From: an uncultured bacterium
Lineage (GTDB): Bacteria > Verrucomicrobiota > Lentisphaeria > Victivallales > UBA1829
Reading direction: 5' to 3'
Assembly (NCBI GenBank): GCA_902780135.1
Contig: CACZEK010000011.1
Span: 1 to 64,000 of the forward strand
DNA: 64,000 bases
Position numbers and translations under genes: made by a program
Part shown: positions 1 to 64,000 of the stretch, piece by piece
How the letters are laid out: every line of letters begins with the position of its first letter
Position numbering within the stretch: the first letter of the stretch is position 1
The notes under the pieces: generated by a model
The model's input: only the letters and a program-made list of their open reading frames with translations
Database searches by the model: none
Told to the model about the DNA's origin: nothing

Positions 1-365
1 CCGCCGCCGAAGCCGCCCATGCCGCCAAAGCCAGCGCCGGGACCGCCTGCAGCACCGCCGCCGAAGCCGCCCATGCCGCCAAAGCCAGCGCCGGGACCGC
101 CTGCAGCACCGCCGCCGAAGCCGCCCATACCGCCGCCGAAGCCAGCGCCGGGACCGCCTGCAGCACCGCCGCCGAAGCCGCCCATACCGCCGAAGCCAGC
201 GCCGGGACCGCCTGCAGCACCGCCGCCGAAGCCACCCATGCCGCCGCCGAAGCCGCCCATGCCTGCGCCGGGTCCCATGCCCATGCCGCCGCCGAAGCCG
301 CCCATACCGGCGCCGGGTCCCATGCCCATGCCGCCGCCGAAGCCGCCCATGCCTGCGCCGGGTCC
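1..365. repeat. In-gene tandem repeats (54-57 bp, then about 45 bp units)
   Basis: Four near-identical units of 54 bp (one of 57 bp) run from the window start to about 220, followed by about three related units of about 45 bp. All lengths are multiples of three, so copy-number change would keep the lipoprotein frame. They encode the Gly-rich tail of the gene at 1-533. Confidence 0.85.
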
Positions 366-533
366 CATCATGCCGGGACCGGGACCGGGGATCGGAGCGG
401 GCGTCGTCGTTTCAGCCGGAGCCGCCGCTTCCTTCGTTTCCGTTACCTGCTCGGTTTTCGTGCTGGAGCAGGCGGTGAGGGTCGCCATTCCGGCGGCCGT
501 TGCAAGGATGATGATCGCGTTGAGGTTTTTCAT
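1..533 (-). CDS. Gly-rich tandem-repeat lipoprotein, 3' end outside window
   Basis: Exported lipoprotein of unknown function. It starts MKNLNAIIILATAAGMATLTAC: a lysine, a hydrophobic stretch and a lipobox (LTAC) putting the lipidated Cys at about residue 22. An AAGGAG ribosome site lies just upstream of the ATG at 533. After a short Thr/Glu/Ala linker and a Pro/Gly stretch (PIPGPGPGMMGPG) the protein is almost only Gly, Met, Phe, Ala and Pro. It has about three 15-residue units (GGFGGGMGMGPGAGM type), then about four 18-19-residue units (GGGAAGGPGAGFGGMGGF type), and runs off the window. The opposite strand is also open and would encode a Pro-rich protein, but lacks a signal and a ribosome site. 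Possible surface or structural protein; no family recognised. Confidence 0.75.
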   Translation of the reverse strand, partial: MKNLNAIIILATAAGMATLTACSSTKTEQVTETKEAAAPAETTTPAPIPGPGPGMMGPGAGMGGFGGGMGMGPGAGMGGFGGGMGMGPGAGMGGFGGGMGGFGGGAAGGPGAGFGGMGGFGGGAAGGPGAGFGGGMGGFGGGAAGGPGAGFGGMGGFGGGAAGGPGAGFGGMGGFGG

Positions 534-1042
534 AGTCGTTCTCCTTATCGTTAAAGTTTGTGTTGTTGTCAAAAACGTTTTCATCGGCTTGTCGATCCCG
601 ACCGCACGACGTCATGCGATCTTCGGATGCTCCCGCGGGTTCTCCGCGCCGTTCACGCTGCGCAACTCTTTCCCGCATCGTCTTTTCGGCGTTTTCCGCG
701 GTGGCTTCATCTCAATTAACGCATCCCGTTTCCCATTTATTGCCGATATTCGCCGTTTTTTCTGAAAAAATCGTGACAGCTTTCCGAAATATCCTCAATC
801 TCCTTTGTGATTCAGGTGATTGCAAAAAGACAGCCCTTGACGCGGGAAACACATATTTCAGCCGGTTTCTTTCCTGCCGCCGTTTTCGCGACGCCCCCTG
901 CCCCGTTTTATTTCCGAAAAACTCCGCGTTTCCGTTTGCTTTTTCCCCCGCGCGTGCTACTTTATATCGTACTCGCACAGCAAAACGCCGCGCACGCGGC
1001 TTCAACACAACGGGCGCATCCGCCCGAAGAAAGGCAGACATC
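534..1042. other. Divergent intergenic region, no gene seen
   Basis: About 510 bases between the lipoprotein gene (minus) and the NifU-domain gene (plus). Open frames here lack coding character. It must hold both promoters; no convincing -35/-10 pair or RNA structure was picked out. Confidence 0.4.
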
Positions 1043-1261
1043 ATGGAAGAGGCAATCAGAGAAAAACTTGAAGAACTCCGGGGAATGCTCCAGGCCGACG
1101 GCGGCGATCTCGAAGTCGTCTCCATCACCGGCAAGACCGTCCTCCTCCGTCTCCGCGGCGCTTGCGGCGCCTGCCCCCACGCCCAGATGACGCTCAAGGA
1201 CGGCATCGAACGCATCCTCCGGGAATCCGTCGATCCCGAGATCGTGGTCGAACGCGCCTGA
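1043..1261 (+). CDS. NifU C-terminal domain Fe-S scaffold protein (Nfu type)
   Basis: A 72-residue stand-alone NifU-like C-terminal domain, expected to carry or transfer a [4Fe-4S] cluster to client proteins in the cytoplasm. The family pattern is clear: an N-terminal helix (EAIREKLEELRGMLQADGGD), strand LEVVSITGKTVLLRLRGAC, the cluster-binding CGACP (CxxC) and a C-terminal helix (IERILRESVDPEI). The ATG at 1043 follows a GAAGAAAGG ribosome site and gives the usual short length; the upstream extension is out of character. Clients are plausible nearby: NadA, the hydrogenase subunits and the sensory hydrogenase all need Fe-S clusters. It stands alone, without other isc or suf genes in view. Confidence 0.85.
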   Translation: MEEAIREKLEELRGMLQADGGDLEVVSITGKTVLLRLRGACGACPHAQMTLKDGIERILRESVDPEIVVERA

Positions 1262-1359
1262 TCCCGCGCCCGTCACACTCTTTTCTTCTTCAAATAATCA
1301 CATCATGCGCCGTGCAAATCCTGTACGGCGCTGAGGGGTTTTGTCCTTGCTGTTCCCCC

Positions 1360-1413
1360 GTTTCCGCAGCGCGGCACGCGCCGGAAACTGCCGCAGTGGA
1401 GGGCTTGCCCTCC
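1360..1413 (-). repeat. Two-hairpin intergenic element, reverse orientation
   Basis: Stem GTTTCCG (1360-1366) pairs with CGGAAAC (1382-1388), followed by the palindrome GGAGGGCTTGCCCTCC (1398-1413). Same architecture as the copies at 2398, 17595, 27430, 41780 and 56153, with different but still complementary stems. Confidence 0.7.
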
Positions 1414-1449
1414 TGGCAGGCAAGATTCTTTTTTAGGACAATCTAAACC

Positions 1450-2055
1450 ATGACAAATCTCATCATCCGTCCCGAAGAGCCCGTCGACCATCCCGCCATG
1501 GAGAACCTGATCCGCGACGCGTTCTGGGACGTCTACCGGCCCGGCGCGAGCGAACACCTCCTGATCCACAAGCTCCGCCGGGACCCGTCGTATCTGCCGG
1601 AATTCAGTTTCATCGCTGAACTCGACGGCAAGCCCGCCGGCGGCATCTGGTACGCCATGTGCGCCATTGAGAAGCCGGACGGCTCGCGCATCCCGATCCC
1701 CACGCTCGGCCCGGTCGGCGTCGCGCCCGCGCTCCAGAAACGCGGCATCGGCTCCGCCCTGATCCGGCACACGCTCCCGCTCGTGAAGGCCGCCGGACAC
1801 CCCGGCATCGTGATCTTCGGCGATCCCGCCTACTACGGACGGTTCGGGTTCACGCCCGGTCAGGACGCGGGCATCGCGGCGTGCGACGGCAATTTCTACG
1901 ACGTGCTGCAGCTGCTCCGGTTCGACCCGGACGCCGACCTCGCCGGACGCTATCAGGAGAGCGATCCGTACCAGATCGACCCCGCCGAGGTCGACGCGTT
2001 CGAGATCTGGTTCCCGCCGCGCGAGAAACACGTCCTCCCGACCCAGCTCCACTGA
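1450..2055 (+). CDS. GNAT family N-acetyltransferase (YhbS-like)
   Basis: A 201-residue acetyl-CoA-dependent N-acetyltransferase; acceptor unknown. The GNAT core shows: strand FSFIAELDGKPAGGIWYAMC, then motif A with GPVGVAPALQKRGIGSALI (about residues 77-95), where the Q/R-x-x-G-x-G/A signature (KRGIGS) binds the CoA pyrophosphate. The following VIFGDPAYYGRFGFTPG is typical of the YhbS-type subfamily. The C-terminal 50 residues are a family-specific extension. It is transcribed alone, with a strong terminator at 2087. Confidence 0.85.
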   Translation: MTNLIIRPEEPVDHPAMENLIRDAFWDVYRPGASEHLLIHKLRRDPSYLPEFSFIAELDGKPAGGIWYAMCAIEKPDGSRIPIPTLGPVGVAPALQKRGIGSALIRHTLPLVKAAGHPGIVIFGDPAYYGRFGFTPGQDAGIAACDGNFYDVLQLLRFDPDADLAGRYQESDPYQIDPAEVDAFEIWFPPREKHVLPTQLH

Positions 2056-2086
2056 ATCCCCCTCCCCTCAGCTTTTGAATCGACAG

Positions 2087-2120
2087 GAAGCCGTTCCACT
2101 CCGGGACGGCTTCTTTTCTT
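2087..2120 (+). terminator. Rho-independent terminator of the GNAT gene
   Basis: GAAGCCGTTCC pairs with GGGACGGCTTC (one T-G pair) around a short loop and is followed by TTTTCTT. Confidence 0.8.
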
Positions 2121-2154
2121 GTGTCCATAATCAAAAGACAGAAAAAGCCCGGCA

Positions 2155-2350
2155 CCAGGGCAAGCCCTTGACGGCAGTAGTGCGCGGCTACGCTCGCGCA
2201 CAAGGGCAGGCTCTGGACGGCGGTAGTGCGCGGCTACGCTCGCGCACCAGGGCAAGCCCTGGACGGCAGTAGTGCGCGGCTACGCTCGCGCACCAGGGCA
2301 AGCCCTGGACGGCGGTAGTGCGCGGCTACGCTCGCGCACAAGGGCAGGCT
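2155..2350. repeat. 46-bp tandem array of two-hairpin units, four copies
   Basis: The hairpin GTGCGCG-GCTACGCT-CGCGCAC recurs with its first base at 2180, 2226, 2272 and 2318, a constant 46-bp period. Between copies lies the palindrome CAGGGCAAGCCCTG (or a decayed form) and a GACGGCRGTAGT linker. It is a tandem amplification of the same two-hairpin element seen singly elsewhere in the window. The phrase ACAGAAAAGCCCGGCAC flanks it on both sides (about 2138 and 2360), as if the array had expanded inside or next to a terminator. Confidence 0.85.
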
Positions 2351-2358
2351 CCTCAAAC

Positions 2359-2397
2359 AACAGAAAAGCCCGGCACATGAACAATCACGTACCGGGC
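2359..2397 (-). terminator. Terminator downstream of the beta-galactosidase gene
   Basis: On the minus strand GCCCGGTACGTG pairs imperfectly with CATGTGCCGGGC and is followed by TTTTCTGTT. It lies beyond the two-hairpin element at 2398-2463. Confidence 0.65.
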
Positions 2398-2463
2398 GGA
2401 GGACAAGTCCTCCACTGCGGTTGTGCCGTGCTTCGCGACGGCACGGGAGACAGTCCGCAGTGG
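2398..2463 (+). repeat. Two-hairpin intergenic element, single copy
   Basis: Palindrome GGAGGACAAGTCCTCC (2398-2413), linker ACTGCGG, hairpin GTGCCGT-GCTTCGCG-ACGGCAC (2423-2444), then CCGCAGTGG (2455-2463), which pairs back with CCACTGCGG to close an outer stem. Sits 20 bases from the 3' end of the beta-galactosidase gene. Confidence 0.8.
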
Positions 2464-2483
2464 CGAATCGCCTTCAGGCGTTA

Positions 2484-5846
<3,363 letters not shown>

Positions 5847-6009
5847 TTATGGTTGGTGGAGTTGTTAAGGTGAATCCGAATACAATGCTGTCTGAAACAT
5901 AGCAGTGTTTCAGAAAAATTCAATCCTGTTTCCCGCCTTTTTTCAATATTTTTCCGCGCGAAGGCTCGCTTCATGCGCGAAACCGCGTGCTTTCCCGGCC
6001 GCAAAAAGC

Positions 6010-6038
6010 AAAAAAACCTACCGGACAAGGGTCCGGTA
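6010..6038 (-). terminator. Terminator overlapping the end of tcdA
   Basis: On the minus strand TACCGGAC-CCTT-GTCCGGTA is followed by GG and a run of T. The stem contains the last codons and the TAG stop of the gene ending at 6018, closing the ppiD-ispF-rsmB-tatD-tcdA operon. Confidence 0.8.
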
Positions 6039-6743
6039 CACAGCCGCCGCGCACTGCACGGCGAACGCCGCGGGCATGAAGGAGACCGTGCCGATCAGCG
6101 GGCGGCCCGCCTCGTCGAGCTTCGGCTTGCGGGGCGTCTCCGTGGAATAGACCGCCGTCACGCCGTGTTCGATTCCGAGCTCGCGGAGTCCCTTCCTCAC
6201 GAGTTTCGCCAGCGGGCACACGCTCGTTTCCGCGATGTCGCCGCAGCGGATCGCGCCGGGGTCGGTGCGGAGCCCCGCGCCCATCGCGCTGACCGCAGGG
6301 ACGCCGCGGCGGACGCATTCCGCCAGCAGGGCGATCTTCGACGGCACGGAGTCGATGGCGTCCAGCACGCAGTCATAACGCCCGGTATTGAGCACGCCGG
6401 GCATGTCTTCGGGCGACAGGAACCGTTCCAGCACGGTCAGTTTGAGGTTCGGATTGATGTCCATGAGGCGGTCCGCCATGACCATCGCCTTCGGCTGGCC
6501 GAGCGTGCTCGTGAGCGCGGGGATCTGGCGGTTGACGTTGGTCGTCTCCACCACGTCGCCGTCCACGATCGTCATCGCGCCGACGCCCAGACGCGCGACG
6601 AGTTCGGCGGCGAGCCCCCCTACCCCGCCCAGGCCGACGCACAGCACCTGCGAACGGCGTATCGTCCCGACGGTCCCGGCGTCTTCGAGCGCGAGCATGC
6701 GCCCCAGCCATTCCGGGGCGGAGTCAAGTTCAGGCGAGCTCAT
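6018..6743 (-). CDS. tcdA: ThiF/E1-like tRNA threonylcarbamoyladenosine dehydratase
   Basis: E1-like ATP-dependent enzyme of 241 residues, most like TcdA (CsdL), which cyclises the t6A modification at tRNA position 37. The Rossmann nucleotide site is QVLCVGLGGVGGLAAELVAR near the N-terminus, followed by VDGDVVETTNVNRQ and CVLDAIDSVPSKIALL, all typical of the ThiF/MoeB/TcdA superfamily. The ATG at 6743 lies inside the end of the TatD-like gene (14-base overlap) with an AAAGGA ribosome site; the longer frame to 6770 has none. It is the last gene of its operon. TsaC, which makes the t6A precursor, is encoded at 40.8 kb. A MoeB- or ThiF-like role is less likely because no sulfur-carrier gene adjoins. 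Confidence 0.82.
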   Translation of the reverse strand: MSSPELDSAPEWLGRMLALEDAGTVGTIRRSQVLCVGLGGVGGLAAELVARLGVGAMTIVDGDVVETTNVNRQIPALTSTLGQPKAMVMADRLMDINPNLKLTVLERFLSPEDMPGVLNTGRYDCVLDAIDSVPSKIALLAECVRRGVPAVSAMGAGLRTDPGAIRCGDIAETSVCPLAKLVRKGLRELGIEHGVTAVYSTETPRKPKLDEAGRPLIGTVSFMPAAFAVQCAAAVYRTLVR

Positions 6744-7407
6744 GGCGGAATATCCTTTCGAAGTTGGCACGGACCGCCCCGGCGAACTCGGACGGCGAAA
6801 GCAGGTGCATGGCGGCGGCTTCCGCCAGGATCCCGCCGAAAAGCTCCGGCGATTCGTCCGTCTCGACCAGGATGCGGTCGAGCGGGATCTCCGCGAAATA
6901 ATCCATGTTTCCGGCGTCGCGGAGCAGTCCCGCGCCGAACGACAGCACGCAGCCCGCGTCCAGCAGGTCGAACGCCTTGCGCTTCGTCCCGCGGAATCCG
7001 TGGATCACCCAGACGGGGGCATCCTCGGGGCGCGACGATTTGAGGCGGAGAAGTTCGGGGAAGCACCGCACGCAGTGGATCATCAGCGGCTTGCCGCGGC
7101 GTTCGGATTCGGCGATCTGCGCTTCGAACAGCTTCATCTGAACCGGGAGAGCGGCATCCGCCGTGCGGTCGAGTCCGCATTCGCCGATGGCGAGGCAGCG
7201 GGGAGAACCGAACAGCGGAGCAAACGCGGCAAGCTCATATTTCCCGGCGTCCCATGGGTGGATGCCGGCGGAAAAAAAGACGTTTTCGGGCACGGGGCAT
7301 GACGGGTCGCCGATATTCCACAGGCGGAACACATCTTCGTTTTCGCAGGGGGCGCCGTGCGCATGGGCATCCGGCGCAGCAAATCCGTCCGACGGAGTCC
7401 CGGTCAT
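6730..7407 (-). CDS. TatD family metal-dependent hydrolase
   Basis: A 225-residue TatD-type amidohydrolase-fold enzyme, probably a metal-dependent nuclease or phosphoesterase in the cytoplasm. Metal-site motifs in order: DAHAH (HxH) at about residue 13, GIHPWD, the metal-bridging Glu in IGECGLD, IHCVR, VIHGFRG and the late Asp in LVETDES. At 225 residues it is shorter than the usual 255-265. It starts with an ATGA overlap on the rsmB-like gene and its end overlaps tcdA, so translation of the three is probably coupled. Confidence 0.82.
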   Translation of the reverse strand: MTGTPSDGFAAPDAHAHGAPCENEDVFRLWNIGDPSCPVPENVFFSAGIHPWDAGKYELAAFAPLFGSPRCLAIGECGLDRTADAALPVQMKLFEAQIAESERRGKPLMIHCVRCFPELLRLKSSRPEDAPVWVIHGFRGTKRKAFDLLDAGCVLSFGAGLLRDAGNMDYFAEIPLDRILVETDESPELFGGILAEAAAMHLLSPSEFAGAVRANFERIFRHELA

Positions 7408-8672
7408 TTGCCACCGTTGCGGACAAAGAGCGCGGTGAAGGAGCAGTCGCAGTCGGCGTGGCAGGGCAGCGTCGTCAGGGTGCCGTCGGTCCGGGAGCCG
7501 TCGTGCGGGCTCTTGAACGGTTTGAGCTTGAAATCGGGGCGCGCCTGAAGGAAACGTTTCACCACGCCCATGTTCTCGACGTCGAAGACGGAACATGTGC
7601 CGTAGACAAGCCTGCCGCCGGGACGGACGGAATTCGCCGCCTTGTCCAGGATCGCGAACTGCGTTTTGGAAAGAGTCTGAAGCTCTTCCTGCTTGAATAT
7701 CCACCGCATTTCGGGATTCCGGCGCCAGCGACCCGAAGCGGAACACGGCGCATCGACCAGAACGCCGTCGTATTCGCCGAGCGCGCCGCCGAGCGGAGTC
7801 GTGATGACGATGTTTTTGAATTTCGCCGCGAGCATGCGTTTTTTGAGCTGCGCCAGCACATCCTGACGGATGTCCGAGGCATAGATCTGAACCTTTTTTC
7901 CGCCCAGGGCCGCGAGCTGAAGCGTCTTGCCCCCCGCGCCGCAGCAGCAGTCCCACCATTTTTCCTTCGGCAGGGGATCCGCGGGCCACACGATGCACTG
8001 GGAGGAAAAGTCCTGCACCTCGAAATTGCCGACCAGGCTTTTCACCTGATCCGGATGCGCATGCGGCGTTTTCACGCGCACGGCGTCCACAAGCACCTCG
8101 GAGCCGCGTTCCGCCTGAATATCCTGCGAGGCGAGACGGCGGATGAGTTCGGTCGCGGTGATGTTCTGCGCCCGGAGCCACAGAGGGGAATGCGACGTGA
8201 GGCCGTCGAGCCACGCCTGCCGGATCGCTTCCGGCACCTCGGCGGGCATCCACCCCGGCACCAGGTCATAGGCGTCGAAGTCCAGATCGCTGTTGGTCAC
8301 GGTGCGGATGCGTTCAAACGGATCCGGCATCGCGGCAAGCACGTCCGGCGCCACGTCGCACCAGAAGGGGAAAACGGGGCACGACGGCTCGTCGGCGGCA
8401 AGCGCGGCGGAAAGCGCGGGCCCGGGAATGTTCTCCCGGTCGATGTCGAACAGTTTTTCGAGGCAGCCCTTCCAGCGGAAAAAAGCGAAAACGCTGCTCG
8501 TGATGGCGTGCCTGTCGCGCGACCCGTATTTATGGTTGGCGCGGAAGAATTCCGACAGGAACTTGTCGGCGGGCGTACCCTTTTCCTCCAGGTCATGCCA
8601 GGCGAGCCGGATCACATCCAGACAGGCTGTCGCAAGGGTCTTCAGTTTGTTTCCTGCCAATCCCTCAAGCAT
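7404..8672 (-). CDS. RsmB/NOL1-NOP2-Sun family rRNA m5C methyltransferase
   Basis: SAM-dependent RNA cytosine-5 methyltransferase of 422 residues, probably acting on 16S rRNA. The N-terminal third (RDRHAITSSVFAFFRWKG) resembles the NusB-like region of RsmB. The catalytic domain has the SAM site WWDCCCGAGGKTLQLA, motif IV DAPCSASGRWRRNPEMRW and motif VI VYGTCSVFDVEN, giving the two conserved Cys (DAPC and TCS) for nucleophile and release. An AAGAAAGG ribosome site precedes the ATG. The 3' end forms an ATGA overlap with the TatD-like gene. RsmB and RsmF paralogues are hard to separate by eye, so no symbol is given. Confidence 0.83.
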   Translation of the reverse strand: MLEGLAGNKLKTLATACLDVIRLAWHDLEEKGTPADKFLSEFFRANHKYGSRDRHAITSSVFAFFRWKGCLEKLFDIDRENIPGPALSAALAADEPSCPVFPFWCDVAPDVLAAMPDPFERIRTVTNSDLDFDAYDLVPGWMPAEVPEAIRQAWLDGLTSHSPLWLRAQNITATELIRRLASQDIQAERGSEVLVDAVRVKTPHAHPDQVKSLVGNFEVQDFSSQCIVWPADPLPKEKWWDCCCGAGGKTLQLAALGGKKVQIYASDIRQDVLAQLKKRMLAAKFKNIVITTPLGGALGEYDGVLVDAPCSASGRWRRNPEMRWIFKQEELQTLSKTQFAILDKAANSVRPGGRLVYGTCSVFDVENMGVVKRFLQARPDFKLKPFKSPHDGSRTDGTLTTLPCHADCDCSFTALFVRNGGK

Positions 8673-8693
8673 AACGGCGGACCTTTCTTAAAA

Positions 8694-9185
8694 TCAGGAT
8701 TCTTCCTTCGGGAAGAGGATCACGGCGGCATGCGCCTCGATCGCCTGGCAGTGCCCGACCGAATCCAGCCCCTCGGCGGTCTTCGCCTTGATGGAGATGC
8801 GGTCGGCGTCGACGCCGAGGACGGCGGCCAGGGCATCCCTCATGCGCGGGATGTACGGCGCGAGCTTCGGCTTCTGCGCGATGATCGTAATGTCGGCGTT
8901 TCCGATGCGCCACGCCTGGAATTCAGGCAGGGCGAGCGTTTTCCGGAGCAGGGATTCGCCGGACACGCCGAGATACTGCGGGTCGTCGTCCGGGTAATGC
9001 TGCCCGATGTCGCCGAGCGCGAGCGCGCCGAGCATGGCGTCGATCAGGGCGTGGACGGGGGCGTCGGCGTCGCTGTGTCCGTCGAGCCCGGTCTCGTTCG
9101 GGATATGGCAGGTGCAGAGCATCAGATCGCGTTCCGGCGCCATACGGTGGACGTCGTAGCCAATTCCGATTCGCATGTCTTTCAT
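8694..9185 (-). CDS. ispF: 2-C-methyl-D-erythritol 2,4-cyclodiphosphate synthase
   Basis: IspF catalyses ring closure to MEcPP in the MEP isoprenoid pathway; it is a cytoplasmic homotrimer with Zn at each active site. The 163-residue length is standard. Visible motifs: MRIGIGYDVHRM (Asp and His Zn ligands), GHSDADAPVHALIDAMLGA with the third Zn His, DIGQHYPDDDPQYLG, and the C-terminal KAKTAEGLDSVG region. The start at 9185 follows GAAGGAGA; the frame extends 15 codons further up without homology. It is second in the operon, 41 bases after the ppiD-like gene. IspD, its frequent partner, is not in the window. Confidence 0.93.
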   Translation of the reverse strand: MKDMRIGIGYDVHRMAPERDLMLCTCHIPNETGLDGHSDADAPVHALIDAMLGALALGDIGQHYPDDDPQYLGVSGESLLRKTLALPEFQAWRIGNADITIIAQKPKLAPYIPRMRDALAAVLGVDADRISIKAKTAEGLDSVGHCQAIEAHAAVILFPKEES

Positions 9186-9226
9186 AAAATCCGTGTCTCC
9201 TTCGGTTCTGCGGGAAACGGTTTGGA

Positions 9227-10879
9227 TCATTCCTGGTTCTGGCCGCGGCGGAGGACCGTGGCGGAGCTCAGCACCCAGGACTGAAGGCCGCGGGTCACGA
9301 CTTCCTGCTTGCGGTATTTCAGTTCGCGTCCGAGCGTCTCCTTCTGCTCCTCGATCTCCTCGGCGGTGGCGGGCGTGTGCGCGCTCACGAAAACGAACAC
9401 GGGGAATCCGAACTGCTTGTCCGGGGAGGACAGCTTTCCGGGATCGGTGGAGAGCATTTCGTTCACGCCCGGCAGGTACGGGTTGCCTTCGATCTCGAAG
9501 CGGGACCGCGTGACTTCCGCGTGCCAGGTGCCGTTCAGGGACTTCACGAGCTCCTCGATCTCGGCGGGGGCGTCCTTCAGCTCCATGAACTTCAGCGTGA
9601 GCTGGGAGGCGGCTTCGTCCGCCAGGGCGCGTTCGCGCTGGGAGAGGACGCGCTTCTCCGCGACGTCCTTCACGTCGTCGAACGGCTGGACCACGGCGGG
9701 ACGGCGGGCGGTCATCAGGAACATGGCAATGCCGTGTTCGCCGACCACAAGGTTGGTGTAGGAGCCGACGTTCTTCAGGATCGTGACGGCGTCGACCAGC
9801 CCGTGTTCGATATGGAGCGCCTCATCGTCCTTCGTCTGGGCGGTGATGTTTTTGACTTCGGAGATCTTCAGCCCGGCTTTTTCCGCCTCTTCGCGGAAGA
9901 GCTTCTGCGGATCGGCCTGGAACGCCTCCTTGTCCGCGCGGATGGCTTCGCGGAAGGACTTGTTGAAAGCGCGCGCCTTCGTTTCCGCCTCTTCGCGCTC
10001 GACCACGGTCTCAAGCTCCTTGCGGATGTCGTCCTTCACGTCGTCGAACGCCTGTTCCGTGCCGTCGGCCTTGGTGAAGATCGCCTTATTCGCCTCGTAG
10101 TAATCCTTCACCTGGTCGTCCGAGAGCTCGTTTTTCTTCACGGTGTACTCGGCGAACGCGAGCAGGCCGTCGGACTCCGGTTCGCTCAGGAAGAGCGACG
10201 GATTTGCCGCATAGAAATCCTTGACCTCGGCGTCTTCGATCTTCACCTGGTCCTTGAACGATTCGGGGTCGAACGTGATCAGGTGGTACGTGATCTTCTG
10301 GAGCATCGACTCGATGCCGGTTTCCGCCTCGCTGTCCGGCACGATCACGTTGGCGGACGTCAGCGCCGGCACCTTCTGCATGCGGATCATGGAGCGGATC
10401 GCCTCCTCCAGGTCGGAGAAACCGAGTCCGGCGGGCGCGAGGTAAATGTCCTTATATTTGGTGTAAAGCTCGGCGGAGAACTTGCCGTCCTTCTGGAACA
10501 CCGGCAGGGTATGGATCACTTCGGCGACTTCCTTGTCGCTTGCCTGGACGTTCAGGACGTCGGCGGCCTTCAGCAGGAGCGCGGCCTGGAACGAGGCGTC
10601 CTCGTCCAGAGACTGCACGCGCTGCGGAGACATGCCGTAGGTGGCGGCGCGGAAGAGAGAGGCCGCCTGACGGGCGTCGCTCACGTCGCCGTAGGTGATC
10701 TTGTGCCCGAGCACGGCTCCGTACTGGGAGTTCATTCCGATATTCCCGCCGAACAGCAGCGATCCGTCCACGCCCGGCGTGAAGAACCACACGAACGAGA
10801 CGATGATGACCGCGGTAAAAATGGCAAAAGTGACTTTCCCGTGCTTCACCAGCACGTTGTTCATTTTCTGAATGATCAT
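9227..10879 (-). CDS. PpiD/SurA_N-like membrane-anchored periplasmic chaperone
   Basis: A 550-residue envelope folding factor of the PpiD/SurA N-domain type. The N-terminus has one membrane anchor (VTFAIFTAVIIVSFVWFF, about residues 16-33), then a periplasmic region. It continues with a SurA_N-like segment (LGHKITYGDV to VIVPDSEAE), long charged helices, and a C-terminal part (LKNVGSYTNLVVGEHGIAMFLMTARRPA) that resembles a remnant of a parvulin PPIase fold. No clean parvulin active site is visible, so isomerase activity is uncertain. The ATG at 10879 follows AGAGGT; the frame extends up to 11047 without homology and across the promoter. First gene of the operon. Confidence 0.78.
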   Translation of the reverse strand: MIIQKMNNVLVKHGKVTFAIFTAVIIVSFVWFFTPGVDGSLLFGGNIGMNSQYGAVLGHKITYGDVSDARQAASLFRAATYGMSPQRVQSLDEDASFQAALLLKAADVLNVQASDKEVAEVIHTLPVFQKDGKFSAELYTKYKDIYLAPAGLGFSDLEEAIRSMIRMQKVPALTSANVIVPDSEAETGIESMLQKITYHLITFDPESFKDQVKIEDAEVKDFYAANPSLFLSEPESDGLLAFAEYTVKKNELSDDQVKDYYEANKAIFTKADGTEQAFDDVKDDIRKELETVVEREEAETKARAFNKSFREAIRADKEAFQADPQKLFREEAEKAGLKISEVKNITAQTKDDEALHIEHGLVDAVTILKNVGSYTNLVVGEHGIAMFLMTARRPAVVQPFDDVKDVAEKRVLSQRERALADEAASQLTLKFMELKDAPAEIEELVKSLNGTWHAEVTRSRFEIEGNPYLPGVNEMLSTDPGKLSSPDKQFGFPVFVFVSAHTPATAEEIEEQKETLGRELKYRKQEVVTRGLQSWVLSSATVLRRGQNQE

Positions 10880-10931
10880 GGGTTGGGTGACCTCTATTGG
10901 TGCATGTGTTCTGATGAAAATACAAAACATT

Positions 10932-10959
10932 AATTTAATGCAAAAAAATGAAATGTCAA
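10932..10959 (-). promoter_or_regulatory. Sigma70-type promoter of the ppiD operon
   Basis: Minus strand: TTGACA (10959-10954), 16-base spacer, TAAATT (10937-10932), about 53 bases before the start codon. Confidence 0.65.
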
Positions 10960-11063
10960 GTCCGCCTCCGCAAAAGTCGACGAAATATTCCACGGGCGAT
11001 CTCCCCGGACCGCCTCCAATCCGCCCGTTTTGACCGAATATGGGCATCTTTTCCGTTTCCGGC

Positions 11064-11091
11064 TTGATTTTTTTCTTTTATGTTGTATAAT
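11064..11091 (+). promoter_or_regulatory. Sigma70-type promoter of the ankyrin gene
   Basis: TTGATT (11064-11069), 16-base spacer, perfect TATAAT (11086-11091), about 39 bases before the ATG at 11130. Confidence 0.7.
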
Positions 11092-11129
11092 ATATTATCC
11101 GTTTTTTGAAACCATCCGGAGCGCTTGCC

Positions 11130-12503
11130 ATGAACAGAGCTTTCCTCACATTTTGTATTCTTGCCGCACAGTCCGTCCTTCTCGCAATGCCGCTTGCGGC
11201 CGCATCCCTGCAGGACAGGTTCGACATAATCGCCAAACGGGATTCATTCGGAGAGGCGGAAGTCGACGCCCTTCGCGCCATCATCGCCGAGGAAAAGGAA
11301 TCCGGGGAAAAGGTCGACTGCACCTTCTGCCCCGATGCGTTCACCTGGTATCTGGCGGAAAAAGACCTGTTCCAGGAAGCGGTCTGGCTCTTCGAACACA
11401 ACGCCGACTACGGCATCAAGAGCAAAAACGACGGGATGACGCTCCTTCACGCCGTCTGCCGGGACGGACACCAGGATTTCGTGGCAATCCTGATCCAGCG
11501 TGGCGCGGAGGTCAACCTCCCCGACAAAGAAGGCCGTACCGCCATCCATTACGCCGTCATGAGCGGAAATTCGAAACTCGTGGAGTATCTGCTCGATCTC
11601 GGAAGCAACCCGAACTTGCTCACGAAAAAGAAGGAAACGCCGCTCCACTTCGCAGCCAAGTACTCCGGGCTGGAGACCGTTCAGTTCCTGATCGAACACG
11701 GCGCCAGGATCAAGGCGATCAACTGGGCGCTGGTGAATGACCTGATAGAACAGAGCCTCCGGCAGCACAGCCTGGACGACGAAAGCTCCATCTCCGCACT
11801 GAAGAACGCGCTGGGGCTGAAAACGCCGGAAGCGCTTCAGGCTGTGGATGAAGACGAGGACGACGAGGACGAAGACGAGGATTCCGGCGGAGAGCGTTAT
11901 GCCGACACCATCGAAGAATTGCCCTCGGGTCCGAACGGCTCGGAACACCGGCAGCTCATTACGCACATCGACCAGATCCCGGTTGATCTTCTCCCCCTCG
12001 ACAAGAAGGATGCGGCAAACACGGACGGCATGACCGCGCTGCATTTTGCCGCCCAAAACGGCAATACCGAAGTCGTCAAATACCTGATCGAAAACGGCGC
12101 GGACATCGAGGCGCAGGATACCATCCTCAGCAGGTCCCCGATGCATCTCGCCGCCGAAAACGGCAATCTCGACTGCGTAAAATACCTCGCGGAACAGGGC
12201 GCGGACCTGCTGGACAAGGACAGCTACGGCGCGACAGCCCTGCATTACGCCGCGAAAAACAACAGGCTCGACATCATCAAATACCTCGTCAGCAAAAAAA
12301 TGGACTACACCGCAAAGGATGTCCGCGGCTGGACTGCGATGCACTACGCCGCCTGCGGCGGCAGCATCGAGATCGTCAGGTATCTCCTGGCGAAAGGGCT
12401 TAACATCAACGAGCGGACCCAAACGGGACGCACCCCGCTTTTCTTCGTTACCAAGGAACACCGCGATCTCCGCGTTTTCATGGTCTCCCAGGGCGCGAAA
12501 TAA
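11130..12503 (+). CDS. Exported ankyrin-repeat protein
   Basis: A 457-residue protein with a signal peptide (MNRAFLTFCILAAQSVLLAMPLAAA), so probably periplasmic; ankyrin repeats bind protein partners. Two blocks of repeats are visible. The first has about three (DGMTLLHAVCRDGHQDFVAILIQRGA; EGRTAIHYAVMSGNSKLVEYLLDLGS; KETPLHFAAKYSGLETVQFLIEHGA). The second has about five (GMTALHFAAQNGNTEV onward). They are split by about 90 residues with a strongly acidic run (DEDEDDEDEDED). The ATG at 11130 is chosen over 11106 because it opens the signal peptide and has CGGAG upstream. Transcribed alone from the promoter at 11064. Partner unknown. Confidence 0.85.
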   Translation: MNRAFLTFCILAAQSVLLAMPLAAASLQDRFDIIAKRDSFGEAEVDALRAIIAEEKESGEKVDCTFCPDAFTWYLAEKDLFQEAVWLFEHNADYGIKSKNDGMTLLHAVCRDGHQDFVAILIQRGAEVNLPDKEGRTAIHYAVMSGNSKLVEYLLDLGSNPNLLTKKKETPLHFAAKYSGLETVQFLIEHGARIKAINWALVNDLIEQSLRQHSLDDESSISALKNALGLKTPEALQAVDEDEDDEDEDEDSGGERYADTIEELPSGPNGSEHRQLITHIDQIPVDLLPLDKKDAANTDGMTALHFAAQNGNTEVVKYLIENGADIEAQDTILSRSPMHLAAENGNLDCVKYLAEQGADLLDKDSYGATALHYAAKNNRLDIIKYLVSKKMDYTAKDVRGWTAMHYAACGGSIEIVRYLLAKGLNINERTQTGRTPLFFVTKEHRDLRVFMVSQGAK

Positions 12504-12508
12504 ACGCC

Positions 12509-12536
12509 TGCGTCGCAAAGACGCATCCGCTTTTTT
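12509..12536 (+). terminator. Probable terminator of the ankyrin gene
   Basis: TGCGTC-GCAAA-GACGCA hairpin, four bases, then CTTTTTT; six bases after the stop. The short stem makes it moderate. Confidence 0.5.
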
Positions 12537-12691
12537 CACCCCGATCCCGCACCCGTTTTCATGCCCGGCGCCGGAGTTGTCCGGCAAGATGCGGTCCGGC
12601 GCATCCCCCCTGCCCCGCACAGCATATTTCCATTCCGTGCGCCGCATCGTCCGCGCATGCGTTTTTTTTAGAATAAAAACGGGAACGGGAC

Positions 12692-12720
12692 TTGCGAAAA
12701 AAGCCAATCCGTGATACAGT
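12692..12720 (+). promoter_or_regulatory. Promoter before rdgC
   Basis: TTGCGA (12692-12697), 17-base spacer, TACAGT (12715-12720), 76 bases before the start at 12796. Confidence 0.5.
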
Positions 12721-12795
12721 AAAAGGATTGTTTTTCCACCCATTCCGGCGGCGCATTCCCCGTGTGCCGCCGGGCCAGACTGAAAGGATCATGCC

Positions 12796-13932
12796 ATGTC
12801 TTTTGAAACCGGGAGCATCTCCCTTATGATTTGCCCGCTCCGCAATCCCATGCCGGAGAATTACCTGGAACTCTTCGCGAAGCATTCCGCCGGAAAGCTC
12901 GACGACGTGAAGGACGAGCCCGTGCTCGGCTGGGTCAGCGGACGCCATCTGCTCGAAAGCAGGATCGACGACACCACGTCCATGTGCGGCGGATTCCCCT
13001 ACCTGAATCTCCGCAAGACCGAACGCAAGGTGCCGAGCCAGCTGCTCAACGCCGTGTGCCGCCGCGACGAGCTCGCCTACATGCAGGCGAACGACTGCCT
13101 CTTCGTGCCCCGCAAGGAAAAGCGGGCGATCAAGGAGGAGGCGATCCAGGCGCTGATGCCGAAGATGGTCCCCACGATCTCCGCCACGCCGTTTGTGGTC
13201 GACACCGCCGCAAACGTGCTGTATTTCGGCGCGGCGTCGCTCGCGAAATTCGACGTCTTCGTGCAGGAGTTCACCCGCGCGCTCGGCATGGACGCCGAAC
13301 CCGTGCCGATCTCCGTCGACGAGCTTATGGCGACGCTCCTGAAGAAAAATGAAACCGACCTGCCCCCGCTCACGCTCACGAACCAGGCGGCCGGCATGGA
13401 CGAACCCCAGCCCGGGCGCGATTTCCTGACCTGGCTCTGGTACGAGGCGGAAGTGAACGGCGGACGCTGCTCCGTCGGCGAACTCGGCGATTTCGTGCTG
13501 GCGATCGAAGGTCCCCTCACGCTCGCCTATTCCCCCGGCAAGACCAAGGACCCCGACCTCGCAGGTTCCGGCGAAAGCGTCGTCAAGCGCGGCAACCCGA
13601 TGGCGTCCGGCGAGGCGAAGGCTGCCCTTTCCAGCGGCAAAAAGCTCCGCAAGGCGCGCGTCTCGTTCGCCCGCGAGGGCGGCGACGCCGAGGTCGACAA
13701 GTGGACCTTCACCTTCGACGCCGACGCCTTCACGTTCGGCTCCGTCAAGCTCCCGACCGGCGAGGAGATGGAACGCGAATCCGCGTTCGAGGAACGCGTC
13801 TCCAACCTGAACATCCTCCACACCGTCTTCTGCGCCTACTTCAAAAAATTCGCCGCCGCCGTCATGAACGGCAGGAACATCGCCACAGAGAAGGCGATGC
13901 GCCAGTGGGTCGCCGACCGCGAATCCCTCTGA
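12796..13932 (+). CDS. rdgC: RdgC-like recombination-associated protein
   Basis: A 378-residue protein that looks like RdgC, a ring-shaped dsDNA-binding protein that modulates RecA-dependent recombination. Supporting stretches: LGWVSGRHLLE near residue 44; the basic KEKRAIKEEAIQALMPKM; TPFVVDTAANVLYFGAASLAKFD, matching the region where RdgC proteins have a W/F-x-x-D-T-x-N-G strand; and GRDFLTWLWYEAE, a signature of the longer RdgC-like proteins outside gammaproteobacteria. E. coli RdgC is about 300 residues; the extra length is in the C-terminal half. First of a run of plus-strand genes, 19 bases before the kinase gene. Confidence 0.72.
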   Translation: MSFETGSISLMICPLRNPMPENYLELFAKHSAGKLDDVKDEPVLGWVSGRHLLESRIDDTTSMCGGFPYLNLRKTERKVPSQLLNAVCRRDELAYMQANDCLFVPRKEKRAIKEEAIQALMPKMVPTISATPFVVDTAANVLYFGAASLAKFDVFVQEFTRALGMDAEPVPISVDELMATLLKKNETDLPPLTLTNQAAGMDEPQPGRDFLTWLWYEAEVNGGRCSVGELGDFVLAIEGPLTLAYSPGKTKDPDLAGSGESVVKRGNPMASGEAKAALSSGKKLRKARVSFAREGGDAEVDKWTFTFDADAFTFGSVKLPTGEEMERESAFEERVSNLNILHTVFCAYFKKFAAAVMNGRNIATEKAMRQWVADRESL

Positions 13933-13951
13933 GCTCGCAAACGGTGTTCCG

Positions 13952-14977
13952 ATGGACCTTCCGCGAGGCAGCAGCACAGCCGGTGCGGCATCATTCGACC
14001 GCATCACGCCGGAGTTTTTTCTGCCCGCGCTGGAGGACGCCCTCGCGTGCCGCCTGACCGGGCTCGCCTCCGCACTGCCCAGCTACATCAACCGCGTCTA
14101 CGAGATCGAGGCCGCCACCGGCGAACGCCTCGTGGTCAAGTTCTACCGCCCCGGACGCTGGACGCGCGAGGCGATCCTGGAGGAACACGAGTTCCTGTGG
14201 GACTGCGACGGCGAGGAGATCCCCGTCGTGCCGCCCTACGAGCTCGAAACGAACTCCACGCTCGGCGAGCTCGACGGCGTTTTCTTCGCCATTTTCCCGC
14301 GCATGCGCGGCCGCGAGATCGAGCTGGAACAGGACGAGACGCTCGAACGCGTCGGCTCCCTGCTCGGTCGCATCCACGCCTGCGGCGAACGCCGCGACGC
14401 CCCCCACCGCCTCCGCATGACGCCCGCCTCCTTCGCCGAAGCCGCCATGCGCCGCATCTTCGAAAGCGGCGCGGTGGACCCGTCGTGCGAACAGGAGCTG
14501 ATCGGCCTCTGCGACGCCATCCTCGACCTCGCGGAGGCGGTCTACCCGCCCGACGACGCCATGATCCGCATTCACGGCGACTTCCACCGCGCGAACGTGC
14601 TCGACCGCCCCGGGACCGGGCTCATGGCGATCGACTTCGACGACATGGTCACGGGGCCGCCCGTGCAGGACCTCTGGCTGCTGCTCCCCGGCACGCTCTC
14701 CGAGTCCAAACGCGAGCTCGGCCTGATCCTCGCCGCCTACGAGGTCTTCCGTCCCTTCGACCGCGCCTCGCTCCGCCTCGTCGAACCTCTCCGCGCCATG
14801 CGCATGATGCACTTCCTCTCCTGGTGCGCCGTGCAGTCCGGCGACGCCGGATTCCGCAGGCAGTACCCCGACTGGGGCACGCGCGAATTCTGGCGACGCG
14901 AAACCGCCGACTTCCGTATTCAGCTCGAAAACATCCGGCGCGCGCTGGATGGAAAGGACTACTCATGGAACAGCTGA
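13952..14977 (+). CDS. SrkA/YihE-like stress-response Ser/Thr kinase
   Basis: A 341-residue kinase of the aminoglycoside-phosphotransferase fold, closest to SrkA (YihE), which phosphorylates proteins under envelope stress. Motifs: Lys in ERLVVKFYRPGRW (N-lobe), EEHEFLWDCDGEEIPVVPP, the substrate-region FPRMRGREIE, the catalytic loop RIHGDFHRANVL and the Mg-binding IDFDDMVTGP. These match SrkA (HGDCHxGNxL and DFDD) better than antibiotic kinases. The start codon has a weak ribosome site. The gene overlaps the following DUF302 gene by 13 bases, suggesting coupled translation. Confidence 0.83.
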   Translation: MDLPRGSSTAGAASFDRITPEFFLPALEDALACRLTGLASALPSYINRVYEIEAATGERLVVKFYRPGRWTREAILEEHEFLWDCDGEEIPVVPPYELETNSTLGELDGVFFAIFPRMRGREIELEQDETLERVGSLLGRIHACGERRDAPHRLRMTPASFAEAAMRRIFESGAVDPSCEQELIGLCDAILDLAEAVYPPDDAMIRIHGDFHRANVLDRPGTGLMAIDFDDMVTGPPVQDLWLLLPGTLSESKRELGLILAAYEVFRPFDRASLRLVEPLRAMRMMHFLSWCAVQSGDAGFRRQYPDWGTREFWRRETADFRIQLENIRRALDGKDYSWNS

Positions 14978-15537
14978 CCGAAACCGTATCCCTGCACAAA
15001 CACGCCCGCCGCGGAAAGAATCCCGTCCTCGCGGCGTTCCTCCTCGGCGCGGTCGCCGGGGCCGCCGCCATGTTCTGCGCCGGATTCCTCTACCTCCGCC
15101 ACAACCTCATCGTCTCGTACGAATTCCCCGGCATCACCGCCGACGATTTCGACGACGCGTTCGAAAACGCCATGCCGGCGGATTCCGGCTGGAAGTCCTC
15201 GCGCGAGGCGTGCTCCCTGCCCCTGCCCTCCGACGGACGCGCCCTCTACAACTGGAAGCTCTGCAACCGCACCTACGCGCGCGGCCTCATGGACGACCCG
15301 GACCGCGGCCTCGTCCTGCCCGCGCTCATCCCGTGCACGGTCAGCGTCACGGACGACCCGCGCACGGGCAGCGCCGTCGTGTCGAGGCTGAACACCTCGC
15401 TCCTCGGCGTGGTCTACGGCGGGAACGCGCGCCGCGTCCTGCGCTCCGGCATCGCACCGGAACAGGACGCGCTGATCTCGCTCCTCGCCGACGGCATCCG
15501 CAAAGAAAAAGCTCAACGAAAGGAAACCGAACCATGA
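14965..15537 (+). CDS. Membrane-anchored DUF302-like protein
   Basis: A 190-residue protein with one membrane segment (NPVLAAFLLGAVAGAAAMFCAGFLYL, about residues 19-44) and an external domain resembling DUF302: DSGWKSSREACSLPLP, the central YNWKLCNRTYARGLMDD, then VLPALIPCTVSVTDDPRTG with the typical P-C near the end of the fold. Function of the family is unknown. The ATG at 14965 follows GGAAAGGA and lies inside the kinase gene. Its stop overlaps the next ATG (ATGA), so it belongs to the kinase-DUF302-thioesterase operon. The DUF302 assignment is moderate. Confidence 0.65.
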   Translation: MEQLTETVSLHKHARRGKNPVLAAFLLGAVAGAAAMFCAGFLYLRHNLIVSYEFPGITADDFDDAFENAMPADSGWKSSREACSLPLPSDGRALYNWKLCNRTYARGLMDDPDRGLVLPALIPCTVSVTDDPRTGSAVVSRLNTSLLGVVYGGNARRVLRSGIAPEQDALISLLADGIRKEKAQRKETEP

Positions 15538-16364
15538 GCACCGCACCCGGTCCTCTCAATACGCCCGAAAACGCCGCCGACGTCATCCACAACGGCAATC
15601 CGTATTTCGACGGCAAGCCCGCCAGCATCACCCGCGAATACCCCACCCAGCTCCACGCCATCGGCCCCGACGGCAGGCTCCGCCTCGGCGCGGCGTTCGA
15701 CCTGATGCAGGACATCGCGGGCGCGCACGCCGAGATCCTCGGCGTCGGCATCCACGACCTGCGCCGCCTCGGCATCACCTGGGTCCTCTCCCGCCTCATG
15801 ATCAAGTTCGACGGCCTGCCCCCGCGCGCCGACTCCATCCGACTGAAGACCTGGCCCAGCGGCGTCCACCGTCTCTTCGCCATGCGCCAGTTCGAGCTGA
15901 CCGACCCCGCCACCGGGCAGCGCGTCGCCACCGCCAGCAGCTACTGGCTCATGCTCAAGCTCACCAACCTCCGACCCGTCTCTCCCGACGACGTCACAGG
16001 CACGTTCCCCGCGAACCCCGACAAGCCGATCTTCTTCGAGGACTGGGGCAAGCTCGACCCCGCGCCCGGCTCCGCCCCCGTCCGCACCGACATCGGACAG
16101 TCGAAGATCGACTACAACAACCACGTGAACAACGCGCATTATCCGATGTTCGCGCAGGACTGGCTCGCCGCGAAGCTCGGGTACCCCGTCCGCGTGAACA
16201 CCATCCGCGTCAACTTCAATTTCGCGCTCCGCCTCTTCGAATCCGTCGTCTGCTCGGGCGACATCGACGGCGACGCGTTCCGCGTGACCGGGCACACGCC
16301 CGAGGGCAAAAACGTCTTCGTCTGCGACGGCACGTTCGCCCCCATGGAGATCGCCGAAAAGTAA
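15534..16364 (+). CDS. Acyl-ACP thioesterase (FatA/B-like double hotdog)
   Basis: A 276-residue acyl-[acyl carrier protein] thioesterase, which ends fatty-acid elongation by freeing the acid from ACP. Two hotdog halves are visible: LGAAFDLMQDIAGAHAEILGVG, GITWVLSRLMIKFDGLP and DSIRLKTWPSGVHRLFAMRQFEL; then the second half with IDYNNHVNNAHYPMFAQDWL, the Asn-x-His-x-Asn catalytic region of FatA-type enzymes. ATASSYWLMLKL is also typical. It starts with an ATGA overlap on the DUF302 gene. The ACP and Fab enzymes are encoded at 37-41 kb. The Cys of plant enzymes is not obvious, which is common in bacterial members. Confidence 0.85.
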   Translation: MSTAPGPLNTPENAADVIHNGNPYFDGKPASITREYPTQLHAIGPDGRLRLGAAFDLMQDIAGAHAEILGVGIHDLRRLGITWVLSRLMIKFDGLPPRADSIRLKTWPSGVHRLFAMRQFELTDPATGQRVATASSYWLMLKLTNLRPVSPDDVTGTFPANPDKPIFFEDWGKLDPAPGSAPVRTDIGQSKIDYNNHVNNAHYPMFAQDWLAAKLGYPVRVNTIRVNFNFALRLFESVVCSGDIDGDAFRVTGHTPEGKNVFVCDGTFAPMEIAEK

Positions 16365-16421
16365 CCTCATTCCCAGCCAAAAAAAACATTTTCACACCTC
16401 ATATCCGACAGGAGACACAGC

Positions 16422-17594
16422 ATGAATCCCGAACTCGACCGGCTTTCCGCCCTGCTCAATGAATCCGTCGACCGCGGCGAATACGCGGGCGCGTCCGTCA
16501 TGGTCATCCACAAGGGCGAGGAGATCTACTACACGGAATGCGGCTACGCCGACGTCGAATCCGGCCGCAAAATCTCCCGCGACACCATCTTCCGCATCTA
16601 TTCGCAGTCGAAGCCGATCACCGGGACCGCCGCCGTCATGAACATCGACCGCGGCATCCTGTCGCCCCGCGCCATGGTCGCGCGCTTCCTGCCGGGATTC
16701 GCGAACCAGCGCTACGACACCGAGTTCGGACAGGGGCTCGCCATCGTCAGCGACCGCCCGATGTACGTCTCCGACCTGCTGAACATGACCTCCGGCCTGC
16801 TCTATCCCGACTGCTCGCCCGACGCCGCCATGGTCGTGCGCGAGATGGAGGACCTCCGCAAGCAGGGCGTCCAGCTCTCCACGGTCGAGTTCGCGAACAG
16901 GCTCGGCGGCTGCCGCCTCGCGTTCAAGCCCGGCGACCGCTGGGCGTACGGCTACTCCGCCGACGTGATGGGCGCGGTCATCGAATGCGCCGCCGGGAAA
17001 CGCTTCGGGCAGTATCTGCAGGACGAGATCTTCGGCCCGCTCGGCATGAAGGACACCGGATTCATCGTGCCCGCCGAAAAGCGCGGCCGCCTCGCCACCG
17101 CCTACGACCACCGCGACGGCACCTGCAAGCGCTTCGACTACGCCGACTGGCACCTCGGGCTGAACGCCTACCGCGAGGACACCGCGTTCGAGTCCGGCGG
17201 CGCGGGCCTCGTCTCCACCATCGGCGACTACGCCGAGTTCGTGAAGATGCTCATGAACCGCGGCAGATACAACGGACACAAATTCCTCTCCGCCGCCGGA
17301 TTCGACTACCTCATCTCCCCCCAGCTCACTCCGCACCAGGCGCGCACGTTCACATGGCAGGACCTCCCCGCCCAGAACTACGGCAATTTCCTCTTCATGA
17401 AGACCTTCGGTGGGTGCTCCTCCACCACCGACGCCGTCGGCTCGTTCGGCTGGGGCGGCTGGCTGGAGACAAACTTCACGCTCGACCTCAAAAACGAGCT
17501 CGCCGTCCTCTTCATGGCGCAGAACCAGTCCCCCCAGGACAATTCCCACCTCTTCCACCGCCTCCGCAACGCCGCCTACTACGCCCTGACCTGA
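16422..17594 (+). CDS. Class C beta-lactamase-fold serine hydrolase
   Basis: A 390-residue penicillin-binding-protein/beta-lactamase class C-fold hydrolase, probably an esterase or D-aminopeptidase-type enzyme. The catalytic SxxK is SQSK at residues 61-64 (FRIYSQSKPITG); the second motif Tyr is in WAYGYSADVMG. LLNMTSGL and GGAGLVSTIGDYAEFVKML are typical of the family. The third motif is weak (FGWGGWLETNF replaces the usual HTG). There is no signal peptide, so it is cytoplasmic, which argues against antibiotic resistance. An AGGAGACACAGC ribosome site precedes the ATG. A two-hairpin repeat begins at the base after its stop. Confidence 0.83.
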   Translation: MNPELDRLSALLNESVDRGEYAGASVMVIHKGEEIYYTECGYADVESGRKISRDTIFRIYSQSKPITGTAAVMNIDRGILSPRAMVARFLPGFANQRYDTEFGQGLAIVSDRPMYVSDLLNMTSGLLYPDCSPDAAMVVREMEDLRKQGVQLSTVEFANRLGGCRLAFKPGDRWAYGYSADVMGAVIECAAGKRFGQYLQDEIFGPLGMKDTGFIVPAEKRGRLATAYDHRDGTCKRFDYADWHLGLNAYREDTAFESGGAGLVSTIGDYAEFVKMLMNRGRYNGHKFLSAAGFDYLISPQLTPHQARTFTWQDLPAQNYGNFLFMKTFGGCSSTTDAVGSFGWGGWLETNFTLDLKNELAVLFMAQNQSPQDNSHLFHRLRNAAYYALT

Positions 17595-17633
17595 GGAGGA
17601 CAAGTCCTCCACTGCGGATGTGCGCTCGCGCAC
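17595..17633 (+). repeat. Two-hairpin element directly after a stop codon
   Basis: Palindrome GGAGGACAAGTCCTCC (17595-17610), ACTGCGGAT linker, short hairpin GTGCG-CTCG-CGCAC (17620-17633). The first base follows the TGA of the serine hydrolase gene. Confidence 0.8.
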
Positions 17634-17685
17634 ATAATAGGTCTTATAGGTCTTATGGGACCTATAGGTCCTATTCTGTTATGCA
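17634..17685. repeat. ATAGGTC heptamer repeats forming an inverted repeat
   Basis: Several overlapping copies of a TATAGGTCYTA-like unit: two rightward, then GGGACCTATAGGTCCTA. The halves can pair into an imperfect hairpin. Confidence 0.6.
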
Positions 17686-17692
17686 AGGCGCG

Positions 17693-17773
17693 ACTCGCGG
17701 TCAACAAAGAAAGACTGCCGAGCTTATGCGAGGCCACTGAGCCGGCGTGATGTGCGCGAGCGGAGCCGCGCAC
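17693..17773. repeat. Decayed dispersed repeat plus an inverted hairpin-2 copy
   Basis: GCGGTCAACAAAGAAAGACTGC...CGAGCTTATGCGAGGC resembles the repeat at 25183-25290 (AGCGGTAAATAAAAAGTCTGC...). It ends with GTGCGCG-AGCGGAGC-CGCGCAC (17752-17773), nearly the reverse complement of the 46-bp array hairpin. Confidence 0.55.
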
Positions 17774-17828
17774 TACTCGACACACGCTGTGTGCGCCCCC
17801 AGCAACGCGTCCTGCCTGCAAGCCCTTG

Positions 17829-18893
17829 TTATTCTGCTGGCTCCGTCGGAACGAGCGCGAGGCGGAAGCCGGTGAAGATATCCCGTGAATCGGAGCCGGA
17901 GGGATCCCGGAACGCAATACGCGCAATGAGTTCATCGGTGTACCCCCAGCCGCCGCCATGGCAGACGCGCCTATCTCCCTGATTCCCACGCAGAAATTCC
18001 GGATCCCCGGCGTAATCTTTTTCATACCAGTCCCGGCACCATTCAGTTACATTTCCGGTCATATCGTACAAACCAAGCTCGTTCGGCTGCTTCGTCCCGA
18101 CCGGATGCGTCGTTTGCCCGGAATTGCCGTCATGCCATGCCACGGCGTCGAGGTCATCGCTTCCGCTGTACTTGAAGCCCTTGCCCTTCTTTCCGCCGCG
18201 CGCCGCGTACTCCCACTGCGCCTCGGTCGGCAGGTCGAACCGGTATCCGGCGGGCAGTTTCCCGGCATACATCCCGTTCAGGCGGGCGCAGAATATCTGA
18301 ATATCGTCCCACGACACGACCTCGACCGGGAGGTCGTCGCCCGTGAACCCGGACGGAGTACGGTTGCTCATCACGGCTTTCCACTGCGCCTGCGTGACCT
18401 CGGTCCGCCCGAGCCAGAAAACGTGTTTCAAGGTCACTTCATGCGGCATTTCATTGTCGAAAAGCTCCTTGTCGATCCCCTCGTCCGTTTCGCCCATCGT
18501 GAACGTCCCTGCCTCGACTTTCACCATCCGCAGTTCCGTTCCGCCGGGGAGCACGATCACGCCGGTCGAATCGAATTGCTTCATCGCGTCTTCCGCGAGC
18601 TTGACCGCCTCTGCCGGAATCGGCTCGAGCGGCATCGTCGCGAGTTCCTTCGCGCGATTCATCGCCTCGCGCTGGATATCCAGAATAGCCTTCGCCTCGA
18701 GCTGCAACGGCGTAAGGGGTTTCTCCCCGCCCTGTTCCTCCGCGATCCGCTCATCCCCGGCGGAATCCGTTTCCCGCCATTCCGCCATGACTTGATTCGC
18801 CCTGGCGGCCGCCAGAAAAACGGCGCAACATACGAGCGCCGCACCGAGCTCGGCGGCGATCAAAAACTTCCTGATCTCCGGTTTCCTGTTCAT
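17829..18893 (-). CDS. Exported SUMF1/FGE-fold protein without FGE cysteines
   Basis: A 354-residue envelope protein: an N-terminal membrane or signal segment (LIAAELGAALVCCAVFLAAA, residues 11-30), a helical region (to about 110), then a formylglycine-generating-enzyme/SUMF1 fold. Fold markers: VEAGTFTMGE, HEVTLKHVFWLGRTEVTQAQW, PVEVVSWDDIQIFCARLNG, LPTEAQWEYAARGG, HPVGTKQPNELGLYDMTGNVTEWCRDW, GGGWGY and FTGFRLAL. The paired active-site Cys of true FGE (in the GGSW-C-x4-C region) are not seen; the protein reads VCHGGGWGYTDELIARIAF there. A structural or ligand-binding role is more likely than sulfatase activation. It follows nadA by 53 bases. Confidence 0.8.
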   Translation of the reverse strand: MNRKPEIRKFLIAAELGAALVCCAVFLAAARANQVMAEWRETDSAGDERIAEEQGGEKPLTPLQLEAKAILDIQREAMNRAKELATMPLEPIPAEAVKLAEDAMKQFDSTGVIVLPGGTELRMVKVEAGTFTMGETDEGIDKELFDNEMPHEVTLKHVFWLGRTEVTQAQWKAVMSNRTPSGFTGDDLPVEVVSWDDIQIFCARLNGMYAGKLPAGYRFDLPTEAQWEYAARGGKKGKGFKYSGSDDLDAVAWHDGNSGQTTHPVGTKQPNELGLYDMTGNVTEWCRDWYEKDYAGDPEFLRGNQGDRRVCHGGGWGYTDELIARIAFRDPSGSDSRDIFTGFRLALVPTEPAE

Positions 18894-18946
18894 CTCGGCG
18901 GGTTCCTTTCTGTCGGGATTTCAGGCAGGGCGCGTTCTCCGGCCTG

Positions 18947-19864
18947 TTATTTCAGCGCGAGCATGCGTTCGATGGGCTTGCGGGCGGCGTCCATGATCTC
19001 GGGGTCGAGCGCGATCTCCTCGCATTTCCCCTGAAGCGCCGCGAGCACATTTTCGAGCGTGATCTTCTTCATGTCCGCGCAGACCACCTTCGGCAGCAGC
19101 GGATGGAACACCTTGTCCGGGTTCTCCCGCTGCATGCGGTGGATGATGCCGATCTCGGTGCCGATGATGAACTCCTTGAACAGCGATTCGGACACGTGCC
19201 GGAGCATGCCGCCCGTGCTGAGCGCGCAGTCCGCCGCCGCCACGACCATCGGACGGCATTCGGGGTGCACCAGCACCTCGGCCTCCGGGTGCGCCGCGCG
19301 CGCCTCGCGGATGCTCTCCAGCGTGATGTGGTCATGGATGGGGCAGCAGCCGTTCCACAGGGACATCGGGCGGCCGAGCTTGTCGGTCATGTTCGCGCCG
19401 AGGTTGCGGTCCGGCAGGAACATCACCTTGGCGTCCGCCGGGAGCGCGTTCAGCACGCGTTCCACGTTGCCGGACGTGCAGCACCAGTCGACCTGCGCCT
19501 TCACGGCGGCGGAACTGTTCACGTACGCCACGAGGATCTCGTCCGGGTGTTCCTTCCTGTAACGCCGCACCTCGTCGACCTGCGCCATGTCCGCCATGGG
19601 GCATCCGGCGGCGGAGTTCGGCAGGATCACGCGGGAGTCGGGCGACAGGATCTTCGCGGTCTCCGCCATGAAGCGGACGCCGCAGAAGACGATGAGGTCT
19701 GCTTTGTATTTCTGCGCCTTGATGCTGAGCTCCAGGGAGTCGCCGCAGAAATCGGCGATGTCCTGGATCGCGCCGTCCACGTAGTTGTGCGCGAGGATGG
19801 TCGCCCCGGTCTGTTCCTTCAGCGACAGGATCTCTTTCTGCAGCTCGGCGGGGTCGCGTTTCAT
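18947..19864 (-). CDS. nadA: Quinolinate synthase
   Basis: NadA condenses iminoaspartate with DHAP to quinolinate in de novo NAD synthesis, using an oxygen-sensitive [4Fe-4S] cluster. The 305-residue length fits the short NadA class. Motifs: LAHNYVDGAIQDIADFCGDSLELS, VFCGVRFMAETAKIL, LPNSAAGCPMADM, YVNSSAAVKAQVDWCCTSGN, FLPDRNLGAN, VLVHPECRPMV and CEEIALDPEIMDAARKPIERML. Cys in the WCCTS, HPEC and GKCEE stretches are the likely cluster ligands. It starts with an ATGA overlap on lpxD. NadB and NadC are not in the window. NAD supply links with the sirtuin and hydrogenase genes only loosely. Confidence 0.95.
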   Translation of the reverse strand: MKRDPAELQKEILSLKEQTGATILAHNYVDGAIQDIADFCGDSLELSIKAQKYKADLIVFCGVRFMAETAKILSPDSRVILPNSAAGCPMADMAQVDEVRRYRKEHPDEILVAYVNSSAAVKAQVDWCCTSGNVERVLNALPADAKVMFLPDRNLGANMTDKLGRPMSLWNGCCPIHDHITLESIREARAAHPEAEVLVHPECRPMVVAAADCALSTGGMLRHVSESLFKEFIIGTEIGIIHRMQRENPDKVFHPLLPKVVCADMKKITLENVLAALQGKCEEIALDPEIMDAARKPIERMLALK

Positions 19865-20931
19865 TTCGCGCCTCCGGCGCCGGCGTCCTTGCCTTCGCCT
19901 TCAAGCTCGGCGACCTTCGCCTCCAGCTTGGAGATGCGCTCCATGAGCTTGCGGACGCGGATCGGCAGGGCGAAACGCTCCAGGTACGCCTCCTGGCTTT
20001 CGCCGGGCACGCCGAACACGGTTTCGCCGGGGGGCGTGCTCTTCTGCGCGGCGGAGAGTCCGAGCACCTTCGAGCCGTCGCCCATGGTGATGTGGCCGTT
20101 CACGCCGGCGCGCGCCTGAAGCACCACGCCGCGTCCGAGCTCCGCGCTGCCCGCGATGCCGGACTGTCCGATCAGGACGGACGATTCGCCCACGATCACG
20201 TTGTGCGCCACGAAGACCTGGTTGTCGATCTTCACGCCCTTCTTGATCCAGGTCATGCCGAACCTGGCGCGGTCGATGGTCGTGCACGCGCCGACCTCGA
20301 CGTCGTCGTCGATCCGCACGATGCCGTTCTGCGGCACCTTCACGAGCCCGCGGAACGAGGGGGTATAGCCGAATCCGTCCGCGCCGATCACGGCGTTGCC
20401 GTGCAGGATCACGCGGTTGCCGATGATGCAGCGGTGCATGATGCACACGCCGGGATAGATCGTGGTGTTCTCGCCGACCTTCACGTACTGGCCGATGTAG
20501 GCGCAGGCGCAGATCTTCGTGTTCCTGCCGATCTCCGCGCCCTCCATGATGACGGCGTTCGGACCCACGTGGACGCCCTCGGCGAGCTTCGCGGTCGGGT
20601 GGACGAACGCGGTCGGATGGACGCCGACGGGGTAGTCCAAAGGTTCCGGAGCAAAGATCGCGCAGAGCTTGGTGAAAGCCTTGTCCGGGTCCGCGCAATG
20701 GATGTTGGTCTGTCCCTCGGGCGGGTCGTACTTCCACTCGTTCGGGACCAGGACGACTCCGGCGTGGCTCTCGCGCTGCGCCTTCAGATATTTCGCGCTG
20801 TTGAGGAACGACACTTCGTTGCGTTCCGCCAGTTTCAGGGAATTGACCGCGGTGATCACGGTGTCCGGATTGCCGACGAGCGTGCCGTTGACGATCCCGG
20901 CAAGTTCGGATGCTTTGTATTCTTTGCTCAT
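19861..20931 (-). CDS. lpxD: UDP-3-O-acylglucosamine N-acyltransferase
   Basis: LpxD adds the second acyl chain in lipid A synthesis, from acyl-ACP to UDP-3-O-acyl-GlcN. The 356-residue length is standard. The N-terminal uridine-binding domain (KASELAGIVNGTLVGNPDTVITAVNSL, then RNEVSFLNSAKYLKA) is followed by a left-handed beta-helix of hexapeptides (AKLAEGVHVGPNAVIMEGAEIGRNTKI onward). The catalytic His lies in VFVAHNVIVGESSVLIGQSGIAGS. A C-terminal coiled-coil (VRKLMERISKLEAKVAELEGE) matches the LpxD trimer helix. An AAGGA site precedes the ATG. The gene follows ompH by 45 bases, a conserved order. It shows the organism makes lipid A. Confidence 0.95.
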   Translation of the reverse strand: MSKEYKASELAGIVNGTLVGNPDTVITAVNSLKLAERNEVSFLNSAKYLKAQRESHAGVVLVPNEWKYDPPEGQTNIHCADPDKAFTKLCAIFAPEPLDYPVGVHPTAFVHPTAKLAEGVHVGPNAVIMEGAEIGRNTKICACAYIGQYVKVGENTTIYPGVCIMHRCIIGNRVILHGNAVIGADGFGYTPSFRGLVKVPQNGIVRIDDDVEVGACTTIDRARFGMTWIKKGVKIDNQVFVAHNVIVGESSVLIGQSGIAGSAELGRGVVLQARAGVNGHITMGDGSKVLGLSAAQKSTPPGETVFGVPGESQEAYLERFALPIRVRKLMERISKLEAKVAELEGEGKDAGAGGAK

Positions 20932-20976
20932 TTCAGGTCCTTTATGGGTAAGTTGGGTGTTTTCTGTTCAGGGGGA

Positions 20977-21585
20977 TCATTTGTCCGCCGCGGCGGCCCC
21001 GGCGGGGTCCTTCGCGTTCTTGCGGTAGCCGCGGTTCAGGTCCTGGATGATCGAGTCGGTGATGTCGAGGCCGGGCTGGACGTAGATCACGAAGCCGACG
21101 TCGTTCAGGGATTCGCCGGACTGGTCGAGCACGATCGTATAGCCTTCGAGCACAGCCTTGTTGTGGACCGCCTTGCGGATCTCCTCGACCACCTCGCCGC
21201 GCAGTTTCGTGTACATGTCGCGGATCTGCGTCTTGCGGCTCTCGCTGTAGCTGGTCATCTCCTGTTCCTTCAGCTTCAGCGACTCGTACAGCTGCTGCGC
21301 CTTCTGGCGCTTGTTCTCGCGTTCGGCGGAGGAGAACGCGATGTTCTGCGAGTCGTCGCGGGCGGACTCGTACTGTTTCCGCAGGTTCTGGTACTGCTGG
21401 TTCAGCTGATTGGAATACTCCTTGAAGACCTCCATCTGCTGGTTCAGCTTGATCTCGATGGTCTTCGTCTTCTCGTATTCCTGGAACGCCTTCTGCATGT
21501 CGATCACGGCGATCTTCAGCTCGGCGGCGCGCAGCCCGGCGGTCATGCTCAATGCCAGCATCAATGCGGCGATGATTCGTTTCAT
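20977..21585 (-). CDS. OmpH/Skp family periplasmic chaperone
   Basis: Skp-type holdase of 202 residues that protects outer-membrane proteins in the periplasm. It has a signal peptide (MKRIIAALMLALSMTAGLRAAE), the family start IAVIDMQKAFQEYEKTK, a long coiled-coil tentacle (about residues 45-130, many Gln, Lys and Glu) and the returning strand GYTIVLDQSGES...VIYVQPGLDIT. The ATG at 21585 follows AAGGAGAACAGGACC; the frame to 21660 is only upstream sequence. Order ompH-lpxD is conserved in Gram-negatives, but BamA, usually upstream, is replaced here by a divergent sirtuin gene. Confidence 0.88.
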   Translation of the reverse strand: MKRIIAALMLALSMTAGLRAAELKIAVIDMQKAFQEYEKTKTIEIKLNQQMEVFKEYSNQLNQQYQNLRKQYESARDDSQNIAFSSAERENKRQKAQQLYESLKLKEQEMTSYSESRKTQIRDMYTKLRGEVVEEIRKAVHNKAVLEGYTIVLDQSGESLNDVGFVIYVQPGLDITDSIIQDLNRGYRKNAKDPAGAAAADK

Positions 21586-21638
21586 GGTCCTGTTCTCCTT
21601 TCCGGAAAAAAAGTTCTCTTTAAAAAATAGAGCATGTC

Positions 21639-21667
21639 TTGAAATATACAAACTCAACACGTATTTT
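21639..21667 (+). promoter_or_regulatory. Promoter of the sirtuin-hrpB pair
   Basis: TTGAAA (21639-21644), 17-base spacer, TATTTT (21662-21667), 39 bases before the ATG. Confidence 0.55.
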
Positions 21668-21706
21668 AAACCGGATTTTTTTCACTTTTTTTGGAGTTTG
21701 CGCCCT

Positions 21707-22465
21707 ATGAATCCCGATCCCATCCTGTCCGCGGCGGACGTCATCGCCGAAAAAAAGAACATGCTCATCTTCACCGGCGCCGGAGTCTCCGTCGAAAGCG
21801 GCATCCCGCCGTTCCGCGGCGCGGGCGGCCTGTGGAACAAGGTGAACCCGGACTTCTTCGAGATCGACCACTTCATGCGGCATCCGGTGGAGTCGTGGGA
21901 CCGCATCCGCTCCATCTTCTACGACCTCTGGGGCAAGTCCGCCCCGAACGCCGCCCACCTCGCGTTCGCCGAACTGGAGAAAATGGGCGTCGCATTCTCG
22001 CTCGTCACGCAGAACATCGACAATCTCCACCAGCAGGCGGGCTCGAAGAACGTGATCGAATTCCACGGCACGCTCGGACGCCTCCGCTGCACCGCGTGCT
22101 CGTTCTCCGGGCCGCCGACCCGCGACCTCCTCGCCGGAAATCCGCCGTCCTGCCCGAAGTGCGCCGCGCTCCTGAAGCCCGACATCGTCTTCTTCGGCGA
22201 AGGCATCCCCGAGCACGCCATGGACCAGTCGTTCGCCGACGCCGAATCGTGCAGCGTGTGCCTCGTGAGCGGGACCACCGGCGAGGTCATGCCCGCCTGC
22301 ATGGTGCCGCATACCGCCAAACGCCGCGGCGCGGTCGTCATCGAGGTCAATCCCGAACGGTCCGCGTTCACCGGGCACATCACCGACATCTACATCCCCG
22401 GCAAGGCGGGCGAGATCATGCCGCAGCTCCTTGCCGAAGTCAAAAAGCGCCTCGCGGCGGAATAA
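21707..22465 (+). CDS. Sir2 family NAD-dependent protein deacylase
   Basis: A 252-residue sirtuin that removes acyl groups from lysine using NAD+. NAD-binding motifs FTGAGVSVESGIPPFRGAGGLW and TQNIDNLHQQAG, the catalytic His in EFHGTL, and a Zn site CTAC...CPKC are all present. KPDIVFFGEGIP and VVIEVNPE complete the Rossmann core. It is of the bacterial CobB-type length. GGAG stands 10 bases before the ATG at 21707; the frame open to 21410 is antisense to ompH. Its TAA shares one base with the ATG of hrpB (TAATG), so the two are translationally coupled. Confidence 0.92.
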   Translation: MNPDPILSAADVIAEKKNMLIFTGAGVSVESGIPPFRGAGGLWNKVNPDFFEIDHFMRHPVESWDRIRSIFYDLWGKSAPNAAHLAFAELEKMGVAFSLVTQNIDNLHQQAGSKNVIEFHGTLGRLRCTACSFSGPPTRDLLAGNPPSCPKCAALLKPDIVFFGEGIPEHAMDQSFADAESCSVCLVSGTTGEVMPACMVPHTAKRRGAVVIEVNPERSAFTGHITDIYIPGKAGEIMPQLLAEVKKRLAAE

Positions 22466-24969
22466 TGATCCGGTCCGGGCTCCCCATCGACGCGGCGCTG
22501 CCGCAAATCGCGGACGCCGCGCGCGCCTGCCGCCCGCTCGTCGTCACGGCGGAACCCGGCGCGGGCAAAAGCACCGTCGTCCCGCTCGCCCTGCTCGAAC
22601 CGGGCGTCCTGCCCCCGGGGAAGATCGTCATGCTGGAACCCCGCCGCATCGCCGCGCGCGCCGCGGCACGCCGCATGGCGTCGCTCCTGAACGAGCCGCC
22701 GGGGAAGACCGTCGGCTACCGGACGCGCTTCGAGACGCTCGTTTCGGCGGACACGCGCGTTGAGGTCGTGACCGAGGCGCTGCTCACGCGCATGCTCCAG
22801 CGCGACCCGTCGTTGGAGGGCGTCTCAGCCGTCATCTTCGACGAATTCCACGAACGCAGCATCCACGCCGACCTCGCGCTGGCGCTCACGCTCGACGCAC
22901 GCTCCGTCCTGCGCGACGACCTCCGAATCATGCTCATGTCCGCCACGCTCGACGCCGATTCCGCCGCCGGGCTCCTCGGAAACGATACGGAGATCGTCAA
23001 CGCCTCGGGACGCTGTTTCGAGGTCGGAGTGAACTACGCACCGCTGAAACCAGGCGCGCCCGTCGAGCCGCACGCCGCCTCGGCCGTGCTGGACGCCATG
23101 AACGCGCACGAAGGCGACGCGCTCGTCTTCCTCCCCGGCGAGGCGGAGATCCGCCGCACCGCCGCCGAGCTCGCCTCCGGGCGCCACGAGTTCGAGGTCC
23201 TTCCGCTCTACGGCTCGCTCTCCGCCGCCGAACAGGACCGCGTGTTCGTGCCGTCGGACCGCCGCCGCATCATCCTCGCCACCCCCGTCGCCGAGACCAG
23301 CATCACCATCCCCGGCATCCGCATCGTCGTCGATTCCGGCCTCGCGCGCATGCCGTTCTTCTCCCCCGCGTCCGGCATGGACCAGCTCCGCACGGTCAGG
23401 ATCTCGAAGGCGTCCGCCGAACAGCGCCGCGGCCGCGCCGGACGCACCGCGCCGGGCGTCTGCATCCGCCTCTGGCACGAATACGAACAGAACGCCATGC
23501 CGGATTTCGCCCCGCCGGAGATCGAGCACGCCGACCTCACCGAGCTTGCGCTCGAGCTGGCGCAATGGGGCGTGGTCCGCGAAAAGGCCGCCGCCCTGCC
23601 CTGGATGACGCCTCCGCCCGAGGCAAAACTTGATTACGCGTTCGATCTGCTGACCGACCTCGGCGCGATCTCCGCAAAGACCGGGCAGATCACCCCGCAC
23701 GGCAAGCTTCTCCACCGCCTGCCCGTGCATCCGCGCCTCGCAAACGCCATCCTCTTCGCCGACGCGCACAGACTCCGCCGCGAAGCGCTCATGATCGCCG
23801 CCATCCTCTCCGACCGCGACCCGCTCCTCAATCCGCAGACCGCCGACCTCGCCGAACGCCTCGCCGCGCTCGACAAGGCGTCCGCGCATCCTGCAGACCG
23901 GCAGACTCTCTTTCGTATTCGGCAGGCAGTCTCCCAGCTTGAAGCAGTTCTTCCTCGTTCGAAAAACTATTTATCTTCTCAGAAAAAAGCCGATCCGTCT
24001 CTTGCGATAGCGGCGGCATACCCCGACCGCATCGCGCGGCGGCGTTCCGGCGGCGACCGCCCCGAATACCTGCTCTCCAACGGCATGACCGCCAAGCTCG
24101 GCGCGCGCGACCCGCTCCGCGATTCGGAATATCTCGCCGTGGCGGATTCCGGCGGACTCTCCGGGCAGCCCACGATCCGCCTCGCGCTCCCGCTCGACAT
24201 CGACGCGCTCGAAGCCGCGCTGCCGGACCTCTTCCGCACGCGCCGCGAGACCGTCTGGGACGACGACGCGCTGTGCGTCCGCGTGTTCAACGTGAAGGCG
24301 GTCGGCTCGCTCACCATCGAACGCAAACCATCCAATCTGCGGCCCGGCGACGACACCGCCGCGCTCCTGATCGCCGCCGTCCGCAAACGCGGTTTCGCCT
24401 CGCTCGGGCTCTCCCCCGCCCAGCTCAAATTCCTCCGTCGCATCCAATTCCTGCACGTGCACGGCTGCGAAGGCTTCCCCGACTGCTCGGAACAACACCT
24501 GCTCGACACGCTCGAAGACTGGCTCGCGCCGCACCTCGACGGCGTCAGCCGCCTCGACAAGCTCGCGGACTTGGATTACCGTTCGATTTTCGCCGCCATG
24601 CTCCCGCCGAAAGCCCAGTCCGCGCTGAACTCGCTCGCGCCCGAACGCTTCGAGGTCCCCAGCGGCTCGCACATCGCCATCGACTATTCCGACCCCGCCG
24701 CCCCCATGGTGCGCGTGAAGCTTCAGGAAGTCTTCGGCCTCGCGCATTCGCCGAAGATCGCCGGCGGACGCGTCCCGCTCGTGTTCGACCTGCTCTCCCC
24801 CGCCATGCGCACCGTGCAGATCACGCGCAGCCTCGACGAATTCTGGGACGGCTCGTATTTCCTCGTGCGGAAGGACATGCGCGGCCGCTACCCCAAGCAC
24901 AACTGGCCCGAAGACCCCCGCACCGAGCCCCCCTCCCGCTCCAGCATCAAGCGCCCGAAAAAAGCCTGA
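22465..24969 (+). CDS. hrpB: HrpB-type ATP-dependent DExH helicase
   Basis: An 834-residue DEAH-family helicase of the HrpB class, probably acting on RNA; its precise role is unknown in most bacteria. Motifs: Walker A TAEPGAGKSTVVPLALL (about residue 28), EPRRIAARAAARRMA, the DEFH box VIFDEFHERSIHADLALAL, MSATLDADSAA, VFLPGEAEI, LPLYGSLSAAEQ, ATPVAETSITIPGI and motif VI QRRGRAGRTAPGVCIRLW. The HA2 region follows, and then the HrpB-specific C-terminal domain ending in WDGSYFLVRKDMRGRYPKHNWPEDP, typical of HrpB. The last 69 bases are duplicated 131 bases downstream. Confidence 0.92.
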   Translation: MIRSGLPIDAALPQIADAARACRPLVVTAEPGAGKSTVVPLALLEPGVLPPGKIVMLEPRRIAARAAARRMASLLNEPPGKTVGYRTRFETLVSADTRVEVVTEALLTRMLQRDPSLEGVSAVIFDEFHERSIHADLALALTLDARSVLRDDLRIMLMSATLDADSAAGLLGNDTEIVNASGRCFEVGVNYAPLKPGAPVEPHAASAVLDAMNAHEGDALVFLPGEAEIRRTAAELASGRHEFEVLPLYGSLSAAEQDRVFVPSDRRRIILATPVAETSITIPGIRIVVDSGLARMPFFSPASGMDQLRTVRISKASAEQRRGRAGRTAPGVCIRLWHEYEQNAMPDFAPPEIEHADLTELALELAQWGVVREKAAALPWMTPPPEAKLDYAFDLLTDLGAISAKTGQITPHGKLLHRLPVHPRLANAILFADAHRLRREALMIAAILSDRDPLLNPQTADLAERLAALDKASAHPADRQTLFRIRQAVSQLEAVLPRSKNYLSSQKKADPSLAIAAAYPDRIARRRSGGDRPEYLLSNGMTAKLGARDPLRDSEYLAVADSGGLSGQPTIRLALPLDIDALEAALPDLFRTRRETVWDDDALCVRVFNVKAVGSLTIERKPSNLRPGDDTAALLIAAVRKRGFASLGLSPAQLKFLRRIQFLHVHGCEGFPDCSEQHLLDTLEDWLAPHLDGVSRLDKLADLDYRSIFAAMLPPKAQSALNSLAPERFEVPSGSHIAIDYSDPAAPMVRVKLQEVFGLAHSPKIAGGRVPLVFDLLSPAMRTVQITRSLDEFWDGSYFLVRKDMRGRYPKHNWPEDPRTEPPSRSSIKRPKKA

Positions 24970-25100
24970 TATTCACCTATTGCAAGCAGTTGCAGTTTTT
25001 TTGTTCCGGGAAACGCCCACCTCGCAGGCAAAACTGGCCCGAAGACCCCCGCACCGAGCCCCCTTCCCGCTCCAGCATCAAGCGCCCGAAAAAATCCTGA
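24901..25100 (+). repeat. Duplicated 3' end of hrpB
   Basis: Bases 24901-24969 (the last 22 codons and stop of hrpB) recur at 25032-25100 with about two mismatches, including the stop codon. The copies are separated by 62 bases. The second copy can still encode NWPEDPRTEPPSRSSIKRPKKS and a stop, but has no start. Confidence 0.9.
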
Positions 25101-25326
25101 CCCGCGAAGAAACAGCATGGGGCATCCCGCCTCACTTCCTCCTCACGCCCCCTTTTGCCGCTCCTCATTTCCCCCTGCCGTTCGCGTCTCAGCGGTAAAT
25201 AAAAAGTCTGCTCGCGCAAGCGAGCTTACCGAGGCGGCGAAGACGCCCCCAGCGAAGCATGGACGCACCACGTCCTTCCTTCACAATCTCATGGACAAAA
25301 AAACAGTCAAACAATCCTGTTTTAAC
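24970..25326. other. Repeat-filled boundary between hrpB and the nuclease gene
   Basis: No gene. Holds the hrpB tail copy (25032-25100) and one copy of the dispersed repeat (25183-25290); base composition falls towards AT-rich at the right. Confidence 0.7.
25183..25290 (+). repeat. Dispersed repeat, left copy of an inverted pair
   Basis: CGCGTCTCAGCGGTAAATAAA, then a hairpin GCTCGC-GCAA-GCGAGC, GAGGCGGCGAAGACGCC, CCCAGCGAAGC. The reverse complement of 27477-27585 gives the same order of blocks. The two copies face each other across the nuclease/Sel1 pair. Confidence 0.75.
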
Positions 25327-26682
25327 TTATTTTGTTTTAGAGATTGTCTCCACAAACAAGCTGTAAGTATCCTCAAAAAGATGATCAGGAAATTCACTTT
25401 CGTGACGCGCTAATGCTTTGACGAACTCATTCAAGACGAACAAATCAAAACCTCCATCTAGATCAAGATATTTCAGATCGTCTCTTTTTTGAGCCAAAAT
25501 ACAACTAAAGAAATTACGTATTTCTTTGTACCAGACAACCTCATACCCTTTGCTTTTATAAGTATCTTCCTCCCTTTTGTTGTAATTTGGGAGAAAAGCA
25601 TAAAATTTTGGATGTGTTTCATCTGGGAAACCGATGTCTTTTGCTATTTTATTTGCATTTTCTTTATATTTGTCGAGTTGATTGTAGTTATTTGTTTTCT
25701 CGGAATCTAATTCAGTATTAGAATCATTCATCTGCGTTGTCGGAAGGTCTTCTTGTTTTTTCTTAGCACCATTGATTCCGGATTTAATCTTATTTTCAAT
25801 GACAACAAGAGAATTTGTTCCAGGATCAACTATCAACAAATCAATATTTTTTTCCTCCCGTAGAACATATGCTTGAGAACTTAATTCGCAATTCAATACA
25901 CTCCTTGCGAAATCTTTCAACATCGCTGGATTTTCATTTAGAAGATAGCTAAACCAGTTCGAAAAAGCAAGTTCATCATCTTCTTTTCCTATTACATTCA
26001 AAATATTGAATTGTTTTTTTATTGTTCCTCTTATATCAATCATTTCAGAATTATCTTTCTCTTTCCAACAACTATCATCATTGATTATTTCTGTCAATTT
26101 TTTATACACGTTTTTTTTCCTTTTATCATCTGAATTACAAGGATAGTATCCTCTTAAGGAATGACATCCAGGATTTCCCATCTCCTCTTTATTCGAATAA
26201 TCAACATAAAGACGTTCATCATCTTTCGCCCGGCGAAAATCTCCAGCTTCATAGGAGACCAATATCCCCTGTTTATCATTTTCTTCGGCATAATTAAAGA
26301 TATCCGCCAACTTCTTTCCCCCATACTTTATTTCTTCACAATCTTTCATTTGCCCTTTTTTTATTTCTAATAAATCCTGCGGCGTGCGTTCTTTTCTTGA
26401 ATGTCTGCCTTTTACACCTGAATATGAATCACTTAAATTCCACGCCTTAGCAATAATTTTAACTTTGCGATTACCGACATAACGAACTAAAAGAATTGTT
26501 TCGATCTTACCGTAATCCTTTTCATTGACATGCCCCCACGGATTGACATAGATATAGTGCTTCTTATTATCAGCCCTAAATAGGTTAATAATCTCATGTC
26601 CCAGTTTTTCTCTGAGATAATTACCTCGGAACATGAATACCATCAAGATAGTTCCGTTCTCATGCTGCCCGCTTGCGCTCAT
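25327..26682 (-). CDS. PD-(D/E)xK nuclease family protein, AT-rich
   Basis: A 451-residue protein with a C-terminal PD-(D/E)xK nuclease domain (PDDEXK_4-like). The domain opens with DDELAFSNWFSYLLNENPAM (about residue 240) and carries the catalytic pattern IDLLIVDPG...LVVIENKIKSG (Asp, then Glu-x-Lys) with a downstream QLDKYKENA helix. Residues 1-235 form an unrecognised N-terminal domain (GNYLREKLGHEIINLFRADNKKHYIYVNPWG and on). Composition is strikingly AT-rich (Lys, Asn, Ile) against GC-rich neighbours, a sign of recent transfer. It lies 11 bases after the Sel1 gene, sharing its promoter. No toxin, methylase or transposase adjoins. A defence or self-targeting nuclease role is possible but unproven. 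Confidence 0.75.
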   Translation of the reverse strand: MSASGQHENGTILMVFMFRGNYLREKLGHEIINLFRADNKKHYIYVNPWGHVNEKDYGKIETILLVRYVGNRKVKIIAKAWNLSDSYSGVKGRHSRKERTPQDLLEIKKGQMKDCEEIKYGGKKLADIFNYAEENDKQGILVSYEAGDFRRAKDDERLYVDYSNKEEMGNPGCHSLRGYYPCNSDDKRKKNVYKKLTEIINDDSCWKEKDNSEMIDIRGTIKKQFNILNVIGKEDDELAFSNWFSYLLNENPAMLKDFARSVLNCELSSQAYVLREEKNIDLLIVDPGTNSLVVIENKIKSGINGAKKKQEDLPTTQMNDSNTELDSEKTNNYNQLDKYKENANKIAKDIGFPDETHPKFYAFLPNYNKREEDTYKSKGYEVVWYKEIRNFFSCILAQKRDDLKYLDLDGGFDLFVLNEFVKALARHESEFPDHLFEDTYSLFVETISKTK

Positions 26683-26693
26683 TTGTTTTCTCC

Positions 26694-27266
26694 TTATTGG
26701 GGTGAAGAGGGGGTGGTTTTTAAGTTATCCCGGACTTCTTTCAGCTCAGGGGAATAGACTTTGTTTTGGACGGATTGATATAATTCCTCGTCGTCGGGGG
26801 CGGCGACGGCGGCGCGGCAGAACCATACACACGCCGCATCAAGGTCTTTCTTCACGCCGACGCCGTCCTCATAGCATTCTCCGAGGTGAAACATGCCCCA
26901 CGCATCGCCTTTTTCCGCCGCCTTGCGGAACCACTTGACCGCCTCGCGCGGATTGTACACAACGCTTTGTTCGAACAGACACCAGTTGCCAAGTATGACC
27001 ATCGCTTTCACAAGCCCCTGCTCCGCCGCTCTCCGCATCCATTGAGCCGCCGTTGCGCGGTTCCGCCTCACGCCGATGCCGAATGTATAGCATCTGCCAA
27101 GCTCAAACATCGCCTCGGCGCACCCCTGCTCCGCCGCCATGCGATACCACCTGACCGCCTCCGCCTCATCCTTGCCGACGCCGTCGCCTGTCCCGTAGCA
27201 TTTCCCGACCTGAAACAACTGTTCCACGGTCTTTGCCTTCAACGCCTGAAAACCCTGCTTGTTCAT
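26694..27266 (-). CDS. Sel1-like repeat protein
   Basis: A 190-residue protein built from about four Sel1-like repeats (TPR relatives), a protein-binding scaffold: VGKCYGTGDGVGKDEAEAVRWYRMAAEQG; ELGRCYTFGIGVRRNRATAAQWMRRAAEQG; a degenerate LGNWCLFEQSVVYNPREAVKWFRKAAEKG; and HLGECYEDGVGVKKDLDAACVWFCRAA. No signal peptide, so cytoplasmic. It is more GC-rich than the nuclease gene that follows at 11 bases, so the two may have different origins although co-transcribed. The partner is a plausible binding target of the repeats, by context only. Confidence 0.85.
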   Translation of the reverse strand: MNKQGFQALKAKTVEQLFQVGKCYGTGDGVGKDEAEAVRWYRMAAEQGCAEAMFELGRCYTFGIGVRRNRATAAQWMRRAAEQGLVKAMVILGNWCLFEQSVVYNPREAVKWFRKAAEKGDAWGMFHLGECYEDGVGVKKDLDAACVWFCRAAVAAPDDEELYQSVQNKVYSPELKEVRDNLKTTPSSPQ

Positions 27267-27289
27267 TTTTGCTGCACCGTTTTGTTCTG

Positions 27290-27318
27290 ATTATAAACAC
27301 AAAGAAAGATAATCTAAA
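27290..27318 (-). promoter_or_regulatory. Promoter of the Sel1-nuclease pair
   Basis: Minus strand: TTTAGA (27318-27313), 17-base spacer, perfect TATAAT (27295-27290). An inverted repeat ATTTGAT/ATCAAAT (27330-27336 and 27346-27352) lies just upstream and may bind a regulator. Confidence 0.6.
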
Positions 27319-27429
27319 GCACAATATACATTTGATCGGAAGATAATCAAATGGTTTTTCTGCTTTTTTTATCTTTTTCTGCGTTATGAGAAGGAGAAAA
27401 GGTGGCAGAGCATCCGAGCTTCGCCGGGG

Positions 27430-27474
27430 GGAGGCAAGGCCTCCTCTGCGGTTATGCTTGGCTCCGCTCAAGCA
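27430..27474 (+). repeat. Two-hairpin element
   Basis: GGAGGCAAGGCCTCC (27430-27444), TCTGCGGTTA linker, hairpin TGCTTG-GCTCCGCT-CAAGCA (27455-27474). The 8-base loop matches other copies while the stem differs. Confidence 0.75.
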
Positions 27475-27476
27475 CA

Positions 27477-27585
27477 TAGGACACATGGCGTCCGCGCTTC
27501 GCTGGGGGCGCTTCGCGCCTCGGAAAACTCGCTTCGCTCGACAGCCTCTTTATTTACCGCTGAGACGCGGACGGCAGAGACTTTA
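27477..27585 (-). repeat. Dispersed repeat, right copy of the inverted pair
   Basis: On the minus strand: CGCGTCTCAGCGGTAAATAAA, CGAGCGAAGCGAG, GGCGC-GAA-GCGCC hairpin, CCCAGCGAAGCGCGGACGC. Counterpart of 25183-25290. Confidence 0.75.
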
Positions 27586-27760
27586 GAGGATTGAGGTGGA
27601 TTCACCTCACCGCCGAGGCGCGAACGGCTATGTTTTTCAAATATGGGAGGAAGATATCCTCTTCCTCGTTTTTCTCTGAGGTTGTTTTGCCTCACCGCCG
27701 AGACGCGAACGACTAAGTTTTTTTTAAGGGAGGGAGTTATTTTCTCCCTCATTTTCTGCC
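27565..27760. repeat. Three degenerate direct repeats with hairpins
   Basis: ACCGCTGAGACGCGGACGGC, ACCGCCGAGGCGCGAACGGC and ACCGCCGAGACGCGAACGAC start successive units. They are followed by different stems: GAGGTGGATTCACCTC, GAGGAAGA-TATCC-TCTTCCTC and GAGGGAG-TTATTTT-CTCCCTC. The latter two are followed by T-rich runs and look like terminators. Confidence 0.65.
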
Positions 27761-27773
27761 GAACGATGTAGCG

Positions 27774-28028
27774 TCACTTCTCCAGGGCGGCGAGCAGGAC
27801 GATCTCGGGCTTAGCCGTCGCGGCAACCTTCGCGGGGCGAAAAATCACTTCTCCGGGGAGTCGAGGAGGACGATCTCGGCTTAGCCATGGCGGTGTCCTC
27901 ACCCCCCCAAAAAAACAGACATCTGCAGCCCGCGGTGTTACTTCTCCGGGGAGTCGGTTTTAGCCGTCGCGGCAACCTTCGCGGGACGAATAATCACTTC
28001 TCCGGGGAGTCGAGGAGGACGATCTCGG
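27774..28028 (-). repeat. Duplicated 3' tails of the EEP gene
   Basis: The last codons of the gene ending at 27994 (27992-28028, encoding AEIVLLDSPEK and stop) recur exactly at 27843-27880, as a diverged form at 27774-27810 (EIVLLAALEK, stop) and as a short form at 27938-27955 (TDSPEK, stop). A second block encoding RPAKVAATAK (27812-27844 and 27961-27993) sits between them. The arrangement alternates tail and block. Confidence 0.88.
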
Positions 28029-28926
28029 CGGTGACGGGGAAATGGTCGGAGGACGCGAGGCCGTTGCGGAAGTCGTTGATGGCGCCGTGGGAAAGCACGC
28101 GCACACGGCTGTTCACGAAGATGAAGTCGATCGGCTTGCGGTGGGAGCGCTCTTTGCGGTTTTCGTGGAAATCGTGGAAGGTCTCGTCGCCCGCGCCGTA
28201 ATGGTCGGTCTCGGAGACGTCGCGGGCGTTCCGCAGCACGCCGAGCACGCGCCGCGCGGGCATGTCGTCGGCGGTGGAATTGAAGTCGCCGGTGAGGATG
28301 AACGGGTATTTGTCGATCATGGGCGCGAGGCGGGTCAGGATCACGTTCACGCCCTGAATCCGCGCCATCGCGCTGCGGTTGTCGAGGTGCGTGTTCGCGA
28401 TGACGAAGCGTTTCCCGGTCCGGCGGTCGAGCAGGAGCCCCCACGTGCAGATGCGCGGGCACGCGGAATCCCAGCCGGAGGAGCCGGGCTTCTGGGGCTC
28501 TTCGGAGAGCCAGAACGTCTCCTGCGAGAGCATTTCGAAGCGTTCCGGGTCGTAGAAGACGGCGTTGTGCTCGTCGCCCTTGTGCCGGTCTCGCCCGACG
28601 CCGAAATAACTGAACCCAAGCGAACCGGCGAGGTCCTTGATCGGGCCGGAAAGCGTCTCCTGCGTGCCGATCAGCTCGAATCTGTTGTCGCGGATGGTCT
28701 TCACCATGCGCGGCAGGCGGTCGCGCCACGAATTCGGCGCCCGGTCGTTCGGACCGCGCACGTTGTAGGTCGCCACACGGATCAGGTTCTTTTCCGCCTC
28801 GGAATCCGCCTTCGCGACCTGCGCGCCGGAAAGCGCCACCGGCGCGGCGACGGCGATCAACATGAACGCGGCAAACAACAGAATGAGCGGCAGTCCGCCC
28901 GGCTTCGCATGGAATAAACGTTTCAT
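27994..28926 (-). CDS. Exported endonuclease/exonuclease/phosphatase (EEP) protein
   Basis: A 310-residue metal-dependent phosphodiesterase-fold protein. An N-terminal membrane or signal segment (LPLILLFAAFMLIAVAAPVALSGA) places it in the envelope. EEP motifs in order: ATYNVRGPN, IGTQET (catalytic Glu), NTHLDNRS, TGDFNSTADD, PIDFIFVNS and SSDHFPVTAEI (catalytic Asp-His). Substrate could be DNA, a phospholipid or a sugar phosphate; not decidable. Its ATGA overlaps the xseA stop. It ends in EIVLLDSPEK, and this tail is duplicated downstream (27774-27993). Confidence 0.87.
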   Translation of the reverse strand: MKRLFHAKPGGLPLILLFAAFMLIAVAAPVALSGAQVAKADSEAEKNLIRVATYNVRGPNDRAPNSWRDRLPRMVKTIRDNRFELIGTQETLSGPIKDLAGSLGFSYFGVGRDRHKGDEHNAVFYDPERFEMLSQETFWLSEEPQKPGSSGWDSACPRICTWGLLLDRRTGKRFVIANTHLDNRSAMARIQGVNVILTRLAPMIDKYPFILTGDFNSTADDMPARRVLGVLRNARDVSETDHYGAGDETFHDFHENRKERSHRKPIDFIFVNSRVRVLSHGAINDFRNGLASSDHFPVTAEIVLLDSPEK

Positions 28927-30257
28927 GGGACGCTCCTTTCCCCGTTGGATTCAAGATTCGCATCATTCGCCGGCGCGGTGACCAGTGAAAGCAGGTCGCG
29001 GCGGCCGTTTCTGTCGGCTTCGGCTCCTCTGACGCTCCGGACGTCCAGATCCGCCGCGCCGTCCGCCAGGATCGCGCGCACGCGCTGCCCCGCCCAAAGC
29101 CCGCCGACGCCCGTGATCTGATGCCCCGTGCCGGGTTCCGCCAGATAAACGTAGCCGCGTTTCAAAATTCTGAACGGATCGTAAGCGTCGAACTCGGCGC
29201 GGACGCGTTCCAGGCGGTGCGTGGCGGCGTCGGCGCGGCGCAGCAGGGCGGCGGACGCGGTCTGCATGAGCATGTCCACGCGCTGCATGCGTTCCAGCGC
29301 AAGGCGCATGGAGTCGCGGAACACCTTCGAGCCCATCACCTGCGCGAGACGTCCGGCGGAACGTTCCACGGCGTACGCGGCGGCGGTGTTCATCCTCACC
29401 TTCAGGTCGTCCAGCGAGTCGAGCAGGACGCGCTTCTCCGGGACGAGCTGTTCGGCGGCCCCGCTCGGCGTCGGCGCGCGCATGTCGGCGACGAAATCCG
29501 AAATGGTGAAGTCGATCTCATGTCCGACCGCGCTCACCACGGGTATCTTCGAGGCGTAGATCGCGCGCGCCAGCACCTCTTCGTTGAACTGCCACAGGTC
29601 CTCCATCGAACCGCCGCCGCGCGTGAGCACGATCACGTCCACGCCGCCGACGCGGTTGAAGAACCGGACGGCGCGCGCGAGTTTTTCCGCCGCGCCCTTG
29701 CCCTGCACGGGGGCGGGACAGAGGCGGATTTCGAGGTTGGGGAACCGCGCGAGGGCGATCTTCATGAAGTCCTTCACGGCCGCGCCCATGGGCGAGCTGA
29801 TGACGCCGATCCGGCGCGGCAGGTACGGAACGGGCTTCTTGTGTTCGGGGTCGAAAAGCCCTTCCGCGGCCAGTTTTTCCTTCAAAAGCGCGAACTGGCG
29901 GTGCAGATCTCCCACGCCGCACATCCTGAGTTTCTTAATATAAAACTGGTAGTCGCCGCGCTGCGCGTACAGCGACAGCGAGCCGAAGACCTCCACCTGG
30001 TCGCCGACCTTCAGCCCGAGTTTCCGGCACACCTCCGACCCGCTGAAATAGACCGCGCGCACCTGCGACGCGGCGTCCTTCAGTGTCAGGTAGACATGCC
30101 CGGAGCGGTACGGATTGTACGAGCCGACCTCGCCGGTGAGCCAGAACGGGCGGAACGAGCCTTCGAGGATCGTGCGGACGGCGTCGTTCAGCTCGGAAAC
30201 GGTCCAGGGGCGTTCCTCTTCGGACGTGCCGGAGGGTTGTTCCGGTTCACTCCACAT
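28923..30257 (-). CDS. xseA: Exodeoxyribonuclease VII large subunit
   Basis: XseA, the catalytic subunit of exonuclease VII, degrades single-stranded DNA in both directions. The 444-residue protein has the N-terminal OB fold (WTVSELNDAVRTILEGSFRPFWLTGEVG, then GHVYLTLKDAASQVRAVYF), the catalytic region IGVISSPMGAAVKDFMKIALARFPNLEIRL and DVIVLTRGGGSMEDLWQFNEE, VSAVGHEIDFTISDFVADMRAPTPSGAAEQL, a coiled-coil, and the C-terminal GYVYL segment. It overlaps DUF502 by 11 bases and the EEP gene by 4. The small subunit gene xseB, often adjacent, is not seen here. Confidence 0.95.
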   Translation of the reverse strand: MWSEPEQPSGTSEEERPWTVSELNDAVRTILEGSFRPFWLTGEVGSYNPYRSGHVYLTLKDAASQVRAVYFSGSEVCRKLGLKVGDQVEVFGSLSLYAQRGDYQFYIKKLRMCGVGDLHRQFALLKEKLAAEGLFDPEHKKPVPYLPRRIGVISSPMGAAVKDFMKIALARFPNLEIRLCPAPVQGKGAAEKLARAVRFFNRVGGVDVIVLTRGGGSMEDLWQFNEEVLARAIYASKIPVVSAVGHEIDFTISDFVADMRAPTPSGAAEQLVPEKRVLLDSLDDLKVRMNTAAAYAVERSAGRLAQVMGSKVFRDSMRLALERMQRVDMLMQTASAALLRRADAATHRLERVRAEFDAYDPFRILKRGYVYLAEPGTGHQITGVGGLWAGQRVRAILADGAADLDVRSVRGAEADRNGRRDLLSLVTAPANDANLESNGERSVP

Positions 30258-30957
30258 CGCCGGACTTTTCCCCGGATTCCTCTTCGGAGCCGGGCAGGAT
30301 GGCGCCGCAGCTCACGATCAGGCGCATGGCGTCGGACACGCTCATTTCGAGCATAATGCACTCGCTGCGCGGGATCAGCATCAGGAAACCGCTTGTGGGG
30401 TTCGGCGTGGTGGGCATGAAGACGCTGATCAGGTCGCCCTTGCCGAGCTTCCGCGCCGCCTCGCTGTTCTCGGGCGTGTTTTCGTTGGTCATGAACCCGA
30501 TCGCCCAGCAGCCCTTGCGGGGGTACTCGAACAGGACGACCTGCTGGAACATGTTGCCTTTTTTCGACGACATGATCGTGTCGCCGATCTGCTTGCAGGT
30601 GGAGTAGATGAAGTTGACGAGCGGGACTTTCAGGAGCAGCGCCTGCGCCTTTTCGATGACCTTGCGTCCGAGGGTGATCTTCGTGAGGACACCCAGGAAG
30701 AACAGGAAAGCCAGGATCGCGATCAGCGCCAGCACGCGGATGATCTGCGTGCGCCAGAAAGGCGGCAGTTCGGACATCAGCCCCAGGGAATCGGCGAGCG
30801 TCAGGCCCCATCCGGTCAGGCGGGAGTACAGATACCAGGCGACCCAGAGGGACAGGAAGATCGGGACCGCCACAAGGATGCCGGTCACGATCATGTTGCG
30901 GAAGAACTGGAAATGCTTTTTCTTCGCGGCGGTCTTTTTTTCTGCTTTATTCGGCAT
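30247..30957 (-). CDS. DUF502 family inner-membrane protein
   Basis: A 236-residue membrane protein of the DUF502 family, function unknown. Lys-rich N-terminus (NKAEKKTAAKKKHFQ), two membrane segments (IVTGILVAVPIFLSLWVAW and IIRVLALIAILAFLFFLGVL), then the conserved soluble part: VPLVNFIYSTCKQIGDTI, QQVVLFEYPRKGCWAIGFMTN, VFMPTTPNPTSGFLMLIP and MRLIVSCGAILP, all hallmarks of the family. The ATG at 30957 lies inside the end of the CNNM-like gene (11-base overlap). The longer frame to 30993 adds only overlap. Confidence 0.88.
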   Translation of the reverse strand: MPNKAEKKTAAKKKHFQFFRNMIVTGILVAVPIFLSLWVAWYLYSRLTGWGLTLADSLGLMSELPPFWRTQIIRVLALIAILAFLFFLGVLTKITLGRKVIEKAQALLLKVPLVNFIYSTCKQIGDTIMSSKKGNMFQQVVLFEYPRKGCWAIGFMTNENTPENSEAARKLGKGDLISVFMPTTPNPTSGFLMLIPRSECIMLEMSVSDAMRLIVSCGAILPGSEEESGEKSGDVE

Positions 30958-32227
30958 CGGACATATCCTCCTCTTCTTCCCGGATCGGTTCAAGCCTCAG
31001 TTTGCGTATCCTGCGGAAATCCGCCGAAAGGATCGTGGCGCGGAATACGCCCGGCTCCTCGTAGACCTCCCTTGTGCGGGGGATGCGTCCCAGGCGGGCA
31101 CAGATGAATCCGCCGATGGTGTCGGCCTCGTCGGAATCCTCGATCTTGATCCCGGCCTCGGTATTCACGTCGTCCACGAGCGTGCGGGCGTCCAGGACCA
31201 CGGATCCGTCCGGCATGTGTTCGGGCGGATCCCCGAAATCCTCGGCGGTGTCGTATTCGTCGTGGATCTCGCCCACGATCTCCTCGATGATGTCCTCGAA
31301 GGTGACGACGCCCGAAGTCCCGCCGTATTCGTCGATGATGACGGCGAAATGATTGCTGGTGCGCTTGATCTGCCGGAGCAGATCGGAGACGTCCTTGGTC
31401 TCCGGGATGAAGATCGGCGGGCGCGCCAGTTCGGTCAGGGTCTTGCCCTCCAGGCTGTGCTCGTCGATGAAATCCTTCGCGTACAGGATGCCTTTCACGT
31501 CGTCCAGGTTCGCGCCGTAAACGGGAATGCGGCTGTGCCCGGACCTGACGAAGAGCTTTTTTGCTTCCGCCACGCTTGCGGAAGCCTGGATCGCCTCCAG
31601 GTCCACGCGCGGCGTCATGATCTCGCGCACCTTCATCTCGCCGAGCTCCAGGATGCCGCGGATCATCTGCTTTTCCTCCTCCTCCAGGCCGTCGGACGCA
31701 TCTTCGTCCGGGCCGTCCAGCATGCTCATGATCTCGTCTTCGGCGGAGGCAAGCTCGTCCGGGGCGTCCGCCCGGCGCCAGTCGTCGCCAGCAGTCGTCA
31801 CGTTTTCGATCAGGGAGGCGAGCGGATGGAAGAACCTGCTGGCGACGATCGGGATCGTGAATTTCAGGATCGCCAGGTCGAACCGCAGGATCACCAGCCG
31901 GGCGGCAAGCTCGGAGATCACGGTCAGGACCGTGACCGCGCCCATGACGACCAGCCAGCCCCAGCGGTGCGCGAATTTCGGCGCCACCGCGCCGGTCCAC
32001 TCCATCGCGAGCACGCCCGCGAACGCCGCCAGCACGCACAGAAAGAGTTTCAGCAGCGCGCGCAGGGATTCCTCCCGGTCGTGCCAGTTTTCCAGCTGTT
32101 CCGCGAATTTGCGGTCGCGTTCCGCCACTTTCAGGATGCGGCCGCCAGTCAGCGAGGAGATCGCCTCGAACGCGGAGGTGATCCAGAGATACAGGAGGGA
32201 ACAGAAAACAAGGAGGATCAGGTTCAT
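30947..32227 (-). CDS. CNNM/CorC-HlyC family transporter-like protein
   Basis: A 426-residue membrane protein with a divergent CNNM-like (DUF21) N-terminus (three to four membrane segments by residue 145), a CBS pair and a CorC_HlyC domain. Family members act in Mg2+/Co2+ homeostasis. The CBS region has EMKVREIMTPRVDLEAI (about 200) and VKGILYAKDFIDE, then RTSNHFAVIIDEYGGTSGVVTFEDIIEEIVGEIHDEYD, a strong signature. The C-terminal domain (GSVVLDARTLVDDVN) follows. Starts with an ATGA overlap on ybeY; the ybeY-corC neighbourhood is conserved in many bacteria. Confidence 0.88.
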   Translation of the reverse strand: MNLILLVFCSLLYLWITSAFEAISSLTGGRILKVAERDRKFAEQLENWHDREESLRALLKLFLCVLAAFAGVLAMEWTGAVAPKFAHRWGWLVVMGAVTVLTVISELAARLVILRFDLAILKFTIPIVASRFFHPLASLIENVTTAGDDWRRADAPDELASAEDEIMSMLDGPDEDASDGLEEEEKQMIRGILELGEMKVREIMTPRVDLEAIQASASVAEAKKLFVRSGHSRIPVYGANLDDVKGILYAKDFIDEHSLEGKTLTELARPPIFIPETKDVSDLLRQIKRTSNHFAVIIDEYGGTSGVVTFEDIIEEIVGEIHDEYDTAEDFGDPPEHMPDGSVVLDARTLVDDVNTEAGIKIEDSDEADTIGGFICARLGRIPRTREVYEEPGVFRATILSADFRRIRKLRLEPIREEEEDMSDAE

Positions 32228-32760
32228 TCCGCGGATTCCTTATGTACCATCGGCGGGATGAGCCGCGCCTTGCGGAGACCCGCCATCACGCGCTTCTCGG
32301 CGCGGCGCATGACGCGCTTCGCCTTCGGGTTCAGGTCGTCGTATCCGGCGGCATGGAGCAGGCCGTGCGCCACGTACAGCGCCACCTCCTCCGCGTACGG
32401 CAGGCCGCGTTTCACCGCCTGTTCGTACGCCACGGCGGGGCAGACGATCAGTTCGACGGAGGGATCGGCGTCGCCGTCCGCGTCGAAGCCGTCCGCGCCG
32501 GACCCGTCCGCATCGTCCGCGAACCGGGGATCGTCCTCCGCGCGGTAGTCGAAGCTGATGACGTCCGTCGGGCCGTGATGCCCCAGGAAATCCTCGTTCA
32601 CGCGTTCGATGCCCGCCGGGGACAGGAACGACACGCAGACGCCGCCGGGGACGTCGTGAAGTCCGGCGAGTTCGGCGGCAGCGGCGGTCATTCTGCGGAG
32701 CCGGGCGCGGGAGGGCGCGGGGAAGCATCTTCCGGCGCGCCAGATGGTAACCGCCTTCAT
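32224..32760 (-). CDS. ybeY: Endoribonuclease YbeY (16S rRNA maturation)
   Basis: YbeY, a Zn-dependent single-strand RNase for 16S rRNA 3' maturation and ribosome quality control. Supporting motifs: VCVSFLSPAGIERVNEDFLGHHGPTDVISFDY and the metal motif VAHGLLHAAGYDD. Two of the three Zn His of HGxLHxxGYDH are present; the third position is Asp (GYDD). An acidic insert of about 20 residues (DDADGSGADGFDADGDAD) separates the ISFDY strand from ELIVCP, explaining the 178-residue length. Overlaps pgpH and the CNNM gene by 4 bases each. The phoH-pgpH-ybeY-corC order is a known conserved cluster. Confidence 0.9.
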   Translation of the reverse strand: MKAVTIWRAGRCFPAPSRARLRRMTAAAAELAGLHDVPGGVCVSFLSPAGIERVNEDFLGHHGPTDVISFDYRAEDDPRFADDADGSGADGFDADGDADPSVELIVCPAVAYEQAVKRGLPYAEEVALYVAHGLLHAAGYDDLNPKAKRVMRRAEKRVMAGLRKARLIPPMVHKESAE

Positions 32761-35111
32761 GGTTTCTTCTCCCCGGCCGGATCCGTCTTCGCCCGCGAAT
32801 AGGAGATGCGCGTATGGCTCATGGACTTGAGCGTCTTCAGGAAGGATTCGCGGATCTTCGTGAGCTGTTCCAGCGTGATGTGAGCGGCGTCCAGCTGCTT
32901 GCGCTGGAGCTTGCCGTTGAATATCTTTTCCACCAGGGCGCGCACGTTCTCCTCGGTCGGATCGCTCATGGAGCAGACCGCCGCCTCGCAGCAGTCAGCC
33001 AGCATCAGGATCACGCACTCCGGCTCCTCCGGCAGCGGGCCGGGGTAGCGGAACGGCTCCTCGGCGGGAGTCTTTCCGGTGCGCTCCTTCTCCTTCTCGT
33101 AGAAGAACGAAATGAAGTCGTTGCCGTGGTGGCATTCGATGGCGCGGCGGATGGGAGTCTTCAGCTTGTATTTTCTGGCGAGCTGCACGCCGAACTCCAC
33201 GTGGCAGCGGATGATCTCCGCGCTCTCCGCCGGATTCAGGTCCTTGAACATGTCCTTGCCGTTGGAGTTCTCCGTGAACATCTCCGGCGAGGCGAGCTTT
33301 CCGACGTCGTGGAACAGCGCGTACGCCTGCGCCTTCAGGGAGACGCCGCCGATGCAGTTCGCCGCCTCTTCCGCCAGCAGCGCCACGCGTTCGCAGTGGT
33401 GGTACGTGCCCGGCGCCTCCATCTGAAGCTTTTTCAGCAGGGGCTGGTTCCGGTCGGTCAGCGAGAGATAGGACATGTTGCTCGTCACGTCCAGCACGGT
33501 TTCCAGCGCGATGATCAGCGCGGAGGAGATCATGGCGGTCAGCAGGCCGGAAGTGAGCGGCACGGCGAGGCTGAACCCCAGCCGGTTCCAGTCGCGCATC
33601 CTGACGATCGTGAGGAAGTCGGGATTCTGCTGGAAGATCAGCGACGCCAGGCACATGGTGACCGTGCAGGAGAAGAACGAGCGCGTGAAGAATTTCTTGT
33701 AGTCGTAGACCTGGCGCACGCAGGCGGTGCCGACGGCGCAGACGAAAAGCCCGGTGGCAAACGCCGGGAACGAGAAATCCAGCGCCACGGCGGAAACGCC
33801 CGCCACGAACAGCCCGGCGAACACCGCCGACCGTCCGCTGTAGATGGCGGCGATCACCAGCGCGGGCAGAGCCAGCGGGATCGCCAGATACAGCGGCACC
33901 ACGGGATACCCGTTGTCCAGGGCAAATCTGTTGTATGTCTCCATGAACAGCCGGTTGCACAGCAGGGAGAAGATCACGATGAACCCGATCAGCCAGACGG
34001 AACGGTTGTTGCCGATCAGCTCGGGATGGACGCGCACGATGTAGATGCAGGAAAGCACGATCAGGAGCGCCACGAGCATCGTCTTCTGGAAGAGGTTGCC
34101 CCAGGTGCGGAGTTCGCGGAGATACTCGTTGTAGTGGATCTGGTACACCTTGTACATCTCCGCCTGCTCCGCCGTGAGCTTTTCGTTCTTGTGGATCAGG
34201 ATCGTGTCCTTCTTGTACTTGATCTCAGGCTCGCGCGCCTCCTTCGGCTTCTCCAGGAACTCCTCCTCCATGCGCCGTTCGGTCAGCGCCTCGTCGTAAG
34301 TCAGGTTGCCTTTCGCATACAGCCCGCGGAAAAACTTCTGAAGCAGGTCCTCGTAGGGAACGCGCTGGTCGTAGGAGACGGCGGACAGCAGGGAGTTCAC
34401 GGTCTGGTACGCGGCGAGTTCGGGCGTCTGAAGGTCGCTGACCTTGAACGGGCCGACTTCCCGCGAATCGGAATCCAGGATCTTCGCGTTCATCTGGGCG
34501 TTGACCGCCCGTGCGCCGTCGCATTCCGCCAGATCGCCGGTGAACGGCTGCGCCTTCTTCAGTTCCTCCGCGGTCGCGATGCCGCCGAGGACGATCTCCT
34601 CGACCTGCGAGGCGGCCTTCGCCCTGCGGGCGTCGTCGAGCGCGGTCTGCCGGAGGAAGAAATACAGAAGCGGGGGGAGTTCCCGCACGAACGACACCAT
34701 TTCGGCGACTTCCGGCGCGGCATTCTCCGGGGCGGCGTACGTCTTGTGCTCCTCCTCGGCGGAGTTCCGGCGCAGCACCTCCGACATCAGGAGCCCGTAG
34801 CCGTTTATGATCTTCTCCGAGCGTTCCGCGTCAAGCCGGAAATAGCGCGGGAACTCCAGCGCGAACGTCCGGAAGATGCGCTCCGCCTCCTTCTTGTTCT
34901 GATAGGAAAAATCGTATACGGCCTCGATGTCCTGCGTGGACTGCGCGCCCTCGACCAGCGACGGCAGGTCGCTCTGGCTCGGCATCCACAGCAGCGCCAC
35001 GGCCGCGGCGAACACCAGCAGGATCATCAGCAAAGACATGAACGGCGAACGCTGGAGCGTCCCGCCGATCCGTCTGAAAAAATCACGGAAGCTTTTCGTA
35101 TTCTCGCTCAT
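32757..35111 (-). CDS. 7TM-HD domain cyclic-di-AMP phosphodiesterase (PgpH type)
   Basis: A 784-residue membrane phosphodiesterase. N-terminal membrane helix (SPFMSLLMILLVFAAAVALLW), a large extracytoplasmic 7TMR-HDED region (to about 340), seven membrane helices (about 345-540: FQKTMLVALLIVLSCIYIV, VWLIGFIVIFSLLCN and so on), then a cytoplasmic HD domain. HD motifs: GTYHHCERVALLAEEAA, LFHDVGKLASPEMF, IIRCHVEFGVQLARK and ECHHGNDFISFFY. This matches PgpH, which hydrolyses c-di-AMP. Lies between phoH (4-base gap) and ybeY (ATGA overlap). No diadenylate cyclase is in view, so c-di-AMP use is inferred from the family. Confidence 0.9.
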   Translation of the reverse strand: MSENTKSFRDFFRRIGGTLQRSPFMSLLMILLVFAAAVALLWMPSQSDLPSLVEGAQSTQDIEAVYDFSYQNKKEAERIFRTFALEFPRYFRLDAERSEKIINGYGLLMSEVLRRNSAEEEHKTYAAPENAAPEVAEMVSFVRELPPLLYFFLRQTALDDARRAKAASQVEEIVLGGIATAEELKKAQPFTGDLAECDGARAVNAQMNAKILDSDSREVGPFKVSDLQTPELAAYQTVNSLLSAVSYDQRVPYEDLLQKFFRGLYAKGNLTYDEALTERRMEEEFLEKPKEAREPEIKYKKDTILIHKNEKLTAEQAEMYKVYQIHYNEYLRELRTWGNLFQKTMLVALLIVLSCIYIVRVHPELIGNNRSVWLIGFIVIFSLLCNRLFMETYNRFALDNGYPVVPLYLAIPLALPALVIAAIYSGRSAVFAGLFVAGVSAVALDFSFPAFATGLFVCAVGTACVRQVYDYKKFFTRSFFSCTVTMCLASLIFQQNPDFLTIVRMRDWNRLGFSLAVPLTSGLLTAMISSALIIALETVLDVTSNMSYLSLTDRNQPLLKKLQMEAPGTYHHCERVALLAEEAANCIGGVSLKAQAYALFHDVGKLASPEMFTENSNGKDMFKDLNPAESAEIIRCHVEFGVQLARKYKLKTPIRRAIECHHGNDFISFFYEKEKERTGKTPAEEPFRYPGPLPEEPECVILMLADCCEAAVCSMSDPTEENVRALVEKIFNGKLQRKQLDAAHITLEQLTKIRESFLKTLKSMSHTRISYSRAKTDPAGEKKP

Positions 35112-35115
35112 TTCC

Positions 35116-36138
35116 TCATTCCTTTCCTCTTTCCTCCCGTCCCTTCCCGCCCGTCTCGTAGGCGCGGATGATCTTTTCCACCAGCGGATGCCGCACCACG
35201 TCCCGCGTGTCGAACCGGCAGATCCGCACGCCGTCGATGTCCGCCAGGCAGTCCAGCGCGTGCGGCAGACCGGACTGGCCGTGCGGGATGTCCGCCTGCG
35301 ACGGGTCGCCGCAGACCACGCACTTCGAATGGAATCCGAGGCGGGTCAGGAACATGAACATCTGTTCGTTGGAGGCGTTCTGCGCCTCGTCCAGGATCAC
35401 GAACGCATGGTTCAGCGTGCGTCCGCGCATGAACGCCAGCGGCGCGACCTCGATCACGCCGCGCGACATCAGCTCCTCGGCGGCGGCGTAGTCCATCATC
35501 TCGTGGAGCGCGTCGTGCAGCGGGCGCAGATACGGGTTGATCTTCTCCTGAAGCGTGCCGGGCAGGAATCCGAGGTTTTCCCCGGCCTCCACGGCGGGAC
35601 GCGTCAGGATGATGCGGTTGTATTTCCCGGCGACGAGCAGGGAGACCGCCATCGCCATGGCGAGATAGGTTTTCCCGGTACCGGCGGGCCCGACGCCGAA
35701 CACCAGGTCCTTGCTCCGGATCGCGCGCAGGTACGCCAGCTGGTTCGGGGAGCGCGCGGAGACGTCCTTCTTGCCGGGGCCGACCGTGACGCGTTCGGCG
35801 AAATACGTGCCGAGGTCCTGTTCGCGGCCCTCGCGCCAGGCGTCCAGCGCGAGGTCGAATTCGGACTGGTCCAGGCAGCGGCCGCGTTCCTTCTGCAGGC
35901 GGCGGAGCTCCCGCAGGAATCCGTCGCCGCGTTTGTCGGGGGTATCCTCCACGGACATCGCCCAGGATTCGCGCGAGGCGAACTTCACGCCGAGGCCGTA
36001 CTCCGCCGCGGCGAGATTCCCGGTCAGATTCCCGGCGAACGCCGATTCCAGCGCGCCCGGACTGTCGAAATAGACGCGTCCCCCTCCGGTCTTACTGTCG
36101 GGGGAAGCGCTGTCGGGATCCTGTTCCGTGGATTGCAT
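35116..36138 (-). CDS. PhoH-like ATPase (YbeZ type)
   Basis: A 340-residue PhoH family P-loop ATPase, which works with YbeY in RNA processing. Walker A GVGPAGTGKTYLAMAMAVSLL (about residue 155), ILTRPAVEAGENLGFLPGTLQEKINPYLRPL (family signature), Walker B AFVILDEAQNASNEQMFMFLTRLG and VCGDPSQADIP. The N-terminal 130 residues, with an acidic linker, are less conserved. I start at the ATG at 36138, 14 bases after the LysM gene; the frame runs up to 36270, but that overlaps the LysM coding sequence. No good ribosome site precedes it, so translation may depend on the upstream gene. Confidence 0.9.
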   Translation of the reverse strand: MQSTEQDPDSASPDSKTGGGRVYFDSPGALESAFAGNLTGNLAAAEYGLGVKFASRESWAMSVEDTPDKRGDGFLRELRRLQKERGRCLDQSEFDLALDAWREGREQDLGTYFAERVTVGPGKKDVSARSPNQLAYLRAIRSKDLVFGVGPAGTGKTYLAMAMAVSLLVAGKYNRIILTRPAVEAGENLGFLPGTLQEKINPYLRPLHDALHEMMDYAAAEELMSRGVIEVAPLAFMRGRTLNHAFVILDEAQNASNEQMFMFLTRLGFHSKCVVCGDPSQADIPHGQSGLPHALDCLADIDGVRICRFDTRDVVRHPLVEKIIRAYETGGKGREERGKE

Positions 36139-36152
36139 GGAGCGTATAAAAC

Positions 36153-37076
36153 TTACTTCGAAGAGACGGGGACCTTCTTCACGGCCGGGATGACAAGTTT
36201 CATCTTGGGCTTCAGGAAGTTCGGTTTCCCGTTCAGAAGTTCTTTGTTCGCGTCGAAGATGATCTCCCACGCGGCGCCGTCGTGGTAGAGCGCCTTGGCG
36301 ATGGCGGAGAGGGAGTCGCCGTCCTTCACGATGTACTCGGTGGAGGGCTGGTCGGGATCGGCGGCAAGCTTTTCGCGGACGGGCTTGGCGGCGTCCTTCG
36401 CGGCGGCGTCCTTCGCGGGCTCGTCCTTGATGCCCTTCTGCGCGCGGACTTCCGCCTTGCGCTGCGCCATGATGTCGTCGTTGGTCATCACGTTGAGCTT
36501 GGTGATGCCGGCGGCCTTGCAGTAGTCCACGACGGCGTTCAGGTCCGCCACGGTGGAATCCGTGCGGCCGTACACGATCACGGCGATGTCCTTGTTCGCC
36601 TTGCCGGCGTCGTTGAGCGCGTCCTTCAGGGCGGCGGTGTTCACGCGCTCGCCGTTGACTGCATACACGCCGTCGACTCCGGCCTCGGCGGGGAACACGT
36701 CGACGCGCATGAACTTCGCGGGCGCGGCGGGCTTGACCTCGACCGGCTGCGGCTGCTGATCCTGCACCTTCGGCTGCGTTTTGGCGGCCGCGGGCGTTTC
36801 GTCGATCTTCTTCACGGGCGCGGGTTCGGTCGTCTCATCGGCGGCGACGACCGCGACGGGCTCCTTGCCGTCGACGGGACGCGGTTCGCCGAACGCTTCC
36901 GCGTAGGCGGGATTGCCTTCCGGCATTTCCTCGGGGGGCTGCCAGTCGGGATAGGAATTCTGGATTCCGGGGGTCCAGGCTTCGGCTTTTTCGTCTTCCG
37001 GCGGCGGCACGTTGGAGGCGCAGGAGACGAGAGCGAACATAGCGGCGATCGAAACGGCGAAAGAGAGCGATTTCAT
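36153..37076 (-). CDS. LysM lipoprotein with an ExbD/TolR-like middle domain
   Basis: A 307-residue envelope lipoprotein. Signal MKSLSFAVSIAAMFALVSC with lipobox LVSC; a Pro/Glu-rich linker (about 25-120); a domain resembling the periplasmic part of ExbD/TolR (MRVDVFPAEAGVDGVYAVNGERV, ALKDALNDAGKANKDIAVIVYGRTDSTV, VVDYCKAAGITKLNVMT); a Lys/Ala helix; and a C-terminal LysM (EYIVKDGDSLSAIAKALYHDGAAWEIIFDANKE) that binds peptidoglycan. A strong GGAGGTTCCCT site precedes the ATG. The combination suggests a cell-wall tether with a TolR-like dimerisation module; the ExbD-like reading is by pattern only. Confidence 0.8.
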   Translation of the reverse strand: MKSLSFAVSIAAMFALVSCASNVPPPEDEKAEAWTPGIQNSYPDWQPPEEMPEGNPAYAEAFGEPRPVDGKEPVAVVAADETTEPAPVKKIDETPAAAKTQPKVQDQQPQPVEVKPAAPAKFMRVDVFPAEAGVDGVYAVNGERVNTAALKDALNDAGKANKDIAVIVYGRTDSTVADLNAVVDYCKAAGITKLNVMTNDDIMAQRKAEVRAQKGIKDEPAKDAAAKDAAKPVREKLAADPDQPSTEYIVKDGDSLSAIAKALYHDGAAWEIIFDANKELLNGKPNFLKPKMKLVIPAVKKVPVSSK

Positions 37077-37135
37077 AGGGAACCTCCGAAAAAGATATTG
37101 ATTAACAATGAATAGATGACATTTTCAAGACCGGA

Positions 37136-38401
37136 TCACATGCAGCGGCGCAGGGCGATCACGCCGTTATGTCCGCCGAATCCGAGGTTGGTGTTCAGCG
37201 CCACGTCGACTTTGCGTTCGCGCGCGACGTTCGGCGTGTAGTCCAGATCGCATTCGGGGTCCGGGGTGGTGTAGTTGATGGTCGGCGGGACGATTCCGGT
37301 CTCGATGGTCTTCGAGGCGATGATCGTTTCGAATCCGCCCGCCGCGCCGAGGCCGTGCCCCATGGCGCCCTTGGTGCTGCTGATCGCCATCTTGCGGGCA
37401 TGGTCGCCGAACAGCGACTTGATCGCCTGCGTCTCGCAGAGGTCGTTCAGGTGCGTGCTGGTGCCGTGCGCGTTGATGTAGTCCACGTCTTCCGGGTTCA
37501 GCCCGGCGTTGTCGAGCGCCATCTGGAAGGCGCGCATGCCGCCGACGCCGCCGGTGATGGGCGCGGTCATGTGGAAGGCGTCGCCGGTGGCGCCGTAGCC
37601 AACCACTTCGCAATGGATCTTCGCGCCGCGCTTCACGGCGTGTTCGTACTCCTCAAGAATGAGGATGCCGGCGCCCTCGGACATCACGAAGCCGTCGCGG
37701 TCGCGGTCGAACGGACGGCTGGCGATCTCGGGGGTGTCGTTGAAATGGGTGCTCATGGCTTTCATGGAGCAGAATCCGGCATAGCCGAGGCGGGTGATGG
37801 AGGATTCCGCGCCGCCGGTGATCATCATGTCCGCGCGTCCGTCGGCGATCGCGTCGAAGCTCGCGCCGATGGCGTGCGTCGCGGTGGCGCATGCGGAGAC
37901 GACCGAGAAGTTCGGGCCGCCCGCGCCGCAGCGGATGGAGATCATGCCGGAAGCCATGTTCGTGATGATGGACGGGATCATGAAGGGCGAGACGAAACGC
38001 GGTCCTTTGTTCAGGAGCACGGCGCACTGGCTCTCGATGGTGTGCAGGCCGCCGATGCCGCTGCCGACGACCACGCCGACGCGGTTCACGTCGAGTCCGC
38101 TGCCCTCATCCCGGAAATCGGCGGGCAGTCCGGCGTCGCGCCGCGCCTCGTCGAACGCGACCAGAGCGAACGTGACGAAGCTGTCGACTCTGCGGTAGTC
38201 CTTTTCGGAAACTACGCTCGCCCAGTCGAGATTTTTCACCTCGCCGCCGACCTGAGTCTTGAAATCGCTCGGGTCGAACTGGGTCACGCGGCCGATGCCG
38301 CAGCGCCCGTTGATCAGGGAATCCCACATGGTATTGACATCGTTCCCCACGCAGGAAACCGCGCCATATCCGGTTATTACAACTCGCCGTCTGTTCGTCA
38401 T
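37136..38401 (-). CDS. fabF: 3-oxoacyl-ACP synthase II
   Basis: FabF extends acyl-ACP by decarboxylative condensation with malonyl-ACP. The 421-residue protein has the family start RRVVITGYGAVSCVGNDVNTMW, the nucleophile Cys in VVSACATATHAIGASFDAI, His in INAHGTSTHLND and in STKGAMGHGLGAAGGFE, and the end NLGFGGHNGVIALRR. Placed after acpP, 85 bases away with a terminator hairpin in between, so expression may be tuned by partial termination. fabD, fabG and acpP are upstream, a standard fab cluster, but fabH is not in view. Confidence 0.95.
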   Translation of the reverse strand: MTNRRRVVITGYGAVSCVGNDVNTMWDSLINGRCGIGRVTQFDPSDFKTQVGGEVKNLDWASVVSEKDYRRVDSFVTFALVAFDEARRDAGLPADFRDEGSGLDVNRVGVVVGSGIGGLHTIESQCAVLLNKGPRFVSPFMIPSIITNMASGMISIRCGAGGPNFSVVSACATATHAIGASFDAIADGRADMMITGGAESSITRLGYAGFCSMKAMSTHFNDTPEIASRPFDRDRDGFVMSEGAGILILEEYEHAVKRGAKIHCEVVGYGATGDAFHMTAPITGGVGGMRAFQMALDNAGLNPEDVDYINAHGTSTHLNDLCETQAIKSLFGDHARKMAISSTKGAMGHGLGAAGGFETIIASKTIETGIVPPTINYTTPDPECDLDYTPNVARERKVDVALNTNLGFGGHNGVIALRRCM

Positions 38402-38431
38402 TATGAATAGTTCTCCGGTCGCAAAGGATAA

Positions 38432-38467
38432 AAAGAAAAAAAGGGGTCACTCAAGACGAATGACCCC
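38432..38467 (-). terminator. Terminator/attenuator between acpP and fabF
   Basis: Minus strand: GGGGTCA-TTCGTCTTGAG-TGACCCC followed by TTTTTTTCTTTTT. It lies after acpP and before fabF, so it would give more acpP than fabF transcript. Confidence 0.8.
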
Positions 38468-38486
38468 GGGAAGCAAAAGAAGGAAA

Positions 38487-38732
38487 TTATTCCTTGGCAG
38501 CAGCCTTGCTCTCAATGTACTTGATCGCATCGCCGACGGTCTTCAGGTTTTCGGCTTCCTCGTCCGGGATTTCGGAACCGAATTCCTCTTCGAGTGCCAT
38601 GATCATTTCGACGATATCCAGGGAGTCGGCGTTCAGATCTTCGACGAAACGGGCGTCTTCGGTGACCTGGTCTTCGGCGACTGCGAGCTGCTTCACAACG
38701 AGCTCTTTAACTTTGGTTGCGATTTCGGACAT
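38487..38732 (-). CDS. acpP: Acyl carrier protein
   Basis: An 81-residue acyl carrier protein, the carrier of growing acyl chains. The phosphopantetheine Ser is in [20 protein letters not shown] (DSLD, about residue 37). [16 protein letters not shown] and [19 protein letters not shown] complete the four-helix fold. The ATG at 38732 follows GAAAGGA; the frame to 38822 reaches across the promoter and is not coding. It has its own promoter at 38795 and a terminator after it, fitting a highly expressed single gene within the fab cluster. Client enzymes nearby: FabD, FabG, FabF, LpxD and the acyl-ACP thioesterase. Confidence 0.95.
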
Positions 38733-38794
38733 GTTAAATCCTTTCGTAGTGGTATGAAGGGTTGGTTTTCGTTTTCGTAACGTGTATAGGCTAT

Positions 38795-38832
38795 AATATA
38801 CACCGTTTTCGCGTTTTTGCAAATCCTTTGCA
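38795..38832 (-). promoter_or_regulatory. acpP promoter with an overlapping inverted repeat
   Basis: Minus strand: TTGCAA (38822-38817), 16-base spacer, TATATT (38800-38795). An inverted repeat TGCAAA-TCC-TTTGCA (38818-38832) overlaps the -35 box and could be an operator. Confidence 0.6.
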
Positions 38833-38905
38833 CGCTTTTTATGTGTTTTTATAGCCTTGCATTGTGTTTTTTACCGTTCCGGATGCAAATTCTCAGAAAA
38901 AGACC

Positions 38906-39649
38906 TTACATCAGGAAGCCGCCGCAGACGTTGATCACCTGGCCGGTCACGTAGTCGGAATCCGGGCCGCAGAGGAACGCCACGACGTTCGCGACGTCCT
39001 GGGGCTTGCCGCCGCGCTTCAGCGGGATCAGGTCCAGGAAGAGCTTCTTGGCCTCGTCGGGGAGGTTTTCGGTCATGTCGGTCATGATGTAGCCGGGGGC
39101 GACCGCGTTCACCATGATGTTGCGGCTGCCGAGTTCCTTTGCCACGGACTTCGTGATGCCGATGACACCCGCCTTGGATGCGGAGTAGTTGACCTGTCCG
39201 GCGTTGCCGGCACGGCCGACCACGCTGGAGATGTTCACGATCTTGCCGTAGCGCGCCTTCATCATGGGACGGATGGCGGCCTTCGTGAAATTGTAGGTGC
39301 CCTTCAGGTTGACGGCGATCACGGCGTCCCAGTCGGCCTCGCTCATGCGCATGAGCAGGTTGTCCTTGGTGATGCCGGCGCAGTTCACGAGGATGTCCAG
39401 GCGGCCGAACTTTTCGATGACGGTCTTGATGGACGCTTCGGCGTCTTCATACTTCGCCACGTTCGCCGCGATGGCGATGGCGTCGATGCCCTGCGCGCGG
39501 AATTCCGCCACGGTCTTGTCCGCGGTTTCCTGCATGATGTCCACGACGGCGAGCTTCGCGCCTTCCTTCGCCAGGCGTTCGCAGATCGCACGGCCGATGC
39601 CGCGGGCTCCGCCCGTCACCAGCGCCACTCTGTTTTCGAGTTGACTCAT
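38906..39649 (-). CDS. fabG: 3-oxoacyl-ACP reductase
   Basis: FabG reduces 3-oxoacyl-ACP with NADPH. Short-chain dehydrogenase fold of 247 residues: NRVALVTGGARGIGRAICERLA (nucleotide site), INCAG-type VNCAGITKDNLLMRM, the catalytic Ser in VNISSVVGRAGNAGQ, YSASK (YxxxK) and VNAVAPGYIMTDMTENL. The fab context (fabD just upstream, acpP downstream) supports the fatty-acid role over other SDR functions. A GGAGAAAG site precedes the ATG. Confidence 0.95.
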   Translation of the reverse strand: MSQLENRVALVTGGARGIGRAICERLAKEGAKLAVVDIMQETADKTVAEFRAQGIDAIAIAANVAKYEDAEASIKTVIEKFGRLDILVNCAGITKDNLLMRMSEADWDAVIAVNLKGTYNFTKAAIRPMMKARYGKIVNISSVVGRAGNAGQVNYSASKAGVIGITKSVAKELGSRNIMVNAVAPGYIMTDMTENLPDEAKKLFLDLIPLKRGGKPQDVANVVAFLCGPDSDYVTGQVINVCGGFLM

Positions 39650-39714
39650 TGTCTTTCTCCTGATTCGGTTTCAGTATGTTCGGGTTGTGTTGTTTTCAAA
39701 AAGGAAAAAAGGAC

Positions 39715-40626
39715 TCAGGCGTTCGCGAGGCCGTCCGCGCCGGACACGTTGTGCAGCGCCGCGCCCGGCAGGATCTTCCGCACGAGCCCGGTCAGGACCG
39801 TGCCCGGTCCGAACTCCACGAAACGCTCCGCGCCGAAGCGTTCCGCCATCACGCGCACGCAGGTGTCCCAGCGGACGCTCCCGGCGACCTGGGAAACGAG
39901 GTTCGCGCGGATCTTCGCCGGGTCGGATTCGGGTTCGCCCGTGAAATTCTGGAGCACGGGGAATTTCGGCGCACTCATCGGGGTGGCGTCCAGCACGGGG
40001 GCAAGCGCGGCGCCCGCGGAAGCCATCATGCGGCTGTGGAACGCTCCCGCCACGTTCAGAGGCAGGGCGCGCTTGACGCCGCGTTCCTTCAGGATCCCGC
40101 ACGCCTTCAGCACCAGGTCCTTCACGCCGCTGATGACGATCTGGCCCGGCGAATTGTAGTTCGCCACGTCGATGCCGCATTCCGCGCAGACTTCCGCGAT
40201 CACCGCGGGATCGCCGCCGATGATGGCGGCCATGCCGCCCTCGGCTTCGTGGCAGGCGGCGTCCATCAGGGCGGCGCGCTTCGACACGAGTTTCAGGCCG
40301 TCCTCGAACGTGAACGTCCCGGCGGACGCGAACGCCGCGTATTCGCCGAGGCTCAGGCCGCCCGCGGCAACGGCTTCCTCGCCGGGGTTCTTTTCCAGCC
40401 AGGCGGCGAGGCACGCCATGCTGGTGGTATAGATCGCGGGCTGGCAGTTCGCCGTCGCGGTCAGGTCGGATTCCGGGCCTTCAAAGCACAGTTTCGACAG
40501 GCTGCGGCCGAGCACGGCGTCCGCGCGGTCGAAAACCGCTTTCGCAGCGGGAGACGCTTCGTACAGGTCCTTCCCCATGCCGACTGCCTGGGCGCCCTGC
40601 CCCGAGAATAAAAACGCTGTTTTCAT
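39715..40626 (-). CDS. fabD: Malonyl-CoA:ACP transacylase
   Basis: FabD loads malonyl onto ACP. The 303-residue protein starts FLFSGQGAQAVGMGKDLYE, with the nucleophile Ser in AGGLSLGEYAAFASAG (GxSxG), Arg in SKRAALMDAACHEAEGGMAAIIG, the His in NVAGAFHSRMM and the end VEFGPGTVLTGLVRK. It is the first gene of the fab cluster, with a promoter at 40696-40723. Its C-terminal Gly-Ala-Asp-Gly-rich end is ordinary. Confidence 0.95.
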   Translation of the reverse strand: MKTAFLFSGQGAQAVGMGKDLYEASPAAKAVFDRADAVLGRSLSKLCFEGPESDLTATANCQPAIYTTSMACLAAWLEKNPGEEAVAAGGLSLGEYAAFASAGTFTFEDGLKLVSKRAALMDAACHEAEGGMAAIIGGDPAVIAEVCAECGIDVANYNSPGQIVISGVKDLVLKACGILKERGVKRALPLNVAGAFHSRMMASAGAALAPVLDATPMSAPKFPVLQNFTGEPESDPAKIRANLVSQVAGSVRWDTCVRVMAERFGAERFVEFGPGTVLTGLVRKILPGAALHNVSGADGLANA

Positions 40627-40695
40627 GTCGTTGTCCTTTCATGAATGGGAGTCCGCAGCGGAATCCTCTGACTTTTCCGAAAAAGCGGACCTAAT

Positions 40696-40723
40696 AAAAT
40701 ACCACATTTTTCCGAAAATGCAA
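40696..40723 (-). promoter_or_regulatory. Promoter of the fab cluster
   Basis: Minus strand: TTGCAT (40723-40718), 16-base spacer, TATTTT (40701-40696), 70 bases before fabD. Confidence 0.6.
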
Positions 40724-40790
40724 ATCCAAAGGCCGAGCCAACGGACTGCCGGATACGACTTTCCCCTTCGCGCCGCTGCGAAGCAAGGCG

Positions 40791-41396
40791 CTACCGCAGC
40801 GGAGACGCCGCCTCCCGGAGCATGGTTTCCGACACCGGGCCCGGACGCAGGATGCTCCACGCGCCGTCGCGCTCGACTTTGATCACGGTCGACGCCGCGG
40901 AATCCGGCGGGATCGGTCCGCCGTCCAGAATGCCGTCGGGCGGGATCGCGAGCGACGCCAGCGCCTCGTCCACGGTATGCGCCGGGGGCTGACCGGAAAG
41001 ATTCGCGCTGGTCGACGCCAGCGGACGCCCGTAAGACGCAAGCAGGCGCAGCAGCGCGGGGTGGTCGGGGATGCGGAATCCGGTGAACGCGCCGCCGTCC
41101 GGCACGATCAGGGTCACGGGACCGGGGCAGAACGCCGCCGCGAAACGCTTCGCGGTCTCCGGCATGGCGGGGAACGCCGCCTCCGCCGCTTCGCGCGAGG
41201 CGAAAAAGAGCGTGAGGAGCTTGGACGCGGGACGATGCTTCATCTCGTAGATCTTCGCGCGGGCGACTTCGTGCGACGCGTCGCAGACCAGTCCGTAGAC
41301 GGTTTCGGTGGGAACGAGCAGGACGCCGTCTTCGCGCCGGAGAATACCGGAAAAGACCGCCGCCGCGGACGCGTCGGTGCAGAGGATCCGCTCCAT
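40791..41396 (-). CDS. Threonylcarbamoyl-AMP synthase (Sua5/YrdC/YciO family)
   Basis: A 201-residue YrdC-domain enzyme that makes threonylcarbamoyl-AMP for the t6A37 tRNA modification. Motifs: GVLLVPTETVYGLVCDASH (the KxT/S site that binds nucleotide), IYEMKHRPASKLLTLFF, FCPGPVTLIVPDG, FRIPDHPALLRLLASYGRPLASTSANLSGQPP and STVIKVERDGAWSILRPGPVS. The start at 41396 opens the domain; the longer frame overlaps the FtsB-like gene. It pairs functionally with TcdA at 6.0 kb. YrdC and YciO paralogues cannot be separated with certainty. Confidence 0.88.
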   Translation of the reverse strand: MERILCTDASAAAVFSGILRREDGVLLVPTETVYGLVCDASHEVARAKIYEMKHRPASKLLTLFFASREAAEAAFPAMPETAKRFAAAFCPGPVTLIVPDGGAFTGFRIPDHPALLRLLASYGRPLASTSANLSGQPPAHTVDEALASLAIPPDGILDGGPIPPDSAASTVIKVERDGAWSILRPGPVSETMLREAASPLR

Positions 41397-41401
41397 GGGG
41401 A

Positions 41402-41677
41402 TCACTCGGAGTAAATATAGATCACTTCGCCGTCGCGGCACAGGTGATACTGTTCGCGGGCGACTTTCTCGACGGCGGAGGCGTTGTGCTGGAGGTCGTG
41501 GACTTCCTGCTGAAGCGTGAGGTACTCCGCCTTCTTGCGGTCCAGGTCCGCCTGAAGGCTTACCACTTCCTGTTTGGTGCGCTTGTACTTCTGATACGCA
41601 GGCAGCACAAGGATGCCGGATACGATCAGCACCAGCACCAGCAGGACGTAAATGACGGCAGTCAGGACTTTTCCCAT
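41402..41677 (-). CDS. FtsB/DivIC-like septum formation protein
   Basis: A 91-residue bitopic protein: a short cytoplasmic start, one membrane helix (VIYVLLVLVLIVSGILVL), a coiled-coil (KYKRTKQEVVSLQADLDRKKAEYLTLQQEVHDLQ) and a conserved-looking end (VEKVAREQYHLCRDGEVIYIY). This matches FtsB/DivIC, which bridges FtsL and FtsQ in the divisome. GAGGTGAAAGA precedes the ATG at 41677. It is followed five bases later by the YrdC-domain gene. Confidence 0.85.
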   Translation of the reverse strand: MGKVLTAVIYVLLVLVLIVSGILVLPAYQKYKRTKQEVVSLQADLDRKKAEYLTLQQEVHDLQHNASAVEKVAREQYHLCRDGEVIYIYSE

Positions 41678-41738
41678 TCTTTCACCTCGGTAATACACTA
41701 ATATAGCACATCCCGCGTGAATTACAACAAAAAAACGC

Positions 41739-41765
41739 AAAAAAATCCGCCCCCGAAGGGGCGGA
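41739..41765 (-). terminator. Terminator of the hydrogenase operon
   Basis: Minus strand: TCCGCCCC-TTCG-GGGGCGGA followed by TTTTTTT; 60 bases beyond the hydA stop. Confidence 0.9.
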
Positions 41766-41779
41766 CAGGGATTTCATTT

Positions 41780-41826
41780 GTGCCCGGGCGGAGTCGGGCA
41801 CTGTTTCAGTGGAGGACTTGTCCTCC
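41780..41826 (-). repeat. Two-hairpin element directly after the hydA stop
   Basis: Hairpin GTGCCCG-GGCGGAGT-CGGGCAC (41780-41801), TGTTTCAGT linker, palindrome GGAGGACTTGTCCTCC (41811-41826). The palindrome touches the hydA stop codon (41827-41829). Confidence 0.8.
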
Positions 41827-43893
41827 TTAGCCGAGCTTGGCGACGCTTTCGTCGATCTTCTTCTTGATCGTCTCGAAGGCGGCCTGGTTCTGAAGCTGTT
41901 CGAGCGTGTTCAGAGCGTTTTTGAACTTGGTGCGCTCGACGACTTCGTCGCCGATGGTCACGCAGATCGTGCCGTCCTGTTCGGGGCGGGACGAGAACGC
42001 GGCGTCCATGTCGACCTTGTCCGTGTAGTTCTTGCTGCGGACGTATTCGGAGATCATGCCGATGAGGAGCTGGCCGGGGCAGTTGTCCTGCTTGGCGCAG
42101 ATCGTGACGGTGATCATGAAGCGGTCCGGAGCGGTGCCGCGCATGATCGGGATCTTGGCGTCGAAGAGCTGGCTGCGGTTCTGGTAGACCGTGTGCAGCA
42201 GGTGGTGCGCCTCGTGGGAGCCGGGCTGGCCGCCGATGTGCTGCTTGTAGCACTGGTCGACCAGGAAGTTGTCCTGGCACTTCTGGACCTGCTGGGACTT
42301 GTCGGCCGCGTAGAGGCCCTGCTGGCGCTGGATGCGGATCGCGTCCGTGACGCCGACGGGCTGGCCGCCGCCGGAGATGCAGCCGCCGGGGCACGCCATG
42401 ACTTCGACGAAGTCGTAGTGGGCTTTGCCGGAGCGGACGTCGTTGATGAGGCGCTTGGCGTTAGCGAGGCCGTGGACGACCGCCACGCGGATCTCCCTGC
42501 CGGCCGCGGTCACGGTGGCTTCCTTGACGGTCTTCATGCCGCGGACTTCCTTGAAGTCGACGGAGGCGAGCGGCTTGTTGTCGAGCTTTTCGACCGCGTA
42601 GCGGAGGGCGGCTTCCATGACGCCGCCGGACGCGCCGAAGATCACGCCGCCGCCGGTGGCGAATCCCATGGGCATGTCGAACGCTTCGGGCTGGAGCTCG
42701 TTGAGCTTGATGCCCATGGAGTTGATCATGCGCTGGACTTCGCTGGTGGTCACGACGATGTCGACTTCCGGCTTGCCGTCGACGGCGAACTTCGGAAGCT
42801 GGGCTTCGAACTTCTTTGCCGTGCAGGGCATGATGGAGACGACCACGAGGTCCTCGCGCTTGCAGCCGAGCTGTTCGGGCAGGATCTTCTTGGCGATGGA
42901 GCCGAACATGGCCTGCGGGGAACGGCAGCTGGAGATGTGGGGGATCATTTCGGGGTAGTAGATCTCGGCGAACTTGACCCAGGCGGGGCAGCAGCTGGTG
43001 AACATCGGGAGCGTGCCGCCGTGGGCGATGCGGTCGATGAGCTCGGTGGCTTCCTCGAAGATGGTCATGTCGGCGGAGAAGCTGGTGTCGTAGACGTGCT
43101 TGAAGCCCATGAGCTTCAGGGCGGCGACGAGCTTGCCCGCCACGTTCTCGCCCGGCTTCGCGCCGAAGTATTCGCCCAGCGCCACGCGGACGGCGGGGGC
43201 GATCTGCACCACGACGGTCTTGCTCGGGTCGTACAGGGCGTCCCACACGCGGTTGCGGTCCTGCTTCGGCACGATCGCGCCGGTCGGGCAGACGGCGGCG
43301 CACTGGCCGCAGTTCACGCATTCGACGGTGCCGAGGGACGCGCCGAAGGCGGGAGCCACGCGGGCGTTGGAGCCGCGGTTGGAGAAGTCGATCGCGCCGA
43401 TGCCCTGGATCTCGGAGCAGACGCGCACGCAGTCGCCGCAGAGCACGCACTTGTTCGGGTCGCGGACGAGCGACGGGGAGGAGAAGTCGATCGGGTCGTC
43501 CTTCTTCACGGATTTGAAGCGGATGTCCTGGACGCCGAGCTGGTAGGCGATGCGCTGCAGCGTGCAGTTCTCGTTGCGGGCGCAGGTCGGGCATTCGCGG
43601 TTGTGGTTGGCGAGCAGGAGCTCCACGCTGATCTTGCGCATGTCGCGGATCTCCTTGGTGTCCGTGTGGACGACCATGCCGGGCGCGGGGGCGGTGGAGC
43701 AGGACGCCATGATGCCCTTGCCTTCGACGAGGACGAGGCAGAGGCGGCACGCGCCGTAGATGCTCAGTTCGGAGTGGTAGCAGAAGGTCGGGATCTCGAT
43801 CCCGGCTTTGCGGATGACTTCCAGGAGGTTGCGCTCGTTGGTGAACGTGACTTCCCGTCCGTTGACGGTCAGTGTTTTAACGGTATCGGCCAT
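41827..43893 (-). CDS. hydA: [FeFe] hydrogenase catalytic subunit HydA (bifurcating type)
   Basis: Catalytic subunit of a multimeric [FeFe] hydrogenase, 688 residues, likely producing H2 from NADH and reduced ferredoxin together. Order of domains: NuoG-like [2Fe-2S] (CYHSELSIYGACRLC), His-Cys3 site (HNRECPTCARNENC), two [4Fe-4S] sites (CVLCGDCVRVC; CVNCGQCAAVCP) and the H-cluster domain. The latter has L1 FTSCCPAWVKF (about 300), L2 MPCTAKKFE (about 356) and L3 CPGGCISGGGQP (about 503), so all ligands and the proton-relay Cys are present. A C-terminal extension of about 110 residues (FMITVTICAKQDNCPGQ...) resembles a degenerate thioredoxin-like ferredoxin fold. HydB and HydC lie upstream. The maturases HydE, HydF and HydG are not in the window. 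Confidence 0.95.
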   Translation of the reverse strand: MADTVKTLTVNGREVTFTNERNLLEVIRKAGIEIPTFCYHSELSIYGACRLCLVLVEGKGIMASCSTAPAPGMVVHTDTKEIRDMRKISVELLLANHNRECPTCARNENCTLQRIAYQLGVQDIRFKSVKKDDPIDFSSPSLVRDPNKCVLCGDCVRVCSEIQGIGAIDFSNRGSNARVAPAFGASLGTVECVNCGQCAAVCPTGAIVPKQDRNRVWDALYDPSKTVVVQIAPAVRVALGEYFGAKPGENVAGKLVAALKLMGFKHVYDTSFSADMTIFEEATELIDRIAHGGTLPMFTSCCPAWVKFAEIYYPEMIPHISSCRSPQAMFGSIAKKILPEQLGCKREDLVVVSIMPCTAKKFEAQLPKFAVDGKPEVDIVVTTSEVQRMINSMGIKLNELQPEAFDMPMGFATGGGVIFGASGGVMEAALRYAVEKLDNKPLASVDFKEVRGMKTVKEATVTAAGREIRVAVVHGLANAKRLINDVRSGKAHYDFVEVMACPGGCISGGGQPVGVTDAIRIQRQQGLYAADKSQQVQKCQDNFLVDQCYKQHIGGQPGSHEAHHLLHTVYQNRSQLFDAKIPIMRGTAPDRFMITVTICAKQDNCPGQLLIGMISEYVRSKNYTDKVDMDAAFSSRPEQDGTICVTIGDEVVERTKFKNALNTLEQLQNQAAFETIKKKIDESVAKLG

Positions 43894-43914
43894 GATGAAT
43901 GATCCTTATAGTTG

Positions 43915-45825
43915 TCAGATTCCCTTGACTGCGCCGAACTTGCACGCGGCCTTGCACGCGCCGCACTTGATGCATTTTTCGGGGTCGATGCGATGCGCTT
44001 CCTTCACCTTGCCGGTGATCGCGCCGACGGGGCACTTGCGGGCGCAGGCCGTGCAGCCTTTGCACTTCGCGGGGTCGATCTCGGGACGGGCGAGCGCCTT
44101 GCATTCGCCGGTCGGGCAGATCTTGCGGAACACGTGGTCCTCGTACTCCTTGCGGAAATAGCGCAGGGTGGAGAGAACCGGGTTCGGGGCGGTCTTGCCG
44201 AGGCCGCAGAGGGAGCCGAGCTGGACTGCCTTCGCGGTCTTCTCGAGGAGGTCGAGCGTTTCGGCGGTGGCGCGGCCCTCGATGATGTCGTCGAGCAGCG
44301 CGAGCATCTGCTTCGTGCCTTCGCGGCACGGCACGCACTTGCCGCAGGATTCGTTCTGCGTGAACTGCATGAAGAACCGCGCGATGCGGACCATGCAGGT
44401 CTGCTTGTTCATGACCACGAGTCCGCCGGAACCGACCATCGCGCCCGCGCTCTTCAGGGAGTCGAAATCGAGCGGGAGGTCGAGGAGGTCGGGGACCAGG
44501 CAGCCGCCGGACGGGCCGCCGATCTGCACGGACTTGAAGTCTTCGCCGGTCACCTTGCCGGTGTTGTCGGTCACGCCGCCGCCGATGTTGTACACGATCT
44601 CGCGGAGGGTGGTGCCGAACGGAACTTCGATGAGGCCGGTGTTCGCGACGTGGCCGGTGAGGGCGAACGTCTTCGTGCCGGGGGAGTTCTGGGGGCCGAC
44701 TTCGCGGTACTTCGCCGCGCCGTTGCGGATGATGTACGCCACGGATGCGAGCGTTTCCACGTTGTTGATCACGGTCGGCTTGCCGTAGAGGCCCTTCTGC
44801 GCCGGGAACGGCGGCTTCGGCATCGGCATGCCGCGCTTGCCTTCCACGGACGCGATCAGGGCGGTCTCTTCGCCGCAGACGAACGCGCCCGCGCCTTCCA
44901 TCACGCGGATGGTGAAGTTGAAGTTCGTGCCGAAGAGGTTCTTGCCGAGCAGGCCGTACGCCTCGGCGTCGGCGATCGCCTTGCGGATGCGTTCGACCGC
45001 CAGCGGGTATTCGGCGCGGACGTACACGACGCCTTCGTCGGCGCCGATCGCGCGTCCGGCGATCATCATGCCTTCGAGCACGGCGTGGGGGTTGCCCTCC
45101 ATGACGGAGCGGTCCATGAACGCGCCCGGGTCGCCTTCGTCGCCGTTGCAGATGACGTATTTCTTGTCGTTCTGGGAGGCGAGCGTGAATTTCCACTTGA
45201 GGCCGGTGGGGAAACCGCCGCCGCCGCGACCGCGGAGTCCGGCGTCGATCATGGTCTGGCAGACCTGTTCCGGGGTCATCTCGGTAACGGCCTTGCGCGC
45301 GCCGACGTAGCCGTCGCGGGCGATGTATTCCTCGACGTCGTCCGGCTCGATCATGTAGTTCGCCAGCACGACGCGGGTCTGGCGGGCGTAGAACGCGATC
45401 TCGTCCTCGTGGCGGCAGGGCTTGCCGCTGACGGGGTCGACGTAGACCAGGCGGTCGATGATCTCGCCCCCGATGAGGGTCACATGGACGATCTCGGCGG
45501 CGTCTTCGGGCTTGACGTGGCAGTAGAAGATGCCTTCGGGTTCGATGCGGAGGATCGGGCCCATCTGGCAGAATCCCTGGCAGCCGGACTTGGAGAAGTA
45601 GGTGACGCCCTCGTTTTTGGAGCAGTCGTGGCGGTCGAGGACGACTTCGATGTGTTCGCCGGCCTTTTCCAGCTCGGCGCAGATGGCGTCGCGGACCTTC
45701 ATGGAACCGTTGGCGATGCAGCCGGTGCCGCCGCAGATGATGATGCGGCGTTTGAGCTTGGCGACGACTTTCTTGTAGTTCGCGGCGATCTCTTCCAGAT
45801 TCGGCGTTTTGATTTCGGTGCTCAT
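43915..45825 (-). CDS. hydB: NuoF-like hydrogenase subunit HydB (NADH/FMN)
   Basis: The NADH-binding, FMN-containing subunit of the HydABC complex, 636 residues; site of the proposed electron bifurcation. N-terminal thioredoxin-like ferredoxin domain (IIICGGTGCIANGS, then GCQGFCQMGP), NuoF core with GLRGRGGGGFPTGLKW (FMN), GDEGDPGAFMDRSVMEGNPH, GAGAFVCGEETALIASVEG, and the [4Fe-4S] site ESCGKCVPCREGTKQM. Two C-terminal [4Fe-4S] sites follow (CKGCTACARKCPVG and CIKCGACKAACKFG). This domain order is that of bifurcating hydrogenase HydB. Gap of 21 bases to hydA. Confidence 0.95.
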   Translation of the reverse strand: MSTEIKTPNLEEIAANYKKVVAKLKRRIIICGGTGCIANGSMKVRDAICAELEKAGEHIEVVLDRHDCSKNEGVTYFSKSGCQGFCQMGPILRIEPEGIFYCHVKPEDAAEIVHVTLIGGEIIDRLVYVDPVSGKPCRHEDEIAFYARQTRVVLANYMIEPDDVEEYIARDGYVGARKAVTEMTPEQVCQTMIDAGLRGRGGGGFPTGLKWKFTLASQNDKKYVICNGDEGDPGAFMDRSVMEGNPHAVLEGMMIAGRAIGADEGVVYVRAEYPLAVERIRKAIADAEAYGLLGKNLFGTNFNFTIRVMEGAGAFVCGEETALIASVEGKRGMPMPKPPFPAQKGLYGKPTVINNVETLASVAYIIRNGAAKYREVGPQNSPGTKTFALTGHVANTGLIEVPFGTTLREIVYNIGGGVTDNTGKVTGEDFKSVQIGGPSGGCLVPDLLDLPLDFDSLKSAGAMVGSGGLVVMNKQTCMVRIARFFMQFTQNESCGKCVPCREGTKQMLALLDDIIEGRATAETLDLLEKTAKAVQLGSLCGLGKTAPNPVLSTLRYFRKEYEDHVFRKICPTGECKALARPEIDPAKCKGCTACARKCPVGAITGKVKEAHRIDPEKCIKCGACKAACKFGAVKGI

Positions 45826-45843
45826 CGTATGTGATTCCCTTCG

Positions 45844-46371
45844 TTACTTGTTTTCGGATTCCGCGGCTGCGGCTTCGGCGGCCTTGATCTCGTCGATGAT
45901 CTTCTCGACCTGTTCCGGGGTGGCCTGGCCGTGGACTTCGCCGTCGATGACGATCACGGGCGCGAGGCCGCAGGCGCCGAGGCAGTTCACGATCTCGACG
46001 GTGAAGAGCAGGTCGTCGGTCGTGCGCTTCTCGTCGCTGAGGCCGAGCTTCTTGTAGATCGCCTCAAGCAGCCCCATGGACTTCTTCACGTGGCAGGCGG
46101 TGCCGTCGCAGAGGCGGAAGATGTGCTTTCCCTTGGGGTTCAGGGAGAAGTGGGCGTAGAACGTCGCCACGCCGTACACATGCGCCACAGGCACGTCGAG
46201 CGACGTTGCCACATAGCTGATGACGTCCTTCGAGAGGTACTTGTAGACTTCCTGCACCTCCTGAAGGATCGGGATGAGCCGGGACGGGTCGTTCCCGTTC
46301 TTTTCGAGAATCTCGTTGACCGCCGCGAGGTGGTGCACCATCGCGCGCGTCTTTTCCAGGGTTTCCTGCAT
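45844..46371 (-). CDS. hydC: NuoE-like hydrogenase subunit HydC
   Basis: The small [2Fe-2S] subunit of HydABC, 175 residues. N-terminal helical part (SRLIPILQEVQEVYKYLSKDVISYVATSLDVPVAHVYGVATFYAHF) and thioredoxin-like fold with four Cys: LCDGTACHVKKS and VNCLGACGLAPV. The ATG at 46371 has GGAG six bases upstream; a second ATG four codons earlier (46383) is possible. Lies between the phosphatase gene and hydB. Confidence 0.93.
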   Translation of the reverse strand: MQETLEKTRAMVHHLAAVNEILEKNGNDPSRLIPILQEVQEVYKYLSKDVISYVATSLDVPVAHVYGVATFYAHFSLNPKGKHIFRLCDGTACHVKKSMGLLEAIYKKLGLSDEKRTTDDLLFTVEIVNCLGACGLAPVIVIDGEVHGQATPEQVEKIIDEIKAAEAAAAESENK

Positions 46372-46424
46372 AGGTTTCTCCATGGGGTTGATGTGGGTGT
46401 TGGGGTTTTATTTCAGGTTGAATG

Positions 46425-47609
46425 TTAAACGTATTTGATGATGACTTTCTTCAGGTACTGGGTCTCGAGCGTGCGCGCCAGCCGCTGCACGATGTTCCGG
46501 CGCAGCTCCAGGTCGTGCGGCAGGTTCGGGTCCTGGTGCGCCTCGTTGATGCGCGTGCCGACCAGGAACGTGATCACGTCGTTGCGGAGCATCAGCCCGG
46601 TCAGCAGCCCGGCGGGGTCGTTGTGGCGCACGCCGTCGACCGACTCCAGGTACGTCGCAGCCTTCGAGAGCGTGAAGATGCCTTCCGTCACGAGGTTGAC
46701 GCCGTCCATGGTGGACATCGGGGGCATGTCCGGGGAAATGCTCGAGAGGTCCATTTTCAGTTCGCGTCCGAGCTCGCGCGACACGATCTCCGCGCTGGTG
46801 CCGCCGCAGATCGCCTTGTCGCCCACGAAGTTCTTCAGGAACGACGCGCATTCGGCGTCGCGGGCGGAATCGTACGGCGGGCCGGTGAAGAGCAGCATCT
46901 CGCGCGGATTGCGGAAATACAGCGCGGCGCAGGTCATGTCGTCCTTGTTGATGTTGTGCGGCTCCTTGCTGATCGCCTCCGCAATCACGTGCTCCGCGAC
47001 TTCGTAGGAGGACACGTCCGGGCAGTTGTTCAGGTAATCCACCAGGTACTCCGACACGCCGCTTTCGCGCCAGCCGAGCGGCAGGTCGTCCGAACCGATC
47101 GCGGCCTGCGACACTCCGTCGGAGAAGAAGACGATGCGGTCCCACATGTCCACCTTGAAATGGTACACGCGCATGCTGCGGTTGTCGTACTTGGACGGGT
47201 TCAGCTCGTCGTAGGGCACGGGCAGGACCTTGTCGTTGCGGAGCAGCACGAACGCCGGATTGCCCATCTCGATGATGCGGACGTTGCCGTCCGGCCAGGC
47301 GTTCAGGATGGTGAACGTGGCGTAGCTGATCTTGCGGACCTGGCAGATCGGGAGGGCGTCCATCATGATCTCGGCGGCGTGCAGGATGCCGCGGGGGCCG
47401 GTGAGCTCGTTCGCGAACTTCAGCGCCATGGTCGCGGTCATGGAGGCGAGGATGTTCGCCTTCACGCCGCTGCCCAGTCCGTCCGACAGCACGGCCACCA
47501 CGCGCGAATCCTCCATGTTCTTGATGAACTTGAAGGCGTCGCCGCAGATGTCCTCGCCGTGCTTGCGGCACTGGCTGAATCCGAGGTCTACGAAAAAGGG
47601 CTCGCTCAT
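46425..47609 (-). CDS. SpoIIE-type PP2C phosphatase linked to hydrogenase
   Basis: A 394-residue protein with an N-terminal SpoIIE/PP2C phosphatase domain: VDLGFSQCRKHGEDICGDAF, VVAVLSDGLGSGVKANILASMTA (metal Asp), IIEMGNPAFVLLR, RIVFFSDGVSQAAIG and NKDDMTCAALYF. From about residue 225 a second region (TGPPYDSARDAECASFLKNFVGDKAICGGTSAEIVSRELG) follows and is typical of the hydrogenase-associated phosphatases. It lies 17 bases after the sensory hydrogenase gene. By context it passes the H2 or redox signal on by dephosphorylating an unknown target; no kinase or anti-sigma partner adjoins. Confidence 0.85.
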   Translation of the reverse strand: MSEPFFVDLGFSQCRKHGEDICGDAFKFIKNMEDSRVVAVLSDGLGSGVKANILASMTATMALKFANELTGPRGILHAAEIMMDALPICQVRKISYATFTILNAWPDGNVRIIEMGNPAFVLLRNDKVLPVPYDELNPSKYDNRSMRVYHFKVDMWDRIVFFSDGVSQAAIGSDDLPLGWRESGVSEYLVDYLNNCPDVSSYEVAEHVIAEAISKEPHNINKDDMTCAALYFRNPREMLLFTGPPYDSARDAECASFLKNFVGDKAICGGTSAEIVSRELGRELKMDLSSISPDMPPMSTMDGVNLVTEGIFTLSKAATYLESVDGVRHNDPAGLLTGLMLRNDVITFLVGTRINEAHQDPNLPHDLELRRNIVQRLARTLETQYLKKVIIKYV

Positions 47610-47626
47610 GCTCCCGTCACCTTGCG

Positions 47627-49366
47627 TCATTTATATTTCTTACGGAAATCGTCGTCGGCAGGAGAATCCGCGTAGTTTTCCGCGATGGATCGCAGCAGGA
47701 TCTCCGTGTCCGCCATGTGCTCGCCCAGCTTGCACGCGATGTCCTGCACCGTCGCCAGGTTCTTCCGGATGACCTCGCGCGCCTGCGCGGCGATCTCCTC
47801 GCGGCGGAACTCCGTGCGCGTCACGTCGAACATCATCGCGCCGACGACCTGCCCCGGGTCGATGTTGAAGATATAGAGGCTCAGGAGCCGCCCGTTCACG
47901 TGGATCGTGTCGCGCGACAGCTCCTCCTTCGTGGTCAGGACCTCGCGGAAGAGGTCGGTGAAGCTGATGAACGTGTCGAGCGCGGCGCCCGCCATGCCGG
48001 GGAGCACGCTCCAGACGTCCAGCGCGGATTCGCCGCAGAGCTCCGCGAACCTGTGGTTGGACTCGATGAGCGTGAGGCTCTGGTCCACGATCACGACCGC
48101 GGCGGGGATGCACCGCAGGATGGCGTTGGATTTCTTCTGCGCCAGCTTCCGCATGTAGGACACGCACATGTTCGGCTCCGCCTTGCCCGCGATCAGCGCC
48201 TTGGCGAAGTTGATGCAGGTGTTGTAGCCGCACCCGCCGCAGTTCAGTTCGTCTTCCTTGTCCTTCTTGCCCACGCGGAGCAGCGCCTGGCGGATCTCGT
48301 GAAGCGTGACGTCGTTCCCCGCAGCGGGCGCTTCCTTGTAGTCCAGGTCCAGCGCCACGCCCGGCTCCCGGTCGCCAACCGTCTCCGGCACGTCCGCCAT
48401 CCGCAGGATGCGGAGGCGTTCCATGAGCCCCGGCGCGCCGTGTTCCGTGCCCGGCCCGTGGACGCAGCCGCCCTGGCAGGCGAGCGTTTCGAGGAAGACC
48501 GGTTCGCGGATGTCGCGCGGATGAAGCCCTTCCAGCGTGAGGCGGAGGCTGTCAAGCCCGGTCACCGCGACATATTTCACATGGCCGCAGCCCGGATGCA
48601 GTTTGATCGTATCGTTCATGCCGCCCTCGATCGGGTACAGCGTGCCTTCGCGCGCCGCCTGCGGCACGAAGACGTCCTCGCCGGTCGTCTCCACGCGCCA
48701 CGGGTCGATCTGCATGCTGCGGAACCACTGGCGCAGGCGGGAGAACAGCATCGCCAGCGAGATCAGGTCGCCGTGCCGGTCGGATTCGTTCTTCTTCGCG
48801 ATGCACGGACCGATGAACACCACTTTCGCGTTCTCGCCGAATTCCTTCTTCAATATCTTCGCGTGGGTCAGCGCGGGCGACAGCACCTTCGTGATGCACG
48901 GCGCGAACTCCGGCATGTACTTGCAGATGAAATCGTCGACCACGGGGCACGCGGACGAGATCTTCAGGCCGCTTTTGAAATTCTTCAGCTCCAGCGCGAG
49001 CGCGTCGGAAACCGCCTGCGCGCCGATCGCCGTCTCGCCGACTCCGGCGAATCCGAGCTTCTTCAGGGACGCGATCATGTTCTTCGCGGGAAGCCCCTTG
49101 AACTCGCTCACCCACGAGGGCGCCAGGGAGACGTAGACGGGATCCGGCCCGAGGATGAGCTGACGGGCGCGCGTCATGTCGTCGCGGATCTTCTTCGCAT
49201 GGACGGGGCAGACCTCCACGCAGCCGCCGCACGCGATGCAGAGTTCGGGCATGACGGAGGCATGCCCCTCCTCGACCTTGATCGCTTTCACGGGGCAGCG
49301 CCGGACGCATTTGAAGCAGTCCTGGCACTCGGCGTCGGCGGTAAAAACCGGATATCCCTGGTTCAT
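47627..49366 (-). CDS. Sensory [FeFe]-hydrogenase-like protein with PAS domain
   Basis: A 579-residue redox/H2 sensor of the HydS/HsfB type. Two [4Fe-4S] sites (CQDCFKCVRRCP at 14-25; CIACGGCVEVCP at 43-54) precede an H-cluster domain. There L1 reads ISSACPVV (canonical TSCCP), so the proton-relay Cys is Ala139 while the cluster ligands Cys140, Cys188 (GPCIAKKNE), Cys297 and Cys301 (LACQGGC) remain. A further 4Fe-4S module (CGGCGYNTC...C, 376-401) and a PAS domain (about 415-520) follow, then a helix. The Ala replacement is known in sensory hydrogenases. The downstream PP2C gene is the likely output. 17 bases separate them. Confidence 0.9.
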   Translation of the reverse strand: MNQGYPVFTADAECQDCFKCVRRCPVKAIKVEEGHASVMPELCIACGGCVEVCPVHAKKIRDDMTRARQLILGPDPVYVSLAPSWVSEFKGLPAKNMIASLKKLGFAGVGETAIGAQAVSDALALELKNFKSGLKISSACPVVDDFICKYMPEFAPCITKVLSPALTHAKILKKEFGENAKVVFIGPCIAKKNESDRHGDLISLAMLFSRLRQWFRSMQIDPWRVETTGEDVFVPQAAREGTLYPIEGGMNDTIKLHPGCGHVKYVAVTGLDSLRLTLEGLHPRDIREPVFLETLACQGGCVHGPGTEHGAPGLMERLRILRMADVPETVGDREPGVALDLDYKEAPAAGNDVTLHEIRQALLRVGKKDKEDELNCGGCGYNTCINFAKALIAGKAEPNMCVSYMRKLAQKKSNAILRCIPAAVVIVDQSLTLIESNHRFAELCGESALDVWSVLPGMAGAALDTFISFTDLFREVLTTKEELSRDTIHVNGRLLSLYIFNIDPGQVVGAMMFDVTRTEFRREEIAAQAREVIRKNLATVQDIACKLGEHMADTEILLRSIAENYADSPADDDFRKKYK

Positions 49367-49378
49367 AGTCTTGTTCCG

Positions 49379-49630
49379 TTATTGTTGTTTCGCGAGGAAT
49401 TCGCGGTTCAGGATGTCGATCAGGGCTTCCTTGCTCACATGGCTGTAAGTCGTATCGTCGATGATGATGTTCGGCCCCTCGGAGCAGATGCCCGCGCAGC
49501 AGCGGCCGGAAAGAAGCACGTCCGCCTGCAGGTTGTTCGATTTCAGGAAATCCTCGATCACGCGGAGATTTTCCTCGTTGCCGCGGGCAAAGCAGCTGCT
49601 TCCCATACAAATGACGATCTTGCGTTTCAT
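49379..49630 (-). CDS. Thioredoxin-like [2Fe-2S] ferredoxin
   Basis: An 83-residue NuoE-C-terminal-like ferredoxin: VICMGSSCFARGNEEN with two Cys, and LSGRCCAGICSEGPNIIID with the other ligands. It probably carries electrons to or from the sensor or the hydrogenase. First gene of the six-gene operon, 12 bases before the sensor gene. The promoter lies at 49741-49768. Confidence 0.88.
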   Translation of the reverse strand: MKRKIVICMGSSCFARGNEENLRVIEDFLKSNNLQADVLLSGRCCAGICSEGPNIIIDDTTYSHVSKEALIDILNREFLAKQQ

Positions 49631-50048
49631 GAACGGCTCCAGTTATGCAGTGGAATAAAAGTAGACGGTTAGAAAACGAGTCGAAAACGGGCGTCGTCGA
49701 GGGGCGGCGGCTGTATTCGATATTTTTTTATCGAATATATAATTTACCCCATTTTTCCGTTTTTTCAAATCGTTTTCCGGAAAAATACTTAAAAACTAAC
49801 GATTTTTTATCCCCGACACGCCGCCGCGTTCTATTCTTTTCAGAAATCTGATAATTCAGCCAATTCCGCAGCAAAAAACAAACCGGAAAAAAACATGAAG
49901 GAGTCTGGACGGTTTCGACCCCGGCGGCCGCCAAAAGGACCGGACCGCGGGATGTGCGGCGGTCTTTCCCGGCGCATGGGACGCCCTGCCCTGAAAAAAA
50001 CGGCAAACGGGGCAGAGCCGTGCGGGACGGGAATCCTGTTGAACAAAA
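49631..50048. other. Intergenic region between hydrogenase operon and CDF gene
   Basis: About 418 bases. The left, AT-rich half holds the hydrogenase promoter and operator. The right half lies beyond the 3' end of the CDF gene; short frames there look non-coding and no RNA was recognised. Confidence 0.55.
49714..49768 (-). promoter_or_regulatory. Hydrogenase operon promoter with an operator-like inverted repeat
   Basis: Minus strand: TTGAAA (49768-49763), 16-base spacer, TAAATT (49746-49741). Immediately downstream, at the expected transcription start, a perfect 9-base inverted repeat TATTCGATA / TATCGAATA (49714-49722 and 49729-49737) with a 6-base spacer. Placement suggests a repressor site. 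Confidence 0.65.
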
Positions 50049-50993
50049 TCAGGACTGAAACGGCAGGTCGGGCTGGTCCGAGTTCTTTGACGAGGCGGAT
50101 TTGGAGCGCGAGGGAGACGGCGGTTCCAGGTGGACCACCACGTCGACGATGTTCAGGTCGGAACTCACGAGCAGGTCGCGGACCTGGTGGGACAGGTCGT
50201 GTCCCTCGCGGACGGTCATGTCGGGGTCGACGATGATGTGGATGTCCGCCCAGATCGCGCCGCCGGCGTTGCGGGTGCGGAGCGCGTGCGCGCCGAGGAC
50301 GCCGGAAAGCGAAGTGGCGAGGCGGTAAATCTTCGCCTGGTCCTCGCGGGAGACGCCCGCCTCGGAAAGCTCCTGGAGCGTTGGCCGGACGATGGTCCAG
50401 GCGGCATAAAGGACGAAAAATGAGACGAGGATGGCGCCGACGGGGTCGACGAAATGCAGTTTCGGGAAGAAGTAGGCAAGCGCGATGGCAATGGCGGCGG
50501 GGATCGAGCTGAGGGCGTCGCTGCGGTGATGCCAGGCGTTTGCCTCCATCGCGGTCGAATGCACGGCGCGGGCTTTCGCGCGGGTCCAGTGGAACAGGAT
50601 CTCCTTGGATATGATGGAGAATACGGCGATCACGAACGCGAATCCGGCGGGGCCGTGCTCCGATCCGTGGCGAAGCGTGCCGACGGCGTCCCAGGCGAGG
50701 CCGACCGCCACGGCGGCAAGCGCGATGCCGATGAACGCCGAAACGAGCGTTTCGATGCGGCCGTGTCCGTACGGATGCTGCCGGTCCGGCGGCGCAGACC
50801 AGTATTTCACGCCGAAGATCACCGCCAGGTCGGTCACGAGGTCGGACAGGCTGTGCACGGCGTCGGCGAGCAGCGCCTGGCTGTAGAAAAACCAGCCGCC
50901 CGCCGCCTTGGCGAACACCAGGACCAGGTTCAGCGTCATTCCGACGACCGTGACGAATTGCACGGTGCGGACCGTTTGCAGGTTTTTATTCAT
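50049..50993 (-). CDS. Cation diffusion facilitator (CDF) family transporter
   Basis: A 314-residue divalent-cation/H+ antiporter of the inner membrane (Zn, Fe or Mn). Six membrane helices; metal-site motifs HSLSD (helix 2, VHSLSDLVTDL) and HRSDALSS (helix 5). APPDRQHPYGHGRIETL is the typical CDF loop. The C-terminal domain has IWADIHIIVDPDMTVREGHDLSHQVRDLL and VVVHLEPP. Site letters HxxxD/HxxxD leave Zn, Mn and Fe open. It has a putative promoter at 51161-51188, giving a leader of about 160 bases; no known riboswitch was recognised in it. Confidence 0.9.
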   Translation of the reverse strand: MNKNLQTVRTVQFVTVVGMTLNLVLVFAKAAGGWFFYSQALLADAVHSLSDLVTDLAVIFGVKYWSAPPDRQHPYGHGRIETLVSAFIGIALAAVAVGLAWDAVGTLRHGSEHGPAGFAFVIAVFSIISKEILFHWTRAKARAVHSTAMEANAWHHRSDALSSIPAAIAIALAYFFPKLHFVDPVGAILVSFFVLYAAWTIVRPTLQELSEAGVSREDQAKIYRLATSLSGVLGAHALRTRNAGGAIWADIHIIVDPDMTVREGHDLSHQVRDLLVSSDLNIVDVVVHLEPPSPSRSKSASSKNSDQPDLPFQS

Positions 50994-51160
50994 GATGGTA
51001 TGCCGTCCCGGCGGGCATGCGCCGGCGGGCGCCGGATATGCGGCGTCTTTTGTGGATAGATTCTTTTTTGAAGCGAAATCCCGTTTCCGTCCTGGATCGG
51101 AGGAAGCGGGACAAAACCGTGTGTGTGCAGGGATGGATGTGCAGGAAAGAATGAAAGAAA

Positions 51161-51188
51161 ACTATAACACGAAAAACGGAAAATGCAA
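51161..51188 (-). promoter_or_regulatory. Putative promoter of the CDF gene
   Basis: Minus strand: TTGCAT (51188-51183), 16-base spacer, TATAGT (51166-51161). Confidence 0.5.
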
Positions 51189-51225
51189 GAAGGGAAGGAA
51201 AAAATATTTTTTTCTTTCTGTCGGC

Positions 51226-51253
51226 TTGCATTCTGATTTTTTTGTTGTAGATT
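51226..51253 (+). promoter_or_regulatory. Putative promoter of the hybrid histidine kinase gene
   Basis: TTGCAT (51226-51231), 16-base spacer, TAGATT (51248-51253), 85 bases before the ATG. With the CDF promoter it fills the 344-base divergent region 50994-51337, which holds no gene. Confidence 0.5.
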
Positions 51254-51337
51254 ATTGTTGAATGAAACAGACAATCCGCTTTTCGCGCGTTTTATTCCGA
51301 ACGCGCCCGAATTCAGCCGAAACAGTGAGGTAGCAAC

Positions 51338-55105
<3,768 letters not shown>

Positions 55106-55151
55106 CAATTGTCCGCCGCGCGACAAAAAACGCCGTTCGGGCTTTTTCCAT

Positions 55152-55179
55152 TTGACTTTCCGCATTTTCGTGGTATAGT
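55152..55179 (+). promoter_or_regulatory. Promoter of the thioredoxin-fold gene
   Basis: TTGACT (55152-55157), 16-base spacer, TATAGT (55174-55179), 48 bases before the ATG; good ribosome site AAAGGAG follows. Confidence 0.65.
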
Positions 55180-55226
55180 TAAGGGAAAAAATGCAAATCC
55201 CGGACCCCAACAGAAAGGAGTGAGCC

Positions 55227-56075
55227 ATGAAATATCTTTTCGCCCTTTGCTGCTTCCTGACGACAGCCCTGCTCTTCCCCGGCCTCAACGCGGGGGAATG
55301 GCATACCGATTTCGAAAAGGCGAAAGCCGAATCCATGCGGACCAAACGTCCGATCTACATCCTGTTCACGAACTCGGACGCGGCCCCCAGCCTCAGCCTT
55401 GACCGTGCCATCTTCCGCGAGAAGAAATTCCTGGATTACGCCGAGAAGAACCTCGTGCTCATGAAGGCGGATTTCCCCGTCGCCATCCATCTCCAGCCGA
55501 AGAGCCTCTCGCAGCAGAACGCCCAGCTCCGCGCGAAGTACCGCATCTCCATCCTGCCGACCGCGCTCCTGCTGGACGCAAACGGGGAGATCTACATCGA
55601 TTTCATCAAGGCGGACGGCAGCCCGGAAAGGCACCGCCGCAAGATCAACGAGATCATGGATTTCAACGCGCCGAAGCGCTATGCCGAATACCTCGACGGA
55701 TTCGTGAAGAAGTACACGGCGCCGGAGCCGCCCGCCGAAGCAAAGCCGGAGGCGAAAAAGACGGCGAAATCCGACGCGAAGAAGCCCGCGAAAAAAACGG
55801 ATAAAAAGCCCGCGCAGAAAAAGCCGGACGGCGACGCCGTTTCCACGGACACCAGCATCCCCGAGGAAAATGCGGGCAAGCCGCTGGTCCCGCTCGATCC
55901 CGAAGGCAATTTCCAGGACTGGCTGAAGTCCAGGCTCGCGGAAGAAGCGGTCGCGGAAGAGAAGGAAGCGGAGGAGATCAAGGAAATCGTCGAGGAAAAG
56001 AAGGAAGCCATCGAGGAAGCCGCCGAGACGACGCCCGCGGAAGAAAAGCCGCAGGAGGCTCCCGCGCAACAATAA
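55227..56075 (+). CDS. Exported thioredoxin-fold protein lacking CxxC
   Basis: A 282-residue periplasmic protein. Signal peptide (MKYLFALCCFLTTALLFPGLNA), then a thioredoxin-like domain of the DsbD-gamma/thioredoxin_7 type (WHTDFEKAKAESMRTKRPIYILFTNSD...). Where relatives have a WCxxC active site this protein has NSDAAPSLSLDRAIF, so neither Cys is present. The fold continues (YRISILPTALLLDANGEIYIDF, with the cis-Pro). The C-terminal third is a Lys/Ala/Pro/Glu-rich low-complexity tail (KKTAKSDAKKPAKKTDKKPAQKK, then acidic helices). It cannot be an ordinary thiol oxidoreductase; a chaperone or scaffold role is possible. Confidence 0.8.
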   Translation: MKYLFALCCFLTTALLFPGLNAGEWHTDFEKAKAESMRTKRPIYILFTNSDAAPSLSLDRAIFREKKFLDYAEKNLVLMKADFPVAIHLQPKSLSQQNAQLRAKYRISILPTALLLDANGEIYIDFIKADGSPERHRRKINEIMDFNAPKRYAEYLDGFVKKYTAPEPPAEAKPEAKKTAKSDAKKPAKKTDKKPAQKKPDGDAVSTDTSIPEENAGKPLVPLDPEGNFQDWLKSRLAEEAVAEEKEAEEIKEIVEEKKEAIEEAAETTPAEEKPQEAPAQQ

Positions 56076-56102
56076 GCCGCTCCTTCACATCAGACAGGCA
56101 AA

Positions 56103-56141
56103 AATCCCGTGCCGTTCATCGCGGCACGGGATTGTTTTTTT
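56103..56141. terminator. Strong terminator between two convergent genes
   Basis: AATCCCGTGCCG pairs with CGGCACGGGATT around a short loop, followed by a T run on the plus strand. It ends the thioredoxin-fold gene; an A-rich run before the stem may allow function for the opposite gene. Confidence 0.85.
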
Positions 56142-56152
56142 GGGGAAGCTCC

Positions 56153-56198
56153 GCGTCCGGCGGAACCGGACGCGTTTTCCGGGGAGGAACGGTCCTCC
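56153..56198 (-). repeat. Two-hairpin element directly after the GH39 stop
   Basis: Hairpin GCGTCCGG-CGGAA-CCGGACGC (56153-56173), linker, palindrome GGAGGA-ACGG-TCCTCC (56183-56198) touching the TGA of the GH39 gene at 56199-56201. Confidence 0.7.
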
Positions 56199-57881
56199 TC
56201 ACTTCAGCGGGACCAGCTCCACGAAGAAGACGTCGTTCTGCTTCATGTCCAGGCCGAGCTGGAATTCCTCGCCCTTCATGACCGTGACCTGAGCCCGGTA
56301 CATGGGGCGGAGCTGCGAAACGCGCGTCAGGCGCGCGATCTCCTCGCGGCTGATGTCCGTCTTCGCGCCGTCCTCCTCCAGCCACGCGGAATACGCGTCG
56401 CCCGCCCGGTAGCCGATGCGGGTCACGCGCAGGTCGTATTCGCCCGCCTTGAGCCCGGCGATGCGGAGGAGCGCATGGCCTTTGTCTTTGGCGGGATGCG
56501 GATCGAAGAACGTGTCCTGGTTGCTGACCTTTCCGCCCTGCGTGGGGTGGCTGAGGTCCCAGAAGAGCGCCTGCACGCCGCCCTTCGCGTCCTTGCAGAC
56601 GTACGACGACGCGTCGCTGGAAACGAGCTCCGTCGGGCCGAGCGCGGCGAGGCACTGGTACGCGCGGTAGGCGGCCTTCGGGATGCTCTGGAACGTCAGG
56701 AGGCCGAACCCGCCGTGGAACGGACGCGGCGCGGGGCCGCATTCCTCGAAGATGTCGGTGAACGTCCACAGGCTCATGCACGCCATCTTTTCGGTGTTGC
56801 GGAGCTGTTCCAGGATGAACGGCGCGGCGAAATAGGAGTCGTGCACCGGGTCGACGGGGGACGGCGAGGCGTGCCACTCGGTGATGTAGACCGGGACGTC
56901 GCAGCGGAGGTTTTTGCGGATGTCCTCCAGCTTTTTGTTGAAGCAGTCGGCGACATGCCGGAGGTTCTTCATCAGGTAGATGTAATTGCCGCCGAACCGG
57001 TCGACCTTCGGCAGAGCCGGGTTCTCCGGGTCGAAGCCGTACTGGTGGAACGAGATGAAATCCAGCGGCAGGCGGTTTTTGCGGCAGTAGCGCACGAGGG
57101 GGGCGATGAAGTCGAGCCCGGCGCCGGAGGGACCGCCGACCGGATACGCCTTGTTCACGGACTTGACCGCGCGGGCGGTGTGCTTGTACAGCTCAAGGTA
57201 GGCGTCGAGCATGGTGGTCTTTTTGCCGGGGTCCCAGAAGACGTCCAGATCCGGTTCGTTCCACACCTCGAACCGCCAGGTCTTCACCTCGTCCTCGCCG
57301 TAGCGTTCGGTCCAGTGCCGCACGGCCGCGCGGACGAGGTCCGCCCAGCGTTCGTGCTTCTTCGGCGGGGTCACGTTCGCCTTCCACCAGAAGATCGTGG
57401 TCTTGCCGGAGGCGAGCTTTTCCGGCATGAAGCTGAGTTCGACGAACGGCTTGACGCCGATGGAGAGCAGGAAATCGAACACGTCGTCGACGTACATGAA
57501 ATTGTACACCGGATTGCCCGCCTTGTCCTCGCTGTACACGCGCATTTCGTCGTGGAAGAGGCCGTGCGCGCGGAGATAGCGGAACCCGAGCTCCTTTTTG
57601 CATTTCGCAAGCTGTTTGCGCCAGGTGTCGCGCAGCCCCTCGCCGATGCGCCCCGCGCCGACGCAGTCGCGCCAGACATCGGACCGTTTCCCCTTCACTG
57701 CCTTGAGATCCGCCTTGATGACGCGTTCCGGCGCAGTCTCGCCCGGATAGACTTCGGGGACGGCTTTCTTTGCGGCGGCTTTCTTTGCGGCGGGTTTCTT
57801 CGCGGAGGAAGCGGACGAGGTTTTCGCGGCGGTCTTCGCAACGGCTTTCTTCGCGGCGGGGGTCTTCTTGTTCGAACTCAT
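56199..57881 (-). CDS. GH39 beta-xylosidase-like glycosidase with histone-like tail
   Basis: A 560-residue glycoside hydrolase of family 39 type (retaining beta-xylosidase or related). Acid/base Glu in FEVWNEPDLDVFW (about 208) and nucleophile Glu in VYITEWHAS (about 333); FISFHQYGFDP and the C-terminal beta-domain (ALLRIAGLKAGEYDLRVTRIGYRAG) also fit. The N-terminal 43 residues are nearly all Lys, Ala, Ser, Thr and Pro (KKTPAAKKAVAKTAAKT; AKKPAAKKAAAKKA), like histone H1/AlgP tails. There is no signal peptide, so it is predicted cytoplasmic. AGGAG precedes the ATG at 57881; the frame to 57947 has no such site. Confidence 0.87.
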   Translation of the reverse strand: MSSNKKTPAAKKAVAKTAAKTSSASSAKKPAAKKAAAKKAVPEVYPGETAPERVIKADLKAVKGKRSDVWRDCVGAGRIGEGLRDTWRKQLAKCKKELGFRYLRAHGLFHDEMRVYSEDKAGNPVYNFMYVDDVFDFLLSIGVKPFVELSFMPEKLASGKTTIFWWKANVTPPKKHERWADLVRAAVRHWTERYGEDEVKTWRFEVWNEPDLDVFWDPGKKTTMLDAYLELYKHTARAVKSVNKAYPVGGPSGAGLDFIAPLVRYCRKNRLPLDFISFHQYGFDPENPALPKVDRFGGNYIYLMKNLRHVADCFNKKLEDIRKNLRCDVPVYITEWHASPSPVDPVHDSYFAAPFILEQLRNTEKMACMSLWTFTDIFEECGPAPRPFHGGFGLLTFQSIPKAAYRAYQCLAALGPTELVSSDASSYVCKDAKGGVQALFWDLSHPTQGGKVSNQDTFFDPHPAKDKGHALLRIAGLKAGEYDLRVTRIGYRAGDAYSAWLEEDGAKTDISREEIARLTRVSQLRPMYRAQVTVMKGEEFQLGLDMKQNDVFFVELVPLK

Positions 57882-58063
57882 GGAACGGTTTCTCCTGGTA
57901 ATCTGTCCGTGCGCCGGGAACTGCGGCGGACTTGGGGTTGATGACATCGGAAACTCTTATGATGCAAATACAATAGCACGTTCCGGGCGTTTTCCCATAC
58001 ACTTTTTGCAAGAATTCATGTTTTCTTTGAACAAAATCGCCCGCCCGCCGGAGATGCGGATAC

Positions 58064-58095
58064 AAAAAAGCGGCACAGGGGGGAACCCGTGCCGC
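58064..58095 (-). terminator. Terminator of the GT9 - exported protein pair
   Basis: Minus strand: GCGGCAC pairs with GTGCCGC, followed by TTTTTT; about 25 bases after the stop at 58120. Confidence 0.75.
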
Positions 58096-58119
58096 ATAAA
58101 CCGGACAGAAACGAACCGG

Positions 58120-59202
58120 TCAGAAGCCTTCAAGCAGGGACTTTTTATCCTTGCCCCCGGCGCGTTCGCCGGCCTTCTCCGCCGCCTCTTTCGCGCCAAG
58201 GGACTCGGGGCCGAGGATGGCGTCGGGATCAAGCGGCTCGTCGAGGAGGGTCCCCTTCGGGTCGCGCATATCCTCCAGGAACTGGATGTCGCGGATTTCC
58301 TCGTAGTCGACGTCCTTGCGCGCCTCGCGGCCGCCGACGACCTTCACGATGCCGGTATCGGGATCGAACACGAGCCGCGGAGCCTTTTCGTCCTTGATCA
58401 GGATCTGGCGGTTTTCCAGCTCGCCGTCGGTGTTGTACTGGTAGTAGGCGTAGACCTTGGTGCTGGCGGGCAGCAGGACGTTGAGGCGGGACAGGAAGTC
58501 GATCTCGCATTTCGGACGGAGATCGGGCCCCAGGTCGTAGCCGATGTGGCGGAGCATGTAGAGATTCTCCTTGTCCTCAAGCGTGAGGCAGTAGACGTGG
58601 GACGCGCCCGTGAAATAGCTCAGGATGCGGTATTCGCGCGTCCGGATCATGCGGGTCTTCTCCTCCTTCGCGCCGCCCTCGTTCTCCCCGGCGTCCTCGG
58701 GCGCGTCGTCGAGCAGAGGCAGGCCGACCGTCCGCGACCAGATCACGTTGCCGCGCACGATGTTGAAATGCGCCTCCTTGGACTGGTAGGGGGTCGGCAT
58801 CTGCGGATGGCGCAGGACGGCTTTCACGCTGTAGCGCCCAGTGGAACGCAGATCGTAGTATTTGCTGAGGTTGAACATGTAGGTCTTCTCGCCGCCGGGA
58901 GGCAGGATCACGCCGGTCATGTCGGGAAGCGGAGCGTCCTTCGGCGAACGGATGAAACTCGGGTCGTTGCGGTCGGACCGGCGGATCTCGAACTGGAGAT
59001 TGCCCTTGAGGCCGATGTTTTCGCCGAACGCCAGGGGATGCGCGGAGAGATTCCGCATGGCGACGCGCACGAAAACGGACTCGTACTGGAGATAGTTGAC
59101 CTGGACGGGCTTGACGACGATCGCCACCTGCGCGCGGACGCACAGCGGGAACAGAAACAAAACAAAGACTGCCGCGAAAGCATGGCGCAGTTTGAAGAAC
59201 AT
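58120..59202 (-). CDS. Exported protein of unknown function
   Basis: I do not recognise a family. The 360-residue protein has a signal peptide (LRHAFAAVFVLFLFPLCVRAQ). The first half looks like a beta-sandwich: VAIVVKPVQVNYLQYESVFVRVAMRN, LQFEIRRSD, VILPPGGEKTYMFNLSKYYDLRSTGRYSVKAVLRH, as in Ig-like or carbohydrate-accessory domains. The second half (YRILSYFTGASHVYCLTLED; TKVYAYYQYNTDGELENRQILIKDEKAPRLVFDPDTG) contains a repeated strand pattern and ends in a Lys/Glu-rich tail. It follows the GT9 gene by three bases, so the two are co-transcribed; a link to cell-surface glycan is possible but only by context. Confidence 0.75.
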   Translation of the reverse strand: MFFKLRHAFAAVFVLFLFPLCVRAQVAIVVKPVQVNYLQYESVFVRVAMRNLSAHPLAFGENIGLKGNLQFEIRRSDRNDPSFIRSPKDAPLPDMTGVILPPGGEKTYMFNLSKYYDLRSTGRYSVKAVLRHPQMPTPYQSKEAHFNIVRGNVIWSRTVGLPLLDDAPEDAGENEGGAKEEKTRMIRTREYRILSYFTGASHVYCLTLEDKENLYMLRHIGYDLGPDLRPKCEIDFLSRLNVLLPASTKVYAYYQYNTDGELENRQILIKDEKAPRLVFDPDTGIVKVVGGREARKDVDYEEIRDIQFLEDMRDPKGTLLDEPLDPDAILGPESLGAKEAAEKAGERAGGKDKKSLLEGF

Positions 59203-59205
59203 GGT

Positions 59206-60255
59206 TCAGCTCCTTTCCATAAGAAGTTTGCAGGACGCCGCGGCGACCGTTTCCGGGTCGACCATGGCGTGACATCGTGAATCTTTACAGTAGCGCAAAA
59301 AACAGCGATTGCAAGCGATTTCCGGAACAAACACGGATTTTTTTTCGCAGTAGGGCCCGGTCAAGGCGGGATCCGTCGGCCCGAACATGGCGACGACGGG
59401 CACGCCGAGCGCCGCCGCGATGTGCATCGGCCCGCTGTCGTTGCAGACCATCAGCGACGACATGCGGATCGTCTCCATCAGTTCGCCCACGCCCGTCCGT
59501 CCGCAGACGGATGCGACGGGCAGCCCGGCCGCCGCGCTCTTCGCCAGGATCTTTTCCGCGTCCTCCGCCTCGTCGCGCGTCCCGGCGAGCAGGAATTTCA
59601 GCCCCGGCTCCCGGCGGGCGACCGACGCGATCACGGCGGAGAAGAAGTCCGCGGGCCATTTTTTTGTCTCCCAGCGCGCGCCGGGCGCGACGACCGCGAA
59701 ACGTTCCGGCACGGCTCCGCCGAACGCCTCCGCCAAGATCCCGCGGGCGCGTTCCGCGGTGCGTTCGTTCACGGGCAGGTTCAGGCTGAAATCCAGGTCT
59801 TCGCGGCCGAGGAAATCCTTCATCAGCGCGTTGTTGACGTCGACCGCATGGCGGGGCTTTTCATGCCCCTTCAGGCGGCGCGTGTAGAAACGCACGGCGA
59901 AATGCTCGCGCGGCAGCGCGAATCCGGCGCGCACGGAGCATCCGGACAGGCGTCCGATGAACGCGCTGCGGATGAGCCCCTGCAAATCTATGACGGCATC
60001 GTAAGGCTCGCGCCGGAGATCGGCGCGCAGATGAAGCGCCGCGGGGAGGAACCGAAACGGCTTGCGGAATTCTTTGTCGTAAAACGGGATCACCCGGCGG
60101 ACGCACGGGAGGTACGGAGGGATCTCGGCGAACGCGGGCTTCACGACCCAGTCCACGCAGGAGTCCGGGCCGGCGGCTTTCGCCAGCGCGGAGACGGCGG
60201 GCATCGCGTGCAGGATATCCCCCAGGCTGCTTGGTTTTACGATCAGATAACGCAT
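59206..60255 (-). CDS. GT9 family glycosyltransferase (heptosyltransferase-like)
   Basis: A 349-residue glycosyltransferase family 9 enzyme, the family of LPS heptosyltransferases (WaaC/WaaF/WaaQ). N-terminal VKPSSLGDILHAMPAVSALAK (family start with GD), middle DAVIDLQGLIRSAFIGRLSG, C-terminal donor-site region VAPGARWETKKWP, NDSGPMHIAAALGVPVVAMFGPTDPALTGPY. The C-terminus has a Cys cluster (CNRCFLRYCKDSRC), seen in some GT9 relatives. Donor and acceptor are not decidable; with LpxD in the genome an LPS-core role is reasonable. Runs with the exported unknown gene. Confidence 0.88.
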   Translation of the reverse strand: MRYLIVKPSSLGDILHAMPAVSALAKAAGPDSCVDWVVKPAFAEIPPYLPCVRRVIPFYDKEFRKPFRFLPAALHLRADLRREPYDAVIDLQGLIRSAFIGRLSGCSVRAGFALPREHFAVRFYTRRLKGHEKPRHAVDVNNALMKDFLGREDLDFSLNLPVNERTAERARGILAEAFGGAVPERFAVVAPGARWETKKWPADFFSAVIASVARREPGLKFLLAGTRDEAEDAEKILAKSAAAGLPVASVCGRTGVGELMETIRMSSLMVCNDSGPMHIAAALGVPVVAMFGPTDPALTGPYCEKKSVFVPEIACNRCFLRYCKDSRCHAMVDPETVAAASCKLLMERS

Positions 60256-60309
60256 GGCGGCGTCCGCCGGAGGCTTCCCGGCGGCTTCCTCCTGTCCGGT
60301 GTTTTCAGA

Positions 60310-61122
60310 TTACATGCCGTGTTCCAGGCGGGTGGCGAGGCACTCGGGCAATCCGGCGGCGCGGATTTTCTCCTGCGTCCCGGCGATGTCGTACGGCAGA
60401 CGGTACCGCGTGAGCGTGTGCTGATCGGTGTCGAAGACGGCGAACGTCGCGCGCGGATCGCGGTTGCGGGGCTGCCCCACGCTGCCGACGTTGATCAGAT
60501 ACTTGCAGCCGGGCTGGATCGGCAGAACGATCTCGTCGGCCTCGTCGGAACGGAACACCATCCCCTCGTCGTCCGGCTTGACAGCCCAGAGCCGCAGCTC
60601 GTCGACCGGCATTTCGCCGGGCCGCGCGAGCATTTTCTTGCAGTACGCGATCGGGACGTGGGAATGGCCGCAGAAACAGAGCTGCGTGTACTGGTAGGAG
60701 AAATTGTCCATCGCCTGGTGGATGTCGAAGATGTAGCCCCATTCCGACGGGCTGTCCAGCGACGCGTGCACGGCGGTAAACGGCGTTCCGCGGACCTGCA
60801 TTTTGTACGGGAGCCCGGCGAGGAACGCCTGCTCTTCGTCGGAAAGCGTGTTCTGCGTCCACAGGACCGCGCTTTTCGCATGGGGGTTGAAGCCCGCCAT
60901 GACGGTGTCGCCGTTGGACGCGTATTCGTCGTGGTTGCCCTTCACGAACGCCGCGACGGGGAGCGAGCGCATGATCTCGAGGCATTCGTGCGGGTTGGCG
61001 TTGTAGCCGACGATGTCGCCGAGGGAGAGATAGGAGTCCACCGCCAGCTCGCGGCAGCGGGCGAGCACGGTCTCCAGCGCTTCAAGATTGGCGTGGATGT
61101 CGCTCAGGATCGCATATTTCAT
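60310..61122 (-). CDS. Metallophosphoesterase (YfcE/DR1281-like)
   Basis: A 270-residue calcineurin-like phosphoesterase with two metals: MKYAILSDIHANLEAL (DxH), YLSLGDIVGYN (GDxxxY), FVKGNHDEYA (GNHD/E), the late CGHSHVP (GHxH) and VNVGSVGQPRN-type INVGSVGQPRNRDPRA. This arrangement is that of the YfcE/protein-phosphatase-like cluster that acts on phosphodiesters or phosphoproteins; substrate unknown. The start at 61122 has a weak ribosome site but begins the domain exactly. A TATATT/TTTAAA promoter pair lies at 61172-61200. Confidence 0.87.
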   Translation of the reverse strand: MKYAILSDIHANLEALETVLARCRELAVDSYLSLGDIVGYNANPHECLEIMRSLPVAAFVKGNHDEYASNGDTVMAGFNPHAKSAVLWTQNTLSDEEQAFLAGLPYKMQVRGTPFTAVHASLDSPSEWGYIFDIHQAMDNFSYQYTQLCFCGHSHVPIAYCKKMLARPGEMPVDELRLWAVKPDDEGMVFRSDEADEIVLPIQPGCKYLINVGSVGQPRNRDPRATFAVFDTDQHTLTRYRLPYDIAGTQEKIRAAGLPECLATRLEHGM

Positions 61123-61171
61123 CGGTGTTTTGATTCCGGACGGGTTCGGGTTAGGCAGAAAACATTTTATG

Positions 61172-61200
61172 AATATACCACATCCGGCGGCAATTTTAAA
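61172..61200 (-). promoter_or_regulatory. Putative promoter of the metallophosphoesterase gene
   Basis: Minus strand: TTTAAA (61200-61195), 17-base spacer, TATATT (61177-61172). Confidence 0.5.
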
Positions 61201-61262
61201 GAGCAAAACGGAGAAAAAAACGATTTTTTCTTCAATAATTTCAGATTCGTGCAGTTTTCGAC

Positions 61263-61291
61263 TTGAAAAATCGGCATTCATGCCTTATTTT
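61263..61291 (+). promoter_or_regulatory. Putative promoter of the tandem GspE/PilB genes
   Basis: TTGAAA (61263-61268), 17-base spacer, TATTTT (61286-61291), 43 bases before the GTG start. Confidence 0.55.
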
Positions 61292-61333
61292 TTAGCGGTA
61301 TTCATTTTTCTTCCCACCAAATGAGGTTTCAAC

Positions 61334-63061
61334 GTGCTTGACAGTGATTATGTATTGGAACTGCTTCAGGAGAACGGATTCGTCTCCAAGGAGCAGATAG
61401 ACGAAGGCTGGAAAAAAGTCGCCGACTCCGACGGCGAACTGGATATCCTGGACGCTTTGAAGTCCCTGCAGTATGTCGACGAACAGGAAATCACCAACAT
61501 GCTCGCGCAGCAGTACGGGCTGGAGACCATCGACCTTTCCACGTTCGAAATCCCGGACGAGGTCATCCATGAGCTCCCCGCCGAAACGGCGCGGCAGTAC
61601 CAGGTCGTCCCCGTCATGCTCCACGACGACATCCTCACCGTCGCCATGTCCGACCCGACCGACATGGAGACCGTCGACACGCTCCGCTATCTGCTGAAAC
61701 GCGACGTCGAGGCGGTCATCGCCCCGGCGAAGCAGATCCAGAAAGTCCTCGAATCCGCCTACGGCGGGCTGGAGGGCACCGTGGACTCCTACGTCGGCAG
61801 CGTCGACACGTCCAAGCTCGAAGTCGTGCAGACGGACGAGGACGAAAACGCCAAGGAGGCGGCGAAGGCCGCGAACGCAAATCCCGAGGACGACGCCCCG
61901 ATCATCAAGCTCGTCTCCCTCCTCATCTACAACGCCTTCAAGCTCCGCGCGTCCGATATTCACCTCGAGCCGATGGAAAAGAAATTCCGCATCCGCTACC
62001 GCATCGACGGCGCGCTGCGCGAAATGGAAAGCCCGCCGAAATACCTTCAGACGAACATCATCAGCCGCATCAAGATCATGTCCAAGATGGACATCTCCGA
62101 AAAGCGCGTGCCGCAGGACGGACGAATCCAGATCGAAGTCTCCGGCGTCGGGCTCGACCTCCGTGTGTCGACCATCCCCACCACCCACGGCGAATCCATC
62201 GTCATGCGTATCCTCGACAAGTCCAGCATCCAGCTCGACATCCCGAAGCTCGGCTTCTACACCGACGACCAGGAGAAGATCGACCGCATCATCTCCATGC
62301 CGGACGGCATCTTCCTCGTCACCGGCCCGACCGGTTCCGGCAAGACCACCAGCCTCTACGCCTTCCTGAACACCATCAACAAGCCGAACCGCAAGATCAT
62401 CACCGTGGAGGACCCCGTCGAATACCAGCTCAGCGGCATCAACCAGGTCCAGGTGAACCCGATCGTCCAGATGACGTTCTCGAACGCGCTCCGCGCCATG
62501 CTCCGCCAGGCGCCCAACATCATCATGGTCGGTGAAATCCGCGACCTGGAGACCGCCGACATCGCCATCAACGCATCCCTCACAGGCCACCTGGTCTTCA
62601 GCACGCTGCACACCAACGACGCCCCCAGTTCCGTGACCCGTCTGATCGATATGGGCGTGAAGCCCTTCCTCGTGGCGTCCTCCGTCCGCGCCATCATGGC
62701 GCAGCGACTCGTCCGCCGCGTCTGCAAGAACTGCGTGGAGCCGTACAAGCCCTCCCCCGACGAGATCCGGCTCCTCCACCTCGACAAGGACTACCTCGAC
62801 TCCGCCAACCTCGTCCACGGACGCGGCTGCCCCGCCTGCGGCGGCACCGGGTACAAGGGACGTATGGGAATCTACGAGATCTTCCTCATCACGGAGGACA
62901 TGCAGTACCTCATCTACAACAAGGAAAGCTCCGACAAACTCCGCGCCGCGGCCCGCCAGAGCGGCATGAGGACCCTGCGCGAAGACGGCCTCCGCAAAGC
63001 GGCCGCGGGCACCACCACGGTCTCCGAAGTCCTCGCGGTCACCGTCGGCGACGAAGAATAA
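61334..63061 (+). CDS. GspE/PilB type II secretion or type IV pilus ATPase
   Basis: A 575-residue assembly ATPase. GTG start at 61334 with GAGG seven to ten bases upstream. N-terminal MshEN domain (DEQEITNMLAQQYGLETIDLSTFEIPDEVIHELPAE, then YQVVPVMLHDDILTVAMSDP), then the ATPase: LRASDIHLEPMEKKFRIRYRIDG, Walker A VTGPTGSGKTTSLYAFL (about 331), Asp box VGEIRDLETADIAINASLTGH, His box STLHTNDAPSSVTRLIDMG, and a tetra-Cys Zn site (CKNC...GCPACGG, about 465-503). MshEN domains in this family can bind c-di-GMP. A second copy follows 27 bases downstream. Confidence 0.93.
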   Translation: MLDSDYVLELLQENGFVSKEQIDEGWKKVADSDGELDILDALKSLQYVDEQEITNMLAQQYGLETIDLSTFEIPDEVIHELPAETARQYQVVPVMLHDDILTVAMSDPTDMETVDTLRYLLKRDVEAVIAPAKQIQKVLESAYGGLEGTVDSYVGSVDTSKLEVVQTDEDENAKEAAKAANANPEDDAPIIKLVSLLIYNAFKLRASDIHLEPMEKKFRIRYRIDGALREMESPPKYLQTNIISRIKIMSKMDISEKRVPQDGRIQIEVSGVGLDLRVSTIPTTHGESIVMRILDKSSIQLDIPKLGFYTDDQEKIDRIISMPDGIFLVTGPTGSGKTTSLYAFLNTINKPNRKIITVEDPVEYQLSGINQVQVNPIVQMTFSNALRAMLRQAPNIIMVGEIRDLETADIAINASLTGHLVFSTLHTNDAPSSVTRLIDMGVKPFLVASSVRAIMAQRLVRRVCKNCVEPYKPSPDEIRLLHLDKDYLDSANLVHGRGCPACGGTGYKGRMGIYEIFLITEDMQYLIYNKESSDKLRAAARQSGMRTLREDGLRKAAAGTTTVSEVLAVTVGDEE

Positions 63062-63088
63062 CGCAATCAACCATACGGATCCTATATC

Positions 63089-64000
63089 ATGCTTGACTCT
63101 GAAAATCAAACACTGAAAGACATCCTCCTGAACGCGAACGCATGTTCCGCACAGAACATGAAGGAAGCCGAGGAAGAATACGAACGCACGGGGAAATCGC
63201 TTCAGCAGATCCTGGTCGACTTCCAGATCCTGACCGAAAACGAGATCCTCAACTACATCGCCGAAAGCCTCGGGACGACCGTCGTCGACCTCTCCGTGAT
63301 GGAGGTCCCGAAAGAGGTCATCGACCTCATCGACGCGGACAACGTCCGCATGCTCGGCGTCGTCCCGATCGAAGCGGACGACACCACGGTGACGCTCGCG
63401 GTCCGCAATCCGCTGAACTACCAGATCGCCGACGAGATGCGGTTCGTGCTCGGCAAGGACGTGATGATCGTCCTCGCCGAAGAGAAGCAGATCGACGCCT
63501 TCATCGACAAGTATTATCCCGTCGACATCAACGGCGTGAACGACCTCCTCTCCGAAATGGACTCCATGGAAGGCTCCGACTACGCCTACGCCAACGCCGA
63601 GGAAGACGCGAACAAGGCGCCGATCATCAAGTTCGTGGACGCCGTGCTCTACCAGGCGATCCGCGACAAGGCGTCGGACATCCACTTCGAGCCGTTCGAG
63701 CACGAATTCAAGATCCGCTACCGCATCGACGGCGCCCTGTACGAAATGTCCCCGCCGCCCCGCAGCCTCGCGATCCCCGTCATCAGCCGCGTGAAGATCC
63801 TCTCCGGTCTGAACATCTCCGAACGCCGCAAGCCGCAGGACGGCCGTATCCAGCTGAAGATCGCCGGACGCCCCATCGACCTCCGTGTGTCCACGCTCCC
63901 GACCTCCCACGGCGAATCCGTGGTGCTCCGTGTGCTCGACCGCTCCGTCGTCAACCTCGACCTCGACGTGCTCGGCATCAACGAAGACACGCTGAAGAAG
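63089..64000 (+). CDS. Second GspE/PilB-type ATPase, cut by the window end
   Basis: The first 304 residues of a paralogue of the preceding gene, whose 3' part lies outside the window. MshEN part (LQQILVDFQILTENEILNYIAESLGTTVVDLSVMEVP, then VRMLGVVPIEADDTTVTLAVRNP) and the N-terminal ATPase subdomain (IRDKASDIHFEPFEHEFKIRYRIDGALYEM, ISERRKPQDGRIQLKIAG, LRVSTLPTSHGESVVLRVLDRS) are seen. The Walker A would lie just past the end. Two GspE-like ATPases in tandem suggest two machines or a hetero-oligomer; the sequence cannot tell. Confidence 0.9.
   Translation, partial: MLDSENQTLKDILLNANACSAQNMKEAEEEYERTGKSLQQILVDFQILTENEILNYIAESLGTTVVDLSVMEVPKEVIDLIDADNVRMLGVVPIEADDTTVTLAVRNPLNYQIADEMRFVLGKDVMIVLAEEKQIDAFIDKYYPVDINGVNDLLSEMDSMEGSDYAYANAEEDANKAPIIKFVDAVLYQAIRDKASDIHFEPFEHEFKIRYRIDGALYEMSPPPRSLAIPVISRVKILSGLNISERRKPQDGRIQLKIAGRPIDLRVSTLPTSHGESVVLRVLDRSVVNLDLDVLGINEDTLKK

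What the first reader, a model, noticed from the sequence alone, without database searches (positions are those of the whole stretch)
24901..28028. Accessory nuclease/Sel1 cassette bracketed by inverted repeats and by tail duplications of both neighbours
The AT-rich nuclease gene and its Sel1 partner sit between facing copies of a dispersed repeat (25183-25290 and 27477-27585). Outside these, on both sides, the 3' end of the convergent neighbour is duplicated. Symmetric boundaries imply a defined insertion mechanism, but no transposase or integrase is present. It may be a non-autonomous cargo slot using 3' gene ends as landing sites.
Basis: partly seen in the sequence, partly recalled or inferred. 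Interest (0 to 1): 0.8.

Follow-up and report, generated by a model that had tools for sequence, protein, structure and literature searches.

The report
Repeat-bounded swappable cassettes in rumen bacteria
In eleven species of one genus of rumen bacteria, facing 100-base repeats enclose interchangeable genes, some predicted to fight phages, at chromosome sites where relatives hold different genes or none; the repeats are likely the ends of a mobile cassette that would be moved by an enzyme encoded elsewhere.

Summary
The PD-(D/E)XK nuclease and Sel1 genes lie between facing ~100-bp repeats (25177-25277, 27477-27575), and both neighbours' 3' ends are duplicated. Relatives are rumen Lentisphaeria.

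The repeat is not local. A model finds 291 copies in 12 of 13 species of the genus and none in 23 genomes of the family's other genera. Among 150 listed copies, opposed neighbours 0.4-8 kb apart face inward 31 times, outward never. The loci I fetched hold 43 facing pairs at 17 places; 37 enclose at least 300 bp. The window's slot is empty in four species and differently filled in others. The groEL slot holds four gene sets in five species, all restriction- or defence-like.

Cassettes share a plan: repeat, leader, genes, and a stop codon a median 29 bp before the second repeat. In 18 of 37 the leader encodes a strongly covarying RNA (no Rfam match in the example tested) with a terminator before the cargo.

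One Sel1 cassette sits at two unrelated sites, 85% identical from repeat edge to repeat edge, so the cassette is probably the mobile unit. The moving enzyme is unknown. Tail duplications are local scars: 4 of 79 flanks.

The parts
22462..24969 (+). hrpB helicase, left core neighbour
   Evidence: Pfam HrpB_C 166.6 bits; tblastn in relatives
24970..25024 (+). filler between the two hrpB tail copies; part of it resembles sequence found just outside the repeats elsewhere
   Evidence: local alignment score 38 to L147 against a maximum of 23 in 300 shuffles
25025..25100 (+). second copy of the hrpB 3' end
   Evidence: 95% over 76 bp
25177..25277 (+). cassette-end repeat, 3' side of the cargo, L type
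   Evidence: nhmmer 81-82 bits; model R1 98.9 bits; type
25327..26682 (-). PD-(D/E)XK nuclease, candidate defence protein; D281, E296, K298 invariant in 12 aligned sequences
   Evidence: (PADLOC PDC-S26, E 1.6e-11)
26694..27266 (-). Sel1-repeat protein, recurrent cassette gene
   Evidence: Pfam Sel1 131.8 bits; close relatives in other cassettes
27323..27367 (-). leader motif shared with other cassettes, holding a promoter-like TTGATT-16-TATATT
   Evidence: 4 mismatches in 29; promoter scan
27477..27575 (-). cassette-end repeat, 5' side of the cargo, L type
   Evidence: nhmmer 74-75 bits; R1 95.8 bits; type
27592..27755 (-). tandem units carrying the outer 20 bp of the repeat
   Evidence: D7; core matches at 27609-27628 and 27694-27713
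27774..27956 (-). extra copies of the EEP 3' end (27774-27808, 27805-27880, 27940-27956)
27994..28926 (-). EEP (Exo_endo_phos) gene, right core neighbour
   Evidence: Pfam 47.8 bits; tblastn in relatives

Best explanation
The nuclease/Sel1 pair is one cassette of a genus-wide family in which two facing ~100-base repeats enclose exchangeable genes, and the repeats are likely the ends of a non-autonomous mobile unit that a recombinase encoded elsewhere would insert between core genes. Shown: the facing repeats, the shared slots with different cargo or none, the common plan of repeat, upstream region, genes and closely following second repeat, and one cassette at two unrelated sites with homology running from one outer repeat edge to the other. 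Inferred: that the repeats are what the enzyme recognises. Also inferred: that once installed, cargo is further exchanged by recombination inside shared blocks (repeat, leader, Sel1), since at some slots the repeats persist while cargo changes. Predicted: that some loads are anti-phage, and that the leader RNA tunes their expression by termination just ahead of the cargo. The enzyme itself was not found.
For: Facing 31, divergent 0 among opposed neighbours 0.4-8 kb apart in the 150 copies listed of 291. 43 facing pairs at 17 places. Sel1 cassette of G010 slot A and G004 slot D: one alignment, 84.8% over 921 bp, ending 2-15 bp outside the outer repeat edges, flanks unrelated. Between slots, 96 of 168 alignments of at least 250 bp reach an outer edge; 165 of 194 edge readings lie within -12 to +20 bp. 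Same slot, different cargo: variable repeat segment 0.83-0.95 identical on both sides of slot B (groEL/hpt) and the ABC-F side of slot C; background mean 0.52, 95th percentile 0.75. On the hpt and ABC-F sides similarity stops just after (A/G)GCGAAGC. Slot A empty in G005, G008, G009, G011. Stop-to-repeat gap median 29 bp, repeat-to-start median 175 bp, 33 one-way cassettes. No integrase, transposase or recombinase family in 38 proteins scanned from or beside cassettes.
Against: No enzyme was identified, and no target-site duplication was evident at the outer edges (by eye). The nuclease cargo at slots G and D is 84% identical, yet its 5' repeats there are unrelated (0.36-0.40), while the slot-mate's repeat matches (0.92): cargo can change places without its repeats, as plain homologous recombination would allow. 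At other slot sides repeats are not kept (slot A 0.36-0.72; slot C, DUF362 side, 0.56-0.68 for G008; slot D, DnaQ side, down to 0.28). Alignment ends at outer edges are partly expected, because all repeats are one family, and most inter-slot alignments are only repeat plus leader, about 430 bp.
Confidence: 0.55

Rival explanations
1. Homologous recombination alone, as in minimal mobile elements: taken-up DNA recombines through core-gene flanks, and the repeats are passive insulators or terminators.
For: Cargo changes between conserved flanks and repeats; central genes change between a shared leader and Sel1; ComEC family in 13 of 13 genomes.
Against: The same cassette sits at unrelated sites without flank homology; 31 to 0 facing orientation; clean empty sites.
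Confidence: 0.25
2. XerC/XerD-driven modules like the dif modules of Acinetobacter.
For: Inversely oriented ends, no own enzyme seen, a sel1 gene in both; a XerD and a XerC-like protein (below its cut-off) in the own genome.
Against: Best match to the recalled E. coli dif arms in or near any repeat is 7 mismatches in 22; random windows give 7-9.
Confidence: 0.06
3. REPIN-like units moved by a RAYT (Y1) transposase, here swollen by cargo.
For: Structured repeats in inverted pairs; six pairs have only 23-199 bp between them, e.g. 26 bp in G011.
Against: Y1_Tnp family in only 4 of 13 genomes, not in the own one; matches partial in three of the four.
Confidence: 0.07
4. Old insertions inherited vertically, with different genes lost in each species.
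For: Some slots hold the same cargo in two or three species (slot F; slot B in G005 and G008).
Against: Several DNA-dissimilar loads in one slot and one cassette in two slots are hard to explain by loss.
Confidence: 0.04

Closest known systems
dif modules (pdif/XerCD) of Acinetobacter plasmids (PMC13141974, passages seen)
   Same: Genes bounded by inversely oriented sites, varied cargo, sel1 among it; no recombinase in the module (recalled)
   Different: Short XerC/XerD sites (28 bp, recalled) on plasmids there; here ~100-bp structured repeats without dif likeness, on chromosomes, plus a shared leader RNA
Minimal mobile elements of Neisseria (listing; passages of PMC1538595; definition recalled)
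   Same: Different whole genes between the same conserved neighbours, no transposase
   Different: No cassette-end repeats that travel with the cargo to other sites are known to me
Integron gene cassettes (recalled)
   Same: Gene followed closely by a structured site; defence cargo is known in integrons
   Different: Ends are inverted, not in one direction; no integron integrase above cut-off in the own genome
REPINs (PMC3116915, listing with start of abstract)
   Same: Short structured repeats in inverted pairs (recalled for REPINs); some nearly empty pairs here
   Different: REPINs carry no genes (recalled); no Y1 transposase match in 9 of 13 genomes
Defence islands at integration hotspots of E. 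coli (PMC10121019, passages seen)
   Same: Defence genes vary at fixed core-gene sites; that paper also notes islands with unclear means of mobilisation
   Different: Here one repeat family marks the cassettes at 17 places

Membership tests
Integron cassette | integron integrase (TIGR02249) in the genome | tested here: not met
   5 tyrosine recombinases of the own genome, best 152.4 bits against cut-off 265; the other genomes not tested
Integron cassette | attC sites in one direction, array of cassettes (recalled) | tested here: not met
   end repeats face each other, 31 to 0
dif module | XerC/XerD binding arms at the ends | tested here: not met
   no better than random windows against the recalled E. 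coli site; the genus's own dif is not known, so a weak test
dif module | inversely oriented end sites, no own recombinase | tested here: met
   (38 proteins scanned, not every cargo ORF)
REPIN/RAYT | Y1 transposase in the genome | tested here: not met
   4 of 13 genomes, none in own; assemblies are incomplete
Minimal mobile element | different genes between the same two conserved genes in relatives | tested here: met
   slots A, B, C, D, G
Minimal mobile element | inserted unit has no conserved ends (recalled) | tested here: not met
   cassette-end repeats and leader
Non-autonomous inverted-repeat transposon (MITE-like, with passenger) | shared inverted termini that end the homology between copies at different sites | tested here: met
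   29 of 194 edge readings overshoot by 59-489 bp
Non-autonomous inverted-repeat transposon (MITE-like, with passenger) | target-site duplication | tested here: inconclusive
   none evident by eye at the outer edges; true ends blurred by tandem units
Non-autonomous inverted-repeat transposon (MITE-like, with passenger) | autonomous partner with the same ends | tested here: inconclusive
   none among the 38 cassette proteins scanned; whole genomes not searched for it

The most novel reading that the evidence does not exclude
A new class of mobile gene cassette: inverted structured ends, a built-in promoter and structured leader RNA, and interchangeable anti-phage or surface genes, shuffled among fixed chromosomal slots across a whole genus by an unknown enzyme, with the RNA either switching the cargo or taking part in the movement.
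Probability: 0.35. Interest if true: 0.92.

Novelty: new variant of a known kind. Interest (0 to 1): 0.8.

Why it matters
Defence genes are known to gather at chromosomal hotspots, sometimes with no clear means of travel. Here one repeat family marks the cassettes, so the ends, the landing slots and the exchange breakpoints can be read directly. The repeat is a search key for new defence genes in uncultured rumen bacteria: several loads match no Pfam or PADLOC family. The leader RNA is a strongly supported candidate for a new RNA family with a testable role.

Tried and rejected
Tail duplication as an insertion signature: rejected, 4 of 79 flanks. Integron: rejected for the own genome. XerCD: no dif likeness, a weak test. 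RAYT: too rare. Phage_integrase family as discriminator: present in all 13 genomes, including repeat-free G007, so uninformative. Repeats or leader RNA on viruses, phages or plasmids: one exact pattern each gave 0 in viral contigs; blastn of one repeat copy gave none in phages and plasmids. Nuclease on plasmids: none. Rfam: no match for the window slot or for one leader. Target-site duplication: not evident. Strict link of the L-type repeat to the 5' side: only a tendency (5'L-3'S 14, LL 10, SL 5, SS 1, 3 not classified, of 33). PADLOC: 8 of 20 further cargo proteins matched nothing. Paper searches listed none that appears to describe such cassettes; I saw listings, and passages of four papers; most subscription papers are not held.
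Full report
OBSERVATION. The window is part of contig C11 of a 2.84-Mb genome in 29 contigs. A named collection gave 11 related loci; 7 titles say Lentisphaerae, Lentisphaeria or Victivallales, and 5 say rumen. Between hrpB (ends 24969) and an Exo_endo_phos gene (EEP, ends 27994), which converge, lie a PD-(D/E)XK_4 nuclease and a Sel1 protein, bounded by facing repeats. The 3' ends of both neighbours are duplicated. GC is 0.41 inside against 0.62.

THE SLOT IN RELATIVES (slot A). In G008, G005, G011 and G009 the two genes are back to back, with 7-9 bp between stop codons in three and about 30 bp in G009 (read). In G010 the slot holds Sel1 alone between facing repeats, with its own hrpB-tail copy. 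In G002 it holds Sel1, an FtsK-like ATPase and a further gene between facing repeats. In G004 it holds an AIDA-type autotransporter and in G001 a DUF4357-like gene (below cut-off), neither with repeats detected. In G003 hrpB and EEP are on different contigs, each followed by repeats. G006, G012 and G007 are rearranged, at a contig end or too distant.

THE REPEAT FAMILY. Copies aligned gave model R1. Across the genus it finds 291 matches at E up to 0.001 in 12 of 13 genomes, none in G007. In the wider family, none of 23 genomes of other genera match (36 genomes, 13 of them this genus). Only the best 111-150 candidates per genome were scored, so counts are lower bounds and the absences are limited. 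Two of 11 predicted pairs, in the central hairpin, show compensatory changes. Of the 150 listed copies, opposed neighbours 0.4-8 kb apart face inward 31 times and outward never; closer than 400 bp there is one of each. Orthologous loci make these counts less independent than they look.

CASSETTES. The stretches I fetched, chosen from repeat-pattern, Sel1, nuclease, EEP, groEL and DnaQ hits and high-scoring repeats, contain 43 facing pairs at 17 places in 11 species; 37 enclose at least 300 bp. Nine places are seen in two or more species. Cargo GC has a median of 0.44, range 0.37-0.56. In 33 cassettes read in one direction, the last stop codon is a median 29 bp from the repeat and the first start a median 175 bp. 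Gene calls come from a simple ORF scorer. Flanking genes present a 3' end in 58 of 71 cases; of 30 loci with both flanks called, 20 are convergent, 10 tandem and 0 divergent.

CARGO. The groEL slot (B) holds ApeA_NTD1 + GmrSD_N/HNH + EcoRI-type methylase in the own genome. It holds an N6_Mtase/Methylase_S fusion in G004, HSDR_N_2/N6_Mtase + Methylase_S in G005 (related in G008), and HSDR_N + an unknown in G010. These are four gene sets; the G004 and G005/G008 sets show no DNA similarity but share methylase families and fall in one translated-search cluster. Other loads: MmeI-type enzyme (G004), T5orf172 protein, protein kinase + Sel1, WYL + unknown + FtsK + Sel1, LGT, AIDA autotransporters, TM2/zinc-ribbon proteins and several with no Pfam match. 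PADLOC agrees for the restriction, T5orf172 and window nuclease loads; 8 of 20 further proteins matched nothing there. By my count at least 11 of 37 cassettes carry a candidate defence gene, four of these by homology only (L142 and the nucleases of L044-L046). None of 38 proteins scanned from or beside cassettes is a recombinase; not every cargo ORF was scanned. A Cas1-like protein, next to Cas9, lies at the groEL slot of G003 beside four same-direction repeats; I read it as a CRISPR locus and left it out of the 38.

MOVEMENT. (a) The Sel1 cassette of G010 at hrpB/EEP and that of G004 at the DnaQ slot (D) align at 84.8% over 921 bp, from 2 bp outside one repeat to 15 bp outside the other, and the surroundings are unrelated; both repeats are alike too (0.88 and 0.92 in the variable segment). 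(b) Over all slots, 96 of 168 inter-slot alignments reach an outer repeat edge, and 165 of 194 edge readings lie within -12 to +20 bp; 29 overshoot by 59-489 bp, apparently where further repeats are stacked outside. Most of these alignments are just repeat plus leader. (c) On both sides of slot B and on the ABC-F side of slot C, repeats are alike across species (0.83-0.95; background 0.52, 95th percentile 0.75) although the cargo differs. On the hpt and ABC-F sides similarity stops right after (A/G)GCGAAGC. In slot C the G001 and G005 loads share a related first gene, but the gene next to that repeat differs; G008's load is different. This is not so everywhere: slot A gives 0.36-0.72, the other side of slot C 0.56-0.68 for G008, slot D down to 0.28. 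(d) Against a simple unit: the nuclease cargo of G011 (slot G) and of G012/G005 (slot D) is 84% identical, but its 5' repeats are unrelated (0.36-0.40), while G011 and G003 share the slot-G repeat (0.92) and leader with different genes. So both unit transfer and exchange inside shared blocks seem to occur. (e) The window's repeats match neither slot-mate beyond background (0.40-0.62), which fits an independent arrival.

LEADER RNA. Directly inside the 5' repeat, 17 of 37 cassettes share a ~320-bp leader (one only in part), 78-96% identical to the best of three queries, before varied genes. It starts with a promoter-like stretch and contains a 46-pair structure: 97.1% of cells paired, 21 pairs with compensatory change, covariation score 0.424 against 0.191 in shuffles and 0.045-0.093 when slid. 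One of five measures, further pair types, does not exceed shuffles (39 against 42.4), and the structure came from the same alignment. The leader ends in a U-run after a GC hairpin; one example folds at z = -5.4. Rfam has no match for that example. Model R2 finds 19 copies in 820 kb of 72 sources: 18 in facing cassettes (17 used to build it, plus L140) and one (L209) beside a single repeat. A shorter promoter motif is in 14 of 37, including the window's cassette, which lacks the RNA; 0 of 740 shuffled cassettes have it, and its 18 other hits are, by their origin, duplicate stretches or beside a single repeat. That the RNA attenuates cargo expression is inference from its position and terminator.

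TAIL DUPLICATIONS. Only 4 of 79 flanks show them: both sides here, the hrpB side in G010, and one weak repeat-rich tail in L121. The filler between the two hrpB tails resembles sequence seen just outside repeats elsewhere, so they look like scars of earlier events in this slot.

VERDICT. Cassette structure and slot behaviour are shown; the mechanism of movement is inferred, and two candidate modes remain open. The named relatives are metagenome assemblies and the others are incomplete, so absences are soft. I file it under no known family: it works most like dif modules or a non-autonomous transposon with passengers. Integron, dif module, REPIN and minimal mobile element each fail a feature tested here; for the transposon reading the open features were inconclusive.

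Noticed in passing
window 17683-17829: A further, weaker repeat copy (42.9 bits, E 2.7e-10) on the + strand.
   Followed up: no
L203:4124-9802 (G003, groEL slot): Cas9- and Cas1-like genes downstream of four same-direction repeats, on the groEL side of the slot.
   Followed up: partly
L201 and L202 (G006, G001): Near groEL these two hold a gene resembling a tyrosine integrase (one search places one there in each) and no facing repeats.
   Followed up: no
L208:10160-10460; L037:3234-3540; L109:6571-9010: Stacked units of about 50-90 bp that share the outer 20 bp of the repeat, outside the full repeats, as if left by earlier exchanges.
   Followed up: partly
L147:5775-5815, L150:5770-5835, L121:7600-7645: A TTGCAAGTAGTTTCAATT-like element recurs just outside several repeats.
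   Followed up: partly
L125:3718-4521 and L036:3381-4184: Conserved 267-aa cassette protein with no Pfam match, 90% identical DNA at two different slots; its C-terminal cysteines recall an iron-sulphur cluster (by eye).
   Followed up: no
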